From the NCBI RefSeq assembly GCF_900107995.1, contig NZ_FNUM01000006.1:186001-250000 (forward strand): a stretch of DNA of 64,000 bases. Reading direction: 5' to 3'. This document shows positions 1-64,000 of this stretch, one piece after another. Made by a program: the position numbers and the translations under genes. Every line of letters begins with the position of its first letter. Position 1 is the first letter of the stretch. Below the pieces are notes generated by a model that made no database searches, had not been told where the DNA came from, and saw only the letters and a list, made by a program, of their open reading frames with translations. This stretch comes from Alcanivorax sp. DSM 26293. GTDB taxonomy: Bacteria; Pseudomonadota; Gammaproteobacteria; Pseudomonadales; Alcanivoracaceae.

Positions 1-83
1 AGCACAAAGAAAACGGCCCACAGCAGAAAGAAGGCGGACACCAGAAGGTAATGGTTACTGGCAAATTCAAGCAATTGGCTCAT
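1..83 (-). CDS. Membrane-anchored protein, N-terminal fragment (YibN/rhodanese-like candidate)
   Basis: Cut by the left window edge. On the minus strand an ATG at 81-83 opens 27 codons starting MSQLLEFASNHYLLVSAFF and continuing with a hydrophobic run, which looks like an N-terminal membrane anchor. A GGGG-rich stretch just upstream could serve as ribosome binding site. Single-anchor rhodanese proteins of the YibN type begin this way and lie close to envC/ctpA in pseudomonads, so that is my best guess, but the rhodanese domain itself is outside the window. It is divergent from envC with a 112-bp gap that must hold both promoters. Confidence 0.5.
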   Translation of the reverse strand, partial: MSQLLEFASNHYLLVSAFFLLWAVFFV

Positions 84-195
84 TGGAACCCCGAATCAGT
101 GGCAATGGGCGAGGCTGTGCAGAAAATTGGACAGCCCCACGCCGACGGAAAATCGGCGCCAAGTATACACACCCGCAAGGGGGTAAGGTAAAACC

Positions 196-1356
196 ATGCG
201 CCCCGGATTACTGCTGTTACTCCTTCTACCCGCCCTGGCCTGGGGCGAGAGTGCACCGTCAAAAGCCCAACTGAAGCAGCTCAAGGAACGCATCAGCGAA
301 CTCAGTGCTGCCCAGAACCGGGAACTTCGCGAGCGGGATTCGGTTCAGGCTGATCTGCGTGAGGCAGAGCTGCGCATCAGTCGTCTGTCCCGGGAACAAC
401 GCAGTCTGGAACAACAGGCCGACAAGGCCCGCCAGCGGTTGGCAGAACTGGAACAGGAACAGGCTCAGCTGGCCCGGGAAAAACAGACCCAGCTCCGCTG
501 GCTGGCCAAAACCGTTCGTGCCAGCTACCAGGCCGGTCGCCAGGAACGCATCAAACTGCTCCTCAACCAGGAGCAACCGGACCAGATTGCCCGCCTGCTG
601 CGCTACCAGGAATACTACCAGCGTGCCCGCAGCCAGCGCTTGCAGCAGGTTAATGGAGAACTGGATGAGCTGATGGCGGTCAGTCTGCGCGTGGAACAGG
701 CCCGCCAGACAATGCTCGACAAACGAAGCGAAATGCAACAGCACGCGAACAAGTTGCAAGAAGCCCAGAAAAACCGTCAGCAGACCCTGGCCAGCCTGAA
801 CCGCTCACTGGACGACCGCAGCACAAGCCTCAGCCAACTCAAGCGGGACCAGCAACAGCTGGAAAAACTGCTTTCAGACATGCAGCGCAGTCTGGACGAC
901 ATCCCCGCGGACCTGGGCGGCAAACCCTTCGGCAAGTTGGCCGGCAAGCTCCCATGGCCGGTACAGGGGAGCATCGGCACCCGCTATAACAGTGCCCGCG
1001 AAGGCGCCCTGCGCTGGCAGGGCGTGATCCTCAATGCCCCTGCTGGCACACCGGTACGGGCGGTCTACGCCGGGCGGGTCGTGTTCGCTGACTGGTTGCG
1101 CGGCTACGGCCTGCTCACCATTGTCGATCATGGCAATGGTTACCTGACGCTGTACGGCTATAACCAGAGCCTGCTGCGGGAAGTGGGCGAATGGGTATCC
1201 GCCGGGGACAGCCTGGCTCTGGCCGGCAATTCCGGCGGCAACCGCGCCAGCGGTCTGTACTTCGAGATACGCCATCGGGGCAAGGCGGTGAACCCCACAC
1301 GCTGGTGTAATCGCCGTGTTACACTGCCGCCACTGGCCCACAACACAAACGATTAA
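196..1356 (+). CDS. envC: EnvC-type murein hydrolase activator
   Basis: 386 aa periplasmic protein. Residues 1-17 form a signal peptide (MRPGLLLLLLLPALAWG). Residues about 20-240 are a long Gln/Arg/Leu-rich coiled coil, and about 265-375 form a LytM/M23 domain. The zinc ligands of active M23 enzymes are missing: the first H-x3-D region reads WQGVILNAP, and the closing H-x-H is replaced by LYFEIRH. A degenerate LytM domain is the hallmark of EnvC, which activates division amidases AmiA/B instead of cutting peptidoglycan itself. Followed 40 bp later by ctpA, the same order as in Pseudomonas, so probably cotranscribed. Confidence 0.9.
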   Translation: MRPGLLLLLLLPALAWGESAPSKAQLKQLKERISELSAAQNRELRERDSVQADLREAELRISRLSREQRSLEQQADKARQRLAELEQEQAQLAREKQTQLRWLAKTVRASYQAGRQERIKLLLNQEQPDQIARLLRYQEYYQRARSQRLQQVNGELDELMAVSLRVEQARQTMLDKRSEMQQHANKLQEAQKNRQQTLASLNRSLDDRSTSLSQLKRDQQQLEKLLSDMQRSLDDIPADLGGKPFGKLAGKLPWPVQGSIGTRYNSAREGALRWQGVILNAPAGTPVRAVYAGRVVFADWLRGYGLLTIVDHGNGYLTLYGYNQSLLREVGEWVSAGDSLALAGNSGGNRASGLYFEIRHRGKAVNPTRWCNRRVTLPPLAHNTND

Positions 1357-1396
1357 AGCACGCCCACTGAGACCGCGTGCCTGCCGGGGATTCTGA

Positions 1397-2698
1397 ATGC
1401 CAACGCCGACCTTCTCTTTTCTGCGCACCGCCATGGTGACAGCATTATTGTCCGCCGCCCCCCTTGCCGTGCTTCATGCTGAAGACCCGGCGCTGGATCA
1501 ACAGGCCCGTCAGCAAGGTGTACCGGTGGATGAACTGCGTGCCTTTGCCGAAGTGATGGAGCGTATTCGTGGCGCCTACATTGATGAAGTGGATGACCGG
1601 GAACTGCTGGAGTCAGCGATTCGCGGCATGCTCTATGAACTGGACCCCCACTCCAGCTACCTGACCCCGGATCAGTTCGACGATCTGCAGGTCACCACCA
1701 CCGGCGAGTTCGGCGGCCTGGGTATCGAAGTCACCATGGAAGACGGCTTCGTCAAGGTCGTCACCCCGGTGGACGGCTCCCCGGCCAGCAAGGCCGGCAT
1801 CCAGGCCGGCGACCTGATCCTGAAAATCGACGAGACGTTCGTGAAAGGCCTGACGCTGGGCGAAGCGGTGGAGCTGATGCGCGGCGAGGTCGGCTCGGAG
1901 ATCGAACTGATGGTGCTTAGCGAGGGGGACGAAAAACCGCATCAGGTCACCCTCACACGCGACAAGATCCAGCTGCACAGCGTCAAATCACGCATGCTGG
2001 AACCGGGAATGGGCTATTTGCGGATTTCCCAGTTCCAGAACAACACCGGCGACGATGCCCGCAAGGCACTGGACAAGCTGGCCAAGGAAGATACCTTGCG
2101 CGGCCTGGTGCTGGACCTGCGCAACAACCCCGGCGGTGTTCTTGGCGGCGCCGTGGAAGTGGCCGACCTGTTCATGGACAGCGGCCTGATTGTCTACACA
2201 CAGGGCCGTGAGCAAAGCAGCCGAAGTGACTTCAATGCCAAACCCGGCGATCGCCTGAATGGCATGCCCATGGTGGTGCTGGTGAACGGCGGCAGCGCGT
2301 CCGCCTCGGAAATTGTTGCCGGTGCCCTGCAGGATCAGGGCCGCGCCATCGTGGTAGGCAATCGCACCTTCGGCAAGGGTTCGGTGCAGACCGTGCTGCC
2401 GCTGAGCAAGGACAAGGCCCTGAAGCTGACCACCGCCCGTTACTACACGCCCGATGGACGTTCCATCCAGGCCGAAGGCATTGAACCGGATATTGTCGTG
2501 GATGTGGTCACCAAACTGGAAGTCCGTGAAGACATGCAGGTACGGGAAGCCGACCTGCCACGCCACCTGAACAATGAAAACGGCGAGAGCCAAAACGATG
2601 GCAAGCGCCAGTCGCTGGCCCAGGAAGATTATGCCCTGGCGCAGGCGCTGTCCGTGCTGAAAGGCGTGGTATTGGCCCGCAGCAACGAAGGCCGCTGA
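1397..2698 (+). CDS. ctpA: Carboxy-terminal processing protease, S41 family
   Basis: 433 aa exported serine protease. An N-terminal signal/anchor (about residues 1-28) is followed by a helical region, a PDZ domain (about 90-170, with GGLGIEV and AGIQAGD) and the S41 catalytic domain. The nucleophile motif NGGSASASEI and the downstream lysine motif GNRTFGKGSVQT form the expected Ser/Lys dyad. CtpA proteases degrade or process periplasmic and peptidoglycan-associated proteins. The gene follows envC by 40 bp, and its TGA overlaps the start of the deacetylase gene (TGATG), indicating translational coupling in a three-gene envelope operon. Confidence 0.93.
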   Translation: MPTPTFSFLRTAMVTALLSAAPLAVLHAEDPALDQQARQQGVPVDELRAFAEVMERIRGAYIDEVDDRELLESAIRGMLYELDPHSSYLTPDQFDDLQVTTTGEFGGLGIEVTMEDGFVKVVTPVDGSPASKAGIQAGDLILKIDETFVKGLTLGEAVELMRGEVGSEIELMVLSEGDEKPHQVTLTRDKIQLHSVKSRMLEPGMGYLRISQFQNNTGDDARKALDKLAKEDTLRGLVLDLRNNPGGVLGGAVEVADLFMDSGLIVYTQGREQSSRSDFNAKPGDRLNGMPMVVLVNGGSASASEIVAGALQDQGRAIVVGNRTFGKGSVQTVLPLSKDKALKLTTARYYTPDGRSIQAEGIEPDIVVDVVTKLEVREDMQVREADLPRHLNNENGESQNDGKRQSLAQEDYALAQALSVLKGVVLARSNEGR

Positions 2699-3462
2699 TG
2701 CGCCGTTTCGCAACCGCTCTGGTGCTGCTGCTGGCAGTCACCACGGCCACGGCGAAGCCGCGCATCGCCATCATCATTGATGACCTGGGCTATCACCGTT
2801 ACCACGGCCAGGCCATTGCCGACCTGCCGGCAGCGGTTACCTGTGCCGTAATTCCCTATTCCCCCCATGGCCGCAAGCTGGCCGAACGCGCCAGTCTGGC
2901 CGGCAAGGAAGTTCTGGTGCACATGCCCATGGACGCCGGAGACCACATCCGCCTGGATCGCGGCGGCCTGCGACTGGGAATCAGCGAACAAGAACTGCTG
3001 GATACGGTGCGTCAGTCTCTCAGCCAGATCCCCCAGGCCCGGGGCCTGAACAATCATATGGGCAGTGCATTCACCGAACAGCCAGAGCCCATGGGCTGGT
3101 TGATGGCGGAACTGAAAGCCCACCAGCTGTTCTTTGTAGACAGCCGCACCAGTGGCCGCTCGGTGGCCCAGCGGATAGCCCGGCAACAGGGACTGGCCAA
3201 CGCCGGTCGTGACATCTTTCTGGATAACGATCGCAATCTGGTCAAGATCAACGACCAGTTCAACAAACTGATCCGCCTGGCCCGTGAACGGGGCCAGGCC
3301 ATTGCCATCGGCCACCCCTATCCGGAAACCGTGCACTATCTGCAGCAGGTATTGCCATTGATGGACGATGCCGGCATTGAGGTGGTGCCCGTCTCATCCC
3401 TGCTGGAAACCCCGACTCTGGATACCGCCACCACCGGTGACGGTAGCCACGCCGGATCGTGA
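2698..3462 (+). CDS. Divergent polysaccharide deacetylase family protein
   Basis: 254 aa secreted protein with a short signal peptide (MRRFATALVLLLAVTTATA). It then begins with KPRIAIIIDDLGY, the Asp-Asp pattern typical of the divergent polysaccharide deacetylase family (YibQ type). Later landmarks are the HMPMDAG and LNNHMGSAFT motifs and an FFVDSRTS segment, in the family's usual order. The start overlaps the ctpA stop by one base. Catalytic activity and substrate of this family are not well established; association with EnvC and CtpA suggests a peptidoglycan or periplasmic glycan role. The gene ends 7 bp before the convergent transporter gene. Confidence 0.87.
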   Translation: MRRFATALVLLLAVTTATAKPRIAIIIDDLGYHRYHGQAIADLPAAVTCAVIPYSPHGRKLAERASLAGKEVLVHMPMDAGDHIRLDRGGLRLGISEQELLDTVRQSLSQIPQARGLNNHMGSAFTEQPEPMGWLMAELKAHQLFFVDSRTSGRSVAQRIARQQGLANAGRDIFLDNDRNLVKINDQFNKLIRLARERGQAIAIGHPYPETVHYLQQVLPLMDDAGIEVVPVSSLLETPTLDTATTGDGSHAGS

Positions 3463-3468
3463 ACCCGG

Positions 3469-4350
3469 TTACGGGGTCACCTGACCCTTGCCAATCCCGG
3501 TAAGCCGGGCAAAACCGATCATCAGGAAACCGAAAACAAACATCAGCACCCCGTAAACCGCCGATGGCACCGACATGGCTTCCGAATGCAACAGGGTCAG
3601 GGTCACCATCAACCCGAGTGTGCCATTCTTGATGCCCAGCTCGATGGCCACGGTAAAGGCCTGGTCCCGGCTCAGGCCGATCAGGCGCCCGCCGACCAGA
3701 CCCAGCAGCAGGCCGGCAACATTCAGAATCATCGCCGACAACCCCGCCTTGCGGAACAGCTCCAGGGCTTCCTCACCCAGCTCCACCATCAGCAACACGA
3801 TGACTGCCACCAACACCAGCAGGCCCAGCAGCCCCACGGCCTTCTCCCCTTTTTCCGCCCAGTCCTGGCGGAAATGGCGAAGGGTCATGCCGATGGCCAC
3901 CGGCAGCAGGATAATCACAAACAGGGTGATGATGGTGCGCAATACCGGCAGCTCCAGCACCTTGTCCGCATCCTGGAAGCGCTCCAGTGCCCAGCCGGTA
4001 AAGGCCGGCAGGGTAACAATGGTAATCAGGCTGGCCAGCACTGTCAGCACAATGGACAGGGCCACGTCACCGCGACCCAGATAGACGAAAAGGTTGGACG
4101 TCGTGCCACCAGGGCAGGCAGCAATGACGATCAGGCCCACCGCCAGTGCCGGGGACAGGTCCAAAGCCAGCGCCACACCCAGGGCAATGATGGGTAACAG
4201 GAGAATCTGGGCCAGCAGACCAAAGAAGGTGCCGCGGGGGGCAATGACGACTTCACGGAAGTCCTTGGGGGTCAGGGTCATCCCCATCCCCACCATAATC
4301 AGAAACAGCGATACCGGCAGGCCGACATCGATTAGCGCATTGGAACCCAT
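3469..4350 (-). CDS. Bile acid:sodium symporter (BASS) family transporter
   Basis: About 293 aa polytopic membrane protein with some nine to ten hydrophobic segments. The family signature AACPGGTTSNLFVYLGRGDVAL (about residues 79-100, quoted in part: CPGGTTSNLF) corresponds to the sodium-binding crossover region of BASS transporters. I take the ATG at 4348-4350 as start because GGGAGAG lies about 5-8 nt upstream; an in-frame GTG two codons earlier sits too close to that site. The substrate cannot be read from sequence; bacterial members carry bile acids, pantoate or other organic anions. Convergent with the deacetylase, monocistronic by position. Confidence 0.87.
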   Translation of the reverse strand: MGSNALIDVGLPVSLFLIMVGMGMTLTPKDFREVVIAPRGTFFGLLAQILLLPIIALGVALALDLSPALAVGLIVIAACPGGTTSNLFVYLGRGDVALSIVLTVLASLITIVTLPAFTGWALERFQDADKVLELPVLRTIITLFVIILLPVAIGMTLRHFRQDWAEKGEKAVGLLGLLVLVAVIVLLMVELGEEALELFRKAGLSAMILNVAGLLLGLVGGRLIGLSRDQAFTVAIELGIKNGTLGLMVTLTLLHSEAMSVPSAVYGVLMFVFGFLMIGFARLTGIGKGQVTP

Positions 4351-4478
4351 TGCCACTCTCCCGAGGTATTATTCTTGGTAAAACCTCGAGAGTAGAACAG
4401 GATTTCACCGCCATCCAGTACAAAGCGGCTAGGTTGACGCATATGCCACCCGGGTCTGACGTTTCCCGACCTATATCC

Positions 4479-4548
4479 GTTGGCGCTTTGCTCGCAAGAC
4501 AAAGGGTAAGGGCAACCGAAAGATTGACGCTGCCAGCAAAGCGCCAGC
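4479..4548. repeat. Dispersed inverted repeat, TTGGCGCTTTGCT type
   Basis: Two 14-bp arms (4479-4492, GTTGGCGCTTTGCT; 4535-4548, its inverse with one mismatch) separated by 42 bp between the BASS gene and hisF. A related core recurs at 13832 and a diverged relative at 14768 and 42020, so this is a member of a dispersed intergenic family rather than a simple terminator. Confidence 0.6.
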
Positions 4549-4585
4549 GCGCCAGGCGGCACGCGCCGGGGAAGTATCGCGGACG

Positions 4586-5362
4586 CTAGTCCAGGCGCAT
4601 CTCCACACCGGCGGCCTGCATGAACTGCTTGGCCTCCTGCACGGAATACTCGCCGAAGTGGAAAATGGATGCCGCCAGCACCGCATCGGCACCGCCCTGT
4701 ACCACGCCGTCTACCAGATGCTGCAGGTTGCCGACCCCGCCGGACGCAATCACCGGCACCGGCACCGCGTCGGCGATGGCGCGGGTCAGGGCAATATCAA
4801 AACCGTTCTTGGTGCCATCCCGGTCCATGCTGGTCAACAGGATCTCGCCGGCACCGTAGTCGGTCATCTTCCTGGCCCAGGCCACCGCATCCAGCCCGGT
4901 GGGCTTGCGGCCACCATGGGTGAAGATTTCCCAGCGATTGGTCTCGCTCTCGGCACTGACCTTCTTGGCATCAATGGCCACCACGATGCACTGGGACCCG
5001 AAACGCTCCGCCGCCTCGCGGACAAATTCCGGATTGTGCACTGCCGCCGAATTGATACCCACCTTGTCGGCACCGGCATTGAGCAGATTACGGATATCTT
5101 CCAGAGTCCTTACGCCGCCGCCCACGGTGAGGGGAATAAACACCTGGCTGGCGATCTGCTCCACCGTGTGCAGGGTGGTGTCACGCTCCTGGTGACTGGC
5201 GGTGATATCCAGAAAGGTAATCTCGTCAGCGCCGGCGTCGTTATAGCGCTTGGCAATCTCCACCGGGTCACCGGCGTCGCGGATATCCACAAACTGGACA
5301 CCCTTGACCACCCGACCGGCATCCACATCGAGACACGGAATAATGCGTTTGGCTAAGCCCAT
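4586..5362 (-). CDS. hisF: Imidazole glycerol phosphate synthase, cyclase subunit
   Basis: 258 aa (beta/alpha)8 barrel. HisF takes ammonia from HisH and converts PRFAR to IGP and AICAR in histidine biosynthesis. The catalytic aspartates are visible as [11 protein letters not shown] (Asp12) and VAIDAKK (about Asp131), with phosphate-binding loops VGGGVR and ASGGVG. Length is standard. Last gene of the hisB-hisH-hisA-hisF cluster on the minus strand, 12 bp after hisA. Confidence 0.97.
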
Positions 5363-5374
5363 AATGCGTTCCCG

Positions 5375-6115
5375 TCAGGCGCTGGTCAGTTCGTCGGACA
5401 GAGCCTGGCCTTCGCCGAAGTCCAGGGTGTTTTCGTAGATGGCGCGGCCGGTGATGGCACCACTGATGCCCTGGTCCGCCACCGCGCACAGATGACGCAC
5501 GTCATCCAGATTGGTGATGCCGCCGGAAGCAATTACCGGGATGGACATGGACTGGGCCAGGCGCACGGTGGCGTCCACATTGACGCCCTGCAGCATGCCG
5601 TCACGGCTGATATCGGTATAGACGATGGCAGAGACACCATCGTTCTCGAACTGTTTGGCCAGATCAATCACATCCACATCGGTCACATTGGCCCAGCCAT
5701 CGGTGGCGACCTTGCCATCCTTGGCGTCCAAACCAACGATGATGTGGCCGGGGAACTGCTGGCACATTTCCTTGACGAACTGCGGCTCATTGACCGCCTT
5801 GGTGCCGATAATGACCCACTGCACCCCGGCATCCAGATAGGCCTGGATGATTTCCGGACTGCGAATACCGCCACCGATCTGGATCGGCAGATCCGGGTGG
5901 GCCTTGGCAATCGCCTTGACGATGTCGCCATTCACCGGCTCACCGGCAAAGGCACCGTTCAGGTCCACCAGATGCAGACGACGGGCACCGCGCTCCACCC
6001 AGTGGCTGGCCACCGCCACCGGGTCATCGGAAAACACCGTATCGTCTTCCATGCGCCCCTGCTTCAGGCGTACACATTTACCGTCTTTCAGATCAATGGC
6101 GGGAATCAAAAGCAT
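5375..6115 (-). CDS. hisA: ProFAR isomerase (HisA)
   Basis: 246 aa (beta/alpha)8 barrel, paralogue of HisF. It isomerises ProFAR to PRFAR in histidine synthesis. Catalytic residues lie in PAIDLKDG (Asp8) and in YTDISRDG plus VGLDAKDG in the second half; phosphate-binding loops read IGGGIR and ASGGI. Located between hisH (85-bp gap with two hairpins) and hisF (12 bp), in the same orientation. Confidence 0.97.
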
Positions 6116-6135
6116 AGCTAGGTCTCAAAACGAAG

Positions 6136-6199
6136 GCTGCCCTCGCAGAAGGGCAGCACAGGAAATAGTGGTTTGTGCTGACAGCGGTTCTGCCGCTGT
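6136..6199 (-). other. Two hairpins in the hisH-hisA spacer
   Basis: The only sizeable gap inside the his operon contains two perfect 7-bp stems: ACAGCGG/CCGCTGT (6181-6199) immediately after the hisH stop, and GCTGCCC/GGGCAGC (6136-6157). On the minus-strand RNA the second is followed by CTTCGTTTTGAG, a weak U-rich tail. They could cause partial termination or protect the transcript; neither is a convincing full terminator. Confidence 0.5.
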
Positions 6200-6200
6200 A

Positions 6201-6842
6201 TCAGGGCCGCCAGCGCAGAAAATTTTCCAGCAGGGTCAGGCCGGCATCGGCGCTTTTTTCCGGATGAAACTGCACCGCAAAAACATTCTTTCTGGTCGCC
6301 GCCGCCGCAAAACTCAGACCGTACTCACAACGGCCCGCCACTTCCTCATCGGCCAGCCCGGTAACGCAATAGCTGTGCACGAAGTAAAAACGGGTGTTAT
6401 CGGCAATGCCGGCCCACATGGGATGCGCCATACCCTGCTGCACCTGATTCCAGCCCATGTGGGGCACCTTCAGGCGGCCACCGGTATCGCTCTGCAGCTC
6501 CCCGAAAAAAGTGACCTGGCCGTCAAATACGCCCAGGCACTCGACGCCGTTGTTTTCCTCACTGCGCGCCATCAGGGCCTGCATGCCCACACAGATACCC
6601 AGCACCGGCTTGCCGGCAGCAATCACATCCAGAATGGCCTGATCCAGGCCGGTTTCGCGCAGCACGGCGATACAGTCCCGGATGGCACCCACACCGGGAA
6701 ACACCACGCGGTCGGCGGCTCGTACCTGGGCCGGATCACCGGTAATCACGATCTGCTGACCACTGGCAACCTTCTCCAGCGCCTTGCCGGCGGAGTGCAG
6801 ATTACCCATGCCGTAATCAATGACGGCTACTACTTCACTCAT
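6201..6842 (-). CDS. hisH: Imidazole glycerol phosphate synthase, glutaminase subunit
   Basis: 213 aa class I glutamine amidotransferase that supplies ammonia to HisF. The nucleophile elbow is PVLGICVGMQAL with Cys84, and the His/Glu pair is in VQFHPEKS (His193, Glu195), completing the triad. The PGVGAIRDC oxyanion-loop region is also present. Second gene of the operon, 9 bp downstream of hisB. Confidence 0.97.
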   Translation of the reverse strand: MSEVVAVIDYGMGNLHSAGKALEKVASGQQIVITGDPAQVRAADRVVFPGVGAIRDCIAVLRETGLDQAILDVIAAGKPVLGICVGMQALMARSEENNGVECLGVFDGQVTFFGELQSDTGGRLKVPHMGWNQVQQGMAHPMWAGIADNTRFYFVHSYCVTGLADEEVAGRCEYGLSFAAAATRKNVFAVQFHPEKSADAGLTLLENFLRWRP

Positions 6843-6851
6843 ACGCTACGG

Positions 6852-7457
6852 TTACTCGCTTTCGCTGAGGGTGCCCTTGGTGGACGGGGTAATGCCGCTC
6901 ATGCGCGGGTCCGGCTCCACCGCCATGCGCAGGGCACGGCCAAAGGCCTTGAACACGGTCTCTGCCTGGTGGTGGGCGTTTTTGCCGCGCAGGTTATCAA
7001 TGTGCAGGGTAATCATGGCGTGGTTGACCAGCCCCTGGAAGAATTCGTAGAACAGGTCCACATCGAAGCCGCCGATGCTGCCCCGGGTAAAGTCCACGAA
7101 CATCTCCAGGCCGGGACGGCCTGACAGGTCCAGCACCACGCGGGACAGGGCTTCATCCAGTGGCACATAGGCATGGCCGTAACGGCGCACCCCTTTCTTG
7201 TCGCCAATGGCTTTGGTAAATGCCTGACCCAGAGTAATACCGATGTCTTCCACCGTGTGGTGGGCATCGATGTGCAAATCGCCCTTGGCGTTGATCTCGA
7301 TATCCACCAGGCCATGGCGGGCCACCTGGTCCAGCATGTGCTCCAGGAACGGCAGCCCGGTATCCAGTTTGCACTGGCCGGTGCCATCCAGATTGATGGA
7401 GACCTGGATCTGGGTTTCCAGGGTGTTGCGCTCAACAGTGGCGCTGCGCTTGCTCAT
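6852..7457 (-). CDS. hisB: Imidazoleglycerol-phosphate dehydratase
   Basis: 201 aa, the monofunctional form (no phosphatase domain as in E. coli HisB). Diagnostic metal-binding motifs are [23 protein letters not shown] and the duplicated NAHHQAE. It converts IGP to imidazole-acetol phosphate. First gene of hisB-hisH-hisA-hisF; the ATG at 7455-7457 has GGAG about six bases upstream, and a TATAAT-type promoter lies just beyond. Confidence 0.97.
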
Positions 7458-7495
7458 CTCTATCTCCAGGGGTTACCCAGGGCAGTGGGCCGGTT

Positions 7496-7524
7496 ATTAT
7501 ACGCACCCTGACAGAGCCTAACCA
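7496..7524 (-). promoter_or_regulatory. Probable his operon promoter
   Basis: On the minus strand a perfect TATAAT lies at 7496-7501, about 40 bp before the hisB ATG. A weak -35 candidate (TGGTTA, 7519-7524) is 17 bp upstream of it. The divergent GNAT gene begins at 7538, so its promoter must overlap this stretch. The call rests mostly on the -10 hexamer. Confidence 0.5.
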
Positions 7525-7537
7525 GCGGAGCAATTCC

Positions 7538-7855
7538 ATGCCGATCAGTGCCGAATCCCACCCCCTGTCGCCGGAGCAGGCCGCCACCTTCGATCAGGTA
7601 CTGCGCGATGACCCGCAATACCGGGAAAAACTGGACGCGGCGGTGGCCGCCGGGGGCAAACGCTTGTTTGCCGCCCATTTCAACGGCAAGCGCGTGGCGG
7701 TGGCGCTGGTAGAAGAAGACCGGCCCGAGCTGGACTGGGTGGTGGTACACCCGGCCACCCGGGGCCGGGGCGTCGGCAAGGACTTCCTGCGTCTGATCGG
7801 CCAGCAACTGGGGGCCATTCTGGCCATGCCCAGGGAATGCGGCCCGACACGCTGA
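7538..7855 (+). CDS. Small GNAT-fold protein, PanZ-like acetyl-CoA sensor
   Basis: 105 aa, shorter than a full GNAT acetyltransferase. The acetyl-CoA pyrophosphate loop is recognisable as VVHPATRGRGVGKDFLRLI (R-G-x-G-x-G core at about residues 73-78), preceded by strands FAAHFNGKRVAVALV. Size and layout resemble the PanZ family of acetyl-CoA sensors; it could equally be a small uncharacterised acetyltransferase. GGAG precedes the ATG by about 8 bp. Divergent from hisB and convergent with the histidine kinase, 13 bp apart. Confidence 0.7.
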   Translation: MPISAESHPLSPEQAATFDQVLRDDPQYREKLDAAVAAGGKRLFAAHFNGKRVAVALVEEDRPELDWVVVHPATRGRGVGKDFLRLIGQQLGAILAMPRECGPTR

Positions 7856-7868
7856 TGGGCTGTCAGGG

Positions 7869-9833
7869 CTAGGCCCGCGGTGCCTGCATGTCCGAAAGCG
7901 GCAACCGGATATGCAGGGTAAATCCCTGACCGGGGCCGGGGCTTTCCGCCCACAACTGGCCGTCCACCTGCTCAATCATCACCCTGGCCATGGCCAGGGA
8001 AAGGCCAAACCCTTCCTCGTGGTGGCGCGAGCCCATGACGAAGAACGGCTCGAGGATATGTTCAAGCTGCTCCGCGGTCGCGCCCTTGCCCTCATCCTGA
8101 ATGCGAATTTCCGCGTAACCACCGGGCACGTCCACTTCACTGGATATATCCACACTGTCGCCTTCGGCACTGAAACGCAGGGCATTATCCAGACCAATGG
8201 ACAATACCTCCTGCAATTCCCCCTCACTGGCATTGACCCGCAAGTTCGGTGATACCCGGTTGCGCACGGCAACGCCGCTTTTCTCAATCCTGGCCGTCTG
8301 TTCACGCAGAATCGCATCCAGCACCCACATGGGCTGACAGTTACTCACCGGGGGCGGCTGATTCCGGTCAGACAAATCAAAATAGCGCAGCGAGGTACTG
8401 ACAATGCCTGTCAGCCGCCTCTGCCCCTTGCGCACCATGGCCCAGACATCCACCTCCTGGTCGCCCCTGGCATCCTGGCCCAGGGAGTCCGCCGCCCCAA
8501 TCCAGTTGATCGGTGTATTGAGCTCATGACTGATGTACTGCAGGAACATGGACTTGTCCTGGTTCATCTGCTCGATATCCGCCAGGTGGCGCTCCAGGTT
8601 CTGCTGGGCCTCATGGGCAAGTTGCTTGCGCTCGGTTTCCAGAAAGCGAATGCGATCCCCCAGGGCCAGGGACAGCATTACCACCACCCAAAGAGCGCCA
8701 AAGTGCGGCAGATACGGCACAAACACACTGTAGGGCATCAACCCCAGGTTCCCCATGGCGAACAGGAATATCGTCAGAAGAAATACGGACCATGCCAGCA
8801 CATAGAGCCGTGCCACCCGAAACCCTTGTCGCCAGACCATCCAGCCCAACCAGCTGAACAGCACAATGGTCAGCAACGCAACCGCGGTGGAGAGGTGGTA
8901 GGTCCAGGGCGGCTCCATCAACCACTGCAGCAGGAACGCCCCACCAATCATGATCAGGTAGTGCTTGAGCAGGCGGTCATATCGGGGGAAGCGCTGGGCC
9001 AGTTGCAGGAATTGTCGGGAATACAGAGCCAGCGCCAATGCAATCACATAGGTACTTAGCCAGAAGTATTCATTAATCCCGGGCGTTTCCGGCCAGAGGT
9101 ATTGCAAGCCGAAGCCACTGACATTGATATTGAAGAAAATCACGCCGCCCAGAAACATAACGAAATGCAGCTGCACATTGTCACGCAGCGAGAGGTAGAG
9201 CAGCAGGTTATAGACCAGCATGATGCCCAATGAACCGTAAAACAGGCCCTGCATCAATTGCTCAAGGTAAGTAAATTCCACCAGCCCTTTGGCGCTGAAC
9301 AACACCGGCATCATGTTCAGCGCGCCCTTGCCGCGCACTTTCAGGTAGTACTCTTTGACACCGGGCTCGTCAGTGTCCAGTGCAAACACGAAGGCCCGGT
9401 GATTCATCGGTCGCTGACCAAAACCCCGGGTATCGCCCACTGCCTGGGCAATGTAATTGCCTTGGTCGTCAGGGGCATAAAGCGTTAGCTCATCCAGGAT
9501 CGGGTGGCGTTCCACCAGAAACCAACTGCCCTCCACACCGGACGTATCCACTGCAATGCGCAGCCAGAAGGTGCTGCGGGTAAAGCCGAAGTTCAGGGCA
9601 CTGCTTTCACTGGCACGAAAGCGACTGGCAAACTGATCCCGCACCTGATCCAGGGTCCAGTCGCCTTCCGGATCCTCCAGTATCTGCATGTGTTCGCCCA
9701 GCAATACCTTATCCCCGGCATTGCTCAGCGCCACCGTCCTGTCCTGGGCGGCCGTCGCCAGGCCGAACCACATCAACAGGAGCGTCAACACTGAAATTTG
9801 GAACTTTTGCAAAGGCCCTTCCCCTAAACACAT
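7869..9833 (-). CDS. 7TMR-DISM sensor histidine kinase
   Basis: 654 aa inner-membrane sensor. After a signal peptide comes a periplasmic 7TMR-DISMED2-type domain (about 30-185), seven transmembrane segments (about 190-400), a short coiled coil and a HisKA/HATPase_c kinase. The H-box is YISHELNTPINWI, the N-box GLDNALRFS, the G1 box DEGKGA and the G2 box EGFGLSLAMA. No response regulator gene is adjacent, so its partner is elsewhere. The ATG at 9833 lacks a good ribosome site; a TTG seven codons later follows GGGGAAGG and would begin LQKFQISVLTLLLM, a neat signal peptide, so it is a credible alternative start. Confidence 0.85.
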   Translation of the reverse strand: MCLGEGPLQKFQISVLTLLLMWFGLATAAQDRTVALSNAGDKVLLGEHMQILEDPEGDWTLDQVRDQFASRFRASESSALNFGFTRSTFWLRIAVDTSGVEGSWFLVERHPILDELTLYAPDDQGNYIAQAVGDTRGFGQRPMNHRAFVFALDTDEPGVKEYYLKVRGKGALNMMPVLFSAKGLVEFTYLEQLMQGLFYGSLGIMLVYNLLLYLSLRDNVQLHFVMFLGGVIFFNINVSGFGLQYLWPETPGINEYFWLSTYVIALALALYSRQFLQLAQRFPRYDRLLKHYLIMIGGAFLLQWLMEPPWTYHLSTAVALLTIVLFSWLGWMVWRQGFRVARLYVLAWSVFLLTIFLFAMGNLGLMPYSVFVPYLPHFGALWVVVMLSLALGDRIRFLETERKQLAHEAQQNLERHLADIEQMNQDKSMFLQYISHELNTPINWIGAADSLGQDARGDQEVDVWAMVRKGQRRLTGIVSTSLRYFDLSDRNQPPPVSNCQPMWVLDAILREQTARIEKSGVAVRNRVSPNLRVNASEGELQEVLSIGLDNALRFSAEGDSVDISSEVDVPGGYAEIRIQDEGKGATAEQLEHILEPFFVMGSRHHEEGFGLSLAMARVMIEQVDGQLWAESPGPGQGFTLHIRLPLSDMQAPRA

Positions 9834-9868
9834 ACCATCAATGCTAAGTTATGGTCAGTTATTTCCGA

Positions 9869-9878
9869 CTGGTATAAT
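9869..9878 (+). promoter_or_regulatory. Extended -10 promoter for asmA
   Basis: TGGTATAAT at 9870-9878 is an extended -10 element (TG-n-TATAAT) on the plus strand, 34 bp before the asmA ATG. No strong -35 is visible, which is typical of extended -10 promoters. Confidence 0.5.
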
Positions 9879-9912
9879 CCCGATCCATCGGCCAACACGC
9901 AAGGAGAGCTCC

Positions 9913-12120
9913 ATGGGACGCCTCGTAAAAATTTTGCTGATCACATTTTTTGCCATCATTTTGCTATTGGCCATTGCCGTTTTTGTGATCACCCAGGTCA
10001 TTGATCCCAACGAGTTCAAACCGGAAATTGAAAAGCAGGCCAGGGAGCAGGCCAACCTCACCCTGGATATCCAGGGTGACCTTGCCTGGCAATTCTGGCC
10101 CTCCCTGGGTGTCAGCCTGGGCAGGACCGAGGCGCGCATTGCTGACGAGGAAGAACTGTTCGCGGCCCTCGACGCGGCCAGCGTCAGTGTTGCGGTCCTT
10201 CCCCTTCTTTACGGTCAGGTTGAAATGGACGGCATCACGCTGGCTGGCCTGGATGTGAACCTCGTCGAAGGGCCTGATGGCGCCAACTGGGAGCAGATTG
10301 GCCCGCAAACCACAGCGGAAGAAACGCCGGAAGAAACCCCCGCCGACCCGGAAGGAGAAAGCAGCAGTCTGGATATCCCCCTGACCATCCCCAGCGTGGC
10401 CATCACCGACGGCAAGGTTCGCTATCGCAACACTGCCGATGGCACCGATATCGTGGTGGAACACTTCAACCTGAACGCCCAGGACGTCAATCTGGACGAG
10501 GCTTTCCCGCTTCAGATGTCCCTGCGTTATCAGGACCAGAGCGACATGCGCGTGGACCTGAATCTGGATACCACCCTGAACGCCAATCTTGACGCCAACC
10601 ACTTCATCCTCGACCCGATGACACTGGACGCCAACATTGCCGGCGCCACCACCATGCCGGTGGATGTTCATCTGGAGCAGAAGCTCGACGTGAATCTCAA
10701 CGAGGACACCGTCTCCATCAAGGATCTGCTGCTCACCGCCGCCGGCACCGAAACCCGCGGCAATATCGATATCACCGCGCTCACCGGCGACATGCAGCTC
10801 AGCGGCAAACTGGCCACCGCCTCCTTTGATGCCAACAAGGTGCTGGAAGCCATCGGCGAAGCGCCCATTGAAACCACCGACAGCAAGGCGCTCAGCAACA
10901 TCGCCATGGAAACCTCTCTGGGGGGTGAGCCCGGTAGCATCATGGCCAATCCGCTGAAAATCACACTGGATGACAGCACCCTCAGCGGCAGCGCCGGCCT
11001 GGCCAGCCTGGAGAGCGGCAAGATTGTCTTCGATCTGGCATTGGACCAGATCACCCTGGACGGCTACATGCCCCCCTCCTCCGGCGAGCCCGCCACTGCA
11101 GCGGCAGGGGGCGGCAAGGAAGGCGGCACCGCCAACCTGTCGACCGCGGAATTGATACCGGTAGACACCCTTCGACCGCTGGTGCTGGATGGCAAATTGC
11201 GCATCGGCAGCCTTAAATACGACACCATCGATGCAAAGAATATGAAGTTTGCCGTGACGGCCAACAACGGCGTGCTGCAGCTTAGCGAAGCCAGCGGCGA
11301 AACCCTGGGCGGCAGCTTCAGCGCCAAGGGCAAACTGGATGCCTCCGGGAATACGCCCAAAATCACCGCCAGCAACACCGTTACCAGTGTGCAGATCCAG
11401 CCGCTGGTGCAAATGGCGTTGGGAGACGATCTCGGTAAGGGCGTATTCGCCATGAACGGCACTTACAGCGCCAGCGGCAACAGCGAAAAAGCCCTGATGG
11501 ATTCCGCGAAAGGCAACATCGATATCTCCCTGGCTGACGCCACTGTGCGCGGCCTGAACCTCTACCAGACGCTGGTTGGCGGAGTGAACGACATGCTGGG
11601 CCAGTTCCAGGGCCTGGCGACGGCTCTGATACCCAACCAGGAGTCCGGCAAACTGCCCAGCGCCCTGTCTGAGGACACCAAGATCGTGGACCTGACCACC
11701 AAGGCCCGTCTGGAAAAGAACGTGGCCTACCTGGACAGTCTGGATGCGGTGTTGAGCAAAGGCGAAATCACCGGTAACGGCTGGATGAATATCCTCAACC
11801 AGGATTTTGACCTGAAAATCGGCATGCAGTCCCCGGAACTGGGAACATCCAAGTATCTGCAAGGCACCACCTGGCCCTTGCGCTGTGAAGGCAACCTGGC
11901 TGGCAGCCCCGCCAAGTGGTGTGGCCCGGACAAAGACGGTTTCAAGGACATCGGCAAACAGGTTGCTGCCAAGGCTGCCCAGGAGAAAATCAAGGATAAG
12001 CTGGGCATCGAGGGTGAAGGCGACACCGCCGAGGAAGTGATCAAGGATGCCGCCAAGAAAAAGGCCAAGGAAGAAGTGGACAAGCAAATCAAGGACGGCC
12101 TGAAAAAGCTGTTCAATTAA
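9913..12120 (+). CDS. AsmA family protein
   Basis: 735 aa. I start at ATG 9913 because AAGGAGAG lies at 9901-9908; the open frame extends further upstream without a ribosome site. Residues about 5-27 form one transmembrane helix ([17 protein letters not shown]), then the conserved [16 protein letters not shown] segment and the long beta-rich AsmA body, with a lysine/glutamate-rich C-terminus (about 680-735). AsmA-like proteins form bridge-like lipid-transport structures between the inner and outer membranes. An acidic Pro/Glu-rich linker near residues 130-150 is visible. Monocistronic, followed by a hairpin and mutY. Confidence 0.88.
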
Positions 12121-12135
12121 TTTCCGTCCGCACCC

Positions 12136-12170
12136 GGCCGGAGCGACCCTCGCACGCTCCGGCCTCTTCC
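12136..12170 (+). terminator. Hairpin terminator after asmA
   Basis: A 10-bp stem GGCCGGAGCG (12136-12145) pairs with CGCTCCGGCC (12155-12164) 16 bp after the asmA stop. It is followed by TCTTCC, so the T-tract is weak; partial termination is likely. Confidence 0.55.
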
Positions 12171-12227
12171 GCTGCAAACACACCGACGCGCTTGCCCTGC
12201 CCGGTGTTTCCGGGTACAACTCGCGGC

Positions 12228-13307
12228 ATGCCCTGTCCTTCCCCCATCGATCCCGCCACTTTCAGCACCGCTGTGCTGACCTGGTACGACCAGTACGGAC
12301 GCCAGAGCCTGCCCTGGCAACACCCACGCACGCCCTATCAGGTGTGGATCTCGGAAATCATGCTGCAACAGACCCAGGTTGCCACCGTAATTCCTTTCTT
12401 CCAGCGGTTCATGGAACGCTTCCCGGATGTACACAGCCTGGCCAGTGCCGCCCAGGACGAAGTGCTCCACCTGTGGACGGGCCTTGGCTACTACGCCCGC
12501 GCCCGCAACCTGCACAAATGCGCCCAGGTGCTGGTGAGTGAGCATGATGGCGATTTCCCGCATACCGTTGAAGAGGTCTCCGCCCTGCCCGGCATCGGCC
12601 GCTCCACCGCCGGCGCCATTCTCGCCCAGAGCCGCGGGGTTCGAGCCGCCATCCTCGACGGCAACGTGAAACGGGTCCTCGCAAGGCTGCACGCGGTAGA
12701 GGGATGGCCCGGCAAGAAGCCGGTGGAAAACCGACTCTGGGAGCTGGCCGAGCACTACACGCCCCATGAACGGCTGGCCGATTACACCCAGGCGATGATG
12801 GATCTGGGCGCCACCGTCTGCACCCGTGGCACCCCGAACTGTGGTGCCTGCCCACTGCAGCCCCACTGCCATGCCCATGGCAACGGCAATCCCCAGGATT
12901 ACCCCGGCAAGAAACCCAAAAAAGCGCTGCCGGTACGCACCACCATCATGCTGATTCTCCGTGACCACGAAGGCCGGGTCTGGCTGGAACCCCGCCCGTC
13001 ACAGGGCATTTGGGGCGGCCTCTGGTGCTTCCCCCAGACGGAGCAGAGCGACGATGTCGAAAACGCCCTGAAACAACGGGCCTTGCGGGCCAGTGGTACA
13101 CCTCAGCCCCTGACGGAGTTTCGCCATACGTTCAGTCATTTCCACCTGGATATCTCCCCCCGGGAGATCCGGGTGGAGGTGGTCGGCACCGGCGACAACA
13201 ATGGCCGCTGGGTGAACCCGGCCGCCCCCGGGGAACTGGGGCTCGCCGCCCCGGTAAAAAAACTGCTGGGCCGACTCGACACACCCCGCCAGACCAGCAT
13301 GTTATAG
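12228..13307 (+). CDS. mutY: A/G-specific adenine DNA glycosylase MutY
   Basis: 359 aa from ATG 12228; a TTG twelve codons earlier is in frame but not needed, since family alignment begins near [10 protein letters not shown]. MutY removes adenine opposite 8-oxoguanine. Catalytic Glu43 is in [12 protein letters not shown] and Asp144 in [10 protein letters not shown]. The helix-hairpin-helix reads [12 protein letters not shown]. The 4Fe-4S cluster has Cys198, 205, 208 and 214 with C-x6-C-x2-C-x5-C spacing. A C-terminal NUDIX-like 8-oxoG recognition domain follows (about 230-350). Next is yggX, 34 bp away, the same pairing as in E. coli and Pseudomonas. Confidence 0.96.
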
Positions 13308-13341
13308 TCTCGCCACACAAACGCCGTATCACGGAGACGTT

Positions 13342-13626
13342 ATGAGTCGCACGGTTTTCTGCCGAAAATACCAGAGCGAGCAGGAAGGGCTGGCACGCCC
13401 GCCCTTCCCCGGTCCCAAGGGCCAGGACATCTACGACAACGTATCGAAGCAGGCGTGGCAGGAATGGCTGCATGAGCAGACCATGCTGATCAACGAAAAA
13501 CACCTGAACGTGATGGACCCGGAAGCGAAACGCTTCCTGGATGAACAACGTGATCGTTTTCTGAACAACGAAAACTATGAAAAAGCGGAGGGTTACGTTC
13601 CCCCTGCTCACGATGCGAACAAATAA
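13342..13626 (+). CDS. yggX: Fe(2+)-trafficking / oxidative damage protection protein YggX
   Basis: 94 aa, full family length. It starts [21 protein letters not shown]: the conserved Cys7 and the L-x-x-P-P-x-P-G pattern are diagnostic. Also present are the helical segment [20 protein letters not shown] and the C-terminal EGYVPP. YggX protects Fe-S clusters and is often cotranscribed with mutY, as here. GGAGACG sits at the right distance before the ATG. Confidence 0.96.
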
Positions 13627-13637
13627 ACGCGCATCCC

Positions 13638-13666
13638 TTGACGCCCCCGGCTCTAGCCGCTTTAAT
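13638..13666 (+). promoter_or_regulatory. Promoter of tRNA-Phe
   Basis: TTGACG (13638-13643) and TTTAAT (13661-13666) are separated by exactly 17 bp. The region between the -10 and the tRNA (ACGCGCCC...) is GC-rich, the discriminator type expected of stringently controlled stable-RNA promoters. Confidence 0.75.
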
Positions 13667-13679
13667 ACGCGCCCTGATT

Positions 13680-13755
13680 GCCCGGATAGCTCAGTCGGTA
13701 GAGCAGGGGATTGAAAATCCCCGTGTCGGTGGTTCGATTCCGCCTCCGGGCACCA
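13680..13755 (+). tRNA. tRNA-Phe (GAA)
   Basis: 76 nt with encoded CCA. The acceptor stem GCCCGGA pairs with TCCGGGC, the D-arm GCTC pairs with GAGC, and the anticodon stem GGGGA/TCCCC encloses TTGAAAA with anticodon GAA at 13713-13715. The T-arm is GGTGG-TTCGATT-CCGCC. All four stems pair fully. Stand-alone gene with its own promoter and terminator. Confidence 0.97.
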
Positions 13756-13758
13756 TAC

Positions 13759-13793
13759 AAAAGGCCTCGCTCAACAGAGCGGGGCCTTTTTTA
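13759..13793 (+). terminator. Rho-independent terminator of tRNA-Phe
   Basis: AAAAGGCCTCGCTC (ending 13772) pairs with GAGCGGGGCCTTTT across an AACA loop, then runs into a T-tract (about 13787-13792). Classic stem plus U-run directly after the tRNA. Confidence 0.88.
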
Positions 13794-13831
13794 TGGTGTC
13801 TGGCCACGCCTCCCCCGCCGGTTACCACCAC

Positions 13832-13854
13832 CGTTGGCGCTTTGCTCGCAAAGC
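13832..13854. repeat. Short palindrome, TTGGCGCTTTGCTCGC type
   Basis: CGTTGGCGCTTTGCTCGC followed by AAAGCG: an 8-bp stem CGCTTTGC/GCAAAGCG with a 2-nt centre. It shares its core with the repeat at 4479. The rest of the 13796-13973 gap shows nothing else I recognise. Confidence 0.55.
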
Positions 13855-13973
13855 GAAAGCCGCAGAGGGCACGAAGCCAGCCCCCCCCATTAACTTGCCA
13901 GCATGCACTCAAGGGACTACCCCCCTCCGCGCGTCCCCCTTATCCTGTCAATGCACACACCGCAGGATAGTCC

Positions 13974-14765
13974 ATGCTAATACGTCTTCTCATAGTCACC
14001 GCCTCGCTGCTACTCAGCGGCTGCGACAAGACTCCCACCGGTCGCGATCAGCTGGCTCTGATACCGCCCTCCATGATGGCCCAGTTTGGCAGCCAGGCCT
14101 TTCTGCAGATGCAGCAGCAGATCCCCGTGAGCCAGGATGCCGACAGTAATGCCCGGGTGCAGTGTATCGCCCGGGAGATCCTGCTGGTGGTGGGCGACCG
14201 CTTTCCCGGCATCCCCATGCCGGAAACCTGGGAAATCGTGCTGTTCGACGACCCCACTCCCAACGCTTTCGCCCTGCCCGGCGGCAAGATCGGGGTCAAC
14301 CAGGGGCTGCTGAAAGTGGCGGTCAATGATGCCCAGCTCGCCGCAGTGATCGGCCATGAAGTGGCCCATGTGCTGGCCCAGCACGGCAATGAACGGCTCA
14401 CCCAGGAACTGGGGATCAAGGCACTGTTGCTTCTGGTGGGGCTGTTCAGTGAGGGGGATGCGGACAGCGAACGCATTATTCAGGCGCTGGGCCTGGGCGC
14501 CCATCTCGGCATTGCCCTGCCTTTCAGCCGCGCCCATGAGGAAGAGGCGGATTTGATGGGGCTGGAACTGATGGCCAGTGCCGGCTTCGATCCGCGGGAG
14601 AGCACACAACTGTGGCGCAATATGGCCGCTGCAGGGGGCGGGCAACCCTTGGAGTTTCTTTCCACCCACCCAAACCACGAATCGCGAATCGAGGAGCTGC
14701 AAGCGCGAATGAACGAAGCGTTTCAGCGTTATCAGAAGCGCCCGCCAGCAGCCTGCAACCAATAA
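13974..14765 (+). CDS. M48 family metalloprotease, lipoprotein
   Basis: 263 aa. It has a lipoprotein signal peptide with lipobox LLSGC (Cys17). The zinc protease domain carries HEVAH (about residues 124-128) and the third-ligand helix EEEADLMGLELMASAGFDP; the STHPNHESRIEEL C-terminal motif is typical of periplasmic M48 enzymes (LoiP/BepA/YcaL group, without TPR repeats). It probably degrades misassembled outer-membrane proteins. A Gly-less GRDQLAL segment after the lipobox matches this family. Single gene, ends at a repeat. Confidence 0.9.
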   Translation: MLIRLLIVTASLLLSGCDKTPTGRDQLALIPPSMMAQFGSQAFLQMQQQIPVSQDADSNARVQCIAREILLVVGDRFPGIPMPETWEIVLFDDPTPNAFALPGGKIGVNQGLLKVAVNDAQLAAVIGHEVAHVLAQHGNERLTQELGIKALLLLVGLFSEGDADSERIIQALGLGAHLGIALPFSRAHEEEADLMGLELMASAGFDPRESTQLWRNMAAAGGGQPLEFLSTHPNHESRIEELQARMNEAFQRYQKRPPAACNQ

Positions 14766-14767
14766 TC

Positions 14768-14832
14768 TTCGCCTTGCCAGCAAGGCTCCAACAGCATGAA
14801 AACCACCGTTGGGGCCTTGCTCACAAGGCGAA
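14768..14832. repeat. Inverted repeat, TTCGCCTTG family
   Basis: Two 25-bp arms (14768-14792 and 14808-14832) with three mismatches surround a 15-bp loop. Each arm has the pattern TTCGCCTTGnnAGCAAGGC followed by nCCAAC. It fills the gap between the M48 protease and the convergent monooxygenase, where it may also terminate transcription. A single arm recurs at 42020. Confidence 0.7.
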
Positions 14833-14846
14833 ATCGCCGCTGACCG

Positions 14847-16382
14847 CTATACAGCCCTGGCCGACTCTGCGCCCGCAGTCACTTGCTCGGTGGCCGGCTG
14901 CCAATCGTAGTCCTTCATGTTCACGGTCCAGGTGCGGGCCATGAACTGGAAGGTGGCATGGGGCCACAGTGCCGTGTTGCGGCCATCGGCCTGCTGGTAC
15001 CAGCTCATGCAGCCGCCGGTCTGCCAGACAGTGCCTTTCAGCTCATCCTGCAGCTTGGCGTTATAACGGTCCTGCACGTCCTGCTTCACATCCAGCCAGG
15101 CATCGCCGCGCTTATCCAGCTTGGTGATGGCATCCATGATGTAACGGACCTGGCTTTCGATCATGAAAATAATGGAGTTGTGACCCAGGCCGGTGTTCGG
15201 CCCTACCAGCTGGAACATATTCGGGTAACCGCTGACGGTGGTCCCCAGGTAGGCCTCAGCGGCGTCTTTCCAGTCATCCTGCAGGCGATGGCCCGGCAGA
15301 CCGGTGATCTCGAAATCCTTCATGTAGATGCGCGGATCCACGATGAAACCGGTACCCAGCACGATGCAGTCGGCCTGCTGTTCGGTGCCATCACTGAACA
15401 CGATGCTGTTCTCGCGGATTTCCTTCACACCTTCCGTCACCAGTTCCACGTTGTCGCGGTTAAAGGTGGGGTAGTAGTTGTTGGAAATCAGGATGCGCTT
15501 GCAGCCCAGGGTGTAGTTCGGCACCAGCTTGCGGGCGGTCTCCTTGTCCTTCACCTGGTAATGGATGAAGGCCTTCAGCGCCGGCTCGGCCAGCTTGGCC
15601 AGGCGCGGATTGAAAATCGGCAGTACCCGGGCTTCATTGCTCAGGTAGAGGCGCAGGCGGTGGAGTTTGCGCAGGGCCGGGAAGCGACGGAAGATCCATT
15701 TGCTCAGGCCGGAATAGGCGCGCTCGTCCCGGGGAATGATCCACGGCGGGGTGCGCTGCACCACCGTCAGATGACCCGCCTCCTTGGCCACGTGGGGCAC
15801 ATACTGGATCGCGCTGGCCCCGGTACCAATGGACACCACCTTCTTGCCGGCCATGTCATAGTCATGGTCCCACTGGGCCGAGTGAATGATCTTGCCCTTG
15901 AAGGTGTCCATGCCCTTGAAATTGGGGAACGACGGCACGTGCAGGGGACCACTGGCCAGCACCCAGTGCTGACAGATCACCTGGGAGCCATCCGCCAGGT
16001 CCAGGGTCCACAGGGCTGCCCGGTCATCAAAACGGGCTCCGGTCACTTCCGCATTGAAACGGGTGTACTGACGCAGCGCATGTTTGTCGCTCACGCCCTG
16101 GATGTAATTGTGAATTTCCTGCTGGCCACTGTAGCGATGGCTCCACTCCGGGTTACCCTCAAACGAGAAGGAATACATGTGTGACTGCACGTCGCAGGCC
16201 GCACCGGGGTAGCTGTTGTGGTACCAGGTACCGCCTATGCCGCTGCCTTTTTCCAGCAGCAGAAAATCATCAATGCCGGCCTCACGCAATTTAATGGCCA
16301 TGCACATGCCACCAAAGCCGCCACCGACGATGGCCACTTTGACGCGGCGGGTTTTCACATTGATCTTGGCCTGACTTGTCAT
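14847..16382 (-). CDS. Flavin-containing monooxygenase, Baeyer-Villiger type
   Basis: 511 aa cytosolic FAD/NADPH enzyme. The first Rossmann motif is VAIVGGGFGG (about 16-25), the second VSIGTGASA (about 184-192). Between them the BVMO fingerprint F-x-G-x3-H-x3-W is present as FKGKIIHSAQW. The PGAACD motif near residue 60 is typical of class B monooxygenases. Such enzymes oxidise ketones to esters or hydroxylate hydrophobic substrates; the substrate is not evident. It is divergent from an AraC-type regulator (106-bp gap), which likely controls it. Convergent with the M48 gene across a repeat. Confidence 0.9.
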   Translation of the reverse strand: MTSQAKINVKTRRVKVAIVGGGFGGMCMAIKLREAGIDDFLLLEKGSGIGGTWYHNSYPGAACDVQSHMYSFSFEGNPEWSHRYSGQQEIHNYIQGVSDKHALRQYTRFNAEVTGARFDDRAALWTLDLADGSQVICQHWVLASGPLHVPSFPNFKGMDTFKGKIIHSAQWDHDYDMAGKKVVSIGTGASAIQYVPHVAKEAGHLTVVQRTPPWIIPRDERAYSGLSKWIFRRFPALRKLHRLRLYLSNEARVLPIFNPRLAKLAEPALKAFIHYQVKDKETARKLVPNYTLGCKRILISNNYYPTFNRDNVELVTEGVKEIRENSIVFSDGTEQQADCIVLGTGFIVDPRIYMKDFEITGLPGHRLQDDWKDAAEAYLGTTVSGYPNMFQLVGPNTGLGHNSIIFMIESQVRYIMDAITKLDKRGDAWLDVKQDVQDRYNAKLQDELKGTVWQTGGCMSWYQQADGRNTALWPHATFQFMARTWTVNMKDYDWQPATEQVTAGAESARAV

Positions 16383-16488
16383 TGGTATTCTCCTGGGATG
16401 CTCATGGGCTCCTTGATGACAACACTCTAGCCTTGTCCATCATCAGTGAATACATGTTAACCTGACTGAAAAATTGATAATTCCGGCC

Positions 16489-17508
16489 ATGTCTGAACGT
16501 TCGATCCTCGCCCTCATCTACACCATCGACCTGCTCGAAGACGAGAAGGGGATCGACTGTGCGCCCGTTTTGGCAAAGCATGGCCTGGACCGCAACAAGC
16601 TGGATCCGAACAGCGAAATCGGCCGGGACCGGGAACTGCTGATCTTTACCGAATTGTTGCCCCGGGTGGACGACCCGCTGCTGGGCTTCGAAATGGGCAG
16701 CCGCTTCGGCTTTGCCGGCTACGGGCAGCTGGCCATGTTACTAATGACCAGCGAAACGGCCTTTCAGGGCTTCCAGTTCGGGGTGAGATATCAGGCACTG
16801 ACCTACCTGTACGGGGAAATCGCCCTGATTCCCGGTGACACCACCACCGCTCTGGAGCTGCATCCCATCCCCCTGCCCCCGGAGGTGAGCCGCATCCTGA
16901 TCGACCGGGATATGGTGGGCACCTTCAAGCTGATCAACGATATCCAGACCCAACTGAACCTGCATCTGAAACCGTTGGAAGTGTGGATGCCCTACCCCAG
17001 ACCGGACCATGCCCGGATATTTGAGGATTATTTCGGCTGCCCGGTGCACTACGACCAACCCTATTGCAAGGCGGTAATCCGCAACCAGGACATGGCCTTG
17101 CGCATGCCCGGCTACAACAAGATGGCCCAGGACATGTACCGGGAACAATGCGAGGCCATGCTGGCCCGCCGGGAGACCCCCACCGATCATCTGGGAGACC
17201 GGGTCACCGCCTACCTCAACCTGTTCGTTCGCACTTTTCCCACCGCAGAACAGGTGTCCCGGGCCTTCGGTATTCCCGAGCGCACCTTTCGCGGTCAGCT
17301 GAGCAAGGAGAACCGCCCCTTTCAGGGACTGGTGGATCAAGTGAAAGCCGATAAAGCCAGGCGCTACCTGGCCGACTCCGGACGCAGCGTGGCCGAAATC
17401 GCCGAATTGCTGGGTTACAGCGAATCGGCGGCTTTTGTGCGGGCCTTTGAGCGGTGGACAGGAAAGACGCCCGCCCGCCATCGCAAAGAAGCCAGGGACG
17501 GGCAGTAG
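16489..17508 (+). CDS. AraC-family transcriptional regulator, arabinose-binding-domain type
   Basis: 339 aa from ATG 16489 (an in-frame TTG five codons earlier is less likely). Residues about 10-200 match the layout of the 'arabinose-binding domain of AraC' group (PF12625-like: LLPRVDDPLLGFEMGSRF, AMLLMTSETAFQG). The C-terminal 90 residues form two helix-turn-helices (RAFGIPERTFRGQLSKE; VAEIAELLGYSESAAFVRAF). This group often sits beside monooxygenase or dehydrogenase genes and senses hydrophobic compounds. Its divergent position next to the BVMO suggests local control. Confidence 0.88.
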   Translation: MSERSILALIYTIDLLEDEKGIDCAPVLAKHGLDRNKLDPNSEIGRDRELLIFTELLPRVDDPLLGFEMGSRFGFAGYGQLAMLLMTSETAFQGFQFGVRYQALTYLYGEIALIPGDTTTALELHPIPLPPEVSRILIDRDMVGTFKLINDIQTQLNLHLKPLEVWMPYPRPDHARIFEDYFGCPVHYDQPYCKAVIRNQDMALRMPGYNKMAQDMYREQCEAMLARRETPTDHLGDRVTAYLNLFVRTFPTAEQVSRAFGIPERTFRGQLSKENRPFQGLVDQVKADKARRYLADSGRSVAEIAELLGYSESAAFVRAFERWTGKTPARHRKEARDGQ

Positions 17509-17524
17509 GGGCGTCGTAGAACGA

Positions 17525-18943
17525 TCAGTCCTGACGAATCCGTTCAACGATCTTGGTGGTGGAGATGTCGTCAATAAAGTCCAGCACCTTCACCTCGCCA
17601 CCGTAGCCCTGAACAAATTCATGGCCGACCACCTGATCCACACTGTAGTCGCCACCCTTCACCAGCACATCCGGCTTGATGGCCTCCAGCAGTGGCTCAG
17701 GGGTATCGGTGTCGAAAGGCACGACCCAGTCCACTACCTCCAGGGCTGCAAGCACTGCCATGCGGCGCTCCAGGGGATTGATGGGACGGCCAGGCCCCTT
17801 CAGGCGGCGGATGGATTCGTCGCCGTTCACTGCCAGTACCAGGCGATCGCCCTGGCGTCGTGCAGAATCCAGATAGCCGACGTGGCCAGCGTGGATGATG
17901 TCGAAGCAGCCATTGGTGAAAACAATCCTTTCCCCCTGGGCCCGGGCATCCTCAATGGCGATCAGTAACTGCTCTTCAGTCATCACCCCGCGGCCCAGAC
18001 CCCCTTCCTGATGCACCGCCCGACGCAACTCCGGGGCAGACACCACGGCAGTGCCCAGCTTGCCGACCACGATACCCGCGGCAATATTGGCCAGCGCCAC
18101 CGCGTCCGCCATATCTGCACCGGCAGCCAGAGACACCGCCAACACCGATATCACGGTATCCCCGGCGCCGGTCACATCGAATACCTCGCGGGCTCGGGCA
18201 GGCAGATGCAGCTCCGGCTGACCATCGCGCAACAGGGTCATCCCCTTTTCGCTGCGGGTCACCAGCAGGGCCTGCAGGTCCAGATCCCGGATCAGTTGCT
18301 GGCCCTTGGCGATCAGATCCTGTTCATCCTTGACCTTCCCCGCCACAGCTTCGAACTCGCTGAGATTGGGCGTCAGCAAGGTAGCGCCACGGTAATGACG
18401 GAAATCGGTACCCTTGGGATCCACCAGGACCGGGACACCGGCCTCCCGGGCCAGGGCAATCAGTCCCGGGCAATCACGCAAGGCCCCTTTGGCGTAATCG
18501 GAGAGAACCAGAGCACCGCAATGGACCAGCTGGTCTTTCACCCTGTCGGCGAAGGGCGCCGGGTCCTGGTCATGGAAGGCTTCCTCGAAATCCAGGCGCA
18601 GCAACTGCTGCTGGCGGCTGATCACCCGCAACTTGGTAATCGTCGGCAAACCGTCGATTTTCTGAAAGTGACAACCCACTTCCGCCGCACCAAGCCGCTC
18701 TTCCAGAATCGCAGCGGCCTCATCATCACCGGTAATTCCCACCAGCTCGGCACGGGCGCCCAGCGCAGCCATATTGAGGGCCACATTGGCGGCCCCGCCG
18801 GGCCGGTCTTCCAACTCGGTTACCCGCACAACAGGTACCGGCGCTTCCGGCGAAATACGCCCGGTCGGGCCGTGCCAGTAACGATCGAGCATGACATCGC
18901 CAGCCACAAGAACGCGGGCCTTGGCAAAAGCGGGAATTTGCAT
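17525..18943 (-). CDS. hldE: Bifunctional heptose kinase/adenylyltransferase HldE
   Basis: 472 aa. The start at CAT 18941-18943 follows GGAGAATCT; the frame stays open upstream but without coding character. Residues 1-320 are a PfkB/ribokinase-type D-glycero-beta-D-manno-heptose-7-phosphate kinase ([11 protein letters not shown] near the start; [25 protein letters not shown]). Residues about 335-472 are the heptose-1-phosphate adenylyltransferase with [14 protein letters not shown]. It makes ADP-heptose for the LPS inner core, used by the WaaC and WaaF enzymes encoded about 11 kb away. Convergent with the AraC gene, 16 bp apart. Confidence 0.96.
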
Positions 18944-19165
18944 AGATTCTCCAAAACGCAACAGTGCCGGACTTCGATGCAGTGTAGCATAGGCAAGTAA
19001 CCAGCTAACCTGCTGAAAGGACTCAAGGAAACGGTCACATGAACCGGTGAGGGGCAGAGCCAGTGTAGTGGATCCACCTTTACACTTTGCCGCGGCTACG
19101 CATCCCTCCATCAGACAGGTATCATGTGCGCCAATTAAGCCGACTTCAGGAGCTACAGGAACGCT

Positions 19166-20332
19166 ATGCCGCCTCTTCCCCCCAACATCATGCAAGGTCG
19201 CTGGCTACGCTGGTGGCTGACCCTGTCCTTTGCGGTGATGTTCAGCGGCACCTTCCTGTTCAATTCCCGCATAGGTTTTCTCAACGTGCTGGATGTGCTT
19301 TTCTTCCTGCCGGCACTCACCTTGCTGACCCGCGCCGTGGTCAGCGGCGACTATCGGCTGATGACTTCACCGCTGCTGGTCCCGCTCTACCTGTTTATCG
19401 GTTGGGCCGCTCTGAGTTTCACCTGGGCGGAAGAACCCAATACCTCACGGGCGGTGCGGGGCATGGTGCAGATCATCGTCATGGTGGGTATTTTCCGTTG
19501 GCTGCATCTGTATTTCCGCAACACTTTCAAACAGGCGCTGGCCAATGGCGCCCTCTGCGCCATGGTTGTGGTTACCATGGTGATGATCAGCTACTACACC
19601 ACCCAGCCGCTTAGCAGCCCGCTGTTCAGTGAACCGGCCAACCTGATCTTTCACCTGCCGTCCCTGGACCCCAGCGTCGCGCTGATGGCCATGGTCGCCC
19701 CAACCTTTATTCTTCTCGCTCAGGGAATGGAAGAGGGATTCAGCGGCAAAGGGGGTCGCCGACTGGTGGGCGCCGCCGTGGGCTTTGTCTTCTTGTGCCT
19801 GACTTCCCTGCCTTTGGGCCTGATGGCAGTCATGCTCGCCCTGAGCTGGCTAGCCAGCCGTCAGCGCCGCGCCTGGCTGGCCGTTGTCCCTCTGTTGGCC
19901 GGTGTCTATCTGATGCTGGAGGGGCGTAGCGACTTCACCCTCAGCAACTATTTCCTGCACCCACTGATCGGTAATGGTCTTAATCAGGAGACACTCAACA
20001 GCGTACTGGCCCGGGACAATGACCGTCTGCTCAGCCTGGCACATCCACGAAATCTGTTTGTGTTGCTGATTCATAGCGTAGGCCTGGTCGGGCTGGTGCT
20101 GTTTCTCGCCAGCTGGATCAGCCCTTTTACTGCACTTCTGCAACGGCAGATCAACTGGCATGAAGACGCGGCCTATTCCATCGCCGTTCTACCCGGTCTT
20201 TTCATGGCATTTTCCGCTGGTGCCTTCCTGCTGGTGCCCTTTCATGCCAGCTGGCTCAGTGTCTGGTTGCCTCTGGCCCTGTTACTGGCCCGGCTGAGCG
20301 AGCGTCCTTCAATCAGGCCCAATAGCCGATAG
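19166..20332 (+). CDS. O-antigen ligase/polymerase-like membrane protein (first copy)
   Basis: 388 aa, about ten to eleven hydrophobic helices. A periplasmic stretch near residues 285-305 ([19 protein letters not shown]) contains an H-P-R-N segment reminiscent of the H-x-H/N loop of O-antigen ligase (WaaL/Wzy) proteins. AGGAACGCT precedes the ATG. It starts a four-gene plus-strand run with lpxL (18-bp gap), a second ligase-like gene and GT25. Function as WaaL is inferred from topology and its place in the LPS region; it may instead be a related polymerase. Confidence 0.7.
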
Positions 20333-20350
20333 ATCTGTTCCGAGTCTTGC

Positions 20351-21265
20351 ATGGGAAAACGTACAAACCGCCCTACCCGATTGTCTGATCCCAGACTGTA
20401 CCCTTCCTGGATCGGTGTGGGACTGTTCTGGCTGGTTGGCCAGCTCCCCTGGAACTTTTTGCTGGCGACAGGCAGAGGGCTCGGGCATCTGGCATGGCGA
20501 CTGGCAAAAAGACGCAGCCACATCGCCCGTACCAACATCCGGCTTTGCTTTCCTGAATTAACCCCTGAGGAGCAGGAGAATCTCGCCCGCCGCAGCGTGA
20601 TCAGCACCGGCGAGGCCATCCTGGAAATGGCCGGCAGCTTCAGCAATCACCGCATCGATCTGGATAAGCGCCTGGTGATCAAGGGAATGGAGCATATTGA
20701 ACGGGCTCGCGCTGACGGCAAAGGAGTCCTGTTGTTGGGAATGCACTTCAACAGCCTTGATGTGGGATCGCGGCTGCTTGGATATCTGATGGATTTCTAC
20801 GCCGTTTACCGGCCCAATGACAATCTGGTCATCGACCGTTTGATCAATCAGGGCCGCGGCAACTACCTGAAAGGCAATGTTCCCCGCAGCGATATCCGGC
20901 AAATGATTCGTCTGCTCCGCAATGGCGAAGTGCTCTGGTACGCACCGGATCAGGACTACGGCATCGCCCACGCGGTATTCGTACCGTTCTTTGGTATCCC
21001 CGCCGCCACCATCACCGCCACCAGCCGCATTGCCAGAATGGGCAAGGCTCGCGTTATCCCCACGGCTCACTACCGCCTGCCCGGCGGCCGTTACCAGATT
21101 GAATTCGGTCCGCCACTGGAGAATTTCCCCAGCGGCGATGAAGAAGCCGATACCGCTCGCATAAACCGGACAATTGAGCATTATGTGCGCAAACACCCGG
21201 AGCAGTATTTGTGGGTGCACAAGCGATTCAAGCATCAACCCGCCGGCCAGCCAAAGCGTTATTAA
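20351..21265 (+). CDS. lpxL: Lipid A biosynthesis lauroyl-type acyltransferase
   Basis: 304 aa inner-membrane enzyme of the LpxL/LpxM (HtrB/MsbB) family. The catalytic H-x4-D motif is HFNSLD (about residues 132-137), followed by VYRPNDN and by WYAPDQDYG, both family landmarks. An N-terminal membrane anchor (WIGVGLFWLVGQLPWNFLLA) is present. It adds a secondary acyl chain to Kdo-lipid A. Whether it is the LpxL or LpxM type cannot be decided from motifs. The TAA overlaps the ATG of the next gene. Confidence 0.92.
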   Translation: MGKRTNRPTRLSDPRLYPSWIGVGLFWLVGQLPWNFLLATGRGLGHLAWRLAKRRSHIARTNIRLCFPELTPEEQENLARRSVISTGEAILEMAGSFSNHRIDLDKRLVIKGMEHIERARADGKGVLLLGMHFNSLDVGSRLLGYLMDFYAVYRPNDNLVIDRLINQGRGNYLKGNVPRSDIRQMIRLLRNGEVLWYAPDQDYGIAHAVFVPFFGIPAATITATSRIARMGKARVIPTAHYRLPGGRYQIEFGPPLENFPSGDEEADTARINRTIEHYVRKHPEQYLWVHKRFKHQPAGQPKRY

Positions 21266-22443
21266 TGACTACCTTTAAAGAACCTCGCACCTACCGTTTT
21301 TTTTCGGTCTGGATAACCTCAGGCTTGGTGCTCTATCTCTGCGGTTTTTTCCTCGCTCCATCAAGCAAGGCACAGTATCTCACTCTATATATAGGCCTCA
21401 TCCTACCAGCCCTATACTTTTCTCTTTGGCAGGGAAAACGCTATTTTCTTTTAGAAGACCGCACCTTGCTATGGGTACTGGCCATCACCCTGGCTCTCTA
21501 TCTTCCCAGCCTATGGGTTACAGGAGATGCCCTGGATACCCTTAGGAAGAACCTGAAGGGAGTAGTATTCGTAATGAGTCTCGCTGTAGCTGTGCGGCAT
21601 CTTCACATGCACTATCCAGCTCTCGCAGCTCGTATTCCTGCCATTTTATTCGCTTCAAGCCTTGCAGCCCTGTGCCTTTTTTATGTCGTTCTCGCTCAGC
21701 AAGGCCTGCTCAGCAATGGCAATATCGGCATGGGCAATCTGGGCGACAACCCCAACGAGGCCGGCCTTGCTCTGTCAGTAGGGCTTCTTATCCTCGCTAT
21801 TCATTTGATAAAGCAACCTAGCATTACAGGCTTCCTGCTTGTCATCACATTCGTGCTAGCCATTTACCTGGCCAATAGCCGCTCGGCAATGCTGGGCCTG
21901 GCTGTTACATTACCGTTTGCTTTTCTATTCGAGCAACAGCAACGTAAACTCGCAATCACTTACCTGCTCGCCTGTATAATTGGAGCTGGCATTATTGTTA
22001 TTTTAATGCTGCAAGGCATACTTGATGGTGAGAGGCTATTGAGTAGCCGCCCCTCTCTATGGGCCGAGTTTCTCAGCCACTACTCAAACTTCAATTTATG
22101 GTGGGGAAGTGGCCTTGCCGGCAGCATTACCGTTTTTTCCAACGTACAGGGAGTCAAGCTGGAGCCCCATAGCCTCTACTTCGCACTGGTATTACGCGGA
22201 GGCCTGCTGGCGGCAGCCCTCTATGTTATTTTGGTTATTTTGGCGATCCAAAAGCATACTTCTTCAACTCCAGCTAATAATATCTGGCTCTATATACTTC
22301 TCTTTGGTTTGGTCACCCAGGGATTTGAAGGGGTCTATCCTGTGCGCCCACCAAACAGTTTCTGGCTGTATACCTGGATTCCCATCCTTATGCTAATAAT
22401 GAACACGAACAGAGAGTACAGACCCCGGCATGAGCAGCTCTGA
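21265..22443 (+). CDS. O-antigen ligase family protein (second copy)
   Basis: 392 aa from ATG 21265, which overlaps the lpxL stop (TAATG). It has about eleven hydrophobic helices. The NPNEAGLALSVG and ANSRSAMLGLAVTLPFAF segments and the late periplasmic loop ending EPHSLYFALVLRGGLLAA match the Wzy_C/O-antigen-ligase pattern, where the EPHS/PHN histidine is functionally important. It is visibly richer in A/T and in rare codons (ATA, TTA, CTA) than its neighbours, which suggests later acquisition. Ends inside the start of the GT25 gene (14-bp overlap). Confidence 0.82.
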   Translation: MTTFKEPRTYRFFSVWITSGLVLYLCGFFLAPSSKAQYLTLYIGLILPALYFSLWQGKRYFLLEDRTLLWVLAITLALYLPSLWVTGDALDTLRKNLKGVVFVMSLAVAVRHLHMHYPALAARIPAILFASSLAALCLFYVVLAQQGLLSNGNIGMGNLGDNPNEAGLALSVGLLILAIHLIKQPSITGFLLVITFVLAIYLANSRSAMLGLAVTLPFAFLFEQQQRKLAITYLLACIIGAGIIVILMLQGILDGERLLSSRPSLWAEFLSHYSNFNLWWGSGLAGSITVFSNVQGVKLEPHSLYFALVLRGGLLAAALYVILVILAIQKHTSSTPANNIWLYILLFGLVTQGFEGVYPVRPPNSFWLYTWIPILMLIMNTNREYRPRHEQL

Positions 22444-23206
22444 ACAACGATATAATATCCTGGCCATAGCTCAACCCACCGAGGTAGAGCGCAGAAAGCA
22501 TCTTGATAAGATGCTTTCGTCACTCGGCATGCACTACGAGCTGGTCAAAACGTCCCCACCGGTTCCGGCAAATAAGTGGCATGAGGTGGGGTTCAACCAC
22601 AAAAAATCCAGAGCACTTCTCGGCAGGGATTTATCTTGTGGTGAAATCGGTTGCTTTCTCAGCCACCGGGCAGCCTGGAAGGCGGCGGCAGCCTCAGATC
22701 GCCCTTCACTAATCCTGGAAGGTGATGCGCAGCTGGACAATAACTCCCGGAATGTCTGTGAAATGCTGATTGATGGGAGAGCCAGCTGGGAGCTGGCCAT
22801 GCTTTACTACTCCAAATGCATCCCGTCCGTCTGGCATCAGCAGCGCCTGGACAGCACCTTCCGGCTTGCCAAGTTCGCCAACCGTAGAGCCTACTGTCTA
22901 GCCGCCTACATGCTAACTCCTGCCGGCGCCCAAAAACTGGTTGAGCTCAGCGAGAGCTTTCATTTACCGGCAGATGATTTCGTCTCCGGAGGCTGGATCC
23001 GTAAGGACCTGGACATGTTTGCCATTGTCCCCAAGGCTGCGGGGCTGTGTCCCGTCCAATCAGACAAATCCAATCTCGAAGACGACCGACAACAGAACAA
23101 GACCCGCAAACACAAGAAAAAAGACAACTCTCGTTTCTTTCGTCGGTTGGAGCTATATCTGCGGGAACTTGGCCAGCGTTACCGTCCACCGCGGAAAAGC
23201 CTCTAG
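22430..23206 (+). CDS. Glycosyltransferase family 25 (LPS biosynthesis)
   Basis: 258 aa cytosolic enzyme. Family landmarks: LSCGEIGCFLSHRAAW (about 69-84), then ILEGDAQL in place of the usual L-E-D-D acidic motif, then YCLAAYMLTPAGAQKL. The C-terminus is basic (NKTRKHKKKDNSRFFRR), which may hold it to the membrane. GT25 enzymes add galactose or other sugars to LOS/LPS core. The second acidic residue of the D-x-D-type motif is displaced (EGDA). Translationally coupled to the ligase-like gene, so both may act on the same outer core. Confidence 0.87.
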   Translation: MSSSEQRYNILAIAQPTEVERRKHLDKMLSSLGMHYELVKTSPPVPANKWHEVGFNHKKSRALLGRDLSCGEIGCFLSHRAAWKAAAASDRPSLILEGDAQLDNNSRNVCEMLIDGRASWELAMLYYSKCIPSVWHQQRLDSTFRLAKFANRRAYCLAAYMLTPAGAQKLVELSESFHLPADDFVSGGWIRKDLDMFAIVPKAAGLCPVQSDKSNLEDDRQQNKTRKHKKKDNSRFFRRLELYLRELGQRYRPPRKSL

Positions 23207-23225
23207 CCACCGAGGCCTCAGCACT

Positions 23226-23735
23226 TTAACGCAAGGACTTGATCGTCTTTGCCGGCACGCCACCCACCAGTGTAAAAGCCGGTACGTTGCCGGTCACAAC
23301 CGCACCGGCAGCAACAACGCTGCCCTCGCCGATCTCCACACCTGCAGTAATAATTGCCCCGGCACCGAGCCACACATCATCACCAAGGGTGATCGGCGCG
23401 CCGGTTGTGCCACGGCGACCTTTCTCGTTGAGATAAAGACTGTGCTGAGCCCCTTCAAAGCAGACCCTGGGGCCGATACGACATCGTTCACCAAGAGTGA
23501 TTGGTGCTTTCGGGCAGGCGAAGCGGACTTCGGTATTGATAAAACAGCCCTTGCCAATGCGAACATTGCTGGCACCGCCAATCGGGCGCAGCACCACAGG
23601 ACCATAGACCGTGGAACGTCCCTGCATATCAAAACCGGCAGCCTTGAGAAGCAGCCAGCGCCACTTGTCACTGAACCGCAGGCGAGGCAAGTGGTTGGCC
23701 AGCCCCAGAAACACGAACTCACGAAGGGTTTGCAT
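23226..23735 (-). CDS. Hexapeptide-repeat acyltransferase (WbbJ/LacA-like)
   Basis: 169 aa left-handed beta-helix protein with repeated [ILV]-G-x4 units (VRIGKGCFI, ITLGERCRIGP, ITLGDDVWLGAGAIITAGVEIGEGSVVAAGAVVTGNVPAFTLVGG, quoted in parts). The DDVWLGAGA catalytic region and the closing GVPAKTIK are typical of sugar O-acetyltransferases. ATG at 23735 overlaps the sulfotransferase region by a few bases, with AGAGGG upstream. Last gene of the long LPS core operon; likely acetylates a core sugar. Confidence 0.88.
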   Translation of the reverse strand: MQTLREFVFLGLANHLPRLRFSDKWRWLLLKAAGFDMQGRSTVYGPVVLRPIGGASNVRIGKGCFINTEVRFACPKAPITLGERCRIGPRVCFEGAQHSLYLNEKGRRGTTGAPITLGDDVWLGAGAIITAGVEIGEGSVVAAGAVVTGNVPAFTLVGGVPAKTIKSLR

Positions 23736-23737
23736 GA

Positions 23738-24514
23738 TCAAAGCCCTCTGTCACGGAAATAGCGTCGGCGCTTGCCGATAAACCGCAGCTTCTGTTCCAG
23801 ATGCTTCCAGAACTCGGAAGAGTCGGAATAACGACAGGGAAAGGTCTCGGCTGTCACCCCCTCCAGCTGCGCCTGCCAGTCATTATTGCTTTCGTAACCA
23901 TGGGTGATCAGATCCTGCACCAGCTGAGGGTAACGCTGTAGCTGCTGCTTCAGACGTGGCAGATGCTCCCGCCAACCGGCGATCCGCGACAGATCCACCT
24001 GGCGCAGCCCGCCAAGCGCATTCTGGGCATCTTCACCAGCCTCAGCCACTTCGTGAAATCGATCAAAATCATGGCTTCGTTGAAGAAAAGGGAAGATGTC
24101 TTCCATACGTTGCTGCACGCCTTTGGGGTCACTGACCAGATCCTCGTAGCGCAGCACCATCACCCTGGGGTGGGCCTGGATTTCCGTTATAGCTTTTTCT
24201 GCCCGCTTCCATACCGGATAGTTGCAGAAATACATGCCAGGCCAGGCCTTGTGCATGCTGCAGATCACCGAGCGGGGGTCCCGCATCATGGCAATGACAT
24301 AAAGATTTGGGTCACGCTCAAGCAGCGGCGCCATCCACAAGGCATCGTTGGGTTTTTTCGAAAGCCGCAGCCCACTTGCCTGGGGCTTCACCTTGAAGAT
24401 AGTTTCCTCATGCTCCGAGTGGCCCTCATGGGGATAGCAGGCCACCAGCATTTCCGCCATGAGAGTTGTGCCACTGCGCGGGCATCCGACTACATGCAGA
24501 TAGGTCGCACTCAT
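23738..24514 (-). CDS. Sulfotransferase family protein
   Basis: 258 aa cytosolic enzyme. The PAPS 5'-phosphosulfate loop is VVGCPRSGTTLMAE (about 8-21) and the 3'-phosphate motif is MMRDPRSVICSMHKAW (about 76-91), with a downstream RYEDLVSDP segment. These are the standard sulfotransferase motifs. It sits in the core LPS operon between a glycosyltransferase and an acetyltransferase, so sulfation of a core sugar is the simplest reading (inference). ATGA overlap with the preceding glycosyltransferase gene. Confidence 0.88.
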   Translation of the reverse strand: MSATYLHVVGCPRSGTTLMAEMLVACYPHEGHSEHEETIFKVKPQASGLRLSKKPNDALWMAPLLERDPNLYVIAMMRDPRSVICSMHKAWPGMYFCNYPVWKRAEKAITEIQAHPRVMVLRYEDLVSDPKGVQQRMEDIFPFLQRSHDFDRFHEVAEAGEDAQNALGGLRQVDLSRIAGWREHLPRLKQQLQRYPQLVQDLITHGYESNNDWQAQLEGVTAETFPCRYSDSSEFWKHLEQKLRFIGKRRRYFRDRGL

Positions 24515-25464
24515 TTACCGGCTCCCAGCAATCGTACTTTATCCCGCCAGTTCGGCGATGGGGCGGTCTTGATATCCGCCGCCAGCAGGGCGGGGAAGGT
24601 GGCAGCCCGACAGGCCCAGGTATGCTTCTCCCTGACAACGACCTGCCCTGCCCGGGCAATCGCCGCCGCTTTATCCGGATTGGAATGAAGCCATTGCAAC
24701 TTTTCATGCAGTTCGGCTTCACTGTCGTACAAGACAATATTTTCGTTTTCCACGAAACCCAGCTCCTGCTGCTCCAGGGCCGGTTGCCGCCAGGCCAACA
24801 GCACACATCCCGCCGCCATGGCTTCAAAATTCTTGATCATGTATTCGTTGAAGCCAATGTCCGCACTGACAAACACCCGAATCGTATTAAGCAACCGGTT
24901 ATAAGGCTCACCCGGTTCTGCACGCAAAAGCTGCACCTTGCCGAGCTTCTCCTGTCTGAGCAAAAAACGCTTTCGTTTTTTGTAGACCTTGTTTTTTACG
25001 CGGCCCACAAATGCAGATTCGACAGTGCGCTCCAGACCCAGATCGGAAATAGTGTTGCCGTCGTAGCCTTTGGGAAGGAAGCAGGCATCAATCCCTTCAT
25101 CACGGAGTTGTTGCGCCAGGCCGGCACCGGAAACAATGATTCTTGCTCTTCCAAGGTCGCGAAGCACGGCGGGATAACGATGATACCACTCGCTGGTAGG
25201 AACGTTATTCTGACAAACATCATGATCAAAGATCACTAGCCCGGGCGCCTGTTTCAGGCAAGAGTAGCGCTTGCCAAGCCGACGCAGATTGGTATCCGCG
25301 ATGACGCGATCATAGCCACTGAAATCTGCCTCATTGAAATAGACTTCCAGTCCATGCTCGCGGGTCACTTCCACGTGATCGAAATCAAAGTACTGCTTTG
25401 CCGCTTCCCAAATGGGGCGCGTCACCATCAGCTTGCCGTCAGTGGACACAACCAGGGTTTTCAT
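24511..25464 (-). CDS. Glycosyltransferase of the LPS core cluster
   Basis: 317 aa from ATG 25464, which overlaps the stop of the upstream kinase gene (ATGA). A Rossmann-like N-terminal half leads to a C-terminal nucleotide-sugar domain with SADIGFNEYMIKNFEAMAAGC, resembling the E-x7-E region of GT-B (GT4/Glycos_transf_1_2-like) enzymes. I do not recognise a named subtype. A basic patch KNKVYKKRKRFLLR lies mid-protein. Its neighbours make an LPS core role likely; donor and acceptor are unknown. Confidence 0.75.
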   Translation of the reverse strand: MKTLVVSTDGKLMVTRPIWEAAKQYFDFDHVEVTREHGLEVYFNEADFSGYDRVIADTNLRRLGKRYSCLKQAPGLVIFDHDVCQNNVPTSEWYHRYPAVLRDLGRARIIVSGAGLAQQLRDEGIDACFLPKGYDGNTISDLGLERTVESAFVGRVKNKVYKKRKRFLLRQEKLGKVQLLRAEPGEPYNRLLNTIRVFVSADIGFNEYMIKNFEAMAAGCVLLAWRQPALEQQELGFVENENIVLYDSEAELHEKLQWLHSNPDKAAAIARAGQVVVREKHTWACRAATFPALLAADIKTAPSPNWRDKVRLLGAGK

Positions 25465-26885
25465 AACCAACTCTCGATGGATTGGATTCGCGCGTCGTAC
25501 AACGCCTGAAATTCCTGACGGGCTTGCGGTGCCAGCGCCTCGCGGGGACGCCAGCTTTCAAAGAGCCGCTCGCGCTGCGCCGCCAGATCCTGTTCCAAAC
25601 CACGACCCGGCTCCCGGCTCATGCCATCCAGATCCAGCACCTGCAGTTCCCCGTCACGGAACAGAAAATTTGTGTACTTGCTGTCACCGTGACTGAATGC
25701 CATCAGACGCATCACCGCAAAAAAATCCGCCATCTGACTCAACGCACGGCTTCGCAAGATCCCGCCATCTTCACAGATCTCCGGCAGCATTTTTCCCTGT
25801 GCATTGCGGCAAACCAGATACTCTCGATCGGTTAATCCGGCCTGCTTGCTGGACAGATAACAAACCGCTTGCGGTGTTTCCACATGCACCAGACCCAGGT
25901 AGGCGGCATTGAGCCAGGAGTTTCTTGCCCGGCTCTTGAACTGACGCGCCAGTTTTTTCCAGGCACTTTTCACGTTATACCGCTTAATAACCAGGCTTTC
26001 ACCATGAAGGCGAACCCGACCGACGGTGGCGCTGTTGCCGTCCTTCAACCGCTCACTGTCTTCCAGCAGCGCATCCAGACCATGGTCGAGCAAGGCATCA
26101 ATCAGTGACTGATCCTGACGTCGCCCCATACCGGTATATCCCTTGCCATCCAGCTCCACAAATTCGGTACAGTTTCGCAGGGACTTTTTAACCAGTTTGC
26201 GCAAACGTGCCTGGCGTGTTTTTTTCAGGCAGTCTGCCAGCTGCTGTGGCGAAAACGCATCTCCGTAGGCGTCCGCAACCTGTTGCGCGGAAGGGAGGGA
26301 TAGAGGAGGAAACTGGGCAAGCAGCAGTGACAGGTTGGCCAGGGCCTTGCTCTTCTCTACGGGAGCATCAGCCACCTCCACATCCCCCGCATCAATCACA
26401 TGCCAACTACCTTCGGCTGAAATAAAGTTATCCAGATGGATATCATTTTGCACCACACCCTGGCGGTGCATGTTGCGGGTCAGCGCCACCAGCTCCAGTA
26501 CCAGACCAGGGATCTCCCCTGCAGACATTTTTTGCAAACGCACCTTGGCCGACATCTGCCCCAAATGTTCCAGTACCAGCAAGGCTGCCTCACCGGGGTA
26601 ATCCCGCAACAATACCCGGGGGGCAGGCACCTGCTTTTCAGCCAATGCCGCCAGTCGTTGGTGCTCGGTTTGTACCTCGCGGCGGGAGCGGGGGTGTGCA
26701 GAAAACAGCTTGATAATCACTGGCTGCCCATCCAGCAGCCCGGAATAGACAGCGCGTCGTTCCGGCATGAAACGCAGCAAGGCTTGCAGCTCCAGCACAT
26801 GCCCATGCGGAGTCAGCGTCACCGGCAAAGCGGTTTCACGGCTGGCCAGCAGGGTTGCGGTGGGGTCCCGTGACGAATCCGCCAT
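25461..26885 (-). CDS. Double-kinase-domain LPS core kinase (InaA/WaaP-like)
   Basis: 474 aa from ATG 26885, 5 nt after the waaP stop. Two protein-kinase-like lobes appear in tandem. The first (about 30-210) has NMHRQGVVQNDIHLDNFI and VIDAGDVEVAD. The second (about 270-455) has RVRLHGESLVIKRYN (likely the ATP-lysine strand), AFSHGDSKYTNFLF and LQVLDLDGMS. These are the HxD-x-x-x-x-N and D-x-D/G pairs of the Kdo/WaaP kinase superfamily. A long kinase occupies the same place in the Pseudomonas core cluster. It probably phosphorylates heptose or acts on core assembly; targets are inferred. Confidence 0.78.
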   Translation of the reverse strand: MADSSRDPTATLLASRETALPVTLTPHGHVLELQALLRFMPERRAVYSGLLDGQPVIIKLFSAHPRSRREVQTEHQRLAALAEKQVPAPRVLLRDYPGEAALLVLEHLGQMSAKVRLQKMSAGEIPGLVLELVALTRNMHRQGVVQNDIHLDNFISAEGSWHVIDAGDVEVADAPVEKSKALANLSLLLAQFPPLSLPSAQQVADAYGDAFSPQQLADCLKKTRQARLRKLVKKSLRNCTEFVELDGKGYTGMGRRQDQSLIDALLDHGLDALLEDSERLKDGNSATVGRVRLHGESLVIKRYNVKSAWKKLARQFKSRARNSWLNAAYLGLVHVETPQAVCYLSSKQAGLTDREYLVCRNAQGKMLPEICEDGGILRSRALSQMADFFAVMRLMAFSHGDSKYTNFLFRDGELQVLDLDGMSREPGRGLEQDLAAQRERLFESWRPREALAPQARQEFQALYDARIQSIESWL

Positions 26886-26889
26886 CAGC

Positions 26890-27738
26890 TCAGATATCCT
26901 TTCCCGGGTGTTCGTTGAACTGCAGCGGGAGCTTTGGCTCCACTTCAAAATAGCGACGATAGATTTTTTCTGCCTCGCGACGGGCCCCCGACCAGATATT
27001 GTCGTCAGCCAGCGCCTGCCGGAGCGGCAAACCACTGTAGCCACGAATAAACCGCAACAGATCGCGATGTGTCATACCGAACCGGGCAGTGGAAAAATAC
27101 AACCCACCCAGATCCTTGATACGCCAGCGACGGGGAACCTGGCTACGGACCTGGGAGCGATGCAGGTCAATCAGGTACAAGGGGCCATCCGCATTATTCG
27201 CCGCCGCATCTTCATCGCGCATCAGAAAATGGGCCAGATAGAAATCCCGGTGATTAATCCCCGCGCCATGCATGGTGCGGGCAATCGTGGCCACACGCTC
27301 AATCAGTGCCCGCTTGAAGGTCGGCGGCAACGCCTGAGGATCCTTTACCCAGCGCTCACCGAGATCTTCCAGGCTCAACGTACCCACCAGATCATCGGTT
27401 ACGATGAAAGACTCCACCGACGCCGGATTCCTTCCCCGGGAACCATAGGCGGCAATCGTCATGGTATCCAGGCCTGCGCCACGCACCGCATCAATGGCTA
27501 CCACTTCATCCATGGCACCCAGCACGGGCAATTTTCCCTGGGTCAGATTCTTGAAGATTTCCTTCCAGCCAATGCCACCATGGTATTTGAGAAAATAGCT
27601 GCGACCATTGCCTGCAAAGCGCAGGGTGCGGCGGCCCTCCCGGGCCCGGAAGATATCACCTTCCTGCTCGGCGGCCTGGTCGAAAGGGTCACGGTCGCCC
27701 CACAGGGCGACAATGTCATCGCGCAGGAAAAGCTTCAT
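26890..27738 (-). CDS. waaP: Lipopolysaccharide core heptose(I) kinase WaaP/RfaP
   Basis: 282 aa. The start ATG at 27736-27738 overlaps the waaG stop (ATGA). WaaP phosphorylates heptose I of the inner core. The active site is clear: MHGAGINHRDFYLAHFLM (HRDFYxxHFL, catalytic Asp) and YLIDLHRSQVR (metal-binding Asp). The ATP lysine is probably in RSYFLKYHGG. In pseudomonads heptose phosphorylation is important for outer-membrane integrity. The gene order waaF-waaC-waaG-waaP is conserved with Pseudomonas. Confidence 0.94.
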   Translation of the reverse strand: MKLFLRDDIVALWGDRDPFDQAAEQEGDIFRAREGRRTLRFAGNGRSYFLKYHGGIGWKEIFKNLTQGKLPVLGAMDEVVAIDAVRGAGLDTMTIAAYGSRGRNPASVESFIVTDDLVGTLSLEDLGERWVKDPQALPPTFKRALIERVATIARTMHGAGINHRDFYLAHFLMRDEDAAANNADGPLYLIDLHRSQVRSQVPRRWRIKDLGGLYFSTARFGMTHRDLLRFIRGYSGLPLRQALADDNIWSGARREAEKIYRRYFEVEPKLPLQFNEHPGKDI

Positions 27739-28829
27739 GGTGTCCAGTTCTCCACCTGATCCATCACTGTCTGGGCCAGACAATAGAGGGCCGGGTTGCG
27801 TCCATACTCCACACCATTTTCCTGCCAGGGCCCCGGCAACTGGCGCACCATTTTCTGCAGGGTGTCATCCAGCGCCTGCTGGCTGAACGGAGACAGGATA
27901 ATTTCACCGGAACCCGCTTCACGCACGTAGCGGGCATAGCCACAGGTATCCGTAGTCAGCACCGGCAACCCCGCTACCGTGGCCTCCAGCAATACCATAC
28001 CGGCAGACTCCCTATAGGCAGGATGCAACAGCATATCTGCCGCCTGCATCAAGGCGGTGACATCATCCCGTGGCCCCAGCACAAGAATGCGACAGCGCAG
28101 GGATTCGGCCAAACCTGACAGATAGGCATCGGCCTGATCGTTGCCCACGATCATCAACTTCGCGGTTTCCGGCAAAGTGGCGAAAGCCTTGAGGGCCCGA
28201 TCCAGACCTTTGACCTTAAAGCCGGAACCAAGAAACAACAGCAGGGTTTCCTGCTCATCAACACCCAGGCTTTCCCGGGTTTGTTGCCGCAGGGCCTCAT
28301 GATCCGCAGGCCGTTGACGATCTCTTTCAATGCCCGGCGGCAGCACCGCATAGCGATTTGCCGCCAACGGATAATGGCGCAGGTACTGATCCCGTTGATC
28401 GTCGTTGAGAAACAGAATCAGAGGGCCATTCGCCGCCGTCACTGCCTGTTCCAGTTTCAGGTAACTGGCATAACGTGGAAGCCAACGCACGGGTGTCGGC
28501 TTACTACTGAGGTGTTCGGCAAAGCAACTATCAGCAGCGAAATACACATCCAGACCAGGCAGGCGATTAAAACCCACCACCCGGTCAAAGCCTCCAGTTG
28601 CCCGGGCGGCAAGAACGCCCCTCGCAAAGGAGCGCATGCGTCCATGATTGCTGCCGCCTGACACGTGGATGCGCTGCACGGTGACACCGTCAATGGTTTC
28701 ACCCTGCCAGTCGCTCACCAGCGCCACGACCTCATGCCCCCGACTCACCGCCTCACGGGCAATGCGCGCAAAATCCCGCTGCAGGCCGCCATAGGGGAAG
28801 TAATGATAGAGCGCCATGGCCAGTTTCAT
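27735..28829 (-). CDS. waaG: UDP-glucose:(heptosyl)LPS alpha-1,3-glucosyltransferase WaaG
   Basis: 364 aa GT4 (GT-B fold). The start at 28829 overlaps the waaC stop. The N-terminus reads MKLAMALYHYFPYGGLQRDF, the classic WaaG opening with acceptor-binding FPYGGLQ. The C-terminal donor site has LHPAYRESAGMVLLEA (E-x7-E). It adds the first hexose of the outer core to heptose II, using UDP-sugar on the cytoplasmic face. Coupled by ATGA overlaps to both waaC and waaP. Confidence 0.94.
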   Translation of the reverse strand: MKLAMALYHYFPYGGLQRDFARIAREAVSRGHEVVALVSDWQGETIDGVTVQRIHVSGGSNHGRMRSFARGVLAARATGGFDRVVGFNRLPGLDVYFAADSCFAEHLSSKPTPVRWLPRYASYLKLEQAVTAANGPLILFLNDDQRDQYLRHYPLAANRYAVLPPGIERDRQRPADHEALRQQTRESLGVDEQETLLLFLGSGFKVKGLDRALKAFATLPETAKLMIVGNDQADAYLSGLAESLRCRILVLGPRDDVTALMQAADMLLHPAYRESAGMVLLEATVAGLPVLTTDTCGYARYVREAGSGEIILSPFSQQALDDTLQKMVRQLPGPWQENGVEYGRNPALYCLAQTVMDQVENWTP

Positions 28830-29851
28830 GCGGTGCGCCTCCGCAATTCCCGCCACACCTGTTTCGGTTTCAGGCTGCTGAAACAGGGCGGCTCCACTCC
28901 CTTGCCCAGCTCACCGCGATAGGTGCATTTCTCCTGTACGCAGGGCGCACAGGGAAAATCCGCTGCCAGAGAGTGGGCGCGGGCGCCCTGCACCCCGGTG
29001 AGCACCGGGTCGGTGGGGCCGTAAAGTGCCACGCCAGGCAGACCCGCCGCCGCCGCCAGATGGGCCAGGCCGGTATCCACGGCAATAAAGGCGTCCCAGC
29101 CGAGCAACTTGTCGGTGAGGGCATCCAGGCCCATTTGCGGCAGCACGTGCGCTCCGCTCAGCCCATCGGCGAGACGAGTGGCGCGGTCCTTTTCCATCGG
29201 GTTACCCCAGGGAAGAAAAACGCTATGCCCCTCCGCGCTGGCCAGCTCCACAAGCTGGCGCCAGAAGGCTTCCGGGTAATGTTTGGTGGGCCAGGTGGTG
29301 CCATGACAGAACACCAGCTGCGCCGGTCGATTCAAGGATGTGGGAACGTGGCTGCGCGGCAAGCCGTAGTCCGGGGCGCTGCCGGGCAATGTATAACCCA
29401 GCGCCAGGGCAAAAAGCTGTCGCACCCGATCGATGGCATGCTGCCCTTTTGCCACGGCCAGAGGATGATCCAGCACCCGGGCGGAAAGCCCTTCCCGGGC
29501 GGAGTGCTTGTCCAGGCCGAAACTTGGCCCCCGCCCCAGCCGGGTCACAAAGGCACTCTTGATCAGCCCCTGGGCATCGATGACCGCATCGTATTTACTG
29601 GCTTGAACGGCAGATTTGAAGGTCGCCCACTCACCGGAACGGCGCGCCTTGAAAGGATGCTTGCGCCAGCGACGCAGGGCACAGGGGAACACCTGATGCA
29701 CCGCCGGGTGGCGGCGAGCCAGATCGGCAAAGGCCTCCTCCACCACCCAATCCACCTGTAGATCGGGGATGGCCGCCAGGGCATCGGTCAGTGCCGGCAG
29801 GGTGTGGATCACATCCCCCATGGAGGAGGTTTTGATCAGCAGCACACGCAT
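28826..29851 (-). CDS. waaC: LPS heptosyltransferase I
   Basis: 341 aa GT9 enzyme. The N-terminus MRVLLIKTSSMGDVIHTLPAL is the canonical WaaC opening (KTSSMGD with catalytic Asp13). The ADP-heptose site is FIAVDTGLAHLAAAAGLPGVALYGPTDP (quoted in part: VDTGLAHLAAA). It transfers the first heptose to Kdo2-lipid A, using ADP-heptose whose synthesis needs hldE. It starts 23 bp after waaF and overlaps waaG. Confidence 0.95.
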   Translation of the reverse strand: MRVLLIKTSSMGDVIHTLPALTDALAAIPDLQVDWVVEEAFADLARRHPAVHQVFPCALRRWRKHPFKARRSGEWATFKSAVQASKYDAVIDAQGLIKSAFVTRLGRGPSFGLDKHSAREGLSARVLDHPLAVAKGQHAIDRVRQLFALALGYTLPGSAPDYGLPRSHVPTSLNRPAQLVFCHGTTWPTKHYPEAFWRQLVELASAEGHSVFLPWGNPMEKDRATRLADGLSGAHVLPQMGLDALTDKLLGWDAFIAVDTGLAHLAAAAGLPGVALYGPTDPVLTGVQGARAHSLAADFPCAPCVQEKCTYRGELGKGVEPPCFSSLKPKQVWRELRRRTA

Positions 29852-29874
29852 GTCAGAACCCGCTCGCCGTGAAC

Positions 29875-30933
29875 TCAGGCATCCGCGCTTTCCAGCTGCT
29901 GCAGGGCATCGATCACCTGCGAAGGGGGCAGCTGGCGCAGACAATTCAAATGCCCCAGCGGGCATTCCCGTTCGAAACAGGGGCTGCATTCCAGCCCCAG
30001 CCTTACCACTGCCACTCTATCACCCAATGGCGGGGTAAAACCTGGGGACGTGGAACCGTACACGGCCACCAGCGGCCGCTTGAGCGCCGCAGCGATATGC
30101 ATCAGGCCGGAATCGTTGCTGACCACCGCGGTGGTCGCCGACAGCAGATCCACCGCTTGTTCCAGGGAGGTATTGCCCGCCAGTACCGCTGCCTGCTCGG
30201 CGGCGCCGTTTTCGAGCATCTCGACAATGGCTCTGGCCACCGGCTGATCCTTGCCGGAGCCAAAGATCCACACTTGGCCCCCATGGTCGATCCAGTGCTG
30301 GGCCACCGCTGCGTAATGATGTTCCGGCCAACGCTTGGCCGGGCCGAACTCCGCACCAGGGCAAAGGCCCAGCACCGGTCGCTGCGTCGTCAACACATGG
30401 GCCACCATGGCCTGCTGCAGTGAGTCTTCACTCACCTCCAGGTGCGGCGCGGTAATGGTATCCAGCTGTGACACCGACGCGTCGGCCGGCTGAGCCAGCG
30501 CCACAAAGCGCTGCACCATCAACGGATAGCGGTCCTTGTCCAGCTTGCGGACATCGTTGAGCAACCCATAGCGCATCTCTCCGCGCCAACCGATGCGACG
30601 GGGAATCTTCGCCGCCCAGGGCACCAGGGCAGACTTGAGGGAATTGGGCAGCACATAGCTTTGCTGGTATTTGCCCCGCAGGGACTTGCCCAGGGCATGC
30701 CTCTCACCCAGCTTCAGGTCACCATGGTCGAACGGCAGCGACAGGGCCTCGCGCACTTCCGGCATGCGCGACAACAGTGGCCGACACCAGGCCGGTGCCA
30801 GCACATCAATGGCGCAATCGGGGTATTGGCGACGCAGTTCGGAAAACAGGGTCTGGGCCATGACCATGTCGCCGACCCAGGACGGGCCGACGACAAGGAT
30901 GGCGGAAGGCGAGTCGGACAAGGTAGCCGGCAT
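29875..30933 (-). CDS. waaF: LPS heptosyltransferase II
   Basis: 352 aa GT9 enzyme. The N-terminal motif ILVVGPSWVGDMVMAQTLF and the donor-binding motif VVSNDSGLMHIAAALKRP are the two WaaF signatures. PGAEFGPAKRWP is the nucleotide-sugar loop. It adds heptose II to heptose I. A C-terminal cysteine cluster (ECSPCFERECPLGHLNC) is common in WaaF and WaaC relatives. Eight base pairs after ilvE on the minus strand. Confidence 0.95.
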   Translation of the reverse strand: MPATLSDSPSAILVVGPSWVGDMVMAQTLFSELRRQYPDCAIDVLAPAWCRPLLSRMPEVREALSLPFDHGDLKLGERHALGKSLRGKYQQSYVLPNSLKSALVPWAAKIPRRIGWRGEMRYGLLNDVRKLDKDRYPLMVQRFVALAQPADASVSQLDTITAPHLEVSEDSLQQAMVAHVLTTQRPVLGLCPGAEFGPAKRWPEHHYAAVAQHWIDHGGQVWIFGSGKDQPVARAIVEMLENGAAEQAAVLAGNTSLEQAVDLLSATTAVVSNDSGLMHIAAALKRPLVAVYGSTSPGFTPPLGDRVAVVRLGLECSPCFERECPLGHLNCLRQLPPSQVIDALQQLESADA

Positions 30934-30941
30934 ACGCCTGC

Positions 30942-31868
30942 TCAGCCCACGTAAGTGAGCCAGTCTCCGTAGTCGTCATCCAGCTTGCCGCGCACCAGAT
31001 CAAAGTACACCGCCTGCAGCTGCTCGGTGATCGGGCCACGCTTGCCTTCACCGATGATACGGCCATCCAGTTCACGGATCGGCGTCACTTCGGCAGCGGT
31101 GCCAGTAAAGAAGGCCTCATCCGCCACGTAGATTTCATCCCGGGTGATGCGCTTCTCGCGAACTGTATAGCCACGCTCTTCGGCCAGCTGGATGATGGTC
31201 TTGCGGGTGATGCCATCCAGGCAGGAGGTGAGCTCCGGGGTGTAGAGGACCTGCCCCTTGATCACGAAAATGTTCTCACCGGAGCCTTCTGCCACGTAGC
31301 CTTCGTTGTCCAGCAGCAGGGCTTCGTCGGCACCGCCGGACAGGGCCTCATTCAACGCCAGCATGGAGTTGATGTAGTTGCCGTTGGCCTTGGCCTTGCA
31401 CATGGTGATATTCACGTGGTGGCGGGTGTAGCTGGAGGTGCGCACCTTGATGCCCAGCTCCAGGGCTTCCGGGGACATGTAGGCCGGCCATTCCCAGGCC
31501 GCGACCATCAGGTGCACCTTCAGGTTATGGGCGCGCAGCCCCATGCCCTCGCTACCGTAAAACGCCATGGGGCGCAGGTAGGCATGGGGCAGGTTGTTCT
31601 CTTTCACCGCAGCAATTTGCGCAGCGTTGACCTCGTCCTTGGAGAACGGGATCTTCATGTTCATGATATGGGCACTATTGAACAGGCGGTCCGTGTGTTC
31701 CTTCATGCGGAAGATGGCCGGACCCTTGGCCGTTTCGTAGGCGCGCACCCCTTCGAACACCCCCATGCCGTAATGCAGGGTGTGCGTCAGCACATGCACC
31801 TTGGCCTCCTGCCAGGGAACCAGTTCGCCATCCAACCAGATAAAACCGTCTCTTACAGCCATCGACAT
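30942..31868 (-). CDS. ilvE: Branched-chain amino-acid aminotransferase
   Basis: 308 aa fold-type IV PLP enzyme. The PLP lysine is Lys160 in KAKANGNYINSML; GYVAEGSGENIF and TSCLDGITRKTI are the class IV signatures. It catalyses the last step of Ile, Val and Leu synthesis. An in-frame ATG two codons later is possible, but GGGAG fits the upstream start. Its location between glnE and waaF matches Pseudomonas. Confidence 0.95.
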   Translation of the reverse strand: MSMAVRDGFIWLDGELVPWQEAKVHVLTHTLHYGMGVFEGVRAYETAKGPAIFRMKEHTDRLFNSAHIMNMKIPFSKDEVNAAQIAAVKENNLPHAYLRPMAFYGSEGMGLRAHNLKVHLMVAAWEWPAYMSPEALELGIKVRTSSYTRHHVNITMCKAKANGNYINSMLALNEALSGGADEALLLDNEGYVAEGSGENIFVIKGQVLYTPELTSCLDGITRKTIIQLAEERGYTVREKRITRDEIYVADEAFFTGTAAEVTPIRELDGRIIGEGKRGPITEQLQAVYFDLVRGKLDDDYGDWLTYVG

Positions 31869-31904
31869 GGCAGTGATACTCCCAGAACTAAGGACCGGCA
31901 GGTG

Positions 31905-34775
31905 TCAGCCCTGCAGGTCGAACCAGTGCTTCCAGATCGCTCGCACGCCTTCACGCAAATCGCGGAATTGGGTGTCGTCGACGATGGATTTCTCTTTGCG
32001 CAACGAGGCGCGATGAGCCGCGGATCGGTAAGCGAGGTACGCTTCCCGCAGCAAGCCGGCATCCTGCGCCGACATAATATCCAGTGCAGCCAGTGTTTCG
32101 AGCAGCCGCACATTATCGGTGAAGCGGGTCAGTTCACCGTGGGAGGAGGCCCATCTCAGAACCCCGTATTGCACCATAAATTCGATATCAACGATACCTC
32201 CCGGGTCCTGCTTGAGATGAAAACGGTCCTCGCCCTTTTCGCCCAGGTGGTCAACCATCTTGTCGCGCATGGCCAGGACATCCTCGCGCAACTTGTCCAG
32301 CGGCCGCTCCAGGCACAGCACCTGATGGCGAATGGCGTCAAAGCGGGCCCGCGCCCGGTTGCAGCCAGCCACCACACGGGCCCGCACCAGGGCCTGATGT
32401 TCCCAGGTCCAGGCATCGTTGAGCTGGTATTTCTCGAACGAATCCATGGAGCTGACCAGCAGACCGGCACTGCCGGAGGGGCGCAGGCGCATATCCACTT
32501 CGTACAACTGGCCACTCATGGTACGGGTGGAGAGAATATGAATGATGCGCTGGCCCAGGCGGGCGTAGAACTGTTCGTTGGACACCGGCTTGTCGCCGTC
32601 GGTCATGCCGCCGCTGGCCGCATCATGCAGGAACACCAGATCCAGATCGGAGTTGTGCCCCAGCTCGATACCGCCCAGCTTGCCGTAACCGGCCACCACA
32701 AAATCCGGATTGCAGGGCTGGCCATCCAGACGCGAGGGGCGACCGTGGCGCTCTACCAGCGGCTCCCAGGCCAGCATCACCACCTGGTTGAGGATGCTTT
32801 CCGCCAGCCAGGTGAGATAGTCGCTGACCTTCATCAACGGCAGCACTTCGGTGACTTCCGAGGCGGCCACGCGCAGCAGGTGGGCCTGCTTGAAATTACG
32901 CAGCACCTCCATCTGCTGTTCCAGATCATCCTCGGCCACCCGCAACAGCTGCTGACGCAACTCGTCATCCAGCTCCGCCCGCTCCGGCGGCGAATAGAGG
33001 GTGCGAACATCCAGCAACTCGTCCAGCAGCACCGGGTGCAGGGTGAGACGCTCGGCGATCCAGGGGCTGGCCCCGGACAACTTCACCAGCTGGGTCAGGG
33101 CGCTGGGGTTTTCCACCAGCAGCGCAATGTAGGCACTACGACGCAACACGGCTTCCACGAAGGCCAGCAGGCGCACCACCGTGGTTTCGCCATGGCCCTG
33201 ATAGCCCAGGGCTTCCAGCAGCAGCGGCATCAGCCGGTCCAGTCGCTCACGGCCAATCGCCTGCATGTTCTGCACCGAACGGCTTTCGCGGAAATCATTC
33301 AGGTGAGCGTAGACCTTGTCACCTTCCTGCACCCCAATGGCTTCCAGCTTGGCAGCCGCCTGGGTGGCATCCAGCTCGCCCAGCCACAGATCCAGCAGCT
33401 CCTGATCGGCGCCCTGGGCCGCATCGGTTTCCTGTTCCGGGTCGGCAATCACCTGGCTGAAATGGTGACGGACACTCTCCCGGTAACGTCGCAACTTGCG
33501 CTCGAAGGCGGCACGGGCAGAAAAGCCCATGGCGAAGGTCAGTCGTTGCCAGCCCAGCTCGTCGTCAGGCAGGCGCTGGGTCTGCTTGTCCGCAATTCCC
33601 TGCAGCCGATGCTCCACATCCCGCAGGAACAGATAGGCTTCGGTCAGCTCCTCCGCCACGTCCTCCGGCAACAATTCCAGTTCCACCAGTTGCGGCAGCA
33701 CCTTGATCAGGTTGGGCTCCCGCAGGGCCGGCAGCTGGCCACCCCGAATCAACTGGAAGGCCTGGACGATAAATTCCACTTCACGGATGCCGCCGGCACC
33801 CAGCTTCACATCCGCCTGCATGCCCTTGCGGTTCACTTCCCGTTCGATCAGGGACTTCATCTCGCGCAGGGAATGGAAAGCGCCGTAGTCGATATAACGG
33901 CGGTAGACGAAGGGATTGAGCCGCTTGATCAGGCGCTTGCCGGCCTGCAAATCGCCGCCGACCGGGCGCATCTTGATCAGCGCGTAGCGCTCCCACTCAC
34001 GGCCCTGGGTTTCGTAATACCCTTCCATGGCATCGAAGCCGATGGCCAGCACGCCGCTCTTGCCCCAGGGACGCAGGCGCATGTCCACCCGGAAGACAAA
34101 ACCATCGGCGGTGGGCTGGTCCAGGGCCTTGATCAGCTGCTGCCCCAGACGCACAAAAAACTGGTGATGGCTCAGGCTGCGCCGCTCACCTTCAATTTCC
34201 CCTTCATGCTCATAGGCAAAGATCAGGTCGATATCCGAGGACAGGTTCAGCTCCCGCGCCCCCAGCTTGCCCATGGCCAGCACTACCAGCTGGACCGGCT
34301 TGCCATCCGGCCCCATGGGGGTGCCGCTTTTTTCGCAGGCCCAACCATGCAGCACGCTCAGTGCTTCCTGAATCAGGGTGTCCGCAAGCAGGGAGAGGTC
34401 CGCCACGGTGGTGTGGTAATCCCCCATCCCGGCCAGGTCCCGCCAGATGATGCGCACCATGTGCCGGTGACGCAGCCGACGCAACGCCCGTTTCAGCTCA
34501 TCCTCATTATGGCAGTCGCCCAGCAATTCGCGCACGGTCTGGCGCAGGGACGCCTCCGCCAGGGGCTGAGTCGGATCGCTGTCCTGCAGCCACTGACCCA
34601 GGCCCGGATCACGCTGAAACTGTTGCGCCACATAGTCGGAGCCAGCCCACACCCGGGGCAGGTCATCAAGAAGGGAGTCAGGGATACGATGACCGGATTC
34701 CACGAAGTGTTGCCAGTGCTGACTGACCAGCACCGATAGTTCATCCGGCAGAGCGTGATATTGGGGTTCTGTCAT
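31905..34775 (-). CDS. glnE: Bifunctional glutamine synthetase adenylyltransferase/deadenylase
   Basis: 956 aa, full length for the family. Two homologous nucleotidyltransferase domains are visible: the N-terminal deadenylase with LSSDIDLIFAYEHEG (about 170-184) and RVDMRLRPWG, and the C-terminal adenylylase with GHNSDLDLVFLHD and EVDMRLRPSG. The helical GlnE/DUF294-like regions lie between. GlnE sets glutamine synthetase activity in response to PII. First gene of the minus-strand run glnE-ilvE-waaF..., 36 bp before ilvE. A very long frame on the opposite strand here is only a codon-bias shadow. Confidence 0.96.
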   Translation of the reverse strand: MTEPQYHALPDELSVLVSQHWQHFVESGHRIPDSLLDDLPRVWAGSDYVAQQFQRDPGLGQWLQDSDPTQPLAEASLRQTVRELLGDCHNEDELKRALRRLRHRHMVRIIWRDLAGMGDYHTTVADLSLLADTLIQEALSVLHGWACEKSGTPMGPDGKPVQLVVLAMGKLGARELNLSSDIDLIFAYEHEGEIEGERRSLSHHQFFVRLGQQLIKALDQPTADGFVFRVDMRLRPWGKSGVLAIGFDAMEGYYETQGREWERYALIKMRPVGGDLQAGKRLIKRLNPFVYRRYIDYGAFHSLREMKSLIEREVNRKGMQADVKLGAGGIREVEFIVQAFQLIRGGQLPALREPNLIKVLPQLVELELLPEDVAEELTEAYLFLRDVEHRLQGIADKQTQRLPDDELGWQRLTFAMGFSARAAFERKLRRYRESVRHHFSQVIADPEQETDAAQGADQELLDLWLGELDATQAAAKLEAIGVQEGDKVYAHLNDFRESRSVQNMQAIGRERLDRLMPLLLEALGYQGHGETTVVRLLAFVEAVLRRSAYIALLVENPSALTQLVKLSGASPWIAERLTLHPVLLDELLDVRTLYSPPERAELDDELRQQLLRVAEDDLEQQMEVLRNFKQAHLLRVAASEVTEVLPLMKVSDYLTWLAESILNQVVMLAWEPLVERHGRPSRLDGQPCNPDFVVAGYGKLGGIELGHNSDLDLVFLHDAASGGMTDGDKPVSNEQFYARLGQRIIHILSTRTMSGQLYEVDMRLRPSGSAGLLVSSMDSFEKYQLNDAWTWEHQALVRARVVAGCNRARARFDAIRHQVLCLERPLDKLREDVLAMRDKMVDHLGEKGEDRFHLKQDPGGIVDIEFMVQYGVLRWASSHGELTRFTDNVRLLETLAALDIMSAQDAGLLREAYLAYRSAAHRASLRKEKSIVDDTQFRDLREGVRAIWKHWFDLQG

Positions 34776-34825
34776 GGGCGGCTATTGTCGTACGGGAGGG
34801 CGCGAAAGGCTAGAGGCCAGGAGGG

Positions 34826-34853
34826 AGTTGCAAGTTGAAAGTTCAAAGTTGCA
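34826..34853. repeat. Four tandem heptads, AGTTGCA type
   Basis: Four consecutive 7-bp units AGTTGCA, AGTTGAA, AGTTCAA, AGTTGCA lie between glnE and the GspE-like gene. No inverted partner is obvious. The period and AGTT core match the longer heptad elements further right. At 34910-34936 there is also a decayed half of the GTAGGAGC palindrome. The remainder of 34776-35045 shows nothing else. Confidence 0.65.
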
Positions 34854-35045
34854 ATCAGGAACAGCCGGGGACGCTTAACGCAGGCCATGCCCGCGATTCA
34901 CGATCCGCAGGTTCGCCATGCAAGCATAGCTCCTACACCTGCCGCATGAGCCATGTTCACAGGGCGAGCCAACCCTGCCGCGCGAAGTGCCGCCTTTCCC
35001 GGCGACGGCCAATCCTTTGTTCACGCCCTTCAACCTGCTCCTTTT

Positions 35046-36842
35046 CTACCCCAACAAAATATCCTGCGACGGCGTCACCCGCATGACCTCTTCAATGGTG
35101 GTCAGACCCTTGGCGACCTTCATGGCACCACTGATGCGCAGGGGCTTCATGCCGTTTTTCAGGGCCTGGCGGGTCAGGGTTTCCAGCTCGGAGCCCCGGG
35201 AAATATGGTTTTTGAGGCTGGTATTCAGAGGCATGGTCTCATAGACCCCCACACGCCCCAGGTAACCGGTATCCCGGCACTCCAGGCAGCCCACCGGGCG
35301 ATAGGTCTTTTCCGGCGGCTTCATCTTGAAGGGGCGAACCAGCTCTTCCCAGGCCTGCACATCGGTTTCCGTTGCCTGCTTGCAATGGGGACACAGGGTA
35401 CGGATCAGACGCTGGGCCATGACCCCAAGCACCGTGGCACTGATCATGTAGGCCGGCACGCCCAGATCCACCAGACGGGTAATGGACGAGGGGGCATCGT
35501 TGGTGTGCAGGGTGGACAACACCAGGTGACCGGTGAGGGCGGCCTGGATGGCCATATCCGCTGTGGCCAGATCGCGGATCTCACCTATCATGATGATATC
35601 CGGGTCCTGACGCAGCATGGCCTTCACCCCCTGGGCAAAGCTCACATCAATATTGGCCTGCACCTGCATCTGATTGAAGCTGGGTTCCACCATTTCGATG
35701 GGATCCTCAATGGTGCAGACATTCACCTCGCTGGTGGCCAATTGCTTGAGGGTGGAATAGAGGGTGGTGGTTTTCCCCGAGCCGGTGGGGCCGGTCACGA
35801 AGATGATGCCGTGGGGATGGGAAGTCATCCGCTGCCAGGCCTGGTAATCCTCATTGGTAAAGCCCATCTGCTCGAAGCTGCGCACCAGCACATCCGGGTC
35901 GAACACCCGCATGACCATTTTTTCCCCGAAGGCGGTGGGCAGCGTGGAAATACGCAGCTCGATCTCTTCCCCCTCCGGTGACTTGGTCTTCAAACGACCG
36001 TCCTGGGGTTTGCGCTTTTCCGCCACATTGAGGCGGCTGAGAATCTTCAGGCGGCTGGTGACCGCCGCCATGATCGCCGCCGGCAGCTCATACACATCGT
36101 GCAGCACGCCATCGATGCGGAAACGCATCTTACCGGTCTCCCGGCGCGGCTCCAGGTGAATATCGCTGGCCCGCTGGGAAAAGGCGTATTGCAGAATCCA
36201 GTCCACAATATTGACGATGTGCTGGTCGTCCGCGTCGTGGTGCCCCTTGCCCACTTCCAGCAACTGCTCGAAGTTGGTAATGCCGGACATTTCCTGGCCG
36301 GTATTGCCGGAGGCCCCGGCGATGGAGCGGCTCAGGTTGTAGAACTCCACCCGGTAGCGGCGCAACTGCTCGGGATTGGCCAGCACCACCTCCAGCTCCC
36401 GGTCACGCAGCACCTGCTTGAGATGGGCCTGCCAGTCGCGCACAAAGGGCTGGTCGCAGGCCACCACCACCTTGTCCCGCTGCACTTCCACCGCCACGAT
36501 GCCGTGACGCTCGGCAAAGGCATAACTCATCACATTGGTCACCTGATCCACATGGACCTTGAGCGGATCAATGTGACACACCGGCATACCCGCCTTTTCC
36601 CCCAGCCAGCGCGTCAGGAAATCCACATCCAGCAGCTGGTGGGTATTGGTCCGGTCGGTGAGCCGATACTTGGCCAGCACCTGAATCGGGTGCCAATTCA
36701 GCTCCTTCTTCTCCCGTGGCGTGGTGGAAATGACGTTGAAGTCTTCCTGGCTGACGCGACCTTCTTCCAGCAACTCACGCATCAGCCAGCGCACATCAAT
36801 CAGCAGACCATCCAGTTTGGCGGGGCGGGCAGTGACGTTCAC
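35046..36842 (-). CDS. GspE/PilB-type secretion ATPase (orphan)
   Basis: 598 aa from GTG 36840-36842, preceded by GGAGAG at five bases; a TTG six codons earlier lacks a site. N-terminal region (about 1-190) resembles MshEN/T2SSE_N; the ATPase core has Walker A GPTGSGKTT, Asp box ASDIHLEPR, Walker B IIMIGEIRD and His box STLHTND. A four-cysteine zinc motif (CPHC ... CLEC) is typical of GspE/PilB. Such ATPases drive pilus or type II secretion assembly, yet no pilin, GspF/PilC or secretin gene is nearby, so its machine is elsewhere. Confidence 0.88.
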   Translation of the reverse strand: MNVTARPAKLDGLLIDVRWLMRELLEEGRVSQEDFNVISTTPREKKELNWHPIQVLAKYRLTDRTNTHQLLDVDFLTRWLGEKAGMPVCHIDPLKVHVDQVTNVMSYAFAERHGIVAVEVQRDKVVVACDQPFVRDWQAHLKQVLRDRELEVVLANPEQLRRYRVEFYNLSRSIAGASGNTGQEMSGITNFEQLLEVGKGHHDADDQHIVNIVDWILQYAFSQRASDIHLEPRRETGKMRFRIDGVLHDVYELPAAIMAAVTSRLKILSRLNVAEKRKPQDGRLKTKSPEGEEIELRISTLPTAFGEKMVMRVFDPDVLVRSFEQMGFTNEDYQAWQRMTSHPHGIIFVTGPTGSGKTTTLYSTLKQLATSEVNVCTIEDPIEMVEPSFNQMQVQANIDVSFAQGVKAMLRQDPDIIMIGEIRDLATADMAIQAALTGHLVLSTLHTNDAPSSITRLVDLGVPAYMISATVLGVMAQRLIRTLCPHCKQATETDVQAWEELVRPFKMKPPEKTYRPVGCLECRDTGYLGRVGVYETMPLNTSLKNHISRGSELETLTRQALKNGMKPLRISGAMKVAKGLTTIEEVMRVTPSQDILLG

Positions 36843-36920
36843 GGATACTCTCCGGGTCAATAGGCGGGCAGAACCGCCTGTCTAATTATTTTGTAGTACT
36901 GTAACGATAACAGGTAAACC

Positions 36921-36949
36921 CTGACAGCCCCGATGGCTTTGACTATACT
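36921..36949 (+). promoter_or_regulatory. Promoter candidate upstream of the DUF47-pit leader
   Basis: CTGACA (36921-36926) and TATACT (36944-36949) with an exact 17-bp spacer. Transcription would start near 36956, about 145 bp before the DUF47 start codon. Confidence 0.55.
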
Positions 36950-36955
36950 CGCGGC

Positions 36956-37076
36956 CAGATTCATGACACATCTGTGACAGTTGCACGACTGTGCCATGAA
37001 CATTCCTTTCCCCATGGGCGACTGCCCGGGAAAGTGGGACACTGATTCTGCCTGAAGCCCCTGCTTCAGGTTTTAC
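36956..37076 (+). ncRNA. Candidate structured leader or small RNA
   Basis: From the predicted start near 36956 to a T-tract at 37071-37074 the RNA would fold almost completely. Hairpin one pairs 36960-36970 with 36990-37000 (one mismatch). Hairpin two pairs CTTTCCC and GGGC (37006-37019) with GCCC and GGGAAAG (37024-37034). Hairpin three, CCTGAAGC/GCTTCAGG (37051-37070), is followed by TTTT like an intrinsic terminator. Either an independent small RNA of about 120 nt or an attenuator-like leader of the phosphate-transport genes. No known RNA family recognised. Confidence 0.4.
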
Positions 37077-37100
37077 TCTGACTCTGGACCCGAGGCGCCT

Positions 37101-37781
37101 ATGTCCTTTGGAAGCTCCATTGCCGGCCTGTTTGGCCGCTCACCGATCAAGCCCCTGCAGCAACACTACGACACCGTTCACGACTGTGCCCGGACCCTGG
37201 CGGACTTCTTCGCCGCCGTGACCGAAGGCGACTGGGACAAGGCACGGGCAGCCCGCAAGCGCATTGCCGAGCTGGAAAACCGGGCCGACGAACTGAAAAA
37301 AGAATTCCGCCTGAACCTGCCCAAAAGCCTGTTTTTGCCCATGCCGCGCACCGACCTGCTCGACCTGATCAGTGTGCAGGACAAGGTCGCCAACAAGGCC
37401 AAGGACATTTCCGGGCTGATGCTCGGCCGGCAGATGACCATTCCCCCCATATTGGCCGATGTGATGCGCGACTATGTGCAGGGCGCCATCGATACCTCCG
37501 CCCAGGCCCAGAAAGCCATCAACGAGCTGGATGAGCTGATCGAGACCGGCTTCAGCGGTCGCGAAATCCAGATCGTGGAAGAGCTCATCGAGGAGCTGGA
37601 CCGCCTGGAGCGCAATAACGACGAGCAGCAAATCACCATTCGCTCCACCCTGTTCAAGCTGGAAAACGAACTGCCCCCGGTGGATGTCATTTTTCTCTAC
37701 AAGATCATCGAATGGGTAGGCGATCTCGCTGATCGCGCCCAGAAAGTGGGCGGCCGCCTGCAGATGTTGGTCGCACGCTAG
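37101..37781 (+). CDS. TIGR00153/DUF47 PhoU-like phosphate transport regulator
   Basis: 226 aa all-helical protein of the DUF47 family, structurally related to PhoU. Landmarks: DWDKARAARKRIAELENRADELKKEFR and the metal-site-like ISVQDKVANKAKDISGLM; C-terminal FLYKIIEWVGDLADRAQKVG. The family nearly always precedes a Pit phosphate permease, as here (10-bp gap), and is thought to regulate it. The 5' leader is long (about 145 nt) and structured. Confidence 0.93.
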   Translation: MSFGSSIAGLFGRSPIKPLQQHYDTVHDCARTLADFFAAVTEGDWDKARAARKRIAELENRADELKKEFRLNLPKSLFLPMPRTDLLDLISVQDKVANKAKDISGLMLGRQMTIPPILADVMRDYVQGAIDTSAQAQKAINELDELIETGFSGREIQIVEELIEELDRLERNNDEQQITIRSTLFKLENELPPVDVIFLYKIIEWVGDLADRAQKVGGRLQMLVAR

Positions 37782-37791
37782 GAGTTGTCTT

Positions 37792-39060
37792 ATGGAGTGG
37801 ATGATTGAACACAGCTACCTGATGCTGTTGCTGGCCGGCGCGTTCGGCTTTCTGATGGCATGGGGTGTGGGCGCCAACGACGTGGCCAACGCCATGGGCA
37901 CCTCGGTGGGCTCCGGAGCCCTGACCGTGAAACAGGCGGTGATGATCGCCATCGTCTTTGAATTCTGCGGCGCCTACCTGGCCGGTGGCGAAGTGACCGC
38001 CACGGTACGAAAAGGCATCGTCGATGCCAGCGTCTTTGCCGAATTCCCCCATTATCTGGTCTACGGGATGATGTCCGCCCTGCTGGCCGCCGGTATCTGG
38101 CTGGTGGTGGCCTCCTGGTTTGGCTGGCCGGTTTCCACCACCCATTCCATTGTCGGCGCCATCGTGGGCTTTGCCGCCGTGGGTGTAGGCATGGATTCGG
38201 TACAGTGGGACAAGGTCGGCAGCATTGTCGCCAGTTGGGTCACCTCACCCCTGCTCGCCGGCTTCATCGCCTTTGCCTTGATCAAGAGCGTGCAGCGCCT
38301 GGTGCTCAACCATGATGACCCATTCGAACGGGCCAAACGGGTGGTGCCCTTCTACATGTTCCTGGTGGGCTTCGCGATCACTGCCGTGACCCTGCTCAAG
38401 GGCCTCAAGCATATCGGCCTGGAAATCAGCTTCGCGGCCAGCCTGGGCTGGGCCGCCGTGGGCGGCGTCATCATTGCCCTGATCGGCGCCATGATTCTCA
38501 GCCGCATCAAGCCCAACCCGCAAGCCGACAAGGAATTTCGTTTTCACTCCGTGGAGCGCATCTTTGCCGTGCTGATGATCTTTACCGCTTGCGCCATGGC
38601 CTTCGCCCACGGCTCCAATGACGTGGCGAACGCGGTGGGCCCGCTGGCAGCCATCAACAGCGTCATCGTCAACGAAGGTGTTATCGGCGGCGAAGCCGCC
38701 ATGCCCAGCTGGATCCTGCTGGTGGGCGCCATGGGTATCGTGTTCGGCCTGGCCATTCTCGGCGCCCGGGTCATGGCTACCGTGGGCAAGAACATCACCG
38801 AGCTGACCCCCAGCCGCGGCTTCGCCGCCGAGCTGGGCGCCGCCGGCACCGTGATCCTGGCCTCCGGCACCGGCCTGCCCATCTCCACCACCCACACCCT
38901 GGTGGGGGCGGTACTGGGCGTGGGCATGGCCCGCGGCATCGGTTCCCTGAACCTGCGGGTGATCGGCACCATCTTCACCTCCTGGGTGGTCACCCTGCCC
39001 GCCGGCGCCCTGCTGTCGATCCTGTTCTTCTACTTCTTCAAGGGCCTGTTCGGCGCCTAA
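37792..39060 (+). CDS. pit: Inorganic phosphate transporter, Pit family
   Basis: 422 aa PHO4-family permease with about ten transmembrane helices and the internal duplication of the family: first repeat GVGANDVANAMGTSVGSG (about 24-41), second repeat HGSNDVANAVGPLAA (about 277-291). PVSTTHSIVGA and PISTTHTLVGA mark the equivalent helices of each half. It takes up metal-phosphate with protons, or Na+ coupled phosphate. Cotranscribed with the DUF47 gene; a strong terminator follows. Confidence 0.95.
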   Translation: MEWMIEHSYLMLLLAGAFGFLMAWGVGANDVANAMGTSVGSGALTVKQAVMIAIVFEFCGAYLAGGEVTATVRKGIVDASVFAEFPHYLVYGMMSALLAAGIWLVVASWFGWPVSTTHSIVGAIVGFAAVGVGMDSVQWDKVGSIVASWVTSPLLAGFIAFALIKSVQRLVLNHDDPFERAKRVVPFYMFLVGFAITAVTLLKGLKHIGLEISFAASLGWAAVGGVIIALIGAMILSRIKPNPQADKEFRFHSVERIFAVLMIFTACAMAFAHGSNDVANAVGPLAAINSVIVNEGVIGGEAAMPSWILLVGAMGIVFGLAILGARVMATVGKNITELTPSRGFAAELGAAGTVILASGTGLPISTTHTLVGAVLGVGMARGIGSLNLRVIGTIFTSWVVTLPAGALLSILFFYFFKGLFGA

Positions 39061-39086
39061 TACCGCCGACCCGCCACGGAGAACAC

Positions 39087-39113
39087 AACGCCGCCTTCGG
39101 GCGGCGTTTTGGT
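39087..39113 (+). terminator. Rho-independent terminator after pit
   Basis: AACGCCGCC pairs with GGCGGCGTT around a TTCGG-type loop, followed by TTTTGGTTT. A strong intrinsic terminator 27 bp after the pit stop. Confidence 0.87.
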
Positions 39114-39130
39114 TTCTGTTGCCATGCCCA

Positions 39131-39273
39131 GCCTGCAAGCAAAAGGATCGAGTGACGAGAAGCGAGTTTCGAGTTGCGAAAACCTTTAAAGCGGGCAGGG
39201 TTTTGCCTTTCGAAACTCGGTACTCGCAACTCGAAACTGGCTGCTTCGTTCGGATGCCCTTTCGCTTGCAGGC
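39131..39273. repeat. Heptad inverted-repeat element nested in a GCCTGCAAGC palindrome
   Basis: The inner part has two arms of exactly five 7-bp units each: 39149-39183 (CGAGTGA, CGAGAAG, CGAGTTT, CGAGTTG, CGAAAAC) and 39206-39240, which reads as the same type on the other strand. The spacer is 22 bp. The outer ends GCCTGCAAGC (39131-39140) and GCTTGCAGGC (39264-39273) are a perfect inverted pair. It occupies nearly all of the 305-bp gap between pit and argA. One of several such elements in the window. Confidence 0.75.
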
Positions 39274-39365
39274 AAGCTCCTCACCCCTCCCCGCCGGCAC
39301 ATCTGGCATCCAACGCCCCCCGCTGGCTATACTGGTCTGTCAGTCATCCATCACCGAGACACGCC

Positions 39366-40685
39366 GTGCCCAGCACCACCCCCGACAATCAGGTCCACTG
39401 GTTCCGCAATTCGTCCCCGTACATCAATGCCCATCGGGGTCGCACCTTTGTGGTGATGCTCTCCGGCGAACTGCTGGACGGCCCGCGCCTGCCCACCCTG
39501 GTTCACGATCTGGCGCTGCTCAACAGCCTCGGCATCAAGCTGGTCCTGGTCCACGGCGCCCGCCCGCAGATCAGCGCGCGGCTGGCGGAATCCGGCATCG
39601 AATCCACCTTTGAGCAACACATGCGGATTACCGACAGCGCGGCGCTCAATGGCGTCATGGCCGCCGTGGGAGCCCTGCGCCTGAAACTGGAAGGGCTGTT
39701 TTCCATGGGGCTGGCCAACTCCCCCATGTACAACGCCGGCATCCGCCTGATCAGCGGCAACTTCGTCATCGCCAAACCGGTGGGCGTGCGCAACGGCTTC
39801 GACTACCAGCACACCGGCGAAGTCCGGCGCATCGAAGTGGATGCCATTCGTCAGCAACTGAGCAATGGCAACGTGGTACTGCTGTCACCGCTGGGCTGCT
39901 CGCCCACCGGCGAACTGTTCAATGTGAACGCGGAAGAGGTGGCCTCCACCGCCGCCATCGCCCTGGGCGCCGACAAGCTGATTCTCATGGGTAACGACCT
40001 GCGGCTCGCCGACAGCAACGGTGACATGGTGCGCGAACTCAGCCCCCAGCAAGCCGGCAAACTGCTTGCCGACGACCAGCTCCAGGACAATGGCGTGGAC
40101 CGGCAGCTCACCGCGGCCTGCCATGCAGCCAGCAATGGCGTGGGTCGCGCCCACCTGATCAACGCCAATGACGACGGCGCCCTGCTCAAGGAACTGTTCA
40201 CCCGCGACGGCTGCGGCACCCTGGTCACCCGGGAAACCTACGAAACCCTGCGCGGCGCACGCATCGACGACGTGGGCGGCATCCTGGAACTGATCGAACC
40301 TCTGGAAGCGGACGGCACCCTGGTGCGCCGCTCCCGGGAACTGCTGGAAAACGAAATCCAGCGCTTTGCCATCATCGAGCGGGACGGCATGGTCATCGCC
40401 TGCGCCGCCCTCTACCCCTTCCCGGACGACAAAACCGGCGAACTGGCCTGCGTGGCCGTACACCCCGGCTACCGCAAGGGCGAACGGGGTGCACAGCTGC
40501 TGGCATACGTGGAACGGCGAGCCAAAGAACAAGGACTCACCAGCCTGTTCGTGCTCACCACCCTGACCGCCCACTGGTTCCAGCAGCAGGGCTTCGAAGC
40601 GGCGGGCGTGGAAGCGCTGCCGGGAGCCCGGAAGTCGCTGTATAACTGGCAGCGGAATTCGAAGGTGTTTGTGAAAAAGTTGTAG
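39366..40685 (+). CDS. argA: Amino-acid N-acetyltransferase (N-acetylglutamate synthase)
   Basis: 439 aa from GTG 39366 (VPSTTPDNQVHWFRNSSPYI); the frame is open further upstream but runs through the repeat element, so it is not coding there. The N-terminal amino-acid-kinase domain (about 20-290) has LVLVHGARPQI and the C-terminal GNAT domain (about 300-439) has ELACVAVHPGYRKGERG. It performs the first committed step of arginine synthesis in the classical ArgA form and is usually inhibited by arginine. Works with argH located 18 kb downstream. No strong ribosome site before the GTG. Confidence 0.94.
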   Translation: MPSTTPDNQVHWFRNSSPYINAHRGRTFVVMLSGELLDGPRLPTLVHDLALLNSLGIKLVLVHGARPQISARLAESGIESTFEQHMRITDSAALNGVMAAVGALRLKLEGLFSMGLANSPMYNAGIRLISGNFVIAKPVGVRNGFDYQHTGEVRRIEVDAIRQQLSNGNVVLLSPLGCSPTGELFNVNAEEVASTAAIALGADKLILMGNDLRLADSNGDMVRELSPQQAGKLLADDQLQDNGVDRQLTAACHAASNGVGRAHLINANDDGALLKELFTRDGCGTLVTRETYETLRGARIDDVGGILELIEPLEADGTLVRRSRELLENEIQRFAIIERDGMVIACAALYPFPDDKTGELACVAVHPGYRKGERGAQLLAYVERRAKEQGLTSLFVLTTLTAHWFQQQGFEAAGVEALPGARKSLYNWQRNSKVFVKKL

Positions 40686-40768
40686 GAACGTCCATTCGGT
40701 CAGAGTTCCTGCGTGCTTCGCTGCTAAACCTATGCCAATACATTCTAGATGAAAGCCTCAAAAAAAGA

Positions 40769-41206
40769 ATGAAGCGACCAATGAGTGCCAAAGAGTTTGT
40801 TAACCAACTAATTCAGGGGATAGAAAGCATGTGGCGCAGAAAAACCCCTGATGCCCGGCTGATGCGAGGCACGTTCATAGTAAACTTGGTGGGTTTATTA
40901 GGCATAATCTTGCTAATTGCAGCGATCGGCGGCGGCCCCTCCGGGATGACCTTCTACGTGTTATCGACCATCCTCGCCCCATTTATGTCTTTTGTCGTTA
41001 CAGCGCTTTCTGTAGGTCTCTTCGACGCATATGAAGGCTGGCGTGGGAAAAAGCAAGGCCTGGTAGATACCTGGGATATTTTGGAGTACAAAAAGCAACG
41101 AACAACTTATTGGGCCTCATCAACCGGGCGAATCATTAGATTTAGCGTGATAGTAAGCTCACTGGTGTGGGCTTTCTTTTTAATTTTCGGTGTAGCTTTT
41201 AGCTAG
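40769..41206 (+). CDS. Hypothetical membrane protein
   Basis: 145 aa, function not recognised. Three hydrophobic segments: about 35-55 (FIVNLVGLLGIILLIAAI), 62-85 (FYVLSTILAPFMSFVVTALS) and 122-145 (IIRFSVIVSSLVWAFFLIFG). They are joined by a charged loop with WRGKKQGLVDTWDILEYKKQR. An ATG four codons later (MSAKEF) is an equally good start. The gene is clearly richer in A/T than argA and ilvD on either side. It forms a small accessory patch with the adjacent toxin-antitoxin pair. Confidence 0.6.
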   Translation: MKRPMSAKEFVNQLIQGIESMWRRKTPDARLMRGTFIVNLVGLLGIILLIAAIGGGPSGMTFYVLSTILAPFMSFVVTALSVGLFDAYEGWRGKKQGLVDTWDILEYKKQRTTYWASSTGRIIRFSVIVSSLVWAFFLIFGVAFS

Positions 41207-41262
41207 GCAACACAACAATGGATAGGATGGCGGAGCCTTGCCAGCCCTTTGCCCCAGCACAA

Positions 41263-41649
41263 TCAGACCTTCCTGATCGGCCCCGGATACTGCGCTACCA
41301 TTTCATCCCCGGTCAGCAGTAAAAAGCCCTCGTACTCAGCCTGCGCAACCAGAATACGGTCAAACGGGTCGCGGTGAATCGGCGGCAAATGGCTGACGCC
41401 AAGCGTATGACTGCTGATGATCGGCAGCTCTTCATAGCCATTTTCCAGCAAGCCACGCCGGAACAAATGGGGATCGACCCGAAAATCGGATCTCCCCAAT
41501 CCGTTCTTGATGGTGATTTCCCAGATACTCGCCGCACTGAAGTACACCCGGTTTTCTGCGTCGGCGATTAACGACCGGACCTCTTCAGAAAGGCGCTCGG
41601 GCATCCCTGCTGCCCAGAGCAGGATATGGGTGTCCAGCAGCAGGTTCAT
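41263..41649 (-). CDS. PIN-domain ribonuclease toxin, VapC-like
   Basis: 128 aa. N-terminal LLLDTHILLWA (first conserved Asp), mid-protein SAASIWEITIKNGLGR (Glu) and C-terminal IHRDPFDRILVAQAEYEG (acidic residues) plus LLTGDE form the PIN active site. This subtype is the group typically paired with Phd/YefM antitoxins. The start ATG (41647-41649) directly abuts the antitoxin stop (TAAATG). Would cleave RNA when antitoxin is lost. Confidence 0.9.
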   Translation of the reverse strand: MNLLLDTHILLWAAGMPERLSEEVRSLIADAENRVYFSAASIWEITIKNGLGRSDFRVDPHLFRRGLLENGYEELPIISSHTLGVSHLPPIHRDPFDRILVAQAEYEGFLLLTGDEMVAQYPGPIRKV

Positions 41650-41889
41650 TTAGCCCTCGAACATGTCGGCAATATTGTCTTCATCCAGGCGATCAAAATC
41701 GTCCGGTACCTGAATCTGGCCCTTGAGGAACCCCAACCGCCGTGCAGCAGCAGGTTCCGGCGCTTCAATGGCCGACACCCGCGCCACTGGCTTGCCTGCC
41801 CGGGCGATGATGAAAGGCTCACCCTTGGCAGCTTTGTCCACCAGTTGGGATAACCGAGTTTTGGCGTCATGCATGTTGATGATATCCAT
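41650..41889 (-). CDS. Phd/YefM-family antitoxin
   Basis: 79 aa. The opening MDIINMHDAKTRLSQLVDKA and EPFIIARAGKPVARV match the Phd/YefM DNA-binding fold; the C-terminal tail (about 50-79, DDFDRLDEDNIADMFEG) would wrap the toxin. First gene of the pair; GAGG precedes the ATG. A perfect palindrome immediately upstream is the likely autoregulatory operator. Confidence 0.9.
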   Translation of the reverse strand: MDIINMHDAKTRLSQLVDKAAKGEPFIIARAGKPVARVSAIEAPEPAAARRLGFLKGQIQVPDDFDRLDEDNIADMFEG

Positions 41890-41897
41890 GGGAGCCT

Positions 41898-41923
41898 CAT
41901 TAGCTAATTCTTATTAGCTAATG
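41898..41923 (-). promoter_or_regulatory. Palindromic operator of the toxin-antitoxin operon
   Basis: Two perfect 11-bp arms, CATTAGCTAAT (41898-41908) and ATTAGCTAATG (41913-41923), with a 4-bp centre. Each arm itself contains the palindrome TTAGCTAA, so two copies are 14 bp apart. It ends 8 bp before the antitoxin start codon. AT-rich against the surroundings. Such twin palindromes are typical for Phd/YefM cooperative repression. Confidence 0.65.
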
Positions 41924-42019
41924 CTAAACGAACAGCAGCTCGAAGCAAATCCTACCCGACTACCATCGGTCCGATTTGCCACTCCCCCTGATCTCGACAT
42001 TCCGCCGAACGACACCTTC

Positions 42020-42050
42020 TTCGCCTTGCGAGAAGGCTCCAACAGTGGGG
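42020..42050. repeat. Single arm of the TTCGCCTTG repeat
   Basis: TTCGCCTTGCGAG followed by AAGGCTCCAACAGTGGGG matches one arm of the inverted repeat at 14768. It lies in the ilvD upstream region; a TACAAT hexamer (42061-42066) follows and could be the ilvD -10. Confidence 0.5.
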
Positions 42051-42105
42051 TGCTGTGGGTTACAATGTTCGGCTATGTCCCGCTAGTTACCATTACGAGG
42101 TTCCC

Positions 42106-43953
42106 ATGCCGCAGTATCGCTCCCGTACCACCACCCATGGCCGCAACATGGCCGGCGCCCGTGCCCTGTGGCGCGCGACGGGCATGAAGGACGGGGACTT
42201 CGGTAAACCGATTATTGCCATCGCCAACTCCTTTACCCAGTTTGTACCCGGCCACGTGCACCTGAAGGACATGGGCCAGCTGGTGGCCGGCGAGGTGGAG
42301 AAGGTCGGGGGCATCGCCAAGGAATTCAATACCATTGCGGTGGACGACGGCATCGCCATGGGCCATGACGGCATGCTCTATTCCCTGCCCAGCCGGGACA
42401 TCATTGCCGATTCTGTGGAGTACATGGTCAACGCCCACTGTGCCGATGCGCTGGTGTGCATTTCCAACTGCGACAAGATCACCCCCGGCATGCTGATGGC
42501 CGCCATGCGCCTGAACATCCCGGTGATCTTCGTGTCCGGCGGCCCCATGGAAGCGGGCAAGACCAAGCTGGCCGAGGGCAAGCTGGACCTGGTGGACGCC
42601 ATGGTGATGGCCGCCGATGACAGCGTGGACGAGGAAACCCTCAACGAAGTGGAGCGCTCCGCCTGCCCCACCTGCGGTTCCTGCTCCGGCATGTTCACCG
42701 CCAACTCCATGAACTGTCTGACCGAAGCTCTGGGTCTGTCCCTGCCCGGTAACGGCTCGCTGCTGGCCACCCACGCGGACCGCCGCGAACTGTTCCTGGA
42801 AGCGGGCCGGCGCATCGTGGATCTGGCCAAGCTGTACTACGAACAGGATGTGGAGGCGGTACTGCCACGCAATATCGCCTCGGTGAAGGCCTTCGAGAAC
42901 GCCATGAGCCTGGATATTGCCATGGGCGGTTCCACCAACACAGTACTGCACCTGCTGGCGGCGGCCCTGGAAGGCGAAGTGGACTTCACCATGGCCGATA
43001 TCGACCGCCTGAGCCGCAAGGTGCCCTGCCTGTCGAAAGTGGCCCCGGCCACCCAGAAGTACCATATGGAAGACGTGCACCGCGCCGGTGGCGTGATGGG
43101 CATTCTCGGCGAACTGGACCGGGCTGGTCTGTTGCACCGGGATATCCCCATGGTGCACTCCGCCAGCGTGGCGGAAGCGCTGGAGCACTACGACATCATG
43201 CGCACCAGCGATGAAGGCGTGAAAAAAATGTTCACTGCCGGCCCGGCAGGCATTCCCACCCAGACCGCCTTCAGCCAGGACACCCGCTGGGACAGCCTGG
43301 ATGACGACCGGGAAAACGGCTGTATCCGTAATTACGAAAACGCCTACAGCAAGGACGGTGGCCTGGCGGTACTGTACGGCAACATCGCCGAGCGCGGCTG
43401 TATCGTGAAAACCGCCGGGGTAGACGATTCCATCCTCACCTTCACCGGTCGCGCCCGTGTGTTTGAATCCCAGGATTCTGCCGTGCGCGCCATTCTCGGC
43501 GACCAGATCGTGGCCGGGGATGTGGTGGTGATCCGCTACGAGGGCCCGAAAGGGGGCCCGGGCATGCAGGAAATGCTCTACCCCACCAGCTACCTGAAAT
43601 CCAAGGGTCTGGGCAAGCAGTGCGCCCTGCTCACCGATGGTCGTTTCTCCGGCGGTACTTCCGGCCTGTCCATCGGCCATGCCTCCCCGGAAGCGGCGGA
43701 AGGCGGCGCCATCGCCCTGGTGGAAGAGGGCGACACCATCGCCATCGACATCCCCAACCGCACCATCAACCTGGACATTTCCGATGAGGAACTGGCCCAT
43801 CGTCGCAGCAAGATGGAAGCCCGCGGCAAGCTGGCCTACAAACCCATGGAAATGCGCCCACGCCGTGTTTCCACCGCCCTGAAGGCCTATGCGGCCCTGA
43901 CCACCAGCGCCGACCGCGGTGCCGTGCGGGACCTGAGCCAGCTCAACCTGTGA
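42106..43953 (+). CDS. ilvD: Dihydroxy-acid dehydratase
   Basis: 615 aa from ATG 42106 (GAGG at 42097-42100). It carries out the third common step of Ile/Val synthesis with an Fe-S cluster. Cys122 in [12 protein letters not shown] and the [11 protein letters not shown] cluster (Cys187, 190, 193) are the expected ligand region; [15 protein letters not shown] is the C-terminal family signature. Length equals the E. coli enzyme. Monocistronic, with a GC-rich terminator. Functionally linked to ilvE at 30942. Confidence 0.97.
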
Positions 43954-43959
43954 CCGACC

Positions 43960-43990
43960 CGGGCGGCCTTCGGGCCGCCCTGTTCGTTGC
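43960..43990 (+). terminator. Hairpin terminator after ilvD
   Basis: CGGGCGGCC pairs with GGGCCGCCC around TTC, starting about 7 bp after the ilvD stop. The tail TGTTCGTTG is only moderately T-rich. Confidence 0.65.
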
Positions 43991-44141
43991 CCCTCTTGGC
44001 ATCCGCCCCGCCGGTTTCATGACCGTTGCCGCACCCCGGTAGACAGGGTGTTGCCACACGGCGCTTTCTGAACAAGTATCGTAGGCGTGTTTTCCCGTCG
44101 GCGACCCCGGCCTGTGCCCACTTACGAGGAGCACTCTGTTA

Positions 44142-45458
44142 ATGAGTCTGAGACAACGTTTGATGCCACTGGTGGCCAAGCTGATCACCAGCGAACGCCT
44201 GCAACAATGGCGACGGGCCTTTCGCGAATCGCGCCGCAAGCTGCAACGGCGCCCTCATCAGACGGTGTTCTACTTCCGCATTGATGACCCCTATTCGGTG
44301 TTGATGGCCCAGGTACTGCCCCGCTTTGCCCGCCACTTCGGCATCACGATTACCCCCCGGGTCATGCTGTATCTGGATCAGCAGATGTACCCGGCGGCGG
44401 ACATGCTGGAAGAACTGGCCCCCCGCGACGCCACCCAGCTGGCGCGCCTGCACGACCTGGACTTTCCCCACCACTGGCAACTGCCGCCCCGGGAAGTGAG
44501 CCTGGCAGCGACACGCTGCCTGCTGAAACACGAGGGTGACGAGCGTTTCTGGAGCCTGGCCGCCGCCCTGGCCGATGCCCTGTGGCGCAACGACCACGAC
44601 AGACTGGAAGACCTGCTCACCGAACACGGCCAGATGCCCGCCGACCGGGCCCAGCTGGCCCTGGAAGCGCGCCGCGACCAGTTCCTCAAGGACGGCCACT
44701 ACCTCACCGGCACCCTGCACTACGAAGGCGAGTGGTACTGGAGCGTGGAACGGCTGGACCACCTGGCCCACCGCCTCAACGACCTGGGGCTGGGCAGCGC
44801 GGACTGGCCGCTGCCCTACGGCCGCGCCAAGCGGGCCCGCCTGAAAGACGTGCCGGAGGGCCTGAAAGGCAAACCCCTGGTGCTGTTCTTTTCTTTCCGC
44901 AGCCCCTACTCCTATCTGGCCCTGGCCCGCACCTATGCCATGGCGGACCATTACGGTCTGAACCTGAAGATCCGCCCGGTCCTGCCCATGGTCATGCGCG
45001 GGCTCTCGGTGCCCAAGGCCAAGCGTTTCTACATTCTCAAGGACGCCGCCCGGGAAGCCCGGCTGCACAGGGTGCCGTTCGGCAAGGTATGCGATCCGGT
45101 GGGTGCCGGCGTGGAACGCTGCATGGCTATCTGGCCTTTCGCCGAAAAGGAAGGTCGTCTGCGTGAATGGCTGCGCGCCGCCGCCACCGGCATCTGGAGC
45201 CAGGGCATCAACGCCGCCACCGACAATGGCCTGAAGTTCCTGGTGGAAAATGCCGGGTTGGACTGGAACCGGGCCCGCCGCTGGCTGGACGACGACAGCT
45301 GGCGCGATCGCGCGGAAGACAACCGCAACGCCATGATGGCCGCCGGCAGCTGGGGCGTTCCCAGCTTCCTGACCGAAAAGACCATGGTCTGGGGCCAGGA
45401 TCGTTTTGCGGTGATCGAACAGTGCCTGCTAGCCTCACAGACCGATGACAAGGACTGA
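44142..45458 (+). CDS. Tandem DsbA-like / 2-hydroxychromene-2-carboxylate isomerase-like protein
   Basis: 438 aa with two thioredoxin-fold DsbA/kappa-GST-type domains. The C-terminal one (about 240-430) is canonical: LFFSFRSPYSYLALARTY (Ser at the usual catalytic position) and a late WGVPSFLT cis-proline motif. The N-terminal one (about 40-215) starts FYFRIDDPYSVLMAQVL, where the catalytic serine position is Asp. No C-x-x-C motif, so not a disulfide enzyme. No signal peptide; cytosolic, possibly glutathione-dependent. The N-terminal 35 residues are very basic. GAGGAG upstream of the ATG. Role unknown. Confidence 0.78.
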   Translation: MSLRQRLMPLVAKLITSERLQQWRRAFRESRRKLQRRPHQTVFYFRIDDPYSVLMAQVLPRFARHFGITITPRVMLYLDQQMYPAADMLEELAPRDATQLARLHDLDFPHHWQLPPREVSLAATRCLLKHEGDERFWSLAAALADALWRNDHDRLEDLLTEHGQMPADRAQLALEARRDQFLKDGHYLTGTLHYEGEWYWSVERLDHLAHRLNDLGLGSADWPLPYGRAKRARLKDVPEGLKGKPLVLFFSFRSPYSYLALARTYAMADHYGLNLKIRPVLPMVMRGLSVPKAKRFYILKDAAREARLHRVPFGKVCDPVGAGVERCMAIWPFAEKEGRLREWLRAAATGIWSQGINAATDNGLKFLVENAGLDWNRARRWLDDDSWRDRAEDNRNAMMAAGSWGVPSFLTEKTMVWGQDRFAVIEQCLLASQTDDKD

Positions 45459-45479
45459 GATAGCCTCAGCTTCATTTCC

Positions 45480-45556
45480 GTAGGAGCGGCGCTCGAGCCG
45501 CGAAGCCGTTTTCGAAAAAATCTCTGGGCGCTTCGCGGCTCGAGCACCGCTCCTAC
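45480..45556. repeat. GTAGGAGC palindromic element
   Basis: 27-bp arms (45480-45506 and 45530-45556) with one mismatch; outer end GTAGGAGCGGCGCTCGAG. REP-like dispersed family, other copies at 50715, 55098 and 63011. Sits between the DsbA-like gene and the MAPEG gene. Confidence 0.8.
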
Positions 45557-45583
45557 GGCTTATAAAAACCACGGAGAATCACT

Positions 45584-45970
45584 ATGACCCTTGCTTACTG
45601 GTGCGTGCTTGCCGCCATTTTCCTCCCTTACCTGAATACGGCTCTCGCCAAGTTCCAGGGCGGCTTTGGCCCGAAACAGAACCATAACCCCCGGGAATTC
45701 CTGGAAACCCTGGAGGGCAGCCGCAAGCGGGCCCATTGGGCCCAGCAGAACAGTTTCGAGGTGACCCCCGCCTTTGCCGCAGCCGTGATCATTGCTCACC
45801 TTGTGCAAACCGCGCCCCAGGGCACCATCGACGGCATCGCCCTGGCCTTTGTGGTCAGCCGGGTCATGTACACCGTCTGCTACATCGCCGACTGGGCCAG
45901 CGCCCGCACCCTGGTATGGGCCTTCGGTATGGGCTGTATTGTGGCCCTGTTTGTGGGCGTAGGCAGTTAA
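45584..45970 (+). CDS. MAPEG family membrane protein
   Basis: 128 aa, four transmembrane helices. The loop with FGPKQNHNPREFLETLEGSRKRAHWAQQNSFE (quoted in parts: NHNPREFLE, RAHWAQQNSFE) and the RVMYTVCYIADW segment match bacterial MAPEG proteins, relatives of microsomal glutathione S-transferases. GGAGAATCACT precedes the ATG. The physiological substrate is unknown. It is followed by a heptad repeat and the reductase gene, so cotranscription is possible. Confidence 0.85.
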   Translation: MTLAYWCVLAAIFLPYLNTALAKFQGGFGPKQNHNPREFLETLEGSRKRAHWAQQNSFEVTPAFAAAVIIAHLVQTAPQGTIDGIALAFVVSRVMYTVCYIADWASARTLVWAFGMGCIVALFVGVGS

Positions 45971-45972
45971 CG

Positions 45973-46056
45973 AAAGTCGCGAGTGACGAGGCGCGAGTCG
46001 CGAAAGATAAAACCGGTTTGGGTTTTCGAAACTCGCTCCTCGTCAGTCGCAACTTT
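45973..46056. repeat. Heptad inverted-repeat element abutting a start codon
   Basis: Left arm of five 7-bp units (45973-46007: AAAGTCG, CGAGTGA, CGAGGCG, CGAGTCG, CGAAAGA) and right arm of five units (46022-46056) in inverse orientation, 14-bp spacer. The right arm ends three bases before the ATG of the next gene. Confidence 0.75.
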
Positions 46057-46059
46057 TCA

Positions 46060-47055
46060 ATGCCCAGGATCTATACCATCTCCGTCAACGGCAGGGATCA
46101 CTTCCCCTGCCGCCCTGACCAGACCATTGTCGAAGCCGGCCAACAGGCCGGCTTTGGCTTTCCGGTGGCCTGTCGCAATGGGGTGTGCGAACGCTGCACG
46201 GGCCGCCTGCACAGCGGACACGTTCAGCAAAGAAACCACATCATTCATGCGGGCGATGCCGATAGCTCCCGGGTGTTATACTGCGTCGCCCAACCACTCA
46301 GCGATTGCGAGATAGATGTGCCCGAGGTGACCGTTCCCGGCGAACTGCCAAGCCACGACGTCAACTGCCAGATTCAGCAGATCGAAGTGCTCAACCATGA
46401 CGTGAGCCGGGTCTGGCTGCAATTGCCCGCTGGCAAGCGGATCCAGTGGCATGCGGGCCAGTACCTGATGCTCAACCTGAACGGCGAAGGCTACCCCTTT
46501 TCCATTGCCAACCACTGCGATGGACGCGCTCTGGAACTGCATATCCGCCATGGCGACGATAACAGTGCCGCCCAGGACATCATGGCCTACCTGGAATCGG
46601 CCAGCACTGTCAGCATCACGTTGCCCGCCGGCCTGCGCTTTATCGACACGGCCCCGGCACAACCGGTGTGGTTTATCTGCGGTTCCACCGGATTTGCCCC
46701 GGTGAAGGCCATGGTCGAGCGGCTGATCGCCCTGGATTTCGATCAGCCGGTGCGTTTGTTCTGGGGCGCCCGCACCCCGGAGGACCTCTATCTGTCGACC
46801 CTGCCGGCCCAGTGGAAAACCGCCCTCAAGGACTTCGATTTCACCACCTCCCTGTCCGACATCCGCCACCCGGATCACGCCGAGGGTCTGGTCCACGAGG
46901 CGGCGCTGGCCGCTCTGGACGAACCGGACCTGCCCCTGTTCTATCTGGGCGGCTCCCCGCCCATGGCCTGGGCGGTGTTCGATGCACTGGTGGCAGAAGG
47001 GGTTCCCGCCGGCAATATCCATTGCGACGTGTTCGATTACGCGCCGAGGGATTAG
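46060..47055 (+). CDS. Ferredoxin-NAD(P)H reductase (2Fe-2S plus FNR domains)
   Basis: 331 aa. The N-terminal plant-type 2Fe-2S domain has CRNGVCERC (C-x4-C-x2-C) and a fourth Cys in VLYC. The FAD domain has YPFSIAN, standing in for R-x-Y-S, and the NAD domain has WFICGSTGFAPVKAM and a C-terminal YLGGSPPMAWAVFDAL. Layout equals CDP-6-deoxyglucoseen reductase/AscD-type and phenol hydroxylase P5-type reductases. It would pass electrons from NAD(P)H to an unknown oxygenase or dehydratase. The heptad repeat replaces the normal ribosome-site region, so the start is slightly uncertain. Confidence 0.85.
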   Translation: MPRIYTISVNGRDHFPCRPDQTIVEAGQQAGFGFPVACRNGVCERCTGRLHSGHVQQRNHIIHAGDADSSRVLYCVAQPLSDCEIDVPEVTVPGELPSHDVNCQIQQIEVLNHDVSRVWLQLPAGKRIQWHAGQYLMLNLNGEGYPFSIANHCDGRALELHIRHGDDNSAAQDIMAYLESASTVSITLPAGLRFIDTAPAQPVWFICGSTGFAPVKAMVERLIALDFDQPVRLFWGARTPEDLYLSTLPAQWKTALKDFDFTTSLSDIRHPDHAEGLVHEAALAALDEPDLPLFYLGGSPPMAWAVFDALVAEGVPAGNIHCDVFDYAPRD

Positions 47056-47057
47056 CG

Positions 47058-47236
47058 ACAAGCTTCAAGCTACAACGCGGGCTAAGCTCGTGCCAACCGA
47101 AGAGGCCTGAGCCCGCGCTGCGAGTCTAATTCGTCACTGGGCATCTAGCATTCACCTCGAATCGCGGCCAAAACGTTACCGGACTGGCAACAACCGAGCC
47201 CGCGTTGTAGCTTGTAGCTTGCTGCTTGTAGCTGAT
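47058..47236. repeat. Heptad inverted repeat, AGCTTGT type, with long spacer
   Basis: The left arm (47058-47085) has units ACAAGCT, TCAAGCT, ACAACGC plus GGGCT; the right arm (47197-47236) has the inverse, GCGTTGT, AGCTTGT, AGCTTGC, TGCTTGT. The inner 16 bp (AGCTACAACGCGGGCT and its complement) pair perfectly. Spacer about 110 bp without recognisable content. Fills the gap before pqiA. Confidence 0.65.
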
Positions 47237-47254
47237 TTCCAAGGAAAGGATGCG

Positions 47255-48541
47255 ATGGCGCAGGATTCTCCGCCCACAGTGCATAACCAGACACTTCTGC
47301 TGCCCTGCCATGAATGCGATCTGGTCTGCGAAGTGGTCCCTGGCGAGAAGGGCGGCTGGCTGCAATGTCCCCGCTGTCGGCACCCGCTGATGCGCCAGGC
47401 GCAGAGTGATCAGCTGACACCTGCGCTGGCGTTCACCGCCCTGATCCTGCTCGGCCTGTCTTTGCTGTTCCCCTACATCGGCTTTGAAAAAAGTGGTATC
47501 GAGCGTGCCATGACCGTCACCGATGCGGCCTGGGAACTGGCGGTCTATCACCACCCGGCACTGGCGGTGATCGTGATTGCCACCATCATCGTGATACCGG
47601 CCCTCTATCTGTTGTCGATCTGCTGGGTGCATCTGAGCCTGGCAGCGCCCCGCCAGCTGCCCGGCAGTCTGTTGCTGGCCCGCTGGCTGCCCCGCATGCA
47701 GCCGTGGATGATGGCCGATGTGTTTGCCATTGCCGCCCTGGTCAGCCTGGTGAAGATAGTCGCCATGGCACATATCCAGCTGCTCTCTGCCTTCTGGACC
47801 TTTTCCGGCTATGCCCTGTTATTGCTGATCACCGTCACTCGCATGAATACCATTAGCCTGTGGCAGCGGCTGCTTGGCAATCTGCAGCAGCCCGTTGCTG
47901 CCCGCAGCGGGCTGACCGCCCGCGCCCAGGGCCTGATCGGCTGCCAGTGGTGCGGACAGTTGCAGGCCATGCACCACCACCATTGCCAACGTTGCGACAG
48001 CCCCCTCCATGGTCGTCATCCGTTGACCCTGCAGCGGGTCTGGGCATTGCTGATCACGGCCATTCTCTGTTGCTTCCCGGCCCACCTGTTTCCGATCATG
48101 ACCACCACCAGCCTGGGACAGAACGAGCCATCCACCATCATTGCCGGTGTCATGCTGTTTCTGCGCCACGGCGACTGGCCCATTGCCCTGATCATCTTTA
48201 CTGCCAGCGTGCTGGTGCCGTTCGGGAAAATCCTGGCCCTGGGTTGGCTGTGTATCGCCAGCCGCCGGCGGGACACCCTGGATATGAAAAACCAGATGGC
48301 GCTTTACCGGATCACCGAATGGGTGGGCCGCTGGTCCATGATCGATGTGTTCGTGGTGGCCATCATTGTCGCCCTGTTCCAGATGGGCAATATTCTTACC
48401 GTGACCCCGGGCGTGGGTGGCGTGGCGTTTTCCGCCGTGGTGATATTCACCATGCTGGCCGCCCACCAGTTTGATCCCCGCCTGATTTGGGATCAGCAAC
48501 AAACCCTCACCCGCAACACGCAACCGGAGCATCAGCCTTGA
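47255..48541 (+). CDS. pqiA: PqiA: inner-membrane component of the PqiABC lipid transport system
   Basis: 428 aa from ATG 47255 (AAGGAAAGGA upstream). It contains two tandem PqiA modules, each a rubredoxin-like four-cysteine ribbon followed by four helices: first CHECDLVC ... CPRC (about 18-45), second CQWCGQL ... CQRC (about 231-250). PqiA anchors the periplasm-spanning PqiB tunnel used for lipid transport between membranes. The TGA overlaps the TTG start of pqiB. Confidence 0.93.
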   Translation: MAQDSPPTVHNQTLLLPCHECDLVCEVVPGEKGGWLQCPRCRHPLMRQAQSDQLTPALAFTALILLGLSLLFPYIGFEKSGIERAMTVTDAAWELAVYHHPALAVIVIATIIVIPALYLLSICWVHLSLAAPRQLPGSLLLARWLPRMQPWMMADVFAIAALVSLVKIVAMAHIQLLSAFWTFSGYALLLLITVTRMNTISLWQRLLGNLQQPVAARSGLTARAQGLIGCQWCGQLQAMHHHHCQRCDSPLHGRHPLTLQRVWALLITAILCCFPAHLFPIMTTTSLGQNEPSTIIAGVMLFLRHGDWPIALIIFTASVLVPFGKILALGWLCIASRRRDTLDMKNQMALYRITEWVGRWSMIDVFVVAIIVALFQMGNILTVTPGVGGVAFSAVVIFTMLAAHQFDPRLIWDQQQTLTRNTQPEHQP

Positions 48542-50154
48542 GTGACACCCAAGCCGAACCCCGCCGCACCCGGCTTTCCGCCGTCTGGCTGATCCCTCTG
48601 GCCGCGGCCCTGATCGGCCTGTGGCTGGTGTTCAGCTACCTGTCCAGCCAGGGGCCGGTGATCACGCTGACACTGGCGGATGCGGAAGGCATCAACGCCG
48701 GCAAGACCCCGGTAAAAACCCGCAACGTCCAGGTGGGGCTGGTGGAAAGTGTGCGGCTGTCCGATGACATGAGCCACACCCTGCTCACCGTCCAGATGCA
48801 ATCGGATACCGACCGCATGCTGGCCAGGGACACCCGCTTCTGGGTGGTCAAACCACGCATCAGCCGGGAAGGGGTCAGTGGTCTGAACACGGTCTTGTCC
48901 GGCTCCTATATCGAACTGATGCCCGGCGAAAGCAGCAAGAAAGGCAAGCGCTTCCAGGTACAGGACAGCCCGCCGCCGGAGACGACCGGCGCCGGCCTGT
49001 TCCTGAAGCTGGTCAGTGCAGCGGGCACCAATGTGGACGTGGGTGACCCGGTGAACTTTCGCAGCCTGAAGGTGGGCCGGGTGGTAGAAACCCGCTTCAA
49101 CGCCGCCGACAAACGCTTCCATCACCGCATCTTTATCCAGAAACCCTATGACGTGCTGGTCTCGGACAGCAGCCGTTTCTGGCAGGTCAACGGCCTGGGC
49201 TTTCAGCTCGACGCCCGTGGCTTCCAGGCCCAGATCCATTCCCTGGAAGCCTTGATCGGCGGCGGCATTACCTTCGCGGTGCCCGATGGCAACATGCGCG
49301 CCGGCGACCCGGTAGAGGACGAGCGGGAATTCACCCTGCACAACGATGAAGAAAGCGCCCGCCGGGCGCTCTACACCGACACCCTGGATTATGTGTTGCT
49401 GGTGGAACGCAGTGTGCGCGGCCTGAAAAGCGGCGCCCCGGTGGAATATCGGGGCATCCGGGTGGGCACGGTGGAACAGGTGGCCTGGGGCTTTGGCGAG
49501 TCCGGCCCGGCCACCATCAGCAGTGCCCCGATTCCGGTACTGATCCGCCTGGAGCCCCAGCGCATCACCCACCAGAACCACGAAGACACGGCACAATGGC
49601 GACAGGAAATCGACCGCATGATCGGTGACGGCCTGCGCGCCAGCCTGAAGCCGGGCAACCTGCTCACCGGCTCCCTGTTCGTGGACCTGGATTTTCACCC
49701 GGAGAGTCCCGCCAACTCTGGCGGCGAACGCTATGCAGACGTGGCGGTGTTCCCCACGGTCAACAGTGGCGGCATCAGCAAGATCGAGGACCAGATCCAG
49801 CAACTGCTGGACACGCTCAACGACCTGCCCATGGAGTCCATCGCCGGCAATCTGAACCGCAACCTGGATAATCTGGCCGACGCCACCCGGCGCCTGGACA
49901 CCTTGCTCGCCAACCCGGCGCTCAATGCCCTGCCGGAACGACTCACCGGCACCTTGGGCGCCCTGGAGGGCACTCTGCAGGGCTGGCAGTCCGGCGGTGA
50001 GGGCTATCAGCAGCTGCAAGGCACCTTGCAGAAGCTGAACCGTCTCCTGAATGAAGCGGAGCCATTGCTGGATACCCTGAACCGGCAACCCAACGCCCTG
50101 ATCTTCCAGCGCCAACCGGCCCCCGACCCGCAACCCAGAGGCCCCCGCCAATGA
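48538..50154 (+). CDS. pqiB: PqiB: MCE-domain lipid transport tunnel
   Basis: 538 aa. I choose TTG 48538 (SDTQAEPRRTRLSAVWLIP) because GGAG lies about nine bases upstream and it overlaps the pqiA stop (TTGA); a longer in-frame start inside pqiA is less likely. After one transmembrane helix (about 14-34) come three MCE domains (about 40-130, 155-245, 285-385), each with a G-[KD/SAP]-x-V-x-x-R-x-x-x-V-G pattern (KTPVKTRNVQVG; GDPVNFRSLKVG; GAPVEYRGIRVG). A long C-terminal helical region follows. Forms the hexameric needle from inner to outer membrane. Confidence 0.94.
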   Translation: MSDTQAEPRRTRLSAVWLIPLAAALIGLWLVFSYLSSQGPVITLTLADAEGINAGKTPVKTRNVQVGLVESVRLSDDMSHTLLTVQMQSDTDRMLARDTRFWVVKPRISREGVSGLNTVLSGSYIELMPGESSKKGKRFQVQDSPPPETTGAGLFLKLVSAAGTNVDVGDPVNFRSLKVGRVVETRFNAADKRFHHRIFIQKPYDVLVSDSSRFWQVNGLGFQLDARGFQAQIHSLEALIGGGITFAVPDGNMRAGDPVEDEREFTLHNDEESARRALYTDTLDYVLLVERSVRGLKSGAPVEYRGIRVGTVEQVAWGFGESGPATISSAPIPVLIRLEPQRITHQNHEDTAQWRQEIDRMIGDGLRASLKPGNLLTGSLFVDLDFHPESPANSGGERYADVAVFPTVNSGGISKIEDQIQQLLDTLNDLPMESIAGNLNRNLDNLADATRRLDTLLANPALNALPERLTGTLGALEGTLQGWQSGGEGYQQLQGTLQKLNRLLNEAEPLLDTLNRQPNALIFQRQPAPDPQPRGPRQ

Positions 50155-50678
50155 AATCTGTCCTCATTCCCGGCCTGCTGGCCGCCCTGATGACGTTGCT
50201 GAGTGCCTGCAGCCAGACCCCTCCGGCACCGGCGCCGGATTACCTGCTACCGGGCGCCAGCCACAGTGGCCACACCCCGCTGCGGATTCACGTGACCCTG
50301 GCCAGCTACCTGGACCAGGGCGGCATTGTGTTGCAACTGAGCGATACCGAGCTGCACGTGGCTCGCCAGCACCGCTGGGCAGAACCGCTGGGCTCACAAT
50401 TGCAGCGGGCACTGGCGGCCACCCTGGCAAGCCAGGCAACACTCCCGGAACAGGGAAAACTGGCACTACAAATCAGCCGCTTTCAGGGCGTGCAGAACGC
50501 TGAAGGGGATGTGGCCAGGATCACCGGCACCTGGCAGTTCACGTCAGACGCGCAAAGCCGAAAGGGCCCCATAGAGTGGCAGGGACCCATTAATGGCGAG
50601 GGCTATGCGCCACTGGTTGAAGCCCTGGATCAGGGGTGGCAGGACGTCGGGCAGGCCATCGCCCAGGCCCTGAAATAA
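50151..50678 (+). CDS. pqiC: PqiC: outer-membrane lipoprotein of the Pqi system
   Basis: 175 aa, lipobox LLSAC (Cys20). The mature part matches the ABC-type transport auxiliary lipoprotein (YmbA/PqiC) layout: YLLPG after the anchor, LDQGGIVLQLSDTELHVARQHRWAEPL in the centre. The ATG overlaps the pqiB stop (ATGA). PqiC forms the outer-membrane docking ring for PqiB. Confidence 0.92.
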   Translation: MKSVLIPGLLAALMTLLSACSQTPPAPAPDYLLPGASHSGHTPLRIHVTLASYLDQGGIVLQLSDTELHVARQHRWAEPLGSQLQRALAATLASQATLPEQGKLALQISRFQGVQNAEGDVARITGTWQFTSDAQSRKGPIEWQGPINGEGYAPLVEALDQGWQDVGQAIAQALK

Positions 50679-50714
50679 GGCGCCACACGGTATCGCAAGG
50701 GCCCGATTGGTTTT

Positions 50715-50831
50715 GTAGGAGCGCCGCTTGAGGCGCGAACAGCATTAGAAGCGAGTCAAGAGGTTAGAGTTTCGAAAATCGTTTCGTCCCTCGTAACTCG
50801 ACCCTTTTCGCGCCTCAAGCGGCGCTCCTAC
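50715..50831. repeat. GTAGGAGC palindrome enclosing a heptad element
   Basis: Perfect 25-bp outer arms (50715-50739 and 50807-50831, GTAGGAGCGCCGCTTGAGG...). Their 67-bp interior contains heptad units: left 50745-50779 (TTAGAAG, CGAGTCA, AGAGGTT, AGAGTTT, CGAAAAT) and an inverse right arm 50780-50807. Two repeat families are therefore nested here. Confidence 0.8.
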
Positions 50832-50835
50832 AGCA

Positions 50836-50876
50836 AAAAGGCCGCAACCGGATTCCCCGGCGCGGCCTTTTGATTT
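50836..50876. terminator. Bidirectional terminator between pqiC and hemY
   Basis: AAAAGGCCGC (50836-50845) pairs with GCGGCCTTTT (50862-50871), with A-run on one side and TTTTGATTTT on the other, so it can stop transcription in both directions between the two convergent operons. Confidence 0.87.
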
Positions 50877-50894
50877 TCGTTTTCCAATACCGCT

Positions 50895-52124
50895 CTATAG
50901 CGACTTCTCCGGCATCGGCAACGCGGGCAACTGCCCTTCCAGTTGCTGCAAGCGCCGCTCGAACGCTTTCTGCGCCTTGCTGGAATCTCCCAGCGCCTGA
51001 TACAAGCGCGACAGCTCAGCCAGCGCTGTGGCGCTCTGACTGGAGTTGGCGGCCGCTTCAAAGAAGCCTTGGGCCTTGCCCCACAGGCGCGCCTTCAGCG
51101 CCACCCGGCCAGCCGTAATCAGCACCGCCGCATTGCCAGGACGTTCCGCCAGCCAGCCTTCCAGCACCTGTAGCAGGTCATCCGGAGAAATATCGTCGAT
51201 GGCCTCCAGCACCGGCGGCAGACGATCATCCCATTCCCGGGAAAGGTGTTCCCGCACCAGATTCAGAGCCCCTTTGCCGCCACCCAGCTGTGCCAGAAAA
51301 CCGGCATAGCGGGCCACCATGGCCGGGTCATTTTTCAAATGCACCGGCACATCTTTCCACAGCTTGCGCAGCTCTTCGCGGCGGCCATCCGCATCGTTAA
51401 ACCCGGGCTTGCGCGCGGTTTCCTGCAACAGCGCCAACCAGGCCCGACGCTCACGTCGGGATTCCTTGCCCTCACCGAAGGCACGCTTGAGCCGCGGCAT
51501 CAGGGCGCACAGGGCCGGCCAGTCCTTCTGGCTTTCCAGCACCTCCGCATAGGTACGCAGGATACGCTTGTTTCGCGGCGCCAGGTCCGCCAGCACCTTC
51601 AGTTCCTGGCGGGCCTGCTCCGGGTAACCATCGTCCAGGGCGAAACGGGCCTTCATCAGCCCGGCCACCAACTGACCGCGACGATCACTGCTGGCGTTTT
51701 CCAGATAGCGCTGACTGGCCTCCACGTTCTCCTGCTCCTGGGCCGCTTCCGCCGCCAGCAACCAGGCCAGCAACGGCCAGTCGCCGTCTTCACCGGCGGC
51801 TACCAGCAGGCGCTCGGCCTTTTCCTGTTCACCATCCACCAGTTGCAGAAAACCACTGCGCAGACGTCGGGCCGCCACCGCTTTTTTCCAGCGACGGGTG
51901 GCACGCACCGGCTCCAGGGCATTCCAGGCAGCATTGCCGAGCAGGGTCAGAATGACAATGGCCACCGCCGTCAGCAGCGCGGCCAGCACCACGAAGCCCA
52001 GGGTGGTATCCATGGAAAAATCATCGCGGATCACCAGCACATAGCCGGAGTCCGCCGCCATCCAGCGCCCCAGCGCCAGAGCGGCAACCAGGGCGATGAC
52101 GATCAGCAGGGCGACTTTTTTCAT
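50895..52124 (-). CDS. hemY: HemY-type tetratricopeptide membrane protein
   Basis: 409 aa. N-terminal HemY_N region with two transmembrane helices (about 3-20 and 40-65), then TPR-like helical repeats (about 115-400). The name is historical: this gammaproteobacterial HemY is not protoporphyrinogen oxidase. Last gene of hemC-hemD-hemX-hemY; the ATG overlaps the hemX stop by four bases. Confidence 0.9.
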   Translation of the reverse strand: MKKVALLIVIALVAALALGRWMAADSGYVLVIRDDFSMDTTLGFVVLAALLTAVAIVILTLLGNAAWNALEPVRATRRWKKAVAARRLRSGFLQLVDGEQEKAERLLVAAGEDGDWPLLAWLLAAEAAQEQENVEASQRYLENASSDRRGQLVAGLMKARFALDDGYPEQARQELKVLADLAPRNKRILRTYAEVLESQKDWPALCALMPRLKRAFGEGKESRRERRAWLALLQETARKPGFNDADGRREELRKLWKDVPVHLKNDPAMVARYAGFLAQLGGGKGALNLVREHLSREWDDRLPPVLEAIDDISPDDLLQVLEGWLAERPGNAAVLITAGRVALKARLWGKAQGFFEAAANSSQSATALAELSRLYQALGDSSKAQKAFERRLQQLEGQLPALPMPEKSL

Positions 52125-53086
52125 GCACCGCCCTCCTTGCGTTTCAGTTCTTCAATGGCGGCCAGCCCCGCACCGATTTCCGGCAGCGCCTGGGCCACAT
52201 TGCCGCCACCCAGTTCTTGCAGGGCCTTGCGCATCTGCGCCGCCCGCGGCTCATCTTCACGGAACCACTGGGCCAGCGTGGAGCGCGCCGTATCCAGGGC
52301 CTGCTGATAGGCCTTGGCCCGGCCCTGCATCAGGGCCAGTTGCGCTTGCTGCAGGCTACCGTCCAGCGTCAGTCGCACCAGGGACGCCTGCTCCGCGGAC
52401 AACGGCAGCGGCACCGCACCATCATGATGGCGCACATTCACGGGGAGCCGGTCGAGCACATCCTGCCACCAGGGCTGGCTCACTTCCGGCATGTCGCGCT
52501 CGGGGGGAGCTTCTTCCACCGGCACCGCCAGCTCGGCGACGATCTGACGCAGGGCGCCCAGGCGCAGCACCATGCCCTGTACGTCCACCTGGCCGGCGCC
52601 ACTGAGCTTTTCCATATCCATGGCCAGCGCCTGACGGGCCGGCAATACCTTGGGATCATCCAGACGTGCCAGGGTCTCATCGGCGGCTTTCAGCAAACGC
52701 CGCGCCGCAGACGCGTCCTGGGTCAGCAGCAGGCGCTGACTGGCCAGGCTGGCCAGCGCCCGCGCCTCATTGACCAGCCACAGGGTCTGGCCTCCGCTCT
52801 GCATGTCGGCCAGCACCGCCCGATCCTTGACCATGCGGGCGGCCAACTCCGCCTGCTTTTTCTCGAAGGAGGACAACGCACCCTGAACGTCGCTGCGCTG
52901 ACTGGCCATGGCGGCTTTCAATTCGCTGATCTGACCGGCAAGACCGGCCTTTTCTTTCTGCATCTGCTGGAATTGCTGCCAGCCCCACCAGCCACCGGCC
53001 CCCAGGGCCGCCAGAACCACCAACACCACCAGTACTACCCAGACGCTCTTGCCTGTCTGGCGGGAATAAAGACGTTCCTGCGTCAT
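52121..53086 (-). CDS. hemX: HemX-family membrane protein
   Basis: 321 aa. A single N-terminal transmembrane helix (VWVVLVVLVVLAALGAG, about 15-33) precedes a coiled-coil segment and a helical periplasmic domain containing LVNEARALASLASQRL, the HemX landmark. Annotated in databases as uroporphyrinogen-III C-methyltransferase, but it lacks a methyltransferase fold. Normally follows hemD closely; here a 316-bp spacer with a repeat separates them. Confidence 0.88.
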   Translation of the reverse strand: MTQERLYSRQTGKSVWVVLVVLVVLAALGAGGWWGWQQFQQMQKEKAGLAGQISELKAAMASQRSDVQGALSSFEKKQAELAARMVKDRAVLADMQSGGQTLWLVNEARALASLASQRLLLTQDASAARRLLKAADETLARLDDPKVLPARQALAMDMEKLSGAGQVDVQGMVLRLGALRQIVAELAVPVEEAPPERDMPEVSQPWWQDVLDRLPVNVRHHDGAVPLPLSAEQASLVRLTLDGSLQQAQLALMQGRAKAYQQALDTARSTLAQWFREDEPRAAQMRKALQELGGGNVAQALPEIGAGLAAIEELKRKEGGA

Positions 53087-53136
53087 GTCAGCTCCATGTT
53101 CTGATTATCTGGCACCCCCGAACGGGCGATCCGTAA

Positions 53137-53283
53137 AGCCTATTTAGGATCTATCCGCGGCTGCGTTGCCAGCCGCCGGCAAGGGCACGGGCTTGTGCAG
53201 GACAACATCACCGCACAATCCGACTCATGTACCCGATCAAACAACGAATTCCGGCGCGACGGCATATAGATCTTAAATAAGCT
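53137..53283. mobile_element. MITE-like element between hemD and hemX (candidate)
   Basis: Terminal inverted repeats of 18 bp with 16 matches: AGCCTATTTAGGATCTAT (53137-53154) and the inverse of AGCTTATTTAAGATCTAT (53266-53283). Total 147 bp, no coding frame. No clear target-site duplication. A separate 7-bp hairpin CTCAGCG/CGCTGAG (53284-53314) follows on the hemD side. The 53087-53402 gap contains no gene. Confidence 0.45.
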
Positions 53284-53402
53284 CTCAGCGAAAACCTTAA
53301 TTGGGGCTGCGCTGAGTGTCCATTAAACAATGTAATAGGGAAGGCAAACAGGGCATCAAATCGCTACCTTTGCCTGGAGAGGGACACCGTTATGCATGGA
53401 CG

Positions 53403-54101
53403 TCACATGGAAGGCAGCGCTGCCAGCATATCCTCATCGTGGGCGCTCGCCGCCACTCGCAATGGCCCGCCATGTTGCGCACGGACAGGTGTGGCCACCC
53501 GCTCTCCGGCGGCCACGACACCCACCGCAGAGGGGATGTGTCCGCTGATTGCCTGCCAGCTTTCCACGCTGGTGACCATGACCCAGTCGCATCCCTCGGG
53601 GCAATGGAAAGCGGTGCTGGGCACGCGACGGTAAAACGGCAGGGATACAACCTCGGCACCGCGCTCGGCAAGGGTCTTCGCCAACAGTTCCCGGCCGCTT
53701 TCTCCACGGCACAGCAACACTTTCTTTTCAGCCAGTTGCTGCAGGCAAGGCAGCGCCAGCACCGCTTCGGAATTGAACCCGCCATCCGGCACCGTCGGTT
53801 GCAGATGCCAACGGGAAATCTCTGCCGCCGTGGCCTTGCCCACCGCCAGCCAGTGAAGCCCCACCGGCCACTGTGGCCAGATATCCGCCATGGCGGTCAG
53901 AGCCAGGCGCGCAGCATTACTGCTGGCAAAGAAAACCGCATGAAACAGGTCCAGATCCATGAGTACCCGGCGGCTGGCATCGCTGACCGGCAACGGCTCG
54001 ATATGCAGGGCCGGGCTGTGCAGAGGCCGATGGCCAGCCCGGCTCAGGGCATCCATTAACGCCTGCTGCTGGCCCCGGGGACGGGTAATCAGCACCTGCA
54101 T
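53403..54101 (-). CDS. hemD: Uroporphyrinogen-III synthase
   Basis: 232 aa, two-lobed protein that closes hydroxymethylbilane to uroporphyrinogen III. Sequence conservation in this family is low; recognisable pieces are the start MQVLITRPRGQQQAL, FASSNAARLAL, VGKATAAEI, KKVLLCRGESGRELLAKTL, FYRRVP and VMVTSVESWQAI. Slightly shorter than E. coli HemD at the C-terminus. Begins 5 bp after hemC. Confidence 0.9.
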   Translation of the reverse strand: MQVLITRPRGQQQALMDALSRAGHRPLHSPALHIEPLPVSDASRRVLMDLDLFHAVFFASSNAARLALTAMADIWPQWPVGLHWLAVGKATAAEISRWHLQPTVPDGGFNSEAVLALPCLQQLAEKKVLLCRGESGRELLAKTLAERGAEVVSLPFYRRVPSTAFHCPEGCDWVMVTSVESWQAISGHIPSAVGVVAAGERVATPVRAQHGGPLRVAASAHDEDMLAALPSM

Positions 54102-54106
54102 GGCCG

Positions 54107-55039
54107 TTAGCTCCGCTCGTAGAGCGCCTTGAGGATCTCGTCCGCGCCCTGGGCCAGCAGTTGCTCGGCAATCTCCACGCCCAGCTCCGCGCCGCGCTCA
54201 CGGGGAGCACGACCTTCCGCGCGCAACACCTGCTTGCCGTTTTCTTCGGCAACCAGGCCGCGCAGCCATAGCTGTCCATCTTCCAGCAGGGCAAAACCGG
54301 CGATGGGCACCTGACAACCGCCCTCCAGGCGCCGGTTCATGGCGCGCTCCGCCACCACCCGATCCCAGGTATCCCGGTCACTGAGGGGGCTGAGCAGTTC
54401 GATGGTGCGGGCGTCACCATCGCGGCATTCGATACCCACTGCGCCCTGGCCCACCGCCGGCAAGGATTCTTCCGGCGGCATTTCGTAGCGGATCCGCTCG
54501 TGCATCTCCAGACGCTTGAGGCCGGCAGCCGCCAGGATAATGGCATCAAACTCCCCGGCATCCAGCTTGCCCAGCCGGGTCTGCACATTCCCGCGCAGGC
54601 TTTTTACCACCAGATCCGGACGATTGGCCTGCACCTGGGCCTGACGGCGCAGGCTGGACGTGCCGACGCAGGCCCCCTGGGGCAGCGCCGACAGGCTGTC
54701 GTGATGATTGGAGACGAAGGCATCGCGGGGATCTTCCCGCTCGCAGATCACCGGCAGCGCAAAGCCTTCCGGCAATTCCATGGGCACATCCTTCATGGAA
54801 TGCACGGCAATATCCGCACGACCGTCCATGATGGCCTCTTCCAATTCCTTCACGAACAGGCCCTTGCCACCGATTTTTGCCAGCGGGGTATCAAGAATCT
54901 TGTCCCCCTGGGTCTTGATTCGCACCAGCTCCACACTCAGGCCTTCGTGCAGACTTTCCAGACGCTGCTGAACGTATTCCGCCTGCCAGATGGCAAGCGG
55001 GCTGGAACGGGTGGCGATACGCAAGACTTCGCGGGACAT
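54107..55039 (-). CDS. hemC: Porphobilinogen deaminase
   Basis: 310 aa. HemC polymerises four porphobilinogens to hydroxymethylbilane. Cys242 in [11 protein letters not shown] holds the dipyrromethane cofactor; [26 protein letters not shown] (Asp and Ser/Lys substrate contacts) and [10 protein letters not shown] are the substrate-binding signatures. First gene of the hem operon, reading away from algR with the TRL-like gene between. Confidence 0.96.
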
Positions 55040-55097
55040 GGGGGATCCTGTGATTCTGAAATGAGGAGGACAGTTTACAGGAAGAGACGCTCATACC

Positions 55098-55135
55098 GTA
55101 GGAGCCATGTTCGCCATGGCGAGCATGGCTCCTAC
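55098..55135. repeat. Short GTAGGAGC palindrome
   Basis: 38-bp near-perfect palindrome, GTAGGAGCCATG ... CATGGCTCCTAC, one mismatched pair, in the hemC upstream gap. A diverged half-copy with the same inner sequence lies at 34910-34936. Confidence 0.7.
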
Positions 55136-55153
55136 AAATTCAAAGGGGAGGAA

Positions 55154-55465
55154 TCAGTTGCCGTAAACCACCACGGTAAACTCCGCCAACACCCCGAAGA
55201 AATTCTGGGACTCATAATCCACGTGGTGGATCTCGGTGATGCCCCCGTTGCGGGCAGCGGTCTGGATGCTGGCATCGCCGGAGGCGATGATGCCGAGAAT
55301 GGAACGGGCACTGGCTCGGCCGACCCGGGTGGCTTTTTCCGTGGACGCGGTGGCAGTCAGGGGCGCTTTCACATTCCCGTATAACAGACCGGTCACCGGC
55401 ATGGCGGACGAGGCACAACCACTCAGTGCGACAGCACCGACCAGCAGAAGAAGAAGCTTTTTCAT
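55154..55465 (-). CDS. TRL-like family lipoprotein
   Basis: 103 aa from ATG 55465 (AGGAAATC upstream; the frame extends 12 codons further without a site). Lipobox ALSGC (Cys17). The mature protein has the TRL-like pattern: GLLYGNVKAPLTAT, then a Gly/Ala-rich SARSILGIIASGDASIQTAARNGGITEIHHVDYE, quoted in part, ending FTVVVYGN. Small periplasmic or outer-membrane lipoprotein of unknown role. Between hemC and algR, same strand. Confidence 0.85.
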   Translation of the reverse strand: MKKLLLLLVGAVALSGCASSAMPVTGLLYGNVKAPLTATASTEKATRVGRASARSILGIIASGDASIQTAARNGGITEIHHVDYESQNFFGVLAEFTVVVYGN

Positions 55466-55548
55466 GGCAGATTTCCTGTTCTTGTTATTAATGATTGGCA
55501 CATCTTCAGGGGCTCAAGGCTAGCACGCCCACCCCCCTCTGTTAACGC

Positions 55549-56289
55549 TTACAGATTCTGCAACACCCGGCGCAAACCTGCCACATGACGGCGGCTGACG
55601 GTCAGCCGTTCATCGATACCACGCAGACGTACCTGGTGGTGGCCGGCGGTGGCCATTTCCATCCCCTCGATAAACTTCAACGCCACCAGGGCATTGCGGT
55701 GTATACGCACAAACTGGTCACCAAATTCCGTTTCCAGCTCCTTGAGGGTTTCATCGATCAACACCTCACCTTCTCCGGAGCAGACGGTGACGTATTTCTG
55801 GTCGGCCAGGAAGTAGCGCACCTCATCCACCGGCACCAGTTCCAGCCCGCGATGGGTCCGGGCACTGATATGTCCACGGCGGCGGGGTTTTTCCTCACTG
55901 ACTTCCCTGCCGATTTCCGCCAGCTGCACCCGGTTCAAGGTACGGGCCTTGCCCAGGGCCGTTTCCAGGTCCCCGGCGCTGACCGGTTTCAGCAAATAGT
56001 CCACCGCATGGACCTTGAAGGCCTGCAGGGCATGCTCATCATAGGCCGTGCAGAAAATCAGCGCCGGCGGATTATCCATCTTGCTGAGATGCTCGGCGGC
56101 TTCCATACCATCCATTTCCGGCATGCGAATATCCATCAGGATCACATCCGGCCTGGTGGCCTGGGCCTGCTCAATGGCTTCCCGGCCGTTAGCCGCTTCT
56201 GCCACCACTTCAACCCCGTCGGTCTTTTCCACCAGCCGCTTGAGCCGGTCCCGCGCCAGTTGTTCGTCGTCGCACACAAGCACCCGCAT
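55549..56289 (-). CDS. algR: LytTR response regulator AlgR
   Basis: 246 aa from ATG 56289 (AAGGA eight bases upstream; the in-frame ATG three codons earlier is too close to it). The receiver domain has MRVLVCDDE, phospho-acceptor Asp53 in LMDIRMPEMDG and Lys in YLLKPVSAGD; the C-terminal LytTR domain has YVTVCSGEGEVLIDETLKELE and FVRIHRNALVAL. In Pseudomonas AlgR controls alginate, twitching and virulence. Here it is 15 bp downstream of its sensor gene, next to hemC and argH as in Pseudomonas. Confidence 0.93.
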   Translation of the reverse strand: MRVLVCDDEQLARDRLKRLVEKTDGVEVVAEAANGREAIEQAQATRPDVILMDIRMPEMDGMEAAEHLSKMDNPPALIFCTAYDEHALQAFKVHAVDYLLKPVSAGDLETALGKARTLNRVQLAEIGREVSEEKPRRRGHISARTHRGLELVPVDEVRYFLADQKYVTVCSGEGEVLIDETLKELETEFGDQFVRIHRNALVALKFIEGMEMATAGHHQVRLRGIDERLTVSRRHVAGLRRVLQNL

Positions 56290-56304
56290 AATTCCCATCC
56301 TTTT

Positions 56305-57342
56305 TTATTGCAGCGGATATCGAATTTCGATCTCGTATTCTTTTTGTTGCGGCCGTGACTCCACCGCCACCTCGTCACCATACAATGCTTCCAGCCGGTG
56401 ACGAATGTTCTCCAGCGCCATACGGTTACCCTGGTGATGCCCCCCGCCTTCCGGTTTGGGGTTACTCACCGAGAGCACCAAGTCGCCATTTTCTGCCAGC
56501 GCCCGGATTGTCACCACGCCGCCGGCGGTTAATGGCTGTATGCCATGATAAATGGCATTTTCGAGCAAGGGTTGCAAGGTTAACAGCGGAATCATCACGG
56601 TTTTTGCTTCCACGCGAATGTCCCACTCCACCTGCAACCGCTCGCCCATGCGCAATTGTTCAATATGAATGTAGCGCCGGCACAGCTCCAGTTCTTCTTC
56701 CAGCGTCGCCTCATTGCCGATATTTTTCAGGCTGGCACGGAACAGCACCGACAGGTCTTCCACCACCTTTTCGGCGGCGTCCGGGTCCACCGCGATCAGG
56801 CTGGCAATAATGTTCATGGAATTAAACAGGAAATGCGGGCGGATACGCGACTGCAAGGCTTGGATGCGCGCCTGCAATTCTGCCTGCCCCTTTTGCCGCA
56901 ACTGCTCCTGCACATAGAAATAGCGCATGACCAGGCCGGCAATAATCGCGGCAATCAGGCCATTAACGGCAATTTCCCAGGACCACAATGTGCCCGGTAC
57001 AAGACTTCCTGTGACCCAGCCCATGACCAAAGTCGCCACCACACTGAATACCAGGGTGTCGATCACCACCAGCAACACCACGGCCACCGCCGCCCACGCC
57101 GGCGCCAGCCGATTCAGACGGGACCGCAACTGGCAGACCAGTGCCGCCGAGGTCAGCCCCACCCATTGCACAAACAGGGAGGTAATCGCCAGCCGGCCCA
57201 TGCTGAAATCGCTGTAGTACGTGGCCACCAGGTTGATCACCAGGGCCATCAGCTCGGCTACCACCACCACCACCAGCACCGCACGGGTGCTGCACAGGTC
57301 GGGCAGGAAACTGGAGTTGGGCTGGTCGTCCGTGGCCGCCAT
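56305..57342 (-). CDS. algZ: LytS-type sensor kinase AlgZ (FimS)
   Basis: 345 aa. About four transmembrane helices (25-130), then a His_kinase domain with RPHFLFNSMNIIASLI (phospho-His in the L-x-P-H-F-x-F-N type motif) and an atypical ATPase region LQPLLENAIYHGI. This HisKA-less architecture is typical of AlgZ/LytS partners of LytTR regulators. The first gene of an algZ-algR operon. Confidence 0.92.
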   Translation of the reverse strand: MAATDDQPNSSFLPDLCSTRAVLVVVVVAELMALVINLVATYYSDFSMGRLAITSLFVQWVGLTSAALVCQLRSRLNRLAPAWAAVAVVLLVVIDTLVFSVVATLVMGWVTGSLVPGTLWSWEIAVNGLIAAIIAGLVMRYFYVQEQLRQKGQAELQARIQALQSRIRPHFLFNSMNIIASLIAVDPDAAEKVVEDLSVLFRASLKNIGNEATLEEELELCRRYIHIEQLRMGERLQVEWDIRVEAKTVMIPLLTLQPLLENAIYHGIQPLTAGGVVTIRALAENGDLVLSVSNPKPEGGGHHQGNRMALENIRHRLEALYGDEVAVESRPQQKEYEIEIRYPLQ

Positions 57343-57484
57343 CGTGGCTCCCGTCAGTAAAAATCACTAGTTACAGGCAGTTATACCTCAAGCCGTCAGA
57401 TCACCCAAGTAATACCCGCAGGCTACGTCGAGTATGCCAGGAGTGATTCAGCGGCTCCCTGATGTTCAGGGGGGCCCCGGTCCC

Positions 57485-57493
57485 TGCTATACT
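57485..57493 (+). promoter_or_regulatory. Extended -10 promoter for argH
   Basis: TGCTATACT (TG-n-TATACT) on the plus strand, about 42 bp before the argH ATG. No clear -35. Confidence 0.5.
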
Positions 57494-57534
57494 GCGCGCC
57501 TCGCAAATCCGGCTTTATGCATGGGAACCGTACG

Positions 57535-58935
57535 ATGACCGACAAGCAGCAGAACAAACTCTGGGGCGGCCGCTTCAGCGAATCCACCGACCAGTTCGTG
57601 CAGGAATTCACCGCCAGCGTGAATTTCGACCGACGCATGTACCGTCAGGACATCTTCGGCTCCCAGGCCCACGCCACCATGCTGGCGGAGGTAGGCGTGC
57701 TCACCAAGGAAGAGCGCGACGCCATCATCAATGGCCTGGCGGAAATCCAGAAAGAGATCGAAGCCGGCGAATTCCAGTGGTCCGTTGCCCTGGAAGACGT
57801 GCACATGAACATTGAAGCGCGGCTCACCGACAAGATCGGCATCACCGGCAAGAAACTGCACACCGGCCGCTCCCGGAACGACCAGGTGGCCACCGATATC
57901 CGCCTGTGGCTGCGTGACGAGATGCTGATTCTGGAAGAACAGTATCTGCACCTGATGACCGGTCTGCTGGACCTGGCCGAGCGCGAAGCGGCCACCATCA
58001 TGCCCGGTTTCACCCACCTGCAGACCGCCCAGCCGGTGACCTTCGGGCACCATCTGCTGGCCTGGTTCGAAATGCTCAAGCGTGACCGCGAGCGGTTGCT
58101 GGACTGCAAGAAGCGGGTCAACCGCATGCCCCTGGGCGCCGCGGCACTGGCCGGCACCACCTACCCGATCAACCGGGAGCGCACCTGCGAGTTGCTGGGC
58201 TTTGACGGCATCTGCGAAAACTCCCTGGACGCGGTGAGCGACCGGGACTTCGCCATCGAATTCTGCGCCCTGGCCGCCCTGACCATGACCCACCTGTCAC
58301 GGATCAGCGAAGAGCTGGTGCTGTGGACCAGCGCCCAGTTCAACTTCATCAATCTGCCCGACCGCTTCTGTACCGGCAGCTCCATCATGCCGCAGAAGAA
58401 GAACCCGGATGTGCCGGAACTGGTTCGCGGCAAGACCGGTCGCGTGAATGGTCATCTGATCAGCCTGCTGACCCTGATGAAGAGCCAGCCGCTGGCCTAC
58501 AACAAGGACAACCAGGAAGATAAAGAACCGCTCTACGACGCCGTGGACACTCTCAAGGGCAGCCTGCGCGCCTTTGGCGACATGGTGCCGGCCCTGGAAC
58601 CCAACCGGGAAGTGATGCGCGAAGCGGCCCGCCGTGGCTTCGCCACCGCTACCGATCTGGCCGACTACCTGGTACGCAAGGGCATTGCCTTCCGCGATTC
58701 CCACGAAATTGTCGGCAAGGCCGTGGCCTATGGGGTAGAGAAGAAGAAAGACCTGAGCGACATGTCCCTGTCCGAACTCAAGCAGTTCAGCGACCAGATC
58801 GAGGACGACGTGTTTGACGTGCTCACCCTGGAAGGCTCGGTCAGTGCCCGCAACCATATCGGGGGTACCGCCCCGGACCAGGTGCGCGCCGCAGTTGCCC
58901 GTGCCCGTGAAGCGCTGGACAATACCGGCAACTGA
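57535..58935 (+). CDS. argH: Argininosuccinate lyase
   Basis: 466 aa from ATG 57535 ([16 protein letters not shown] aligns with family starts; a start six codons earlier is possible). The fumarase/aspartase superfamily signature [15 protein letters not shown] holds the catalytic serine loop; [12 protein letters not shown] and [12 protein letters not shown] are the other conserved regions. Last step of arginine synthesis. Opposite orientation to algZ. Confidence 0.96.
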
Positions 58936-58995
58936 TCAACGTCGGGCGGAAAGCACGCCGCGATCCGCCTTCGCACGCACACTCGGAGCTTGATG

Positions 58996-59160
58996 ATGCG
59001 CATCATCGCCCTGCTATTTGTCGTTCTGCTGGCCGGCTGCGGCCAGAAAGGTCCGCTTTACTTCGCCCCTGAAGAACCCGCCGCCGAGCCGGTCGCGACT
59101 CAGGACGACAACACCGACCAACCCGCCGTATCCGACCAGGATGACGGGGAACAGGAATAA
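58996..59160 (+). CDS. lptM: LPS translocon maturation chaperone LptM (YifL-like lipoprotein)
   Basis: 54 aa lipoprotein. MRIIALLFVVLLAGCGQKGPLYF: lipobox LLAGC, followed by G-Q-K-G-P-L-Y, the diagnostic LptM/YifL pattern. The remainder is acidic and disordered (EEPAAEPVATQDDN...). The ATG at 58996 has GGAG seven bases upstream; the ATG one codon earlier is four bases away. LptM assists LptD maturation. Precedes lysA by 2 bp, the conserved lptM-lysA order. Confidence 0.9.
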   Translation: MRIIALLFVVLLAGCGQKGPLYFAPEEPAAEPVATQDDNTDQPAVSDQDDGEQE

Positions 59161-59162
59161 TC

Positions 59163-60404
<1,242 letters not shown>

Positions 60405-60408
60405 GCCC

Positions 60409-61893
60409 TTACCCTTGCGAGGCGCGCCCCTCGCCGGCCAATGCCGGCGGGGTCAGGCGCAGCACCTTGATCCCCAGCCAGGCATACACCAGCGCCAGCA
60501 GCGGATTGATCAGGTTGAAAAACGCAAAGAACAGATAGTCTGTCACCGGCACCAGCAGCACCGACTGCATGTAGGCCCCGCAGGTATTCCAGGGAATCAG
60601 CGGGCTGGTGATAGTGCCACCGTCCTCCAGCGCCCGGGACAGATTCACCGGCGCCAGCCCTTCCTTTTCATAGGCCTCACGGAACATGCGCCCGGGCATG
60701 ATGATGGAAATGTACTGGTCGGCAGTGAGGATGTTGCTGCCCAGGCAGGTGGCCAGCGTCGCCGTGATCAACCCCGCCGCGCCCTTCACCGCCGCCAGCA
60801 ACCCTTCAATCAGCTTTGCCAGCAAGCCCGCATACTCCATGACGGCGCCAAACGTCATGGCGCAAAGAATCAGCCAGACCGTGTTGAGCATGGACGCCAT
60901 GCCACCCCCGGACAGCAGATCATTGAGCGCCGCATCGCCGGTTTCCACGGTGATGCCCGCATAGAAGGTCTGCCACACCACTTTCAGTGACGCCACCATA
61001 TCCGCCTGCGCCACGCCCGCCTGGGCGGCAATGGCCTCGGGCTGGAACAACAGCGCCCAGACCCCGCCCAGCAAGGCCCCCAGGAAAATTGCCGGCAACG
61101 CCGGCATGCGTTTGAGCGCCAGCACCAGTAAGACCAGCAGGGGAATCAGGTGCAGAAAGGAAATATGGAACTGGCTATCCAGGCCAGCCAGTAGCGGACG
61201 AATACGATCCACCGAGTCACCGGCCACCTCCGCGTTAAATCCCATGAACAGGAAAATCAGCAGGGCGATGACGATGGAGGGGACCGTGGTCCACAGCATC
61301 AACCGGATATGGGCAAACAGATCCGAGCCGGCCACTGCCGGAGCCAGGTTGGTGGTTTCGGAAAGCGGTGAAATCTTGTCGCCGAAATAGGCCCCGGAGA
61401 CCACCGCCCCGGCGGCCACCGGCAGCGATAACCCCAGGCCGCTGGCCACCCCGATCAATGCCACCCCCACGGTGGCCGCCACCGTCCAGCTGGAACCGAT
61501 ACTCAGGGCAATAATGGCGCAGATCAGGCAGGCCGCCGCATAAAACAGGGCCGGATTCATCAGCTCCAGCCCGAAATAGATCAGCGACGGTACAATGCCG
61601 GCCAGGCGCCAGGTGCCGATCAGGGCACCCACACTAAGCAGAATCAACACCGCCCCCAGGGCCACGGCAATGCCCTTGATCATGGCGGTCTCGATCTCCC
61701 GCCAGGTCATGCCGTTCTTGAAGGCGATCAGCGACGCCAGCCCGGCGCAGAACAACAGGGCAATCTGGTTGGGGCCGGAAGAGGCACTGTCGCCGTAGAG
61801 GTACACCGCCGCCGCCAGCAACACCACCAGCACCACGATGGGCAGCAGGGCATCGAACAGGCTGGGGCGACGGTGTGAAGAGGACTGTGTCAT
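60409..61893 (-). CDS. nhaC: Na+/H+ antiporter, NhaC family
   Basis: 494 aa with about twelve transmembrane helices. The region ALSIGSSWTVAATVGVALIGVASGLGL and YFGDKISPLSETTNLAPAVAG (quoted in parts: FGDKISPLSETTNLA) is characteristic of NhaC antiporters, as is the second-half SNILTADQYISIIMPGRMF and WNTCGAY. It would expel sodium in exchange for protons, useful in saline or alkaline water. Single gene inserted in the lysA-dapF interval, convergent with lysA (4 bp). Confidence 0.92.
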   Translation of the reverse strand: MTQSSSHRRPSLFDALLPIVVLVVLLAAAVYLYGDSASSGPNQIALLFCAGLASLIAFKNGMTWREIETAMIKGIAVALGAVLILLSVGALIGTWRLAGIVPSLIYFGLELMNPALFYAAACLICAIIALSIGSSWTVAATVGVALIGVASGLGLSLPVAAGAVVSGAYFGDKISPLSETTNLAPAVAGSDLFAHIRLMLWTTVPSIVIALLIFLFMGFNAEVAGDSVDRIRPLLAGLDSQFHISFLHLIPLLVLLVLALKRMPALPAIFLGALLGGVWALLFQPEAIAAQAGVAQADMVASLKVVWQTFYAGITVETGDAALNDLLSGGGMASMLNTVWLILCAMTFGAVMEYAGLLAKLIEGLLAAVKGAAGLITATLATCLGSNILTADQYISIIMPGRMFREAYEKEGLAPVNLSRALEDGGTITSPLIPWNTCGAYMQSVLLVPVTDYLFFAFFNLINPLLALVYAWLGIKVLRLTPPALAGEGRASQG

Positions 61894-62025
61894 GGCTGGC
61901 TACAAGACGGTGTCTTTCCGGTTATGGGCCTTCGCCGGCGAGTGAGCGCTTACCGGGGGCACGAAAAGCGGCGCAGTCTACCAGCACCCTGGCAAAGGCG
62001 CATTGCCGGTGGTCGGCCTGCTCGA

Positions 62026-62104
62026 CGAGTAACGAGTAGCGAGTTTCGAAATGCGCAGCAGTGGATTTTCGCTCCTTGCTCCTCGTATCTCGTATCGTAT
62101 CTCG
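62026..62104. repeat. Heptad inverted-repeat element
   Basis: Left units 62026-62053 (CGAGTAA, CGAGTAG, CGAGTTT, CGAAATG); right arm 62065-62104 in inverse sense (ATTTTCG, CTCCTTG, CTCCTCG, TATCTCG, a 5-bp partial unit, TATCTCG). Spacer 11 bp. In the gap between nhaC and rlmJ; ends about 12 bp from the rlmJ stop. Confidence 0.72.
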
Positions 62105-62115
62105 TAAAGGCGCTG

Positions 62116-62958
62116 TCAGGCCTCGCCAGTCAGCTCTCTAACCAGAGTATGGCCGTTGGGTTCGCACAGTGCACTCTTGAGCACCGGCATGGCCTGGGCC
62201 ATATGCTGGGCCAGCGTGTAGGGCGGATTGATGATCAGCATGCCGGAGCCGGTCATGCCCCGGCCGGAGGCATCCGGGCGCGGACAGCACTCCACCCGCA
62301 GCAGGTTGGGGATCTCCGCCTTGACAAAACGGCGGATGAAACTTTCGGTACGGTTGCGATCCAGCACCGGGTACCAGATGGCATAAGTGGCAGTGGAGAA
62401 ACGCTCCATGGCCATCTGCAGCGCCGGCAACAGCCCCAGGTAGTCCGCTTCCATTTCATAGGAAGGATCGATCAGCACCAAGCCACGGCGATGCTGGGGC
62501 GGCAGCATCGCCTTGAATCCCTGCCAGGCATCCAGCTTCTCCACCCGCACCCGCTTGTCATCGGCAAAGCGACGCTGCAGCAACTCGAAGTCGGTGCTGT
62601 GCAGCTCGGTACATTGCAACCGGTCCTGTTCCCGCAACAGGCTGGCGCTGATCAGCGGCGACCCCGGGTACTCGGTAAGCTTGCCCACCGGATTGAGCTT
62701 TTTTACCAGCGCCACGTATTGATCAATCACCCCCACGCCAGTGCGGCTATCCATCAACCGGGCAATGCCATCCTGGTATTCCCCCGTCTTCTGCATATGC
62801 TCGCTGGCAATGGCATAACTGCCGGCCCCGGCATGGGTATCGTGCACCGTGAAGGGTTTCTCCTTTTTCTTCAGGTACTCGATGATCGCCACCTGGACGA
62901 TGTGCTTGAGGACATCGGCAAAATTGCCGGCGTGGTAGCTGTGGCGGTAGGAAAGCAT
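62116..62958 (-). CDS. rlmJ: 23S rRNA (adenine(2030)-N(6))-methyltransferase RlmJ
   Basis: 280 aa SAM-dependent methyltransferase. The start MLSYRHSYHAGNFADVLKH is the RlmJ hallmark, followed by DTHAGAGSY (SAM loop) and LVLIDPSYEME. The catalytic N6-adenine motif is D-P-S-Y rather than D-P-P-Y. The C-terminal GSGMLIINPPY is also conserved. Opposite strand to dapF and alone. Confidence 0.94.
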   Translation of the reverse strand: MLSYRHSYHAGNFADVLKHIVQVAIIEYLKKKEKPFTVHDTHAGAGSYAIASEHMQKTGEYQDGIARLMDSRTGVGVIDQYVALVKKLNPVGKLTEYPGSPLISASLLREQDRLQCTELHSTDFELLQRRFADDKRVRVEKLDAWQGFKAMLPPQHRRGLVLIDPSYEMEADYLGLLPALQMAMERFSTATYAIWYPVLDRNRTESFIRRFVKAEIPNLLRVECCPRPDASGRGMTGSGMLIINPPYTLAQHMAQAMPVLKSALCEPNGHTLVRELTGEA

Positions 62959-63010
62959 GGTGGCAACCTGAAGAAATGTAAGGGCACATTGTACACCTGA
63001 CGCCGTCCAT

Positions 63011-63075
63011 GTAGGAGCGTCGCTTGCGGCGCGATCCCAGACGTTGAATCATCGCGCCGCAAGCGACGCTCCTAC
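63011..63075. repeat. GTAGGAGC palindromic element
   Basis: Perfect 25-bp arms (63011-63035 and 63051-63075) around a 15-bp loop; outer end GTAGGAGCGTCGCTTGCGG. Lies between rlmJ and dapF, which are divergent, so any promoter for either gene must sit around it. Confidence 0.82.
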
Positions 63076-63154
63076 AATAAAGCCGAAACGCCATCACCTG
63101 ACGCCACCGGAATCCCGGAGTACAATGGCCTTTTACCCGTACCGGACAATCCGC

Positions 63155-64000
63155 ATGAACCTGCGCTTTACCAAAATGCACGGCCTGGGCAACGATTTCA
63201 TGGTGATCGACGGCATCCGCCAGTCGTTGCCGGAAACCGGCGTGCCGTTTTCCGCCGACGAAATCCGCCGTCTGGGCGACCGGCATTTCGGCGTGGGCTT
63301 TGACCAGATGCTGATCGTGCAACCGGCCCGCAGCGCCGGGGCGGATTTCCGTTATCGCATCCTCAATGCGGACGGCTCCGAGGTCAGCCAGTGTGGCAAC
63401 GGCGCCCGTTGCTTTGCCCGCTTCGTGCGCGATCATGGGCTGACCGACAAGGCCGAGATCGTGGTGGAAACCGCCGCCGGACAGATGACCCTGGCCGTGA
63501 CCGACGACGAGCAGGTGACCGTGGATATGGGTGCGCCGCGCTGGGCGCCGGACGCGATTCCGCTGATCGCCAAAGCCGAACAGGACACCTATTTCCTCAT
63601 CGCTGACAATAACGCCTATGAAGTCGGCGCCGTCGGGCTGGGCAATCCCCACTGCACCCTGCTGGTGGAAAATGTGGACACCGCACCGGTGAACACCCTG
63701 GGGCCGCTGCTGGAACGCCACGAACAGTTCCCGGAACGGGTCAATGTGGGCTTCATGCAGATCGTCAGCCGCAATGAAATTCGCCTGCGCGTCTACGAAC
63801 GCGGTGCCGGGGAAACCCTGGCCTGCGGCTCCGGTGCCTGCGCTGCCGTCCTGATTGGCCAGCGCCGGGGCTTCCTGGATGAGGACGTGACTGTGCATTT
63901 ACCCGGCGGCACCCTGCGGATTCATTACGATGGCCAGGGCGGCGTGCGGATGACAGGCCCCGCCACCCCTGTCTATGATGGCAGCATTGATGTAATCGCG
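63155..64000 (+). CDS. dapF: Diaminopimelate epimerase (C-terminus cut by window end)
   Basis: 282 codons visible from ATG 63155 with no stop before the window end; family length suggests only a few residues are missing. [19 protein letters not shown] is the canonical start. The two catalytic cysteines are Cys80 (SQCGNGARC) and Cys224 (LACGSGACA). It interconverts LL- and meso-diaminopimelate, feeding lysA and peptidoglycan. Confidence 0.96.

Follow-up and report, generated by a model that had tools for sequence, protein, structure and literature searches.

The sequence upstream of the DUF47-pit gene pair in Alcanivorax is probably the promoter-operator and 5′ untranslated region (UTR) of that pair, at which PhoB~P would repress transcription under phosphate starvation and from which a hairpin-bearing leader of the genus would be transcribed. 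We analysed the locus in a 64-kb stretch of DNA (the window, G000:C12:186001-250000) and in its relatives.

Promoter and predicted PhoB operator of DUF47-pit

The features of the promoter, operator and genes are as follows.

36921 to 36949, plus strand: sigma-70-type promoter CTGACA-17-TATACT of DUF47-pit (scan; hexamers and spacing kept across the genus)
36956 to 37100, plus strand: predicted 5′ UTR of the DUF47-pit mRNA, its start placed 7 nt past the -10
36963 to 36980, minus strand: PHO box CTGTCAC-AGAT-GTGTCAT, predicted PhoB~P operator at about +8 to +25 (motif, conservation)
37092 to 37095, plus strand: probable Shine-Dalgarno GAGG, inside a conserved GGAYCCGAGGC ahead of the start codon (alignment)
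37101 to 37781, plus strand: DUF47/PhoU_div protein, probable Pit accessory protein (PF01865, E 2.6e-57)
37792 to 39060, plus strand: Pit-type phosphate transporter (PF01384 PHO4, E 1.4e-117)

We compared the locus across 17 genomes of the genus, 16 with a readable pit leader and 15 of these leaders distinct (L005 equals L004, and L013 is cut by a contig end), and with 21 other upstreams of the family. L005 and L033, whose last 100 nt duplicate those of other upstreams, were dropped from the upstream comparison, and L013, L023 and L120, which carry no TATACT within 200 nt, were left unplaced in it.

Sequence and motif scan place the -35 hexamer CTGACA at 36921-36926 and the -10 hexamer TATACT at 36944-36949, separated by 17 bp. 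The scan by itself is weak, as it returned three promoter-like sites in 35000-39500 against 1.4 ± 1.1 in shuffled sequence, hardly above chance. We accept the promoter because neither the hexamers nor the 17-bp spacing vary among the 15 distinct genus leaders. This bears out the promoter proposed by an earlier, sequence-only reading of the same DNA; the 25-nt gap that it had placed between its unit and the DUF47 start codon was found as well (the ATG is at 37101).

Just 3′ of the -10 lies ATGACACATCTGTGACAG, the minus strand of which reads CTGTCAC-AGAT-GTGTCAT, a PHO box made of two 7-bp TGTCA-type direct repeats at 11-bp spacing (36963-36980). The sequence-only reading overlooked this box, which lies beneath the first hairpin of the leader. 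It is the sole match to TGTCAY-N5-TGTCAY within the window and one of seven in the window's genome, where the backwards pattern used as a control gave three; across the 17 genus genomes the counts were 107 and 18, respectively. The strict pattern occurs at the pit leader in 7 of 17 genus genomes, and TGAC-N7-TGAC is found at one fixed spot past the -10 in 14 of the 15 distinct readable leaders. At or near the same spot it is also seen in 6 of the 21 other family upstreams; nine more have a degenerate copy, by a pattern written after the sequences had been seen, and the other six have neither the strict nor the degenerate form. A search of 31,224 nt of upstream DNA on both strands gave 20 strict TGAC-N7-TGAC matches, all of them at the pit-promoter spot. 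In G015 (L008) both half-sites at the pit leader are altered, with the promoter and a predicted hairpin retained; G015 is the smallest genome of the genus (3.1 Mb). Many DUF47 upstreams of Pseudomonas and Stutzerimonas (L064-L118) show, by eye, a TATACTTGCC -10, several of them with TGACAG-like repeats farther 5′, possibly a PHO box at another position.

PhoB itself (TIGR02154 above its cut-off) was detected in 17 of 17 genus genomes, and in all 17 the same PHO motif stands 5′ of phoB, 10 nt from a TCTAAT -10. In the window's genome a tandem PHO motif also lies immediately 5′ of what is presumably a ppk-like gene (so named from its translation). We used phoB and this gene as Pho-regulon controls in place of the E. 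coli-type PstS model TIGR00975, which was intended for that role and scored above its cut-off in just 1 of 17 genomes; the genus may use another type of PstS. The phoB and ppk-like promoters thus carry the same 11-bp direct-repeat motif as the pit leader of the same genome; their boxes, however, lie upstream of the gene in the forward sense, whereas the pit box points the other way and follows the predicted start. Three consecutive PHO repeats were observed directly ahead of the ppk-like start codon (L185, 932-959), and the other three PHO-type sites of the window's genome are L186-L188. The E. coli PHO-box consensus has an AT-rich spacer. The spacer of the pit-leader box is not AT-rich, which counts against a PhoB operator.

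The orientation of the box would also suit the divergent neighbour, a type II/IV secretion ATPase with an MshEN domain (35046-36860, with glnE next, by family scan). On this alternative, which we consider improbable, the minus-strand box activates the ATPase gene and its presence in the pit leader is incidental. A minus-strand TATAGT does lie downstream of the box, but at a gap of 15 nt, against the 10 nt (then TCTAAT) seen at the phoB promoters of the genus, which is half a turn off; besides, we would sooner expect pit than a pilus or secretion ATPase among the Pho targets. A stretch with ACTGTAAC, found 5′ of TATACT in many members of the genus, was noticed by eye (36893-36910 here); it is less exact in some family members, and its minus-strand reading, GTTACAGT, possibly serves the divergent ATPase gene as a -10.

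We infer PhoB binding and repression of DUF47-pit from the promoter, the motif and its conservation, all of them properties of the sequence. With the start site estimated from the -10, the box is positioned at or downstream of the start, fit to block the promoter. Since a reversed box at about +8 to +25, under the polymerase, is ill-placed for classical activation of pit, repression by PhoB~P is the natural reading. When phosphate is plentiful, sigma-70 RNA polymerase would initiate at about 36956 and the low-affinity Pit would be produced. Under starvation, PhoB~P would occupy the minus-strand PHO box, within the footprint of the initiating polymerase, and would stop initiation or escape, so that Pit would fall as the high-affinity Pho regulon rises. 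The control of phosphate uptake suggested by the sequence-only reading is then probably right, though the best-supported switch is the predicted PhoB operator in the DNA.

In S. meliloti, orfA precedes pit and repression of the pair is reportedly exerted by PhoB. The orfA-pit pair is starvation-repressed and has a PHO box just 5′ of the putative translation start, according to a passage of PMC3131613 (citing Bardin et al.), and pit1 is counted among the most repressed S. meliloti genes under phosphate stress in a part of PMC8829014. The two systems share the pair of accessory-protein and Pit genes, a box near the translation start and a low-affinity system expected to go down. They differ in that the start site and start codon of Alcanivorax are separated by a leader of 106-148 nt with a covarying hairpin, and in that repression, reported in S. 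meliloti, is predicted from sequence here. The likely core, a PhoB operator on a low-affinity phosphate transporter, is ordinary in kind, and Alcanivorax would add the structured leader. Marine growth of oil degraders can be phosphate-limited. If the prediction is true, PHO-box starvation repression of DUF47-pit of the S. meliloti type extends to a family of marine oil degraders.

Portions of the literature point both ways. A section of PMC10294691 presents PhoB as a dual regulator, activating or repressing according to where its site lies; this is the same source in which E. coli pitB is judged an unlikely PhoB target and most intragenic PhoB sites in E. coli appear non-functional, two statements that count against our reading. 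So does the difference in Pit control among species noted in an excerpt of PMC4415409. A part of PMC10055408 calls PitA a housekeeping transporter and makes no mention of PHO boxes at pit.

The predicted long leader and its first two hairpins

The distance from the predicted start to the ATG is 106-148 nt in the 15 distinct genus leaders, versus 32-40 nt in the 21 other family upstreams. Among the family upstreams compared, the predicted long leader is thus genus-specific, seen in Alcanivorax alone. The three hairpins proposed for it by the sequence-only reading are present (about 36960-37000, 37004-37037 and 37050-37071), and TTTTACTC follows the third. The features of its first part are these.

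36960 to 37000, plus strand: hairpin 1 of the leader RNA, with its 5′ arm over the PHO box (folding; compensatory changes in relatives)
37004 to 37037, plus strand: hairpin 2 of the leader RNA (folding)
37034 to 37039, plus strand: conserved RTGGGA motif, after hairpin 2 (RTGGG in 15 of 15 and RTGGGA in 14 of 15 distinct genus leaders)

For the 124-nt RNA, 2 of 200 shuffled versions gave as good a fold (z -2.73). Over the 15 leaders the mean fold z is -1.47, and 6 of the 15 fold better than shuffles at p < 0.05.

In hairpin 1 the outer arm tracks the conserved TGAC, and the inner pairs cross a variable spacer and change on both sides. The leaders whose hairpin 1 aligns gapless are L012, L014, L015 and L016. 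In this set, 4 of 10 pairs show two-sided changes (16 of 500 shuffles had as many), 85% of cells pair (matched by 6 of 500 shuffles), and the covariation score is 0.450 compared with 0.181 in shuffled alignments (2 of 500 as high), with every slid register lower, on four rows only. When L009 was added, giving five leaders in one common register that was picked from their folds, their own arms beat all other 119 permutations.

The fairest of the pairing tests is the arm swap with free register on all 15 leaders, which gave p 0.0011, with the own partner coming first in just 4 of the 15 rows and, for L006 and L007, 14th of 15; its nine-leader version omitted L002, L003, L004, L007, L008 and L011. 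With the register chosen per sequence, a choice that favours own pairs, p was about 0.0001 for 10 of the 15 leaders (L006, L007, L008, L011 and L017 omitted, and in its seven-leader part also L002, L003 and L004). Hairpin 1 does not fit 4 of the 15 leaders: at the site, folding predicts a different hairpin in L006, L007 and L008 and a pairing with sequence farther down in L017. RNAalifold of the window's own subgroup (L001-L004 and L009) returned an unfavourable covariation term of +2.52. Hairpin 1 is too divergent between leaders for a covariance model, and 15 distinct leaders hardly allow a proper covariation test. Taken with this partial covariation, the sequences lead us to hold, with moderate confidence, that hairpin 1 is a real structure of the 5′ UTR.

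What hairpin 1 does we infer from its place: once transcribed, the operator and some 20 nt beyond it would form a 5′-proximal hairpin, which most likely sets mRNA stability or translation. E. coli ompA mRNA has a 5′-proximal stabilizing stem-loop. The likeness lies in a hairpin near the 5′ end whose shape is kept more than its sequence; unlike that of ompA, the Alcanivorax 5′ arm doubles as a predicted DNA operator.

Judged from the upstreams compared, operator and long leader are separable, because a strict or degenerate box is found in 15 of the 21 other family upstreams, where the long leader is missing, and the half-sites of L008 are changed yet a hairpin is still predicted there. Family boxes lacking the long leader and the lost box of G015 are cases in which the two layers may have separated during evolution. 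We also thought of an Alcanivorax-specific two-layer switch, in which the same 40 bp would be bound by PhoB as DNA and would fold, once transcribed, into a regulatory hairpin, so that phosphate uptake would be controlled at initiation and again at the mRNA, with RTGGGA as a protein or RNA target; we regard it as a rather unlikely elaboration. If the predicted operator is real, the locus offers a natural comparison between operators that are followed by a structured RNA leader and operators that lack one, with the caution that an RNA hairpin at a promoter can partly be the shadow of a DNA operator.

Hairpin 2 is unproven. It shows no two-sided changes in four rows; RNAalifold of six rows gave two-sided changes in three pairs, on a gapped alignment. 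Base-pair changes among orthologous leaders, the evidence that the sequence-only reading had proposed to look for, accordingly appear as compensatory changes in hairpin 1 and are without clear support in hairpin 2. Pairing between the leader and the translation start (CAUAGGCG with CGCCUAUG) was considered and rejected, as it did not exceed that of shuffled sequence (the mean z of the 15 leaders was -0.24, and one of them fell below p 0.05). It is very improbable, in our estimate, that the leader is a riboswitch-like RNA sensing a ligand or metal and governing translation of DUF47. Such an RNA would accommodate the covariation of hairpin 1, the presence of RTGGGA in nearly all leaders and the conserved region right before the start codon; against it stand hairpin 2 without covariation in the four rows, the lack of pairing to the start region above shuffles, the restriction of the long leader to one genus and the free variation of the sequence between a few conserved blocks, which we would not expect of an aptamer. 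No Rfam family reached its gathering threshold in the leader (the only hit to do so in the window was a tRNA located elsewhere), and a permissive Rfam scan gave one match, at chance level.

The two short frames that the sequence-only reading had put forward as possible leader peptides exist, except that the second opens at 36996 instead of 36997, and the first (36933) starts before the point at which transcription is predicted to begin. The second frame encodes 19 aa and has a similar 20-aa frame in L002, but it is shifted in L004, has reached no stop by the DUF47 start in L003 and L009, has no counterpart in other leaders and is preceded by no Shine-Dalgarno that we could see by eye. Conservation of leader peptides among the genus leaders was thus not borne out, and we give almost no credence to control of the operon through these frames.

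The terminator-like hairpin

37050 to 37074, plus strand: terminator-like hairpin followed by TTTT, in a subclade only (scan, folding, alignment)

The final hairpin with TTTT described by the sequence-only reading is present. In full it reads GCCTGAAGC-CCCT-GCTTCAGGT-TTTAC (37050-37076), and it includes 25 nt that are absent from L003 and L009. The stem is perfect over 8-9 bp (-11.7 to -12.2 kcal/mol) and four T's in a row follow it; the U-tract, TTTTACTC, is short and weak. Terminator-like sites are a common class here, 11 having been found in 35000-39500 against 3.6 ± 2.1 in shuffles.

The hairpin occurs in L001, L002 and L004 (which equals L005), that is, in 3 of 15 distinct leaders and 4 of 16 readable genomes, and its stem is retained in all three despite a changed loop in L004. 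No strong upstream rival for its 5′ arm was found, the best reaching -5.3 to -6.7 kcal/mol against the -11.7 to -12.2 kcal/mol of the terminator; this antiterminator test covered only pairing of the terminator 5′ arm with the upstream leader. On a DNA tree of DUF47-pit (19 rows) the hairpin needs three changes, at least two of them by well-supported branches, and the tree does not tell gain from loss. The same tree separates L006 from L007 despite their near-identical leaders, which may reflect recombination or a fault of the tree.

These observations bear on the main proposal of the sequence-only reading, conditional termination or a free small RNA (about 118 nt) ending at about 37074, so that part of the transcripts would be stopped and would act elsewhere or respond to a signal. 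The perfect stem with TTTT, its retention in L001, L002 and L004 although the loop of L004 changed, and the better-than-shuffled fold of the whole unit are all as this proposal would have them. But the hairpin is absent from 12 of 15 distinct genus leaders, including that of the close relative L003, and the 32-40 nt leaders of the 21 other family upstreams are too short to contain it; the weak U-tract, the lack of a strong upstream competitor and the lack of an Rfam match at the gathering threshold further argue against it, and we consider this reading quite unlikely. As a general feature, a small RNA or attenuator was rejected, the terminator that either requires being confined to those 4 of 16 readable genus genomes and having no strong rival pairing. 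Because it is restricted to 3 of 15 distinct leaders, the hairpin is not the conserved function, although there may be some termination in the window's subclade, where the extra hairpin may trim read-through. An attenuator or small RNA is possible for that subclade only. Some transcription attenuators place an intrinsic terminator ahead of a transporter gene. The leader of the window's subclade resembles them in its terminator-like hairpin and differs in that in Alcanivorax no antiterminator was found and the hairpin is not conserved in the genus.

Further copies of the leader and the surrounding DNA

A DNA search for copies of the leader in the 17 genus genomes (E <= 0.001) returned, besides pit leaders, nothing but a second contig of G010, which may belong to a related strain in the same assembly; the search matched 6 of the 17 genomes only and missed even orthologous leaders in the rest, so that diverged copies could escape it. 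The leader had no match in the plasmid collection. Among the literature matches listed there was no paper on a DUF47-pit leader in Alcanivorax, and the main text of PMC9788540, on dieselolei small RNAs, has no word starting with phosphate, pit, DUF47 or Pho. A strong terminator-like hairpin, AACGCCGCCTTCGGGCGGCGTT, lies 3′ of pit at 39087-39108. Farther beyond pit, at 39150-39245, inverted repeats, GAGTTTCGAGTTGCG ... CGCAACTCGAAACT, were noticed by eye and resemble an intergenic repeat element.
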